Below, piece by piece: positions 1 to 26,849 of a stretch of 26,849 nt of DNA. A program made the translations under genes and the position numbers. Each line of letters starts with the position of its first letter. Within the stretch, counting starts at the first letter, position 1. The stretch covers positions 1 through 26,849 of IMG/VR virus record IMGVR_UViG_3300015371_000144; one strand, given 5' to 3'. The notes beneath the pieces are model-generated. The model ran no database searches and was not told the origin of the DNA. It was given only the letters and a program-made list of their open reading frames with translations. This DNA comes from a virus.

Positions 1-19
1 AGGAGACAGGAACAGTGTA

Positions 20-631
20 ATGACAACAAGAGCCGAACGCATCGTTCAAGAGTTGGAGACGTACTTCAACGCCTGCGTCGCCAGTGGACCTCTAGCAATG
101 ATCTTCACAGCGGCCGTTGTGGCTGACTACCTCGGCATCGGCCGAGAGGAAGTCAGCGGCATGCTTCAAGAGTACCGCACTGCCGCTGGCGACCCCAAGG
201 TGTTGACACAACACGTCATCGGCACAACCCAGCGAGGAACGGATGCCATTTGGTACATCTTGCGGTGGCCAGGCATGACCGCAGCACAGAAAGCCAGAGC
301 CGAGGAAGAGCGCGTCTACCACGAAACCAGGTCGTTCCTGGTTGAGACGTTGAGGCCCTACCTGCGCAACGTCCGATGCGAGCGGCTGCCCCTCATCAAA
401 GCCGACCGTCGAGCAAGTGCCTCGTCCATCAACAACACACTGGAGCAATTGCGTGGGTTTGAGGGGATGCTGCGGTCCCACCGAGACGAACTGACGAACT
501 ACCGCCCGGCGTACCTCCGACAGGCATCATCCGCCATGGTGGCTGATGTACAACAAGCGCTGACTGACGTGCGCATCCTGACCAGCAGTGTGCAAGCACT
601 TCGACCTCGTCAGTTGCACAGGGTACCGTAA
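20..631 (+). CDS. Hypothetical phage protein with an N-terminal helix-turn-helix-like segment
   Basis: The frame encodes 203 residues. An AGGAG/CAGGAA purine stretch at the window edge precedes ATG 20. I do not recognise the family. Residues about 28-52 (AAVVADYLGIGREEVSGML) have the helix-turn-helix look of a winged-helix start. The middle contains an acidic/basic charged helix (QKARAEEERVYHETRSF), and the C-terminal half is helical and Leu/Arg/Ala-rich. No signal peptide or membrane segment is visible. It ends 8 nt before the methyltransferase-like gene and is probably co-transcribed with it. Codon use is less GC-biased than in the tail genes. A DNA-binding or regulatory role is only an inference from the HTH-like segment. 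The promoter, if any, lies outside the window. Confidence 0.72.
   Translation: MTTRAERIVQELETYFNACVASGPLAMIFTAAVVADYLGIGREEVSGMLQEYRTAAGDPKVLTQHVIGTTQRGTDAIWYILRWPGMTAAQKARAEEERVYHETRSFLVETLRPYLRNVRCERLPLIKADRRASASSINNTLEQLRGFEGMLRSHRDELTNYRPAYLRQASSAMVADVQQALTDVRILTSSVQALRPRQLHRVP
200..214. repeat. Perfect GTGTTG-ACA-CAACAC palindrome
   Basis: A 6-bp-arm inverted repeat with a 3-nt centre lies inside the first gene. It is a member of the dispersed GTTG-N2/3-CAAC set; other members are at 2263-2272, 5095-5107, 10823-10839, 12569-12579, 14463-14480 and 16974-16983. Confidence 0.5.
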
Positions 632-639
632 CTTGCTGC

Positions 640-1296
640 ATGGCTCTGACCGGATCGACCCCCACCCATCCGGCGCGCTACAGCCGGGCTGTGCTCACCG
701 TGCTGGGTCCGTTGATCAACAAGTACGGGCTCCACGTCCACGACCCGTTCGCCGGGACGGGCGTGCGTCTGGCCAAGGTGGTCGATGGGATGATGCTCAC
801 GTACTCGGGCACCGACATCGAAGAGTGGGCTGGCCGGGACCCCAGGGTGCGGCTCGGCAACTCCCGCTACGCCAGCACGTACCCGCCCAAGCCGTTCATT
901 GTTGTGACATCACCTGTGTACTTCGAGAATCGCATCTCGACGGACTACGTGGAGGGACCAACGCCGAGCACGAAGCTCGCCGGGCGACACGCCTACGGGA
1001 TCAGCCTGGGCAAGGCGCTTCACGAAGAGAACATGGCTCGTTTCTGCCGCACCACTCGGGGCTCGGACCATGACTTCCTCGCCCTGGCGTGCATGAAGTG
1101 GTGGCCCAATCGAGCGCTGGTCAACGTGGACGAGCCACTGACCGATCGCTGGATGCGCCTCGGCTGGGAGGCTGGATACATAACAACGCAGATCATCCCG
1201 ACGAAGACCCGGCGTTTGAAGGGCGGCTTGGCCGGTGTCAAGAAACGGGCACCGAACGAAGTGGTGCTGGTCATGCGCCGCCGTCACGGTGTGTGA
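640..1296 (+). CDS. DNA methyltransferase-like protein (N4/N6 amino type), divergent catalytic loop
   Basis: The frame encodes 218 residues. DPFAGTG at residues 35-41 is the SAM-binding motif I of amino-methylating DNA methyltransferases. TSPVYFENR at 90-98 sits where the catalytic motif IV (S/D/N)PP(Y/F) is expected, but the second proline is valine. The motif order (I before IV) suits the beta/gamma-type layout. No target-recognition domain is obvious and the protein is short for a stand-alone modification enzyme, so it may be a minimal or degenerate enzyme. The basic C-terminus (TKTRRLKGGLAGVKKR) could contact DNA. No restriction nuclease lies beside it, so the likely role is an orphan phage methylase protecting phage DNA or marking sites. 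The start follows the upstream stop by 8 nt with a weak Shine-Dalgarno, suggesting translational coupling. Confidence 0.75.
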   Translation: MALTGSTPTHPARYSRAVLTVLGPLINKYGLHVHDPFAGTGVRLAKVVDGMMLTYSGTDIEEWAGRDPRVRLGNSRYASTYPPKPFIVVTSPVYFENRISTDYVEGPTPSTKLAGRHAYGISLGKALHEENMARFCRTTRGSDHDFLALACMKWWPNRALVNVDEPLTDRWMRLGWEAGYITTQIIPTKTRRLKGGLAGVKKRAPNEVVLVMRRRHGV

Positions 1297-1315
1297 AAGA
1301 TTCCGACTCTTGGTG

Positions 1316-1344
1316 TTGTGCTTGTCGTACCTCTTGTGTACGTT
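1316..1344 (+). promoter_or_regulatory. Predicted sigma70-type promoter upstream of the 1391 gene
   Basis: TTGTGC at 1316-1321 and TACGTT at 1339-1344 are separated by exactly 17 nt in the only sizeable gap between the methyltransferase-like gene and the next gene. The same -10 hexamer, TACGTT preceded by TGTG, recurs at 3138-3143 before another plus-strand gene. The -35 is weak. A small CCCTG/CAGGG inverted repeat lies just downstream in the leader. Confidence 0.45.
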
Positions 1345-1390
1345 CTCCACACCCTGTGAATTTGCAGGGTCCCGTATCCAAAGGAGAAGC

Positions 1391-2293
1391 ATGAAGCTCA
1401 CGCTTCCGGCTGACGCTGCGTCAGCCATCACTGAGGTCAGCGCAGTCGCTGCCCTCCTGGACAAGAACGGCTGGAAGGCTGCCGCCTTCATCGCCGTATC
1501 CGTCAAGCCCCGGGCAGGGCAGGGCAGTCGAACTTCTGGCACATCTGCCGGAAGTCGTGTGAGCGCCACGGCCTTCGCCAAGGACCTCAACGCCAAGGGC
1601 TGGTCCCGGCACGTCATCGAGCGCCACTACGAGGGCTGGCAGGCCGCTGCGGCTGCTGGACTGGTGCCCGACGCCGCCGACCTCGCCTACGGCGACAAGA
1701 TCGACCTCCCGGACGAGAGTTGGTCGACGTTCTCCCCGCCGGTGCTGAACAACCAGCACACCGACGCCGAAGCCATCCAAGAGCAGGCGGCGCTCGATGG
1801 CACTGGTGCATCCAAGGCCGTTGACATTGCCAAGAACCCCAAGGCGATGGCCGCTGCGATCAAGGCCAGTCCTGTTGTTGCAGCAGCGGCTGCGCAGGCG
1901 CTGGTGGACAAGGGCGACGTGAAGGTCTTGTCCCGCGCCACGGCTGCGGCTGCGCAGAACGCGCAAGTCGATCGCAACCGCAAGCGCCGGGAAGCGGGGC
2001 TGCCCCGCCAGGCCACCGTGCAGAACCAGCCGACCGCCCAGGAGACGATGGCCGACTCGGGCCTGGCGTTCCTGACGATCAAGAGCCTGGGCAACGCCCG
2101 GCGTCTGCTGATGGACGGCTTCGCCAAGGAGTGGGAAGCCCTCAGCCCCGAGGCACGCGCCGATGCCGACCTCATCAGCTTCTGCGAAGAGGGGTTGGAC
2201 CAACTCAGCATCGTCATCGACACCATCCGCACCATGGTGCAGGGCGGCGTCACCGACGAGGCGTTGTACAACTTGCTGGACGGTGCGTCATGA
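1391..2293 (+). CDS. Hypothetical Ala-rich protein, possibly DNA-binding
   Basis: The frame encodes 300 residues from ATG 1391, chosen because AAAGGAG lies 5 nt upstream; the frame is open further upstream but that part overlaps the methyltransferase-like gene and the promoter. I do not recognise the family. Residues about 51-85 (SATAFAKDLNAKGWSRHVIERH) resemble a helix-turn-helix. A middle stretch is very Ala-rich and helical (about 130-200), followed by a basic patch (DRNRKRREAG). The C-terminal 80 residues are acidic and helical. It is soluble by appearance. Its stop overlaps the start of the next gene as ATGA, so the two proteins are probably made in a fixed ratio and may act together. 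A regulatory or replication-accessory role would be a guess. Confidence 0.75.
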   Translation: MKLTLPADAASAITEVSAVAALLDKNGWKAAAFIAVSVKPRAGQGSRTSGTSAGSRVSATAFAKDLNAKGWSRHVIERHYEGWQAAAAAGLVPDAADLAYGDKIDLPDESWSTFSPPVLNNQHTDAEAIQEQAALDGTGASKAVDIAKNPKAMAAAIKASPVVAAAAAQALVDKGDVKVLSRATAAAAQNAQVDRNRKRREAGLPRQATVQNQPTAQETMADSGLAFLTIKSLGNARRLLMDGFAKEWEALSPEARADADLISFCEEGLDQLSIVIDTIRTMVQGGVTDEALYNLLDGAS

Positions 2294-2811
2294 GCAACCC
2301 GCGAGCGTCGATTCGCTACGCCCGGATGATCGACGTCATTGACCTCATCCAGAAGCGTGGGCCGCAGACGTTGGATGAGATCTGCAAGCGGTTGAAGCTG
2401 AGCGAGCGCGAGTTCAAGGACACTCGTTACAGCACTGGAGGCATGATCGCCCTGGAGGATCGCGGCGTGGTGATGCCCCGCCCGGTCGCCGGGGAGGACT
2501 ACGTCTACAAGTTGGTCGATGCGTTCGCCACCGGCCCGTCCAGCGGTGATGGCGAACCGAACATCCAGACGGCGACCTCCGACCTGCTGACGCGAGTGGC
2601 AACGATCTACCTCGACGTGGACGGCCTGATCGGTCAGGTCAGCAGCAACGTCGTTCGCCGTCTGCTGCAACGGTTGAAGGTGTCTCTGACCACCACCATC
2701 TCCAGCGCGTCTGACGCCGCTGATGCCACTGGCGCTCCGGTGTCTGCCAAGGCCGAGTACGTCCTGGCCACCATCTTTCCGCCCAGCGCGGGAGCGACAA
2801 CGATTCCATGA
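2290..2811 (+). CDS. Winged-helix-like hypothetical protein
   Basis: The frame encodes 173 residues. ATG 2290 overlaps the previous stop by 4 nt (ATGA), indicating translational coupling. The N-terminal 75 residues read like a winged helix: helix MIDVIDLIQKRG, helix LDEICKRLKLSEREFKD, recognition-type helix, then a hairpin with EDRGVVMPRP. This fits a small DNA-binding regulator. The C-terminal part is a separate helical segment rich in Ser, Thr and Ala. No membrane segment or signal peptide is seen. It is the last gene before a strong double-hairpin region, so the unit 1391-2811 looks like a two-gene operon. The specific target is unknown; operator sites could include the palindromes listed in the findings. 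Confidence 0.72.
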   Translation: MSNPRASIRYARMIDVIDLIQKRGPQTLDEICKRLKLSEREFKDTRYSTGGMIALEDRGVVMPRPVAGEDYVYKLVDAFATGPSSGDGEPNIQTATSDLLTRVATIYLDVDGLIGQVSSNVVRRLLQRLKVSLTTTISSASDAADATGAPVSAKAEYVLATIFPPSAGATTIP

Positions 2812-2817
2812 CGCGAA

Positions 2818-2841
2818 GGAGGGGGCCTTGCGGCCCCCTCC
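2818..2841 (+). terminator. Stem-loop after the 2290-2811 gene
   Basis: A perfect 10-bp GC-rich stem (GGAGGGGGCC / GGCCCCCTCC) has a TTGC loop and begins 7 nt after the stop codon. It lacks a following T-run, so it may be a weak terminator or an mRNA 3'-end stabiliser; a second, better terminator lies at 2931-2958. Confidence 0.55.
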
Positions 2842-2930
2842 CTGCCCGTATCCAACAGGCGGCTCCAAGGGTAACGCTGTCGGTGCTACCCTTGACCCGG
2901 TTGGTTGGTTGTTGCTCAAACACCACCGAT

Positions 2931-2958
2931 GAGGCCCCTCGCGCAAGCGGGGGGCCTC
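2931..2958 (+). terminator. Rho-independent terminator
   Basis: A 12-bp stem, GAGGCCCCTCGC paired with GCGGGGGGCCTC (one T-G pair), closes a GCAA tetraloop and is followed by TTTGGTTTCC. It would end the 1391-2811 operon and insulate the surface-protein genes. Confidence 0.8.
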
Positions 2959-2984
2959 TTTGGTTTCCTTCATAGTATGCAACT

Positions 2985-3003
2985 GTCAGTGTCAATGGTT
3001 CCG
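2985..3003. repeat. Intergenic element shared with 24101-24119
   Basis: GTCAGTGTCAATGGTTCCG here differs at one position from GTCAATGTCAATGGTTCCG at 24101-24119. The parts TGTCAATG and GGTTCCG also occur, further apart, at 6811-6845. All three places are non-coding control regions. Read on the minus strand the element contains TTGACA, a -35-like hexamer; only the other two copies have a matching -10. Confidence 0.6.
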
Positions 3004-3114
3004 TTTCATAAGAAACGGGTGCCTCGACGCCACTGACAGCGGTTTCACGTTGGGTGGCGTGTCCACCACCAACTGCCCCTTCGGGCGATTTCTTACGTTT
3101 CCGAGTCTCGGTTC

Positions 3115-3143
3115 TTCTCACGCTCGGTGGCCTGTGCTACGTT
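3115..3143 (+). promoter_or_regulatory. Predicted promoter of the first secreted-protein gene
   Basis: TTCTCA (3115-3120), a 17-nt spacer and TACGTT (3138-3143) preceded by TGTGC. The same -10 sequence and spacing occur at 1316-1344. Transcription would start near 3150, giving a leader of about 90 nt before the ATG. Confidence 0.4.
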
Positions 3144-3238
3144 CCGGCTTCGCAGTAGGTGGACGGGTGGGAACGGCAAGGACGGAACCGCTCCAGACCC
3201 TGCGTGAACACAACACCAACCAACGAGGAGAACACTCG

Positions 3239-4318
3239 ATGCACAAGCGCCTCATGCGCAGGAGCCTGGTGGCCATCGCGGCAACCGGACTCACCCTCGG
3301 TCTGGCAGGAGTGGCGGGAGCCACCCCGCCCGGACCGCCGCCGCCTCCCCCGCCCGCGCCGACCACGGCGACCGGGACGGGTGACGTCGTGCAGACGTCG
3401 GACGTCATCGCGGACATCAACCAGATCAGCGCCAGCAACACCGGCCTGAACCTGGACATCAACTGGGTCACGCAGGAGAACGACGCCAGCGGCTCCAACA
3501 CCGGCAGCGCCGATGGCGGTTCCGCCGAGTCCTCGGCCGACGACAGCTTCTCGCTGCCGTACGACCTCCTGCTCCCGCCGCCCCCGTCGTCCTCGTCGGA
3601 CGCCTCGGCAGCGGGTGGTGCGGCTGCGGCCGACGCCAGCGCGACCAGTGACGCGACCGGTGGTGCCGGGGGCACCAACGACGGCACCAACACCGCCGAC
3701 CACAGCAACGACGCCACGCAGGACAACACCATCGAGACGGGTGCTGCGGACTCGGAGAACGAGGTCACCGGCGAGGTCAGCCAGTCGCACACCAACAAGA
3801 GCACCACGGCTGCCACGGCGACGGGCGGCGCGGCCACCTCGGCCTCGACGGCTGGCAACGCCACGGCGGCCTCCAGCACGCCGACCCCGGCGACGGCCAC
3901 TGCTTCGTCCAGCGTCACGCAGGCGCAGACGGCGTACGTCGGCGTCAACCAGGCGGCGGCGTCGAACAGCGGCATGAACGCCGCTGCCAACGTGGCGGCG
4001 CAGTCCAACTCGGCCTCGGGCAGCAACTCGGGCTCGGCCGATGGTGGCTCGGCGGGTTCGTCGGCCTCGACGCCGTCCGCTTCGGCGGCTGGCACCACGT
4101 CCTCGGCCGCCTCGGCCACGGGCGACTCGACGGCGACGGGCGGTGACGGCGGCAGCAACACCGCCGCCAACGACGCCAAGGCGGCCAACACCGCTGCGCA
4201 GACGAACACCATCAAGACCGGCGACGCCACCGCCAAGAACTCGGCGTCGCTGACCATCACGCAGACCGCGGACAACACGTCGGACGTCACCGCCGACGCG
4301 ACCGCCGACGCGGGCTGA
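3239..4318 (+). CDS. Secreted low-complexity Asn/Ser/Gly/Ala repeat protein, fibre- or matrix-like
   Basis: The frame encodes 359 residues from ATG 3239, preceded by GAGGAG with 8-nt spacing; the frame is open upstream but that part crosses the control region. A Sec signal peptide is clear: MHKRLMRR, a hydrophobic core to about residue 27, and an AGA site. A Pro-rich stretch follows. The rest is two copies of one unit (about residues 55-200 and 232-350), each holding NQ-x-SAS-N-(T/S)-G-x-N, then SGSN-(T/S)-GSADGGSA, then a Ser/Ala spacer and a TNTI-(E/K)-TG segment. There is no cysteine, LPxTG or membrane anchor. Such Asn/Gln/Ser/Gly ladders suit beta-stacked or amyloid-like surface fibres, loosely recalling curlin and rodlin repeats; this is inference. 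The next gene encodes a wall-anchored repeat protein, suggesting a partner. Confidence 0.82.
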   Translation: MHKRLMRRSLVAIAATGLTLGLAGVAGATPPGPPPPPPPAPTTATGTGDVVQTSDVIADINQISASNTGLNLDINWVTQENDASGSNTGSADGGSAESSADDSFSLPYDLLLPPPPSSSSDASAAGGAAAADASATSDATGGAGGTNDGTNTADHSNDATQDNTIETGAADSENEVTGEVSQSHTNKSTTAATATGGAATSASTAGNATAASSTPTPATATASSSVTQAQTAYVGVNQAAASNSGMNAAANVAAQSNSASGSNSGSADGGSAGSSASTPSASAAGTTSSAASATGDSTATGGDGGSNTAANDAKAANTAAQTNTIKTGDATAKNSASLTITQTADNTSDVTADATADAG

Positions 4319-4375
4319 TCCGCCCAGCATGACCGAACTCTGATAGGGTTCGGTACCTGAGCAACCTGCAACGGA

Positions 4376-4397
4376 GGCGGGGGCTTCGGCCCCCGCC
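4376..4397 (+). terminator. Rho-independent terminator between the two surface-protein genes
   Basis: A perfect 9-bp stem GGCGGGGGC / GCCCCCGCC with a TTCG tetraloop is followed by TTTGTTG. It lies only 32 nt before the next ATG, so it may also act as an attenuator for that gene. A TAGGGTTCGG box lies at 4344-4353, upstream of the stem. Confidence 0.8.
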
Positions 4398-4429
4398 TTT
4401 GTTGTATCAACAATGAGGACCAACCAACC

Positions 4430-6580
4430 ATGAGACACCGCATTCAGACAGTCCTGGGAGTGTCGATCGTGCTGCTCGCAACAGCAGCCAGCGGCACTGC
4501 CTACGCCGACGACGATCCGCCCACGACAGAAGCCCCACCCACCACCGAGGCACCGCCCACGACGCCGCGGCCCACCGTGTCGATCACCGTGGCTGACGTC
4601 CCGGTCGAGACGGACCCACCGGCCAACACGTCCGACGTCAGCCAGCCCAAGGTGCTGGACGACCCCAAGCCATCAGCCGTCACCACGACGACCGACGTCC
4701 CGACCGACAGCAGCACCACGGAGCCCGCCAAGAGCGGAGACGAGACGCCCTCGACGGGCACCGTGGCCGCTGCTGCCACCACCGTGGCCGTGGTGCCCTC
4801 GTCCACCCTGAACCCGAACCAGAACCACTCGGATCAGGAGACGCAGGTCACCGGCACCCAGGTGGCCAACGCCAACACAGGCGACAACCTGACGCACAAC
4901 GACCAGCCGAACAACGGCTCGGTCCCGGCCAACTCGATCGGCACCGGCAATGCCGACGCCGTGGGCTCCGAGGACGTCAACAAGGTGACCCAGGCTGCTG
5001 ACGTGGTGCTCACCGACCAGGCCCTGGCCAACGTGTTGCAGGTCGCCCTGATCCTCAACATCGGAGCCGCCCTGGCCAACTCAGGAGCCAACGCTGTTGC
5101 TGCAACACCGGGAGGCTCGGGTGCAGCGGGCTCGATCGGGACCGGCAACGCCGACGCCACCGGCCTGGACATGAGCCAGTACATCACCCAGGCCGCTCGG
5201 GCTGCGGGTGACGAGAACACCGACGACGCCGCCAAGCAGTTGGCCGTGTCACTGTGGATGGGCATTGCCACCGCCAACTCGGGCACCAACGCCATCACTG
5301 GTGGTGACGGCGGAACGGGCACTGGTGGCGAGGTTGGCACCGGCAACGCCAGCGCTACGGGCAACCGCTCGCTGACCGACATCCTCCAGGGTGCCGACGT
5401 CACCGGCTCGGGCACCAGCCAGACCAACGTGGAGCAGTATGCAACGGTGCTGAACATGGGCTTCGCCCTGGCCAACTCCGGTGCCAACGACATCGCCGGG
5501 GTGGCCAGCGGGCTGCTGACGGCGGGCTCATCGGAAGAGCAGAACCAGATGGCGGTGGACCTGTTCTCCATGCTGCTCCCGGCCCTGATGTCCAGCTATG
5601 CATCAACGGGTGGGGCTGGCTCCATCGGCACCGGCAACGCCACGGCGGTCGGAAACGATTCCGAAACGTACGTTCAGCAGTTGGCCATGGCTGCCAACTC
5701 GGGGGACGGCATCGCCACGATCATCCAGAACGTCCTGGTGGCCAACGTCGGGGCCGCTGGTGCCAACACTGGTGTCAACTCCATCGGTGGCAGCTATGCA
5801 TCGCTGGACCCGCAGACGGCCAAGGCTGTCGTCACCCTGGCCGCCTTCTTGGCTCAGATGCTGGCGATGGTCCACACCGGAGCGAGCGACCAGGCCCGCC
5901 AGTTGCAGGAAGCCGGGTTGGAGATCCCGTTCGGGGACATCATCCTCACCGTCCAGGGTGCTATGCAGCAGGTGGACACCAGCCTGACCAACGAGACGGG
6001 GGCTCGCGCCAACGTCCGTCAGGTGACCATCGTCCTGTCGCTCGGCTACGCCCAGGCCAACAGCGGGCTCAACCAGGCGATCGCAGACAACGGCGACCCT
6101 GCGGTCATGGCCCTGATGTCGGGCAACAGCTTCGACGCCACCGTCAACGACGGCACGGCCGACAAGATCCGCTCGGCCAACGCTCTCGCTGGCAACGAGG
6201 GCCTGGTGATCATCTGCCAGCGGCGCAACGCCGACGACATCGCCTGCCTGGCACCACCGGAGCCCCCGGTGGATGACCCGGACACGCCCGTAGATGACCC
6301 GCAGACGCCCGTCACGCTGCCTCCTGCGGCCCAGGACCCGGTGACCGAGCCGCAGACGCCGGTCGTCATCGGCACCCAGGAGATCGTCTGGAGCGACCCG
6401 GTGCCAGCGAGGCCGCAGAGCTTCATCGCTCAGCCCGAGACGGTGACGCACAAGCAGAGCGGGGTGCTGCCCGCCACCGGTACCGACAGCGACTCCGTGG
6501 TGCAGATCGCGGAGTGGTTCATCGGCGCTGGTGCCCTTGCGATCGTTGTCACACGGAGGCGTCGCCGCCGCCCGGCCTGA
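4430..6580 (+). CDS. Sortase-type (LPATG) wall-anchored repeat protein
   Basis: The frame encodes 716 residues. A Sec signal peptide (MRHRIQTV, hydrophobic core, cleavage near AYA) is followed by a Pro/Thr linker (PPTTEA repeats). About residues 130-600 hold five to six degenerate repeats of the form (V/L)LN-x-G-x-A-x-ANSGxN, a Gly-rich turn, then GTGNAxAxG and a Gln-containing strand. A second Pro-rich spacer (PVDDPDTP) would span the wall. The C-terminus is a textbook sorting signal: LPATG at 680-684, a hydrophobic segment (FIGAGALAIVV), then six arginines. In Gram-positive bacteria a host sortase cleaves after the LPxT threonine and attaches the protein to peptidoglycan. GAGG lies 11 nt before the start. 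Its role in a phage is unknown; superinfection exclusion, host aggregation or lysogenic conversion are candidate roles. Confidence 0.87.
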   Translation: MRHRIQTVLGVSIVLLATAASGTAYADDDPPTTEAPPTTEAPPTTPRPTVSITVADVPVETDPPANTSDVSQPKVLDDPKPSAVTTTTDVPTDSSTTEPAKSGDETPSTGTVAAAATTVAVVPSSTLNPNQNHSDQETQVTGTQVANANTGDNLTHNDQPNNGSVPANSIGTGNADAVGSEDVNKVTQAADVVLTDQALANVLQVALILNIGAALANSGANAVAATPGGSGAAGSIGTGNADATGLDMSQYITQAARAAGDENTDDAAKQLAVSLWMGIATANSGTNAITGGDGGTGTGGEVGTGNASATGNRSLTDILQGADVTGSGTSQTNVEQYATVLNMGFALANSGANDIAGVASGLLTAGSSEEQNQMAVDLFSMLLPALMSSYASTGGAGSIGTGNATAVGNDSETYVQQLAMAANSGDGIATIIQNVLVANVGAAGANTGVNSIGGSYASLDPQTAKAVVTLAAFLAQMLAMVHTGASDQARQLQEAGLEIPFGDIILTVQGAMQQVDTSLTNETGARANVRQVTIVLSLGYAQANSGLNQAIADNGDPAVMALMSGNSFDATVNDGTADKIRSANALAGNEGLVIICQRRNADDIACLAPPEPPVDDPDTPVDDPQTPVTLPPAAQDPVTEPQTPVVIGTQEIVWSDPVPARPQSFIAQPETVTHKQSGVLPATGTDSDSVVQIAEWFIGAGALAIVVTRRRRRRPA

Positions 6581-6598
6581 TAAGGTCCCGAATGCGTT

Positions 6599-6638
6599 GA
6601 CAGCCCCGCCCTCGTTCCGCCCGAGTGGCGGGGCTGTC
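6599..6638. terminator. Bidirectional terminator between convergent genes
   Basis: A 12-bp perfect stem GACAGCCCCGCC / GGCGGGGCTGTC is extended inside by CTCG/CGAG with a one-base bulge. It lies between the end of the wall-anchored protein (plus strand) and the end of the small minus-strand gene at 6644, serving both. A TAAGGT box follows the plus-strand stop directly at 6581-6586. Confidence 0.75.
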
Positions 6639-6643
6639 CGCTT

Positions 6644-6760
6644 TCAGTCCTCGTCATCCTCCCTGGGGTCGGGCTCGTAGCCCTCGTAGGTGCACCAGTC
6701 GGCGTGGTACTCGTCGGGGCGCTCGGCCTTGCAGATGGGGCATGTCATCGTGTTCTTCAT
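6644..6760 (-). CDS. 38-residue CCHC zinc-knuckle-like protein
   Basis: This tiny frame encodes 38 residues starting MKNTMTCPICKAERPDEYHA. Cys7, Cys10, His19 and Cys23 are spaced C-x2-C-x8-H-x3-C, as in small zinc-binding folds. The tail is strongly acidic (PREDDED). A minus-strand promoter (6789-6817) points at it and a stem-loop ends it, which supports a real gene although the Shine-Dalgarno is poor. Phages often carry such mini zinc proteins as early, host-directed factors, but no specific function can be read here. It is divergent from the Acb2-like gene and might share its regulation. A chance open frame is the alternative; the ordered metal ligands and GC-ending codons argue against that. 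Confidence 0.6.
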   Translation of the reverse strand: MKNTMTCPICKAERPDEYHADWCTYEGYEPDPREDDED

Positions 6761-6788
6761 GCTCTATATGAGACGGATTCCTGCGAAT

Positions 6789-6817
6789 CAGTTAAGGTGA
6801 CGTCCGTCACGTGTCAA
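6789..6817 (-). promoter_or_regulatory. Predicted minus-strand promoter with an internal palindrome
   Basis: Read on the minus strand: TTGACA (6817-6812), a 17-nt spacer, TAACTG (6794-6789). The spacer contains the perfect inverted repeat GTGACG-TC-CGTCAC (6797-6810), placed as an operator would be. It would drive the 38-residue zinc-type protein. Confidence 0.5.
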
Positions 6818-6849
6818 TGTCAGCGCGTCCGCTCGCAGGGTTCCGTTGC

Positions 6850-6878
6850 TTGACAGATGACTTGCTCTACCTGATACT
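6850..6878 (+). promoter_or_regulatory. Predicted strong promoter of the Acb2-like gene
   Basis: A consensus -35 TTGACA (6850-6855), 17-nt spacer and GATACT (6873-6878). This is the best sigma70-type match in the window and resembles the sheath-operon promoter (TTGACG-17-GATACG). It would start transcription near 6885, about 25 nt before the gene. The GGTTCCG part of the shared intergenic element lies just upstream at 6839-6845. Confidence 0.68.
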
Positions 6879-6908
6879 CTTCGGCTCCGCAACCTTGAAA
6901 GGACGGAC

Positions 6909-7163
6909 ATGCCCAAGAGCAACAAGGCCACCCTGGCACGGATCGAGCGGGACTTCACCAACCACCCGCCGACGCCCGAGGTCCAGGCAGCCATGGAGGC
7001 GCTTCGCAAGAAGTACAAGGTGGTGGTGGCTGAGTTGCATAGCCTCAGCCACACCCGCGAGCAGTCGCTGGCCATCACCAACCTGGAACAGTCACTCATG
7101 TGGGCGATGGCTCACCTAGCCCGGACGAGCTATGACAACAGCATGAATGGGGATGGTGACTGA
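6909..7163 (+). CDS. acb2: Acb2-like anti-CBASS cyclic-nucleotide sponge
   Basis: The frame encodes 84 residues; AAAGGA sits 7 nt before the ATG. The layout matches the Acb2/Tad1-type helical hairpin family as I recall it from Pseudomonas phage Acb2: an N-terminal F-x-x-HPP turn (here FTNHPP, residues 16-21), a charged long helix (MEALRKKYKVVVAELHSL), then the hallmark second helix (S/T)RE(Q/K)SLA-(I/L)-T-x-LE-x-(S/A)-(L/V)-MWA ending in a LAR-type helix end. Acb2 oligomers bind and sequester the cyclic di/trinucleotides that activate CBASS effectors, blocking abortive infection. The residue before HPP is Asn rather than the Tyr I recall, so ligand preference may differ. A near-consensus promoter suits early expression. 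The call rests on motif reading, not a search. Confidence 0.78.
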   Translation: MPKSNKATLARIERDFTNHPPTPEVQAAMEALRKKYKVVVAELHSLSHTREQSLAITNLEQSLMWAMAHLARTSYDNSMNGDGD

Positions 7164-7164
7164 C

Positions 7165-8229
7165 ATGCAACAGCGTGTACTGTGGCGGACCCTGGGCATC
7201 TGCACCCTGCTTGGTGTGAGTGCGGTGGGGGCGGTGCACATGGCGAGTGACACCAACGCTGCCCCCGCAGGTGGTGGCCAAGAACCGTGCATGGTCTACC
7301 TGTACGACAAGACGTACGGGGACCACCCGACTTCATCAGTGGAAGAACCCGACTGCCCACCACCGGACTGCGAGCACAGCATCGCTGATGGCAGCGGCAC
7401 CACGTGGAAGCCCAAGGGCTGCCACCCCGGCACGACGGACCACCACACCTACCCGACCAACCCGCCGAGCACGCCGTGTTCGTCGGCGTGGGTCGATGAG
7501 CACGGCAACGCCCACGCGTATGACAACTGCGGCACGCAGCCCGCTACCACCAAGCCGGGGACGACGAGCACCACGTCCACCACAGTGGGCGGCTCCACAT
7601 CGACCACGTCGGGGTCTGGCACGTCCACCACGACGACGTCAGGTTCATCGACCACGTCTACCACCCGAGTGGTCCCACCACCGCCACCGCCTGGTGGGTC
7701 GAGCACGACGTCAAGCACGACCAGCACCACGGTGCGCCCAACGGTCCCGGTGATCACCGGTCCTGGCACGGTGGAGATCTTCCTGCGTGACGCGACGTCG
7801 GTGTGTCAGGTCGGCGTGCCGAAGATCCGCATTGACTTCGGCACCGAGAGCCAGTTCAACGGCAGGGTCGGAACCCTGACGATGAGCGACATCAACGGCA
7901 ACGTCATCTCGGTGCAGCCGCTGACCTACCAGGCCAACACCACGGCGTTCATCCTCTACCCCGGCACCGTCGTGGACGCCAACGGCGAGGCCATCGTGGT
8001 GCCTGGCTGGACGAAGAACTCGGATGGCTTTTGGGTGGAGGACCCGACCAACACCATCTGGCGCGAGGGCATCAACCTGCTGTACGAAGTCAACCCGAGC
8101 GCCACGGCGTTCGTTACATACCCGCCCGAGTCGAGCGGCTGTGCGACACCGACAGGACCGTTCCCTCCGGGGCCGGTCGGTCAGCCGCAAGCGCCGCACA
8201 CACCTGGCGGGCTCCCCATCACGGAGTAG
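7165..8229 (+). CDS. Secreted Cys-containing surface protein with Ser/Thr linker and Ig-like C-terminal domain
   Basis: The frame encodes 354 residues from ATG 7165, which follows the Acb2-like stop by 1 nt; in-frame ATGs at 7147 and 7153 overlap that gene. MQQRVLWRT plus a hydrophobic core to about residue 25 is a signal peptide or N-terminal anchor. Residues about 35-125 contain six cysteines with His/Pro-rich spacing (CPPPDC), probably a disulfide-bonded exported domain. A long Ser/Thr linker (TTSTTSTT types) and PPPPPP follow, then a beta-rich domain (about 195-335) with LYPGTVVDANGEAIVVPGW, a motif I associate with surface proteins of actinobacteria that often end in LPxTG. This protein lacks such a sorting signal and ends Pro/Gly-rich. 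It may be secreted, held by its N-terminus, or bound to the two upstream surface proteins. Confidence 0.8.
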   Translation: MQQRVLWRTLGICTLLGVSAVGAVHMASDTNAAPAGGGQEPCMVYLYDKTYGDHPTSSVEEPDCPPPDCEHSIADGSGTTWKPKGCHPGTTDHHTYPTNPPSTPCSSAWVDEHGNAHAYDNCGTQPATTKPGTTSTTSTTVGGSTSTTSGSGTSTTTTSGSSTTSTTRVVPPPPPPGGSSTTSSTTSTTVRPTVPVITGPGTVEIFLRDATSVCQVGVPKIRIDFGTESQFNGRVGTLTMSDINGNVISVQPLTYQANTTAFILYPGTVVDANGEAIVVPGWTKNSDGFWVEDPTNTIWREGINLLYEVNPSATAFVTYPPESSGCATPTGPFPPGPVGQPQAPHTPGGLPITE

Positions 8230-8248
8230 CCAAGGTATGGCATCATGG

Positions 8249-8279
8249 TCAGGCCCGTCCCACGAAGGGGCGGGCCTGA
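8249..8279 (+). terminator. Rho-independent terminator
   Basis: A 13-bp stem TCAGGCCCGTCCC / GGGGCGGGCCTGA (one T-G pair) with a 5-nt loop is followed by TCTGTTT. It begins 20 nt after the 7165-8229 stop and ends 19 nt before the VWA gene, again placing a hairpin in a leader. Confidence 0.75.
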
Positions 8280-8297
8280 TCTGTTTGGGAGAACAAG

Positions 8298-9008
8298 ATG
8301 GAGAAGACGCACGTGACGCTGTTGTGCGACCGCACCGGCAGCATGAGGGAGATCCTGGCCGACGCCCAGGGAGCGGTGAACAGCTTCCTGGACGAGCAGA
8401 AGCTGGTGGAGGGCGAGTGCACCCTGTGGCTGTGCGAGTTCGACAGCCCGGACTACGGCCACGAAGAGGACTGGTTCACCACCGTCCACGACGGCCCGAT
8501 CACCGACGCCAAGGAGTACCGCCTGGAGCCGCGCAACAACACGGCGCTGTACGACGCCCTGGCCCGAGCGATCACCGAGACGGGGCGCAAGCTGGAGCGC
8601 ATGCCCGAGGCCGAGCGGCCGCAGCGGGTCATCTTCGTGTGGCAGACGGACGGCCTGGAGAACGCCTCCAAGCACAACACCCGCGACGCCGTGCGGGCGA
8701 TGATCAAGCACCAGGAGGACGTCTACTCCTGGGTGTTCATCCCCCTGGGCTCCACGATGGACGCCGCCAAGGCCAACTCAGACATCCTGTGGGGCACGCA
8801 GAGCGCCGGGAACGTTGTGGCGGCTGCTGGCACCGGACACAGCCACAGCGTGGCTCACAGCCACGTCTCCGGGGTCGTGAGCACCCTGCGGACGGCGCAC
8901 TCGCATGAGGCCTACGCCGCCGCCTCGTACACCAACAAGGCCTCCTTCAACGCCGCTGGCGAGGAAGTGGACGAGCACGGCAACGTGGTCAACAAGACGA
9001 CGGTGTAG
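8298..9008 (+). CDS. VWA-domain protein with MIDAS motif
   Basis: The frame encodes 236 residues; GGGAGAA precedes the ATG. It is a compact von Willebrand factor A fold. LLCDRTGSM (residues 8-16) is the MIDAS D-x-T/S-x-S motif, NNTALYDAL (near 80) supplies the MIDAS threonine, and FVWQTDGLEN (near 118) is the second MIDAS acidic strand. These coordinate a divalent metal used for protein binding. The C-terminal 70 residues lie outside the core and carry three HSH clusters (HSHSVAHSH, then HSH), which could bind metal. No signal peptide is seen, so it is cytoplasmic. VWA proteins often act with AAA+ ATPases or as adaptors, but no such partner is in the window. It is the last plus-strand gene before a convergent terminator. 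Confidence 0.85.
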   Translation: MEKTHVTLLCDRTGSMREILADAQGAVNSFLDEQKLVEGECTLWLCEFDSPDYGHEEDWFTTVHDGPITDAKEYRLEPRNNTALYDALARAITETGRKLERMPEAERPQRVIFVWQTDGLENASKHNTRDAVRAMIKHQEDVYSWVFIPLGSTMDAAKANSDILWGTQSAGNVVAAAGTGHSHSVAHSHVSGVVSTLRTAHSHEAYAAASYTNKASFNAAGEEVDEHGNVVNKTTV

Positions 9009-9058
9009 TAGGGTTCGGGAACCTGCTTGACACGGCGGGTCTCTTGGGCAAACAAGAG

Positions 9059-9104
9059 GAAGGCCCCCACCCCCGGACCGGTTCTCCAAGGGGTGGGGGC
9101 CTTC
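9059..9104. terminator. Strong bidirectional terminator between the accessory and virion arms
   Basis: A perfect 15-bp stem, arms 9059-9073 and 9090-9104 (core GGCCCCCACCCC / GGGGTGGGGGCC), has a 16-nt loop. It is flanked by the convergent ends of the VWA gene and the 9112-9942 gene. An extra CTCTTG/CAAGAG hairpin (9041-9058) sits on the plus-gene side. The stem closes with A-T pairs that give T-rich ends on both strands. Confidence 0.82.
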
Positions 9105-9111
9105 TTGTGTG

Positions 9112-9942
9112 TCAGGACTTGGAGGCGTCCACCAGGGCCTTGCCCACAGCGCCCAGGATCTTCCTGATCCAGGCGTCGAAGCCCTCGTCGGTGGCCGCAG
9201 CCGACGCCTTGCCGTTGCGCTTGGCCGGGGCGGGCTCGTCGTCGTCCTTCGCCAGCGCGGCGTCCAGTTCCAACTCCTGCTGGCCCTCGTCGGGGTTCTC
9301 CTGGCGCTCCAGGATGGCGGCGATGAGGGCGGGCTTGGCCTTGCCGATGGCCTTGACGTCCAGGCCCTGACCCTTGGCCAGAGCGGTCAACTCGGGCACG
9401 GTCATCTTCTTCAAGTCGGCCTCGGTGAACTCGGTCGGCTCTTCGGGAGCGCCGTCCTCGTCATCGCCAGCGGCCGAGCCCGTCGTCTCTTCCTCGACCT
9501 CTTCGGCGTCGGCGGCGGCGAAGGTCAACTTCGTCATCTGGCCGTTGAGTTGGCGCACCGTGAAGCCCGCCTCGACCGCTGCCTCCACCAGGGCCATGAG
9601 ATCGGCGTCTTCCTCGACGTCGTCGTCCACGTCCACGAACAGCGTGAGCAGTTCGGGCTCGTCGTCGGGGTACTCCTGCATGAACTCGATCACCGACTCG
9701 GCGTCCTCGCTCGGGTTGAGTTCATCGGTCGATCCGGCGATCGTGGAGTCACCGATGGTGGCGAAGTACACCTCCTTGTCCTTCATCCACTGAGCGATGT
9801 ACTTCGTGGTGTTCTTCTCGCCCGGCTTGATGGCGAACCAGAACTCTGCCTGGGCCTCCACCGCCTTGGCCATCAGGTCTTCCAGCGAAGCGATGATCTC
9901 GGTCTTGTTGCCGGTTCCATCACCGGCGATCACGTACAGCAC
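9112..9942 (-). CDS. Acidic phage protein with SAP/Rho-N-like domain
   Basis: The frame encodes 276 residues with a GTG start at 9942, fixed by AGGAGG 6 nt upstream (9949-9954). The N-terminal half (about 1-135) is an alpha/beta-looking domain of unknown family with runs of Asp/Glu (VDVDDDVEEDAD). A disordered acidic linker follows (EEVEEETTG, DDEDGAPEEP). Residues about 172-212, FTEADLKKMTVPELTALAKG and the following KAKPALIAAIL, fit a SAP or Rho N-terminal helix-extended-helix fold, usually nucleic-acid binding. The C-terminus has a basic KRNGK patch and an amphipathic helix. It is the last gene of the leftward virion unit. A double TATGYAAC-type motif lies directly upstream of the ribosome-binding site. 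Its function is not recognised. Confidence 0.78.
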   Translation of the reverse strand: MLYVIAGDGTGNKTEIIASLEDLMAKAVEAQAEFWFAIKPGEKNTTKYIAQWMKDKEVYFATIGDSTIAGSTDELNPSEDAESVIEFMQEYPDDEPELLTLFVDVDDDVEEDADLMALVEAAVEAGFTVRQLNGQMTKLTFAAADAEEVEEETTGSAAGDDEDGAPEEPTEFTEADLKKMTVPELTALAKGQGLDVKAIGKAKPALIAAILERQENPDEGQQELELDAALAKDDDEPAPAKRNGKASAAATDEGFDAWIRKILGAVGKALVDASKS

Positions 9943-9952
9943 GTGATTCCTC

Positions 9953-9976
9953 CTGTTACATAGGGTGTTGCATAGC
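9953..9976. repeat. Tandem pair of CTGTTRCATAG-type motifs at the 9112-9942 gene leader
   Basis: CTGTTACATAG (9953-9963) and TGTTGCATAGC (9966-9976) are direct copies 13 bp apart. They lie between two genes, immediately upstream of and touching the AGGAGG site of the minus-strand gene, where a bound protein could control it. Read on the minus strand each contains TATGYAACA. Confidence 0.5.
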
Positions 9977-9983
9977 GGGCAGA

Positions 9984-10238
9984 TTACCTGCGTGAACCTC
10001 GCAGAACGGCCACCTTAGCCGCGTCGCCAGCCATCATCATCAAGGAGTCGAACCTGTACAACAGGGCCGCACCCCCTGCGACAGCCAGTGCGAAACGTGG
10101 ATCACCGCGGAAAGCCAGCGTGACCAGGCCTGATGCCGCTGTTATAGCAGCATGGAAGGCCCACGAAGGGGCTTCCACGTACTCCTTGGCGACCTGATCG
10201 AGCTTGTAGACGGCCAACGCCGCTGCCACGTAACGCAT
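9984..10238 (-). CDS. Small two-helix membrane protein, holin-like candidate
   Basis: The frame encodes 84 residues. Two hydrophobic segments are visible, about residues 24-43 (SWAFHAAITAASGLVTLAF) and 49-72 (FALAVAGGAALLYRF and following), joined by a short charged turn (RGDPR). The tail is basic (LRGSRR). Size and two-helix topology suit a class II holin or another small phage inner-membrane protein, and its position next to tail and lysis-type functions is compatible, but no endolysin gene lies beside it. The start has no clear Shine-Dalgarno; it is 19 nt downstream of the preceding stop, so coupling is possible. Other roles, such as a superinfection-exclusion membrane protein, are equally open. 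Confidence 0.65.
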   Translation of the reverse strand: MRYVAAALAVYKLDQVAKEYVEAPSWAFHAAITAASGLVTLAFRGDPRFALAVAGGAALLYRFDSLMMMAGDAAKVAVLRGSRR

Positions 10239-10257
10239 GTTTCGCAGGGTACCAGAC

Positions 10258-11523
10258 CTACGGAATCGTGTGCGACGGGAAGTCCACCAGGGGAGAACCG
10301 GTGTCGTAGATGCTCATGAGGTCCCAGTGGGTGTAGATCGACGTCCCAGCAGGCACCCAGTCGTACACCAAGCCCTGCTTGGCAATGGCTCCGTTCGTGT
10401 ACGTCCCGAACAGACGGGCTCCGACCAGGTATCTGTTGTTATACCAGAAGCTCAGTGTCTGATGTGTAACACCCTGCCAGGAGAAGTCGCCCAGCATCCC
10501 GGTCTGGCTGTCGCCGTCGAAGTAGTCCTTCAAGTCAGCGGAGCCCTCCAACAGGACCAAGTCGATGTCGAAGGCACCGTTTGACAACACCAGGAAGCCT
10601 GATCCGGCCATGTTGTCGGGCACCCGAGCCACGAAGCTGTGCCTCGTCCACGTGGAGCCCACCAGCATCTGATCGCTGACCGAATCGCTACTGGGGAGCC
10701 ACGACGTGTCCCAGTTGGCCAGCCCGAACTTGACCCAGGTCGCCCCACCCGTTGGCGCAGCGCGCACGTAGGCACTGGCACAGAAGAACTGGCTCGTCAA
10801 CAGCACCGGCAGGCTCTCCAACCGTGTTGCAGCAACACGCCCGAATGCCTTCAAGGCGTTGTCTACGCCGCCGACCGTGCGGGTGATCGTGCCGTTGGCC
10901 CGCCAGCCGAAGTTGCCCAGGTCTTCGAAGCTCGGGTTCGGCACGTAGTTGATCCGTTGTGGGAACAGGTAGACGTGCTGCGTGCGGGGCGGCTCCCAAG
11001 CGATCTCGCCCGGCGAGCGCACTAGGCCGGGCCAGGTGATGTCCACGTTGGCCGTGGGGCCGGTGCCGCGCAGCGACCAGCGCCACAGCACACGCGGGCT
11101 CTGCGCCACGGTGGCCACGGTCGAGCCGGGGTTGACGATCTGCCCGAACGACTCGTCGGTGATCAACAGCCACGGATTGAGCACGCCGTCGAGCGTGCCG
11201 TTGAAGTAGATCACCATGGCCGCCATGTACGTCGGCGGGATGTCCGCTGGCAGGTTGATGTCCTGGCCGAGCAACACGGAGTAGGTCGTCACCGGAGGCG
11301 TGCCCGCCGAAGCGGACGTCTGCGACGAGTCCAGCAGGGGCCTCGGTGTGGCCGCTCCGGTGATCTCCTGGTACCCGAGGCCACCCAACAGGTTTGCGAG
11401 CGCTGGAGGGGCACTGGAGGGGATGTCAGAGGGCGCTCGGGTGAGGAACGCTGCCCGAAAGGAGCCGGTGAAGCTGCCGAGGGCGCGCATGCGGGCCAGG
11501 GCCAGGTTGCTGAACACGAACAT
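10258..11523 (-). CDS. Tail/baseplate-associated protein with carbohydrate-binding-type domain
   Basis: The frame encodes 421 residues from ATG 11523, which shares one base with the preceding stop (TGATG); the open frame extends upstream but that part overlaps the gpI-like gene. Residues about 1-190 form an N-terminal region with a beta-rich part (WLLITDESFGQIVNPG). From about residue 200 the NYVPNPSFED motif begins a jelly-roll of the CBM4/9-like kind found in actinophage minor tail proteins, continuing through SLPVLLTSQFFCASAYVRA and ending near LKDYFDGD, another common mark of that group. The last 80 residues form a beta-rich tip. It follows the baseplate genes, so it is a likely receptor-binding or baseplate-rim component that contacts surface glycans. 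That role is inferred. Confidence 0.75.
   Translation of the reverse strand: MFVFSNLALARMRALGSFTGSFRAAFLTRAPSDIPSSAPPALANLLGGLGYQEITGAATPRPLLDSSQTSASAGTPPVTTYSVLLGQDINLPADIPPTYMAAMVIYFNGTLDGVLNPWLLITDESFGQIVNPGSTVATVAQSPRVLWRWSLRGTGPTANVDITWPGLVRSPGEIAWEPPRTQHVYLFPQRINYVPNPSFEDLGNFGWRANGTITRTVGGVDNALKAFGRVAATRLESLPVLLTSQFFCASAYVRAAPTGGATWVKFGLANWDTSWLPSSDSVSDQMLVGSTWTRHSFVARVPDNMAGSGFLVLSNGAFDIDLVLLEGSADLKDYFDGDSQTGMLGDFSWQGVTHQTLSFWYNNRYLVGARLFGTYTNGAIAKQGLVYDWVPAGTSIYTHWDLMSIYDTGSPLVDFPSHTIP
10823..10839. repeat. Perfect CGTGTTGC-A-GCAACACG palindrome
   Basis: A 17-bp interrupted perfect palindrome lies inside the tail-protein gene. On the coding strand it spells the codons CGT GTT GCT GCA ACA CGG, a cluster of AT-ending codons in a gene that otherwise prefers GC-ending ones. 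It belongs to the dispersed GTTG/CAAC family described in the findings. Confidence 0.6.
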
Positions 11524-13277
11524 CAGGTGCCTCCGGGCTCGCCCAAGAAGCTCTGTGGCCCGTGGAGCTTCTTGGAGGACACGCCAAGGGTGAGGAACAC
11601 ATCCGGGCCGATCGGGGCTACAGCGCCACCTGAGACGTTGAAGCGGGTCATGCTGACCATGCTGACGAAGCGCCCCATCGCTGGCCGCACCGCGGGGTTG
11701 GTCTGGTTGCCCAGCCAGGCACTCGATCCGATCCACCAGAGCGCCGGGAGAGCGTATGCAGCGTCGAAGCCGCCGTTGGCCACCGTGGGGGCGAAGTCGG
11801 AGAACGAGAACTCCTGCCAGGTCCCCGAGTCGTTGCTGGCAGGCCCAGTGGGGCCGGTGGATGCGTCCCGGAAGGTGCCGGTGGCGTCGAACCACAACAG
11901 GGCGAGCACCACGCGGGCCTGCGGTGGTAGGTCCTTGAACACGTTCCACGACGTGGAGCGGGAGGCGGTGACGTTGGTCTTCGACGTGCTGGCCACGTTC
12001 CACGTCGTCCTGCGCTCAGCGACCAGCCCCACCTTCCACGTGGTGGAGCGCGTCGCCTGCACGAACGTCGTCGGGTTCCACGTGTTGCGCAGGAACTGCC
12101 CGGACATCTCGTAGAGGCCCCCAGGGGTCACAGGGATGCCGTACAGGGCCGTGTTGGTGTTGAGCACGGTGCCGCAGACCAGGACGATGTCGGGGCCGCG
12201 CCCGTTGACGACCATCGAGCCCGTCCCACCGGGTGGCACAAGCGCTGACCGGGGGTCGGTGTTCTTGGCCAGGATGGCCGTCGTCACGGTGTGGCTGGAG
12301 GCGAACTGGCCGGGGTTCAACGGGTCTTCCAGCTTGGCCAGGATCGTGGGGTTGGTGGTCGATGTCCAGTGGCCGATGCCCCAGTTCAGGTCGGCGGCCA
12401 GCAGGCTGCTCATCCCGTACTGCGACACGTCGCCGCCGTTGAAGTCACCGTCGTCCACCGACAGCAGAGCATTGCCGCTGGTGGTCACGTCGCAGGGGTA
12501 GTGCGTGGCCGCCTCGATCAACTCCCGCAAGCCCATCGTGGTGCCACGCAGGGCGTTGAGGTCGTCCAGTTGCTGCAACATCGAGCGCTGTCTGGCCTCG
12601 CCCAGGACGGGCTCGTCGGGGACGCCGAAGTTGTAGCCCAGGTGCTTCAACAGCCGGGAAGGCGCACGGTCCACGTTGAACACGTCGCGCACACCATCGG
12701 CCAGCGTGTTGGAGTAGTCCAACTCGTAGCCGAGGATGCGGCTGAACGTGCGCAGCGGCCCGTTGCGACCATCCGCCGCCTGCATGTCGTCAGTCCGTTG
12801 ATAGAACATCGGCAGGACGTTGAACAGGAACTGCGACCAACCGTGATCCGAGGGCACGGCGTTGTCCTGGGAGTACACCAGCGCCCACTGCCCGCTGATC
12901 CACAGGAACAGGCTGTAGTAGTAGAAGTTCCCCGGCGTCAGCGGGTGGTCCACCACCTGTTGTGACAAGTCGTTGGTGTGCGGAGTGGCCTCTTCGTGGT
13001 ACCAGATGGCCACGCCGTCCTGTGGAGTGGTCGGAGCGCCGAAGCCGCCACGCACCAGCACGGCCTTGGACCACAGGATCGTCTTGGGCACCTGCACCGT
13101 GATCACCATGCGGTCGTAGAACCGAGGCGTGACGATGAGGTTGGTGCCCGACACTTCCTCGGGCGTGATCGGCTGCGGGCCGTAGCGCAGGGCACCGCGG
13201 AAGCCGCCGTCCCCAGGACGCAGGACATCGCCACCGGTCGTGCGCCTGATGACGAACGGACGCCACTCCGTGGCCAT
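11523..13277 (-). CDS. gpI-like baseplate/tail protein with repeat-containing C-terminal extension
   Basis: The frame encodes 584 residues; ATG 13277 overlaps the baseplate-J stop by one base. Residues about 140-275 match the tail protein I (P2 gpI / contractile wedge) pattern: LPMFYQRTD, then LRTFSRILGYELD, DVFNVDRAPSRLLKHLGYNFG, and RQRSMLQQLDDLNALRGTT leading to a Gly-Leu turn and a short beta end. In contractile tails this protein completes the wedge next to the J-like protein and links to fibres. The extra C-terminal 300 residues are beta-rich and contain three TTW-(K/N)-V-type repeats around residues 410-445 (for example RRTTWNV and STSWNV), which suggests an appended binding or trimer domain. 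Gene order directly after the J-like gene supports the call. Confidence 0.82.
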   Translation of the reverse strand: MATEWRPFVIRRTTGGDVLRPGDGGFRGALRYGPQPITPEEVSGTNLIVTPRFYDRMVITVQVPKTILWSKAVLVRGGFGAPTTPQDGVAIWYHEEATPHTNDLSQQVVDHPLTPGNFYYYSLFLWISGQWALVYSQDNAVPSDHGWSQFLFNVLPMFYQRTDDMQAADGRNGPLRTFSRILGYELDYSNTLADGVRDVFNVDRAPSRLLKHLGYNFGVPDEPVLGEARQRSMLQQLDDLNALRGTTMGLRELIEAATHYPCDVTTSGNALLSVDDGDFNGGDVSQYGMSSLLAADLNWGIGHWTSTTNPTILAKLEDPLNPGQFASSHTVTTAILAKNTDPRSALVPPGGTGSMVVNGRGPDIVLVCGTVLNTNTALYGIPVTPGGLYEMSGQFLRNTWNPTTFVQATRSTTWKVGLVAERRTTWNVASTSKTNVTASRSTSWNVFKDLPPQARVVLALLWFDATGTFRDASTGPTGPASNDSGTWQEFSFSDFAPTVANGGFDAAYALPALWWIGSSAWLGNQTNPAVRPAMGRFVSMVSMTRFNVSGGAVAPIGPDVFLTLGVSSKKLHGPQSFLGEPGGT

Positions 13278-14743
13278 CAGGTGAGGCCTCCGACCGCTGT
13301 GACGGTCAGGTTGGCGTCCAGCAGTTGTGGCAACTGGATCGGGGTGGGGACGATGTCTTGGACTGCTGTTGCATCACCGATCTTGCGCAGCACGGTGAGG
13401 TTGATGTAGTCCACGCCCTGCACGTCCATGGCCGCTCGGAACACGTCACCGATCGAGATGCGTGAGCCGAAGCTGACAGTGGTGAAATCGAACAGGGCGG
13501 CGATCGCGTTACGCACGTTGGTGCGCACGCTCGCCTGACCGAACGACGGGAGCACGTACACCGTCAAGGTCACTTCGGCTGGTACATACACCGGGTCCTC
13601 GACCACGCAGGATGCGCCGATCATCATGCGCTCGTTGAGGTAGTTCTGCACCCTGGTCTTCAACGTGGACGACGGCAGCCCGCCGCCGACCGGAGCGATC
13701 GGCACGTGCACCATCGTGTAGTAGGTGCCGTAGGCCGTCGCCTTGGCCACGCCAGGCACCTGGAGGCAGAGCGATTCGAAGTCGCTCAGCGTCACCGCAC
13801 GATCGAGCGTGTGCGCTGCTCGGGGGATGCCGTACCGCATGTTGTCGATCGACTCGGGGTCCGCTCCACCGGAGGCAGGGCTGTTGTTCAACACCGAGAC
13901 GCCAGCGATGGGCGGGGTGATGGCACTGATGGCCGATGCGGTGACGTTGCCAGCCGCTCCCTGGCCGTAGCGGTAGTCGGCGTAGATCGCAGCGTTGACC
14001 GGAGGGATGCGCCCCGACACAGCGTCACCGAAGCGCACGTGGGTGTACCCGGCGTCGTCGTTGTACGTTGTGTAAACACTGGCGTCCGGGCCAGCATCGG
14101 TGAGCCGGTCCACGAAGTCCCACACCGTCTGCTCACCGGAGGCCTCGGTCAGGCTGACCGACGTTGACCGCTCGATCGCCCCGATGTTGCTCAGGGCGAA
14201 GTCCTGCAACGGAGCGCCGTTGGAGATGCCGATGTACTCGGCCTGGATCGTGCGCCCCTCGATCGCTCCCACGGTGCCCGAGCGCACGTTGGACGACGAG
14301 TTGAAGTAGCCCAGGGTGATCGGGCCGACCGTTTCGAAGAACACCGGGGGGACACCGTTGTTCTTGTCGCCCTGGGTCTGCACGATCGTGCCCGAGGGGA
14401 TCGTCACCGTGGTATCCAGGTACTTGGTGTCGTCCAGGGTGAACGTCAGCACCGTCGTGGCCGCCTGTTGCGCAACAGGCAGGTACCCGAGCAGGTCAGC
14501 GATGGCCAGCAGGGACTGCCGCCGCACCGCCGTCTGGAGGAACGGTTCGGCCGCCACGCGGTCGATGTAGTAGTTGAGCCCGTCGCCTACGACAGCGAAC
14601 ATCTCCAGCAGGAGGGTGCCGAAGTCGCCGGGCTCGCCAGCAGTGGCCCAGTCGGGCATCACGGTCAGCGCCGTGGTCACCAGGAACGAGCGGATGGAGT
14701 CGTAGTCCCGGTTGGTGTAGTCCATCTCAACGGGGGCAGGCAT
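13277..14743 (-). CDS. Baseplate J-like protein
   Basis: The frame encodes 488 residues from ATG 14743, one base after the gp25-like stop (TGACATG); 26 further upstream in-frame codons overlap that gene and are not used. The start MPAPVEMDYTNRDYDSIR and EPGDFGTLLLEMFAVVGDGLNYYIDR are typical of Mu gp47/P2 gpJ/T4 gp6-type wedge proteins. The middle has the beta-rich region with VRFGDAVSGRIPP, and SGGADPESIDNMRYGIPRAA leading to AVTLSDFESLCLQVPGVAKA is the characteristic J-domain signature. It assembles with the gp25-like and gpI-like neighbours into baseplate wedges around the hub. Length is normal for the family. Codon use matches neighbouring tail genes. Confidence 0.93.
   Translation of the reverse strand: MPAPVEMDYTNRDYDSIRSFLVTTALTVMPDWATAGEPGDFGTLLLEMFAVVGDGLNYYIDRVAAEPFLQTAVRRQSLLAIADLLGYLPVAQQAATTVLTFTLDDTKYLDTTVTIPSGTIVQTQGDKNNGVPPVFFETVGPITLGYFNSSSNVRSGTVGAIEGRTIQAEYIGISNGAPLQDFALSNIGAIERSTSVSLTEASGEQTVWDFVDRLTDAGPDASVYTTYNDDAGYTHVRFGDAVSGRIPPVNAAIYADYRYGQGAAGNVTASAISAITPPIAGVSVLNNSPASGGADPESIDNMRYGIPRAAHTLDRAVTLSDFESLCLQVPGVAKATAYGTYYTMVHVPIAPVGGGLPSSTLKTRVQNYLNERMMIGASCVVEDPVYVPAEVTLTVYVLPSFGQASVRTNVRNAIAALFDFTTVSFGSRISIGDVFRAAMDVQGVDYINLTVLRKIGDATAVQDIVPTPIQLPQLLDANLTVTAVGGLT
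14463..14480. repeat. 18-bp perfect palindrome GCCTGTTGC/GCAACAGGC
   Basis: The longest uninterrupted palindrome of the GTTG/CAAC family seen here, inside the baseplate-J gene. On the coding strand it uses CCT GTT GCG CAA CAG, including CCT, GTT and CAA, which are infrequent in this gene. No transcription boundary is near, so it is not an obvious terminator. Confidence 0.6.
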
Positions 14744-14744
14744 G

Positions 14745-15137
14745 TCAGATCTCGCTCTCGGAGTTGAGGAAGGCGCTGACCGGGAGGCGCAACTGCGTCG
14801 CCTGGTCGAACGAGCCCACACGGTACTGGACGTCCACGAAGACGGTTGACTGTTGCATATCGTCCACGACGAACTTCACGCTCTGGAGCACCACCCGCGG
14901 CGTGCCATCGTTGATGCGCTGCGCCACCAACTTGGCGGCGTCACCCCGAGCGAGGACGTCGGTTGGGTCGAACAGGGCCGAGCGCAGGTCCGACCCGTAG
15001 TTCGGACGCATCGCCCGCTCCAAGAAGTTGGTCATCAGAATGTCGATCAACTGGTTCTTGACCAACTCCGGGTACGTCGTGACAACCGCGATCGAACCGG
15101 TGGGGCTGAGACCGAATGGATACTGCAACGCCTTCAT
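14745..15137 (-). CDS. gp25/gpW-like baseplate wedge protein
   Basis: The frame encodes 130 residues; GGAGG lies 4 nt before ATG 15137. The pattern of the GPW/gp25 family is clear: an N-terminal QYPFGLSPTG stretch, then VKNQLIDILMTNFLERAMRPNYGSDLRSALFDP (shown as family pattern ending in the conserved RP-x-YG-x-D-L), an amphipathic helix AKLVAQRINDGTPRV, and C-terminal strands QSTVFVDVQYRV. In contractile tails gp25 joins the inner baseplate to the sheath and nucleates sheath assembly. Its length is typical. It sits between the hub gene and the J-like gene, the usual place. Confidence 0.92.
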   Translation of the reverse strand: MKALQYPFGLSPTGSIAVVTTYPELVKNQLIDILMTNFLERAMRPNYGSDLRSALFDPTDVLARGDAAKLVAQRINDGTPRVVLQSVKFVVDDMQQSTVFVDVQYRVGSFDQATQLRLPVSAFLNSESEI

Positions 15138-15138
15138 C

Positions 15139-16245
15139 TCACCTCCATGTGCTGATCCAGTTGCCTACGTTATTCAACACTAGCGTGGGACGCCCTCGCG
15201 GATCGACCCACCAGTTCTTCGACGGGTACGGCATGCTTCGGCGGCTGCCGCTGACGACCCGAGCCAGCGACACCTTGGACTGGAAGCTCTGCTTGGCCAT
15301 GATGTGCGTGGCGTCGGTGACGTACCAGAAGCCGTCGTAGGGCTGATTCTTCGCCGCACGGATACCGGACTGCACGGCCGTCACGGTGCCGGGCGTGAGC
15401 TTGGCCGACCCGCTGACACGTGCCTCGGCCTTCTGCGTCCAGTCCACCGGCATGTTGATCTGCGCCAACTCGGCCTCTTCCTTGTTGCGCAACGGACGCT
15501 CGGCTGAGAAGTACTGCTGGTACTGATACATACCAGACGACCCAGGCACGGTCTGGACCTTGCGATCGCTGAGGAAGGCCACGGTGGGCGTGTAGCTCGA
15601 CGGCAGCCGGTTGGTGTACTGCGTGGCCGTGAAGTCGAACAGCCCGGCGATGTCCTGTGGTGTGGCAGCCATGCTGTTGGTCAACACCAACACTGGCTCG
15701 GTGCGACTGAGCACACTCTTCGGGTCGATCAGGCGCACGACGCCATCGGTAATGAGCACCTGGCTGCCCTCTCGCGTCGCCAGGTCGTTGATGAACTCCC
15801 AGTCGCTCTCATCGGTCTGCGCAAGCTGCGGCCAGACGTAGTGGTCCTTGCCGAACTCGTCCACGAAGCCAAGCTGGGCATCGGCCACGACACGGGCGAT
15901 GGCCTCGGCCACGGTGTTGTTGGTGAAGAACCGAGGACGGCCCGTCTTCATCACGAACGACGTGCCCATCGCCGTGACCGACACCACGGTGCCGGGGGCG
16001 TTCCCACGTGCACCCACCGAGTAGTCAGTGACATAACCGTAGAACCGACCAGCCGAGTTGACGTCCCAGGTGAACGACAGCGTGCGGTACGCCCCGCTCT
16101 CCAGCGAGAGCCCGTTCACCGGAGTCATCTTGATCTCGACCTGCTCATGCTGACCAATCGACTGCCTGATGGTGCATGACAAGGGGGAGATGTCGAAGGG
16201 CATGCCGTCGAACGCGACCCGGTGGATGGGGATGTAGTTGATCAC
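15139..16245 (-). CDS. gpD/gp27-like baseplate hub protein
   Basis: The frame encodes 368 residues with a GTG start at 16245 that overlaps the LysM-protein stop as GTGA, so it is translationally coupled. The N-terminal beta domain (FDISPLSCTIRQSIGQHEQVEI, GRFYGYVTDYSVGARG) and the central segment TVAEAIARVVADAQLGF followed by ESDWEFINDLATREGSQVLITDGVVRLI are typical of phage late control D / VgrG N-terminal / T4 gp27 hub proteins, which form the trimeric hub. The C-terminal region (GSAKLTPGTVTAVQ, then DGFWYVTDATHIM) matches hub domain endings. No OB-fold plus beta-helix spike is fused to it. Upstream neighbours carry LysM and NlpC/P60 domains. Confidence 0.86.
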   Translation of the reverse strand: MINYIPIHRVAFDGMPFDISPLSCTIRQSIGQHEQVEIKMTPVNGLSLESGAYRTLSFTWDVNSAGRFYGYVTDYSVGARGNAPGTVVSVTAMGTSFVMKTGRPRFFTNNTVAEAIARVVADAQLGFVDEFGKDHYVWPQLAQTDESDWEFINDLATREGSQVLITDGVVRLIDPKSVLSRTEPVLVLTNSMAATPQDIAGLFDFTATQYTNRLPSSYTPTVAFLSDRKVQTVPGSSGMYQYQQYFSAERPLRNKEEAELAQINMPVDWTQKAEARVSGSAKLTPGTVTAVQSGIRAAKNQPYDGFWYVTDATHIMAKQSFQSKVSLARVVSGSRRSMPYPSKNWWVDPRGRPTLVLNNVGNWISTWR

Positions 16246-16517
16246 GTCGGCACACGCAGCATGGTTCCTGGACGCAGGTCCACGTAGGGGTTGAAGACGT
16301 GCGGGTTGGCGTCAGCGAGGATGTTCCACTCCCGCGGGTCGTTGTAGAACTTGGCCGCCAGGTTCCACAGGTTGTCGCCCTCCCTGACGTAGTAGATGGA
16401 GTATGCAACGGTCAGCCGGGTCAGCGTGTTGAGATACACGGTGAACTTGCTGCCACGGTCGGAGGCGACCCACAGGTACTCCCCCTCCGAGTATCGGGAT
16501 GTGCTGGAGAGAGCCAT
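16242..16517 (-). CDS. LysM-domain tail protein (gpX/gp53-like)
   Basis: The frame encodes 91 residues; AAGGGAAG precedes ATG 16517, which shares one base with the preceding stop. Residues about 40-91 form a LysM-like unit: IYYVREGDNLWNLAAKFYND, then REWNILADANPHVFNP, ending LRPGTMLRVP. In contractile tails and related injection systems a small LysM protein connects the tube/hub to the baseplate periphery and may touch peptidoglycan. The N-terminal 38 residues are a short beta segment. It is coupled to the hub gene downstream by a 4-nt overlap. Confidence 0.88.
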   Translation of the reverse strand: MALSSTSRYSEGEYLWVASDRGSKFTVYLNTLTRLTVAYSIYYVREGDNLWNLAAKFYNDPREWNILADANPHVFNPYVDLRPGTMLRVPT

Positions 16518-18238
16518 CAGCTTCCCTTCGCCGTTGTGTTAACAGCCCAGTCCGTCGTCTTGCCGAACGGCTCGGGTCGGGCGATGAAGTTGTACTTCTG
16601 CCACAGTTCCACGATCGAGTGGTCAGCGAACGACCCTCCCTTCTTCGTGCCGTCGCCGTTGTCCCCACCGGCCGACTGCAAGATGTGGAAGACCTTGGCC
16701 TTGCCGTCCGTGACCTTGCCCGAGTAGGACTCAAAGAACGCCACGTGCCCGGACTCCTTGCCGCGGTAGCCAGGCTTCTGCACCAGCACGTCGCCACGAC
16801 GCAGGTACATGAACTGCTCCAGGTTGGCGTCGCCGCTGACGTTGTCGGGCACCGGGTAGTTCTCGAAGATGTTGATGATCGTCCACCGGGCGTTCGCCGG
16901 GTAGTTGGGGGTGTCCCGAACGCCCGAGTTGGCCATGATCTGCCCGTAGAACGTGATGCTGCCGGGCGCTCCTGTTGTGCAACTGGACCCCAGCTTCAAA
17001 GCGTCGGTCTGGTCCGTGCCACTCCATCCGACAGCCCAAAACGACCGCCAGACGAACGACGAGCAGTCGGTGTAGAACGGCGTCCTGGTGTTGCATGGCG
17101 GGCCGTTGAGCCGCAGGCGGCTGTCGGCGCTGTAATGCACGCCGCTGGAGTCCATCAGGTTGTTGTTCGCCCACACGACCGCCTGCGAGGCCCCCAGCCG
17201 GGTCTGGTAGTTGATCTCGTCCTGGTTCCTGGGTGCTACATACCCTGGAGCCTTCGGGTTGTAGGCCTCCGGGCTCTGCGTGGAGCCAGCACCGAGGTCG
17301 CCCAGGCTCTGGTTGTTGGCCTTCCCGGCGTAGTTCACCATCAGGGACACCGTCAACGCCATCGTCATCGGCGTCATCCGCTTGGAGAACTTGGTGAACT
17401 GCGCCGTGACGCCCGACAGCATCCCATCGACCGCCAGCGAGGGCGAGAAGATCGCTGACACGTGCATGCCGTTGGCATTGGGCTGGTACTGCCCGGCGTT
17501 GTTCGCTGTGGGGTCGGTGTTGCTCGGGATCACCGTGCCCGGTGGCAGCACCGGGAACTCCAGGTTCTCCCCGTTGGCGTTGGTGTAGATCATGTTGCCC
17601 GACAGCACGTCGAACGTCTGGAGATCGACCAGCACGCCAGGGTGGTCCTCGGACGTGGCGACCTCGATCTGTCGGTCGAAGTACAGCGTGAACGTGATTG
17701 TTGTGATAGCAGGGATGCCTGACGGCGACACATCGGGCTCGTAGCCGAACTGCGCTGTCGGATCGGCTGTCGTGTTCTCGGACCACGACAGATACTGGCG
17801 CTGCACCTGATCCGGGTTGTACATGAAGTAGAGCCGCACGAAGCTCTCGGGCTGATTGGCGTTGACCTCCGACCGCCGCAGGTAGCCACGGACGATGCGC
17901 TGGACACCGCCGTTCTGGTCACGCATCCACTCGGGAGCGCCATTCGGCCCCATCATCTGACCAGCACCCATGAACGGCGGGTTGGAGTACGTCCCGGCGT
18001 ACTGGATCGACACCGGCCCCATGCCGTGTGATGCAACACTGCTGTTCAACTGCTGCTTGAACTTCGCCCAGTCCAGCCGCTCGTAGACGAACCCGCCAGC
18101 AGGGAAGTAGGCGTTGAACGGCGTGTTGTCAGTACTCAGCGGCGCTTGCTGCGTCCAGCCGTACGGAGCGTTGCCGAGGATGCCCTTGGGCAGCCTGCCC
18201 GAGAAGTATGGCGGCAGGCGCTCTCCGTAGTCAGGCAT
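16517..18238 (-). CDS. Tail hub-associated protein with NlpC/P60-like peptidoglycan hydrolase domain
   Basis: The frame encodes 573 residues; AAGGAG lies 7 nt before ATG 18238. The first 300 residues are a structural region (RGYLRRSEVNANQPESFVRL, then YNPDQVQRQYLSW, and a beta-rich part ending MTMALTVSLMVNY) like the tail-tip proteins that sit beside LysM proteins. The C-terminal region (about 350-540) is NlpC/P60-like: TDCSSFVWRSF has the nucleophile Cys near 391, and DVLVQKPGYRGKESGHVAFF has the catalytic His near 498, followed by further strands. Such domains cut D-Glu/mDAP cross-linking peptides so the tube can pass the wall. The domain is larger than minimal NlpC/P60, with an insertion between Cys and His. 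It lies just downstream of the tape measure. Confidence 0.85.
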   Translation of the reverse strand: MPDYGERLPPYFSGRLPKGILGNAPYGWTQQAPLSTDNTPFNAYFPAGGFVYERLDWAKFKQQLNSSVASHGMGPVSIQYAGTYSNPPFMGAGQMMGPNGAPEWMRDQNGGVQRIVRGYLRRSEVNANQPESFVRLYFMYNPDQVQRQYLSWSENTTADPTAQFGYEPDVSPSGIPAITTITFTLYFDRQIEVATSEDHPGVLVDLQTFDVLSGNMIYTNANGENLEFPVLPPGTVIPSNTDPTANNAGQYQPNANGMHVSAIFSPSLAVDGMLSGVTAQFTKFSKRMTPMTMALTVSLMVNYAGKANNQSLGDLGAGSTQSPEAYNPKAPGYVAPRNQDEINYQTRLGASQAVVWANNNLMDSSGVHYSADSRLRLNGPPCNTRTPFYTDCSSFVWRSFWAVGWSGTDQTDALKLGSSCTTGAPGSITFYGQIMANSGVRDTPNYPANARWTIINIFENYPVPDNVSGDANLEQFMYLRRGDVLVQKPGYRGKESGHVAFFESYSGKVTDGKAKVFHILQSAGGDNGDGTKKGGSFADHSIVELWQKYNFIARPEPFGKTTDWAVNTTAKGS

Positions 18239-20832
18239 CAGTTGCTCCTTGAGACGGCGGTGTTCATCTGCACCCGCAACTCCTGGGAAAGCTGCCGAGC
18301 AGCGGTCTTGATCGAGGCCTGTGACGTGCCGTACGGGAACGACAACTGGAACGTGTTGTTGAACATGATCGTCGGGCCGCCTTGCAGTGAGATGTTGCCA
18401 CCCCCACCGCTCATCGCTGGTGCATAACCGGCGTCACCCAAGAAGCCAGCCGCCTGGGCCGCCTGGCGAGCGGCGTCGAGAGCACTCTGCTTGACGCCGT
18501 ACATGGCGTCGCCACCCTCCTGCCAGCCACCCTTGCCAGCGGTCCACGGAGCGAGGTTGGAGCCGCCCCTGGCGAGGTAGTACGCCGCAGCGGCGTTCTT
18601 GTTCGGGTCGAGCAGGTCCTGCGCCGACGTGATGACCCCGGCCTTCACCAGGGCGGGCACGTTGGTGTAGTTGATCTGCAACAGGCCCAGGTCGCCTCGC
18701 ATCAGCGACTTGTCAACCGTGCTGCGGTGAGCGCTCGGGGTCCAACCCGACTCACGGTTGGCGATGCCAGCGAAGGTCACCAGAGCGTCGCCGCTGAACC
18801 CGGCGTTATGCAGCACCTGGACGACCTGGTCGGCCGACAGAGCCCCCTTGCCGAGATCGAGCGCACCGCCAGTGCCTGTCGCAGCGCCACCGTTGCCTGC
18901 CGCACCCAGGTTCGCCGTGCCCCCGCCCGACGATGTCGAGCCCGAGCCCGACTGGTCCAACGACGAGAAGAACCTGCCGATCAGAGCGTTGTTGAGCCCC
19001 GCTTCGGCCTGGCGTGCGGTGGCCGCAGGGTCGATGGGGTCACCCATTGTTGTTGTACCAGCAAGCTGCACGTGCCAGGGCTCGCCGTAGCGCGACGCCG
19101 TCTCCAAGCCGAACTTGCGGGCGTTCTTGGCCAGCCAGCCGACGTCCCCGCCGAAGTCCACGGCCTGACCACGACCGTGACGGGACTTGCCCATCGGAGC
19201 GAACGGACCCTTGCCCTGCAAGCTCTGCTGACGACGGCTGTCCCGGTACGACGAAGAGATCACCAGGTTCGGGTTGGCCGCCATCATGGCGTTGACCCGC
19301 TTGCGCAGGTCGGGCGTCAGGTGCGACGTCGAGCCCTCGGGGTCACCCATCGGCATGTATCCGGGGTCGCCGTTCATCGCTCCCATGCCGAGCCCTGCTC
19401 CTACAACAGCGCCCGCTGGGCCTCCCAACAAGAAGCCGATGCCACCGCCGACCAGAGCGCCAGCGGCCATCCCGAGGCCCTTGGACGCTGCACCCTGCCC
19501 AGCGCCAGGCACTCGTCCGAGCACGGAGTAGATGGCCTTCAACTTGTCGTCAATCATCTGGAGGATGCCGATGACCTGCTTCTCGTAGTCCAGCCGAGCG
19601 TTCATCGTGCCGTACTGCTGACCGGTGAACGTGGCCTCCTGCTGCGCCTGGCGGTTGCTTGTCTCCTGGGCGTTGGTCGCCAGCGAGCGGCCACGCACGC
19701 CCTCCAACTGCTTCTTGGCCGTGTTCGGATCGTCCGACAGGCCGCCCACCGCAGCGTTGGCGATGGCCCACTCGTACCACATGGGCAGAACTTCCTCAGG
19801 CAGGATGGCCGACAACCAGGCGTTGAGACGGGAGCCTGGGAAGTTCATCCGCATCAGGTCATCCTTGGTCCACGCACCGTGCTGGCCGTTGGGGCGCGGC
19901 AGCTTCTGGAGGCGGTTGAGGATGTCGCGGAAGTACTGGCCCTGCGTCTTGTTCTGACCACCGGGGCCGTACGGCGTCACGGTCGGGCCGAGCATCGCTC
20001 GGGCGAGCTTGATCCCCTGGACGTTGTTGAAGATCGCTGACTGCGCCGACGCTCCCTGCGTCGCATCCAGGCCCGGCATGACCTCCTGCATCTGCTTGAT
20101 GCTTGATGCATACGAGCCGAACTTCTGCCCGGCGATGCCGGTGGCCCCGTAGTAGGCACCGATGCCGGTGCCCTGATACATGACAGCGTTGCCCTGCATC
20201 ATGTCGGAGGCCATGAAGCCGAAGCCCTGACGACCCTGCTGACGGAAGATCCCCGCCGACGTCCGTGGAGCGCCACCGCCTGCGTACATCGCCATGCGGC
20301 TGGCGTAGAAGTCCGAGCCGATGGCCTGCTGCATGTTGGCGTCGAACCGGGCGAACATCGCCTTGGTGACGTTCTGCACGGCGTCGCCCACGGCCTTGCC
20401 GATTCCACCGGCAACGCCCATCTTGCCGCCGACGCCACCGAGGCCACCGCCACCGCTGCTGCCCCCAGCGCCCTGTGCTGCGGCCGTCGCCTGGCCCACC
20501 GGGTCCTTCGACGGCGGCGTGCCGGTGGTGACGAAGCGGTTGCCCTGGACCTGGGCGGCCTGGATCGCCTTCATCTGCTTGACGACGCCCTCCAGCGACC
20601 TGGAGAACGCCTCGGGAGCCTTGGCCAGCTTGGTGAACGAGGTATTCAACGCCTCCAGCGACTTGCCGATGGCGTCGAGTTGGCCCTTGAAGTCCTTGAG
20701 CCCAGGGATGTCGAACTTGAGCGACGCCGAGACGTTGCTGGTCGTGGAGCCACCGCGGCCGATGCGGTTGAACCATCCGCCCCGCGCCTGCTGGATGTGC
20801 GCGGTGCCGAGGATGCTCGTCTCGTCAGGCAT
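18238..20832 (-). CDS. Tape-measure protein with M15 peptidase and lysozyme-like domains
   Basis: The frame encodes 864 residues. The N-terminus is helical (LKDFKGQLDAIGKSLEALN), followed by long Gly/Ala/Gln-rich regions. A hydrophobic glycine-zipper stretch near 455-485 (ALVGGGIGFLLGGPAGAVVG) may insert in the membrane. Residues about 510-595 are a VanY/M15 peptidase: SSSYRDSRRQQ, the zinc motif H-x-x-G-x-A-x-D in RHGRGQAVDFG (near 551), and EPWHVQ (near 586). Residues about 665-790 are lysozyme/transglycosylase-like: NRESGW with the likely catalytic Glu near 693 and GDLGLLQIN near 715. Position between the chaperone-type genes and tail-tip genes, and the length, fit the ruler protein. The enzymatic domains would open the wall ahead of DNA entry. 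ATG 20832 directly follows the preceding stop. Confidence 0.9.
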   Translation of the reverse strand: MPDETSILGTAHIQQARGGWFNRIGRGGSTTSNVSASLKFDIPGLKDFKGQLDAIGKSLEALNTSFTKLAKAPEAFSRSLEGVVKQMKAIQAAQVQGNRFVTTGTPPSKDPVGQATAAAQGAGGSSGGGGLGGVGGKMGVAGGIGKAVGDAVQNVTKAMFARFDANMQQAIGSDFYASRMAMYAGGGAPRTSAGIFRQQGRQGFGFMASDMMQGNAVMYQGTGIGAYYGATGIAGQKFGSYASSIKQMQEVMPGLDATQGASAQSAIFNNVQGIKLARAMLGPTVTPYGPGGQNKTQGQYFRDILNRLQKLPRPNGQHGAWTKDDLMRMNFPGSRLNAWLSAILPEEVLPMWYEWAIANAAVGGLSDDPNTAKKQLEGVRGRSLATNAQETSNRQAQQEATFTGQQYGTMNARLDYEKQVIGILQMIDDKLKAIYSVLGRVPGAGQGAASKGLGMAAGALVGGGIGFLLGGPAGAVVGAGLGMGAMNGDPGYMPMGDPEGSTSHLTPDLRKRVNAMMAANPNLVISSSYRDSRRQQSLQGKGPFAPMGKSRHGRGQAVDFGGDVGWLAKNARKFGLETASRYGEPWHVQLAGTTTMGDPIDPAATARQAEAGLNNALIGRFFSSLDQSGSGSTSSGGGTANLGAAGNGGAATGTGGALDLGKGALSADQVVQVLHNAGFSGDALVTFAGIANRESGWTPSAHRSTVDKSLMRGDLGLLQINYTNVPALVKAGVITSAQDLLDPNKNAAAAYYLARGGSNLAPWTAGKGGWQEGGDAMYGVKQSALDAARQAAQAAGFLGDAGYAPAMSGGGGNISLQGGPTIMFNNTFQLSFPYGTSQASIKTAARQLSQELRVQMNTAVSRSN

Positions 20833-20979
20833 CTACTGCCTCGCCTGTGCGATGGCCATGGTGCGCCACTTGTTCATCTCGATCCAGTACTCCCGTTCTC
20901 GGCGGGGCATTCGCTTCTGTTCTGACAACGTCCATCCGGGATAGGCCAGCGAGAGCACGCCGTACTGGATGTACAACAT
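20833..20979 (-). CDS. Short tail-assembly partner, possibly a frameshift extension
   Basis: The frame encodes 48 residues from ATG 20979 and lies between the gp26-like gene and the tape measure. It has no Shine-Dalgarno and starts 14 nt after the gp26-like stop. It contains LAYPGWTLSEQKRMPRRERE, then YWIEMNKW; the basic/aromatic content resembles small tail-assembly or gp51-like proteins. The same frame is open upstream to at least 21039, overlapping the end of the gp26-like gene in the +1 (equivalently -2) frame. Many tail cassettes make a chaperone fusion by ribosomal slippage exactly here. Separate translation by coupling is the alternative. A function as part of the tape-measure chaperone pair is inferred from position. 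Confidence 0.6.
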   Translation of the reverse strand: MLYIQYGVLSLAYPGWTLSEQKRMPRREREYWIEMNKWRTMAIAQARQ

Positions 20980-20992
20980 CGACACGTTGGGT

Positions 20993-21811
20993 CTATAGAA
21001 GGTCGGCCCACGACGGTGCGAAGCCGGATTCGACTCCACACTCGGCGCAGGGCAACTTCACCTCCTCGAAATACGGGCCGGGCTGGAGGCGAGCGATCTC
21101 TGCCAACAGGTTGCGGCGGTCGCCCGCGCCGAGCGTTCTGGCGAAGTTCAGTGGGTCCAGCAGCGGCCGCCCGTTGAGGGACGTGATGATCCGGGACAAC
21201 GTGATCGTGTGCTGTTCTGGCAACAGCGCAGCACGCCGCTTGGTCGCCTCGGTCTGGTCTTCCCCCGTCACCAGGCGGTACTCGATCCGACGCCCGTCGC
21301 GCAGGACGAACTCGTAGAGGGCCTTGGTGGGGTCCTCCAACTGACGGACTGGGATGTCCTTGCTGACGTGGTACACGACCTCGATGCGCTTCTCGCACGC
21401 CGGGCAGATCGTGTCCACGACGCGCTCGTCACCGAAGGTGATCTGGAGGATGCGCAGGAACAGCAACTCCTTGTCCCCGACGAGCAACTGGTTGATCGTG
21501 TTGATCCGCTCGACCGGCGACTTGGTGGACAGGTCCACGTTGCCGATCCGCACCACGCCCTGGGTCAGCATGGCGTTGACCAGGCTGAGGGTGTCGTTGG
21601 ACGACAGCGCTCGGGCGATCACTTCCTCGTCCTCGCCCGACAACTCCTTGATCTCGGCCTCCATGGCCCACACCGTCCCCTGGAAGAGCCCCCGGCACAG
21701 GCGTACCTGCGTGCTCGGAGGCTCTTCCATGAGCGGGACGTCACCAACGATGGCTTGCTTCGCCCGTGCGATGTCACCTTGGGTGACTTGGGGCTCGTCC
21801 AGTTGTGTCAT
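20993..21811 (-). CDS. T4 gp26-like baseplate/tail-assembly chaperone with two CxxC pairs
   Basis: The frame encodes 272 residues. ATG 21811 follows GGTAGGAG closely. The central region has the T4-baseplate (gp26-type) pattern: MEAEIKELSGEDEEVIARAL, then LTQGVVRIG, and LLVGDKELLFLRILQITFGD. A CPAC pair near residue 139 and a CAEC pair near 258 form a likely zinc ribbon. A conserved middle part (ALYEFVLRDGRRIEYRLVTG) and a C-terminal helix (RTLGAGDRRNLLAEIARL) complete it. Proteins of this group are encoded between tube and tape measure in many myophages and act in hub or tail-tube initiation, the slot of tail-assembly chaperones. Its end overlaps an open frame that continues into the 20833-20979 gene. 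Confidence 0.83.
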   Translation of the reverse strand: MTQLDEPQVTQGDIARAKQAIVGDVPLMEEPPSTQVRLCRGLFQGTVWAMEAEIKELSGEDEEVIARALSSNDTLSLVNAMLTQGVVRIGNVDLSTKSPVERINTINQLLVGDKELLFLRILQITFGDERVVDTICPACEKRIEVVYHVSKDIPVRQLEDPTKALYEFVLRDGRRIEYRLVTGEDQTEATKRRAALLPEQHTITLSRIITSLNGRPLLDPLNFARTLGAGDRRNLLAEIARLQPGPYFEEVKLPCAECGVESGFAPSWADLL

Positions 21812-21830
21812 CTCCTACCGTTCCTTGTTG

Positions 21831-22382
21831 TCAGACCCGAGAGGCGTCTTCGCCGAAGATGACGTCGAAGCCCTCATGGTGCATGGTCATCTGCGAGATC
21901 AGCACCGCATTCCCGCTGGCGTCCAGATCGTTGAACGCCACGGTGCCGGTCCAGCAGTTGTACACCACGAACGCCAGCCGGGCACCGGCCGGGGAGCCGT
22001 TGGAGCCCGAAGCGTCGCCCTGGGTGATCGGGTGATCGAGCACCCGGATGATCGTGGTGTAGCGGTAGTCCGTCCCCTCGGCCAGGGTGCCCGCACCCTG
22101 CTGGTAGGCGAACATGTTCTTGGCCAACTCCCACATGCCGGGGCGGTTGGACTGGATGCCCTGCACCAGGGTGAGCGGACCGAAGTCCGTCTGCCCAGGG
22201 AGCTTGTGGAAGTTGGTGTTCCACCCGCCCTCGCGGTACGGGATCATCTCCGTGTTCATCGACAGGCCGCTCACGTTGGTGAACGCCATGTCGGACACCA
22301 CCGCGGCGAGCGGTGGGTAGACCAACTGGACCTGGAACTTGAAGTTCCTCATCGGGTCGGACTGGGGACGTGTTGACGCCAT
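21831..22382 (-). CDS. Tail tube protein
   Basis: The frame encodes 183 residues from ATG 22382, with AAGGAG 10 nt upstream; the longer open frame overlaps the sheath gene. RNFKFQVQLVYPPLAAV, FTNVSGLSMNTEMIPYREGG, and PGQTDFGPLTLVQGI are the characteristic strands and loops of the T4 gp19 / contractile tube family, in the usual order. The C-terminal half has VVYNCWTGTVAFNDLDASG, matching the last beta strands. Hexamers of this protein stack to form the inner tube that the sheath drives through the envelope. Codon use is strongly GC-ending, with few of the AT-rich islands seen in other genes, as expected for high expression. Confidence 0.93.
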   Translation of the reverse strand: MASTRPQSDPMRNFKFQVQLVYPPLAAVVSDMAFTNVSGLSMNTEMIPYREGGWNTNFHKLPGQTDFGPLTLVQGIQSNRPGMWELAKNMFAYQQGAGTLAEGTDYRYTTIIRVLDHPITQGDASGSNGSPAGARLAFVVYNCWTGTVAFNDLDASGNAVLISQMTMHHEGFDVIFGEDASRV

Positions 22383-22401
22383 GTTGTGTGAACTCCTTCG
22401 C

Positions 22402-24006
22402 TCAGGCCGCGGCCAGGTTGTCGGTGGCGAACGAGTCGCCCGAGTCGTACTGGCTGATTCGGATGATGATGAACTCGGCCGGGTACTGGAGAGCGACACC
22501 GACCTCCATGCGAACCTCGCCCGAGGCGATGACCTGGGGCGTGTTGATGGTGGCGTCGCAACGGATGAAGTAGGCCTCCTGGGTGCTGACGCCCTTCAAG
22601 CCGCCCGCCTCCCACATCGGCTGGAGGATGCGGTTGGCCGTCTGGCGCAGCGACGACCACAGGTTGGCGTCGTTGTTCTCGAAGACGGCGAACTGCGTCG
22701 AGAGGCGCAGGCTCTCCTTCAAGTAGATCAACGCCCGGCGAGCGCTGACGTACCGATCGGGACCCCACAGCTTGCGGGTGCGAGCGCCCATCACGCAGAT
22801 GCCCTGGCCGGTGAGGCCACGGATCACGTTGATGTTGTTGTAGTTCAACTGGCCCTGGTCGGTGTCGGTGAACTTGACCTCCGAGGCCAGGCCGTTGGCC
22901 ACCGTGGCCGGGACGCCCGCAGGGGCACGCCACGGACCCACCTGGGCGTCGATGCGAGCCATGATCCCCGACACCGCACCGGACGGCGGGATCGAGATGG
23001 TCCCGCCAGCGTTGGCCGGGTCGGGCGTGATGATCCACGGCACGTAGAACGCCGAGTAGCTGTCGGCCGTGCCGAGCGAGGCCGCACGGTTCATGCAGTC
23101 GGTCGTGTACGTCGAGCCCGAGGACACCAGCGACACCGGGTTGCCGTCGTACACCACGAAGATGTCGTCCCGCTCGGTGGCGAACGGGCTGGACTGCTGA
23201 GCGGTCGGCATGACCACCGCACCAGTGTCGTTGACGAACGGCTGGAAGCTGACGATCAGCGGCCCCTCGATCGCCTGCACGGCGTTGATGATCTCCGTCG
23301 CCGTGAGCGCCGCTGCGGTGGGCAGCGCCGGGTCCTTGCCGCCAGCGAGAGCGACGGACGAGCCGGTGGTGGCCGGTTCCAGCGTCGTGACCGCCGAGGC
23401 CACCGAGACGTACCGGCTGCCCGCGAGCGGATCGTTGATCGCCTGGCCGACCGGCCGTGTTCCGACAACACCGCCCATCGACAGGTTGGTGAACGTCTCG
23501 ACCCGGTTGCCGTTGCTGGTGACCAGCATCGAGAAGATCTTGTGGCCGTTCTCGTCGGTCGCCTGGAGCGTCAGCGCCACGGCGACGTCGTTGCCCCACG
23601 CACCAGCGCCAGTGGCGTTGAGCACGATGACCGGCGCTGGCGTGGTCGCACCATCGGTGATGGTGGCCGTGGCGACGAGGCCCTGGGCACCTGTGCCGGT
23701 GGGCATGGCCCGGACGATGTAGGCGGCGCGCCCGCCGTTCTGGTAGTAGCTGTACACGGCGTACGGCAGGTAGCTGAGCAGCGTGCCCTTGTTGGCTGGC
23801 ACGGTCGGGCTCTGCCACGGCACGCCGTCGAAGCCGCCGAACTTCTGCACGAAGTCCGACCACGAATCGACGCGGGTGGCGATCTGTGGGTTGCCCTTCG
23901 GGGTGATCCCCACGAAGCACGCCACGGCTGTGGCGTTGGCGGATTCGAAGGGCGATGTGTTCAACGCCTCTTCGATGTACACGCCTGGGCGGCGGTAGTC
24001 AGGCAC
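22402..24006 (-). CDS. Contractile tail sheath protein
   Basis: The frame encodes 534 residues and starts with GTG at 24006, four bases after a perfect AAGGAGG (24011-24017). MPDYRRPGVYIEE is the classic sheath N-terminus that makes the inter-subunit strand. The C-terminal domain is unmistakable: YVSARRALIYLKESLRLSTQ, then FENNDANLWSSLRQTANRIL, WEAGGLKG and VGVALQYPAEFIIIRISQ. The middle (about 100-330) is a variable insertion domain of beta-rich sequence that probably decorates the outside of the sheath. The gene heads the sheath-tube unit and has its own promoter (24077-24105), consistent with high late expression. Length is typical. Confidence 0.96.
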   Translation of the reverse strand: MPDYRRPGVYIEEALNTSPFESANATAVACFVGITPKGNPQIATRVDSWSDFVQKFGGFDGVPWQSPTVPANKGTLLSYLPYAVYSYYQNGGRAAYIVRAMPTGTGAQGLVATATITDGATTPAPVIVLNATGAGAWGNDVAVALTLQATDENGHKIFSMLVTSNGNRVETFTNLSMGGVVGTRPVGQAINDPLAGSRYVSVASAVTTLEPATTGSSVALAGGKDPALPTAAALTATEIINAVQAIEGPLIVSFQPFVNDTGAVVMPTAQQSSPFATERDDIFVVYDGNPVSLVSSGSTYTTDCMNRAASLGTADSYSAFYVPWIITPDPANAGGTISIPPSGAVSGIMARIDAQVGPWRAPAGVPATVANGLASEVKFTDTDQGQLNYNNINVIRGLTGQGICVMGARTRKLWGPDRYVSARRALIYLKESLRLSTQFAVFENNDANLWSSLRQTANRILQPMWEAGGLKGVSTQEAYFIRCDATINTPQVIASGEVRMEVGVALQYPAEFIIIRISQYDSGDSFATDNLAAA

Positions 24007-24076
24007 GGGGCCTCCTTGTTGTGTAATCCTCCGTTGTGTCGTCGCTTACTGTCGTCTTGTTGTCCGTGCCTGCTGG

Positions 24077-24105
24077 CGTATCTCTCATGCTTCGGAACCC
24101 GTCAA
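24077..24105 (-). promoter_or_regulatory. Predicted promoter for the sheath-tube operon
   Basis: On the minus strand: TTGACG (24105-24100), 17-nt spacer, GATACG (24082-24077). A second TTGACA starts 7 bp upstream (24112-24107). Initiation near 24070 would leave a leader of about 60 nt before the GTG start. This closely parallels the Acb2-like promoter (TTGACA-17-GATACT). Confidence 0.58.
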
Positions 24106-24119
24106 TGTCAATGGTTCCG
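24093..24119. repeat. Inverted repeat CGGAACC/GGTTCCG embracing the -35 region
   Basis: CGGAACC (24093-24099) and GGTTCCG (24113-24119) flank 13 nt that contain the TTGAC direct repeats. The right part (24101-24119) is nearly identical to 2985-3003. The arrangement looks like an operator over a promoter. Confidence 0.55.
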
Positions 24120-24124
24120 ATCCC

Positions 24125-24901
24125 TTACGATTCCCTGCGAGCCATGACCTCCCACCCGTTGTCATCGGGCAGGATGTGTGACTCGTCGTCGGTCCACACC
24201 AGGCCTTCCTCTCCGAGGGTGTAGCCACGAAGGGCGAAGGTCTGGATCGCAGCACGCTGCTCCAGGTGGGCGATGTTGTCCTGGGGGATCTCGGTCTGCA
24301 CCGAGACGGTGAACGCCTTGCGGAAGATCCGCTTGGTGTTGCCCTCCTGCGTCGGGATGTCAGCCGGGCTCCAGCCCAGGGGCTCCATCCGCTTCCACGT
24401 GCCGTCCTCTTCGACCCGCAACCACGACGGTCGGGGCATGACGATGTCACGGATCAGCCTTGCTGTCATAACACGGTCGTGGGCGAAGTACTTGGACCAG
24501 GTGGTGATCTGGTAGAAGAGCCGGTACGGCAGGTAGTTCCACCGCCGCAGGGGCTTGGTCGGGTCCGGTGGGTTCGGTGCGGTCCACACGCTCGGGCTCA
24601 CCGAGGGCTCATGCAACCCGTTGCTCACGTACTGCCCGGTGTGCTCGTCTTCGAACACATCGGAGCCCTCACGCAGCCGGTACATCGACGTCCACAGGTC
24701 ATATGCCGGGTCGATGCCGATGAGATCGAGGGTGATGAACGGGTAGATGATCTGCTTCTCGGACTCGGGGAAGCGGAACCACACCGGCACCGTGCGCCCC
24801 GGCTTGTCGCCGGGCACGACAATGCCGTCCAAGAGTCGCTTGATGGCGGTGTCTTCGGCCAGCAGGAACTGGTTGGTGGCCGGGTAATCGGGCGGCGGCA
24901 T
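24125..24901 (-). CDS. Tail-completion/terminator-type protein, family not recognised
   Basis: The frame encodes 258 residues; ATG 24901 follows the previous stop by 3 nt. The N-terminus (DTAIKRLLDGIVVPG, VWFRFPESEKQIIYPFITLDLIGI) and the later QITTWSKYFAHDRVMTARLIRD resemble tail-terminator/completion proteins that lie just upstream of sheath genes, but I cannot name the family with confidence. The C-terminal part (GNTKRIFRKAFTVSVQTEIP) has alternating strands. It has no signal peptide or membrane span. Its position between small neck-type genes and the sheath supports a role joining the tail tube to the head connector. An intergenic promoter separates it from the sheath gene. Confidence 0.72.
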   Translation of the reverse strand: MPPPDYPATNQFLLAEDTAIKRLLDGIVVPGDKPGRTVPVWFRFPESEKQIIYPFITLDLIGIDPAYDLWTSMYRLREGSDVFEDEHTGQYVSNGLHEPSVSPSVWTAPNPPDPTKPLRRWNYLPYRLFYQITTWSKYFAHDRVMTARLIRDIVMPRPSWLRVEEDGTWKRMEPLGWSPADIPTQEGNTKRIFRKAFTVSVQTEIPQDNIAHLEQRAAIQTFALRGYTLGEEGLVWTDDESHILPDDNGWEVMARRES

Positions 24902-24904
24902 TGT

Positions 24905-25288
24905 TCAATAACCCCCTCGCCGGAAGTGGGAATCGAGACGGGCCTTGATGTTCGACACCTGGGTGAGCACACCCATGCGGATGAGCGCCGAGGGCGGGTG
25001 CTCGACGTCGCCGTACTCCAGCCGCCCGGCCTGGATCACGGCCTGGTCGTCACCCTGCACGCCGTGGGCGAAGTTCCCATCCTCGTCCTCCCACGCCCCC
25101 ATGTGCTTCGCCAGCGGAGCCCACTGCGGATCGGCCTCGGCGGCGTCGCGCTGACGGGCCAGGAAGTCCTCCTGAGCGTCCTGCACAGCTTCCTCGACCA
25201 GTTCCACGGCACCCATCAGGTGTTGCCGTAACGCCGCCACCACGGTGTCCCCACCCGATACTCGGGCACGTTGGGAGAAACCCGGCAT
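24905..25288 (-). CDS. Small neck-type protein
   Basis: The frame encodes 127 residues; AGGAG lies 9 nt before ATG 25288. It begins MPGFSQRARVSGGDTVVAAL and runs through a long helix (LVEEAVQDAQEDFLARQRDA) before a mixed C-terminal part with GRLEYGDVEHPPSALI. The helix-then-strand layout, short length and place before the tail terminator recall HK97 gp10-like neck proteins. No enzymatic motif is visible. The assignment is mainly by synteny. Confidence 0.68.
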   Translation of the reverse strand: MPGFSQRARVSGGDTVVAALRQHLMGAVELVEEAVQDAQEDFLARQRDAAEADPQWAPLAKHMGAWEDEDGNFAHGVQGDDQAVIQAGRLEYGDVEHPPSALIRMGVLTQVSNIKARLDSHFRRGGY

Positions 25289-25304
25289 GGGCGGCGCTCC
25301 TGGT

Positions 25305-25586
25305 CTAGGCAGATGGGTCGGGCACCTCTTGGTGCACGACGACCGGAGCGTAGCCCCCAGGTGCCGGTGGAGTGAGGACTGCCGCGTGCAGACGCATGAA
25401 CGTCTCGGTGGCCGGGACGATGAGCGTGCATCCGTTGTCGTCGGTGGACCACTGCGTGGTCATCAGCATCTCCTTGACGAGGCCCAGGAGGGCGTTCAAC
25501 CGCCCCTCAGCGAAGGCCTTGTCGATCGACAACTGCCCGACCTGCAATCCCAGCGTCGAGATCACCGACTCATTCACGTCCGTCAT
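25305..25586 (-). CDS. Hypothetical small virion-region protein
   Basis: The frame encodes 93 residues. It starts MTDVNESVISTLGLQVGQLS, with helical ASIDKAFAEG-like and LNALLGLVKEML segments (as seen, QLSIDKAFAEGRLNALLGLV), then strands around CTLIVPATETFMRLH and a Pro-rich tail. I do not recognise the family. It lies between a fibre-like gene and neck-type genes, with an 18-nt gap upstream and no clear Shine-Dalgarno; coupling to the preceding gene is possible. GC-ending codons support a real gene. Confidence 0.65.
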   Translation of the reverse strand: MTDVNESVISTLGLQVGQLSIDKAFAEGRLNALLGLVKEMLMTTQWSTDDNGCTLIVPATETFMRLHAAVLTPPAPGGYAPVVVHQEVPDPSA

Positions 25587-25604
25587 GCAGCGGACGTTAC
25601 ATGA

Positions 25605-26540
25605 CTAGGTGTACTGAACGTTGCCCTGCTCGTAGATCCTGTTGGTCAACTCCCAGTTGTCGTAGTACTCGGTGCCGTCGATCCACACATCATCGCAATA
25701 GAGCGACAGCGCTACGTTGGCACCAGTAGACCAGCCGGTGTTGTTGTCCTGCTCACCGTTGTTGCCCGTTGGGTAGATGCCCCACCAGTTGTTGCCGCCC
25801 CAGTTTCCCGCCAGCGAGCGGTCGAAGCTCGTCCCACTGGCGACGTCGCCGTTGTGCCCGAAGAGGGACCCGGCCCACCCGGCATCCGTCTGCAAGCTGA
25901 CGAGGCGACGGCTCGATGTGCGCTGCACGATCGAAGAGCCCTGGTTGCCTGGGGGGCCGCAACGAATGTTGGTGGCATGGATGGCGTTCAACGCGATGGA
26001 AGGGGGGATCTGCCAGTTGAAGGCCTGGTACATGAAGCGGTAGTTCCACTGGTGCTCGGTCTGCCAGCCCCTGGTGCGCTGCACGTAGCCGTAGGTGTCC
26101 TGCTGGGGGTGGCCGATGGCTACATAACGATAAGGCGACCAGCCCGAAACAAGCCCTCCTGTTGACACAGCACGCACACGGAACGAGTAGGTGCTGTCCC
26201 AGTTGACGCCGTAGTTGTTCGACTGCCCGCCGCCGTAGTTGTCGATGCCCTGGATGCCCCCCGGATGGTTGTGCTCCAACTGATAGTATGCAACAGGGGC
26301 ACCACCGCCACCAGCCGACCAGCCGACGTTTACGTTGCTGTAGTCCCAGCCAGTCACCCACGGCGTCGAGGGCACGGCCGGGTAGCCGCGGTAGCCACTG
26401 TCGTACCAGTAGCCAGCGCCGACGCCACCGATCTTGACGTAGCAGGCGTTGGCCGAGCGCCACGACCCGCCGTTGCGAATGTTGAGCGCGCCGCTGCCCG
26501 CCGTGCGCCAAGTACCCCCGGTGCGGACCTGTACTGACAT
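25605..26540 (-). CDS. FN3-containing fibre- or decoration-like protein
   Basis: The frame encodes 311 residues; ATG 26540 shares one base with the previous stop. The start VQVRTGGTWRTAGSGALNIR followed by NGGSWRSA is a tandem phage motif common at the N-terminus of actinophage fibre and minor tail proteins. Residues about 55-145 read as a fibronectin type III domain: PAVPSTPWVTGWDYSNVNVG, a Gly-rich loop, YYQLEH, then STYSFRVRAVSTGGLVSGWS. The remainder is Trp/Asn/Gly-rich and beta-like (GNWGGNNWWGIYPTG), suiting a carbohydrate-binding tip. It is encoded before the neck and sheath genes, not with the baseplate, so it may decorate the head or neck. That location is inferred from order only. 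Confidence 0.76.
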   Translation of the reverse strand: MSVQVRTGGTWRTAGSGALNIRNGGSWRSANACYVKIGGVGAGYWYDSGYRGYPAVPSTPWVTGWDYSNVNVGWSAGGGGAPVAYYQLEHNHPGGIQGIDNYGGGQSNNYGVNWDSTYSFRVRAVSTGGLVSGWSPYRYVAIGHPQQDTYGYVQRTRGWQTEHQWNYRFMYQAFNWQIPPSIALNAIHATNIRCGPPGNQGSSIVQRTSSRRLVSLQTDAGWAGSLFGHNGDVASGTSFDRSLAGNWGGNNWWGIYPTGNNGEQDNNTGWSTGANVALSLYCDDVWIDGTEYYDNWELTNRIYEQGNVQYT

Positions 26541-26849
26541 CAGGTGATCCAGATGGTGCCATCGGGAAAGTTGCCTGCCCCTGGGTCGCCACCTGAGTAG
26601 AAGCTGGGGGCGATGTTCACCGCCGCACCGTTGCTTGCGTAGTAGTAGATCGGGAACGTGTTGTTCAGGAACCGAACGTTGGTGTAGAAGTCGAACTGGC
26701 CGCCGCCGTTGTAGTTGGCCCCACCTGTGGTCACCTGGAGGTACGGACCGCCTCCGTTGGCCTGCATGATCGCCGTGGACCCGTCGCCTCGGAAGCGTCC
26801 ACCGTTGGCCAGCAGTCCGTCCGAGGCCGTGACCCTGTTGCTCGCCAGA
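26540..26849 (-). CDS. Fibre-like protein, 3' part only (start outside window)
   Basis: The frame is open from the window edge to a stop at 26540, giving at least 102 residues; an internal ATG at 26767 is not needed as a start. The visible part is Gly/Asn-rich with short strands: ASDGLLANGGRFRGDGSTAI, then GGGPYLQVTTGG, and an end GNFPDGTIWIT typical of the final strand of phage fibre proteins. It overlaps the FN3 gene by one base (TGATG), so the two are co-translated and may act together in the same appendage. The N-terminal attachment domain would be needed to say where on the virion it sits. Confidence 0.65.
   Translation of the reverse strand, partial: LASNRVTASDGLLANGGRFRGDGSTAIMQANGGGPYLQVTTGGANYNGGGQFDFYTNVRFLNNTFPIYYYASNGAAVNIAPSFYSGGDPGAGNFPDGTIWIT

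Follow-up and report, generated by a model that had tools for sequence, protein, structure and literature searches.

A probable host-sortase-anchored repeat protein encoded in an accessory island of a contractile-tailed phage

Introduction

In Staphylococcus aureus ST239, phiSPbeta-like prophages carry SasX, an LPxTG surface protein (PMC6048232), and in Streptococcus thermophilus phages the surface lipoprotein Ltp serves superinfection exclusion (PMC3952083). Among bacterial systems, class E sortases, whose substrates include the chaplins, recognise LAXTG and have been proposed to disfavour Pro in the second position of this motif (PMC5148588).

We analysed an IMG/VR virus record of 26,849 nucleotides (IMGVR_UViG_3300015371_000144, hereafter the window), a fragment of a phage genome that carries a gene for a 716-aa repeat protein ending in an LPATG-type sorting signal (the LPATG protein). 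Like SasX, this would be a wall-anchored surface protein encoded by a phage and in need of a host sortase, both properties being predicted here. However, SasX, the published phage-borne LPXTG precedent that we found, is encoded by an integrated prophage and has been associated with virulence in an animal host, whereas the phage studied here has an end-closed relative without a detectable integrase. The two are further set apart, by description, in that the ectodomain of the LPATG protein matched nothing searched and its host is probably a soil bacterium. Ltp resembles the LPATG protein as a moron-type phage product located outside the infected Gram-positive cell, a location that is predicted for the LPATG protein; but Ltp, which comes from temperate phages, is a lipoprotein anchored in the membrane, whereas covalent wall anchoring is proposed for the LPATG protein and exclusion is a guess. 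Searches of Pfam and PHROG gave no family match that would place it in the Ltp/Sie lipoprotein family. With the chaplins and other class E substrates (PMC5148588) it would share the sortase-anchored, secreted actinobacterial type, but these carry LAXTG and chaplin domains, whereas the LPATG protein has a different motif, LPATG, and lacks any recognised domain. Finally, an LPSTG protein of the related phage G005 (IMGVR_UViG_3300047322_000252) has the same signal peptide, stalk, LPXTG, hydrophobic segment and Arg tail and belongs to the same phage lineage, but it has only ~20 residues before its stalk, no repeat domain and a different genome position. Prophages already illustrate the principle, while we found no earlier description of the phage type, of the ectodomain or of its co-occurrence with a counter-defence gene, and a literature search that was thin on subscription journals yielded no papers on sortase signals in actinophages.

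Results and discussion

Architecture of the LPATG protein

The LPATG gene, its elements and its flanking hairpins lie at the following positions:

4375..4398, + strand: GC-rich, terminator-like hairpin between the preceding gene and the LPATG gene (RNA fold)
4430..6580, + strand: gene for the LPATG-tagged repeat protein, 716 aa, predicted to be secreted (ORF, GC3 and codon usage)
4430..4507, + strand: signal peptide MRHRIQTVLGVSIVLLATAASGTAYA, then DDDPPTTEAPPTTEAPPTTPRP (translation, by eye)
4928..6100, + strand: tandem repeats of ~65 aa, four clear copies and one weak copy (alignment)
about 6245..6466, + strand: Pro-rich linker, APPEPPVDDPDTPVDDPQTPVTLPPAAQDPVTEPQTP... (translation)
6467..6577, + strand: sorting signal, LPATG, spacer, hydrophobic segment and RRRRRR tail (translation, shuffle test)
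6601..6636, + strand: GC-rich, terminator-like hairpin directly 3' of the LPATG gene (RNA fold, -28.6 kcal/mol)

The reading frame at 4430-6580 has a GC3 of 0.86 and a codon correlation of 0.95 with the tail genes, and is therefore favoured over the antisense ORFs, which score worse. A GAGGA ribosome-binding-like site is located a few bases 5' of its start. The order of elements in the product is signal peptide, Thr/Pro-rich segment, repeats, Pro-rich linker and sorting tail. As can be seen by eye in the translation, the signal-peptide-like segment is of the Sec type, with a basic n-region, a hydrophobic core and an AxA site (MRHRIQTVLGVSIVLLATAASGTAYA-DDD, i.e. ending AYA-DDD). The repeats follow the consensus SIGTGNAxAxGN...Q.A...NVxQxAxVLNxGxAxANSGxN; copies 1-4 gave pairwise Z values of 12-18 against shuffles, and copy 5 gave 2-9. 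Curlin repeats, suggested by the Q/N spacing, were considered, but there was no Pfam match to them.

The preliminary description placed LPATG, a spacer, a hydrophobic segment and an Arg tail in the last 37 residues, behind a Pro-rich linker, and the translation bears out both statements. The final 37 residues are LPATGTDSDSVVQIAEWFIGAGALAIVVTRRRRRRPA, so that the C-terminus reads LPATG-TDSDSVVQIAEWFIGAGALAIVVT-RRRRRRPA or, by parts, LPATG-TDSDSVVQIAEW-FIGAGALAIVVT-RRRRRRPA, with the LPATG codons at 6467-6481 and the stop codon at 6578-6580. Among 200,000 shuffled versions of the protein, not one retained an LPxTG-hydrophobic-basic tail, and in order-3 Markov copies of the whole window the expectation was 0.005 such tails per window, compared with the one observed. 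The sorting signal is thus real and well formed. The same description had proposed an HMM search as a check, and here the outcome was negative: neither PF00746 (Pfam, E<=5) nor TIGR01167 (NCBIfam, E<=1) detects the LPATG tail, perhaps owing to a short hydrophobic segment containing Glu and Trp, and both models match the LPSTG tail of G005. A match to these models is a detection aid and no functional requirement; given their silence, the call of a sorting signal rests on the order of its elements.

The silence of the two models, together with the shortness of the hydrophobic stretch and the Glu and Trp near its start, would also be consistent with a secreted membrane protein, in which a C-terminal transmembrane helix is followed by a basic stop-transfer tail, and the LPATG, a chance or relic motif, is not acted on by any sortase. 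We regard this as unlikely, because the LPxTG has the spacing from the C-terminus that a sorting signal requires, with the linker before it and the Arg tail behind it, an arrangement that the shuffles never reproduced, and because clear LPXTG proteins occur in the related phage G005 and in other phages (see below).

Searches of Pfam, PHROG, NCBIfam and the PDB gave no match to the LPATG protein, and no homologues of its ectodomain were found in viral contigs, phages, plasmids or 84,980 bacterial/archaeal genomes. A single-sequence AlphaFold2 model had a mean pLDDT of 37, which is too low for use.

Sortase class

The preliminary description implied dependence on a host sortase of class A/E type. 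Host dependence is consistent with our searches, which detected no sortase in the window, nor in G005, G010 and G013, so that anchoring would depend on a host enzyme. The class E part does not hold: the motif is LPATG and not the LAXTG read by class E sortases. Considering the Pro in the second position, the enzyme would be of class A, class C or possibly the actinobacterial class F.

Phage context and host

A minus-strand block of the window encodes Tail_P2_I, baseplate J, baseplate hub proteins, tail tube and tail sheath, the last as follows:

22402..24006, - strand: tail sheath gene

The sheath, tube and baseplate genes indicate a contractile-tailed phage. A further minus-strand ORF at 22349-23920 overlaps the tail sheath gene in another frame and is a shadow ORF; its GC-by-position pattern is unusual, although its tblastn matches to relatives are strong.

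The tail block is common to several relatives, with baseplate J identities to the window of 76% for G001, 52% for G005 and 49% for the G010 group. The closest cultured relatives by this protein are Streptomyces phages such as BRock, at 33-34%. G005 (118 kb) carries a 127-bp direct repeat at its ends, indicating that it is end-closed at this length, and contigs G003, G006, G008 and G015 are near-identical copies of parts of it. Neither a tyrosine integrase nor a serine recombinase was found in G005, and the lineage is therefore probably non-integrating.

An actinobacterial host, as first predicted, is plausible but unproven. The GC content of about 65% and the kinship with Streptomyces phages fit such a host; on the other hand, two scans of 84,980 bacterial/archaeal genomes, one of them with baseplate J, found no relative through which a host could be assigned.

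An accessory island around the LPATG gene

The LPATG gene lies in an island with the following features:

2812..9111, no strand assigned: accessory island, whole (tblastn synteny, ORF map)
3239..4318, + strand: upstream secreted Ala/Ser/Thr/Asn/Gly-rich repeat protein, 359 aa, with a signal peptide and no sorting signal
6909..7163, + strand: Acb2/Tad1-hairpin protein, 84 aa, anti-CBASS sponge-like (PF24729, E 1.3e-12)
7165..8229, + strand: secreted protein with a Thr/Ser stalk and a C-terminal domain, no sorting signal (no family match)
8298..9008, + strand: VWA-like protein, the last island gene (phrog_7371, E 4.7e-35)

In G005, the counterparts of the neighbours on its two flanks (1385-2811 and 9112-10238) are separated by ~0.4 kb, with one 117-aa gene between them. 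Since both flanks are syntenic with G005, the LPATG gene is inside phage DNA, and since their counterparts are so close together there, the island either was inserted in the present phage or has been lost from G005. The description of the LPATG gene as a phage gene is thereby confirmed, the more so as tail sheath, tube and baseplate J genes share its contig. With regard to the features of a moron, the island is missing at the syntenic place of G005 and hairpins stand on both sides of the LPATG gene (RNA folding of 4375-4412 gave -24.4 kcal/mol), but a promoter of its own was not found, the promoter scan giving no sigma-70-like site directly before the gene.

The 6909-7163 product scores 48.1 bits against PF24729 (cut-off 27) and is a candidate anti-CBASS cyclic-nucleotide sponge. 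A promoter-like site at 6850-6878 is positioned to serve its gene. Relatives of the protein are found in Paenibacillus, Mycobacterium, Streptomyces and Arthrobacter phages, where they are annotated as hypothetical or even as phosphomannomutase, and G005 has a weak match at 16424-16576. VWA_2 matches the 8298-9008 product only below its cut-off. Taken together, the Acb2-like gene, the two further secreted proteins and the VWA-like protein give a picture of host-manipulation cargo.

The upstream repeat protein contains two internal copies of the module NQ..SNSGxN...Q.N.ASGSN[TS]GSADGGSA, and no homologues of it were found. BLASTP without composition correction aligned it to the LPATG protein with an E value of 1.8e-15. 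Homology between the two was rejected, as 88-173 of 300 shuffles scored equally, and the similarity of the two repeat proteins thus reflects composition only.

An architecture typical of bacterial surface proteins and an ectodomain with no known phage homologue raise the possibility that the LPATG gene is a host surface-protein gene that the phage captured recently, or that host DNA was wrongly joined to the contig during metagenome assembly, in either case without a role for the phage. This seems to us even less likely than the membrane-protein reading, as syntenic phage genes stand on both flanks, codon usage agrees with that of the tail genes (0.95), a phage counter-defence gene is among the neighbours and LPXTG genes recur in other phages. 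That the product is a virion component, i.e. a decoration or adhesion protein whose sorting signal is transient or unused, is highly improbable: the tail module is on the same contig as the gene and virions often bear fibrous, repeat-rich proteins, but the signal peptide directs export before assembly, and the gene lies on the strand opposite the tail block in an island missing from the syntenic place of a relative.

Proposed role

We conclude that the LPATG protein is probably a moron-like surface cargo of a large contractile-tailed phage, anchored by the sortase of its host. The protein would be made in the infected cell and exported via the host Sec pathway. A resident host sortase that reads LPXTG would then cleave it at LPAT|G, and the cleaved protein would be covalently joined to the host peptidoglycan; the Pro-rich linker would span the wall, and the repeat domain would be exposed on the exterior of the infected cell. 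Expression, export, cleavage, anchoring and function are all predicted here from sequence; the frame, the signal-peptide-like N-terminus, the repeats, the sorting signal, the phage location, the lack of a detectable phage sortase and the LPXTG genes of other phages are observations. The Acb2-like counter-defence gene in the same island argues for regarding the LPATG protein as host-manipulation cargo.

The benefit to the phage most likely lies in an altered surface of the infected cell, with receptor masking or blocking of other phages as the leading possibility and adhesion or aggregation next. Superinfection exclusion is the function with the strongest precedent among phage surface proteins, namely Ltp (PMC3952083); as a function of the LPATG protein it is a tentative suggestion, argued by analogy, and somewhat doubtful. 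An adhesion or virulence-type role was considered on the precedent of SasX (PMC6048232). In a bolder version, large virulent actinophages would routinely use the host sortase to place phage proteins on the wall of dying cells, and here the anchored repeat protein (as nucleator) and the secreted 3239-4318 protein (as soluble subunits) would form a two-part surface fibre shielding or clumping infected cells; we consider this improbable.

LPXTG genes in other phages

The LPATG gene represents a recurring, little-described type of phage cargo. In G005, the product of the gene at 3758-4381 (207 aa) combines a signal peptide and a Pro/Ser/Thr/Val stalk with an LPSTG-hydrophobic-RR tail, and it exceeds both the Pfam and the NCBIfam cut-offs. 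A second ORF of G005 has an LPATG tail and an N-terminus without an obvious signal peptide. Near this second gene, G005 (L025) encodes at 15210-16535 a secreted 441-aa protein of glycoside hydrolase-like appearance.

IMG/VR was also scanned with one high-GC codon pattern, which is biased and gives a lower bound rather than a frequency; at least 80 readable loci were obtained, at least seven of them with a strict LPXTG-hydrophobic-basic tail. Among the matches listed, signal-peptide-like segments were seen by eye in all seven strict-tail proteins, and three of the strict-tail genes lie near clear phage genes:

L110: signal-peptide, stalk and LPXTG gene beside a portal gene
L103: signal-peptide, stalk and LPXTG gene beside tape measure and endolysin genes
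L119: signal-peptide, stalk and LPXTG gene beside a phage DNA polymerase gene

The contigs with LPXTG genes near portal, tape-measure and DNA-polymerase genes are unrelated to the phage of the window. No LPXTG gene was found in Streptomyces phage BRock, the nearest cultured relative examined, whose collagen-like proteins are without a sorting signal, and none was seen in the partial genomes of the G010 group and G013. The other phage LPXTG proteins gave no matches to named phages.

Compared to SasX, a prophage product, these observations concern a lineage with an end-closed relative without a detectable integrase. If the products are truly anchored, sortase would be a host factor exploited by apparently lytic phages, and remodelling of the cell surface during infection would lend itself to direct tests with actinobacteria that grow in culture and with their phages.

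The ectodomains of the LPXTG proteins of three viral contigs, L106, L108 and L119, appear similar (compare KVVAFAVGQGTYNV of L106 with KVVTFGVGYATEAG of L108, both located before the stalk), which suggests that these proteins form a phage-borne LPXTG protein family.
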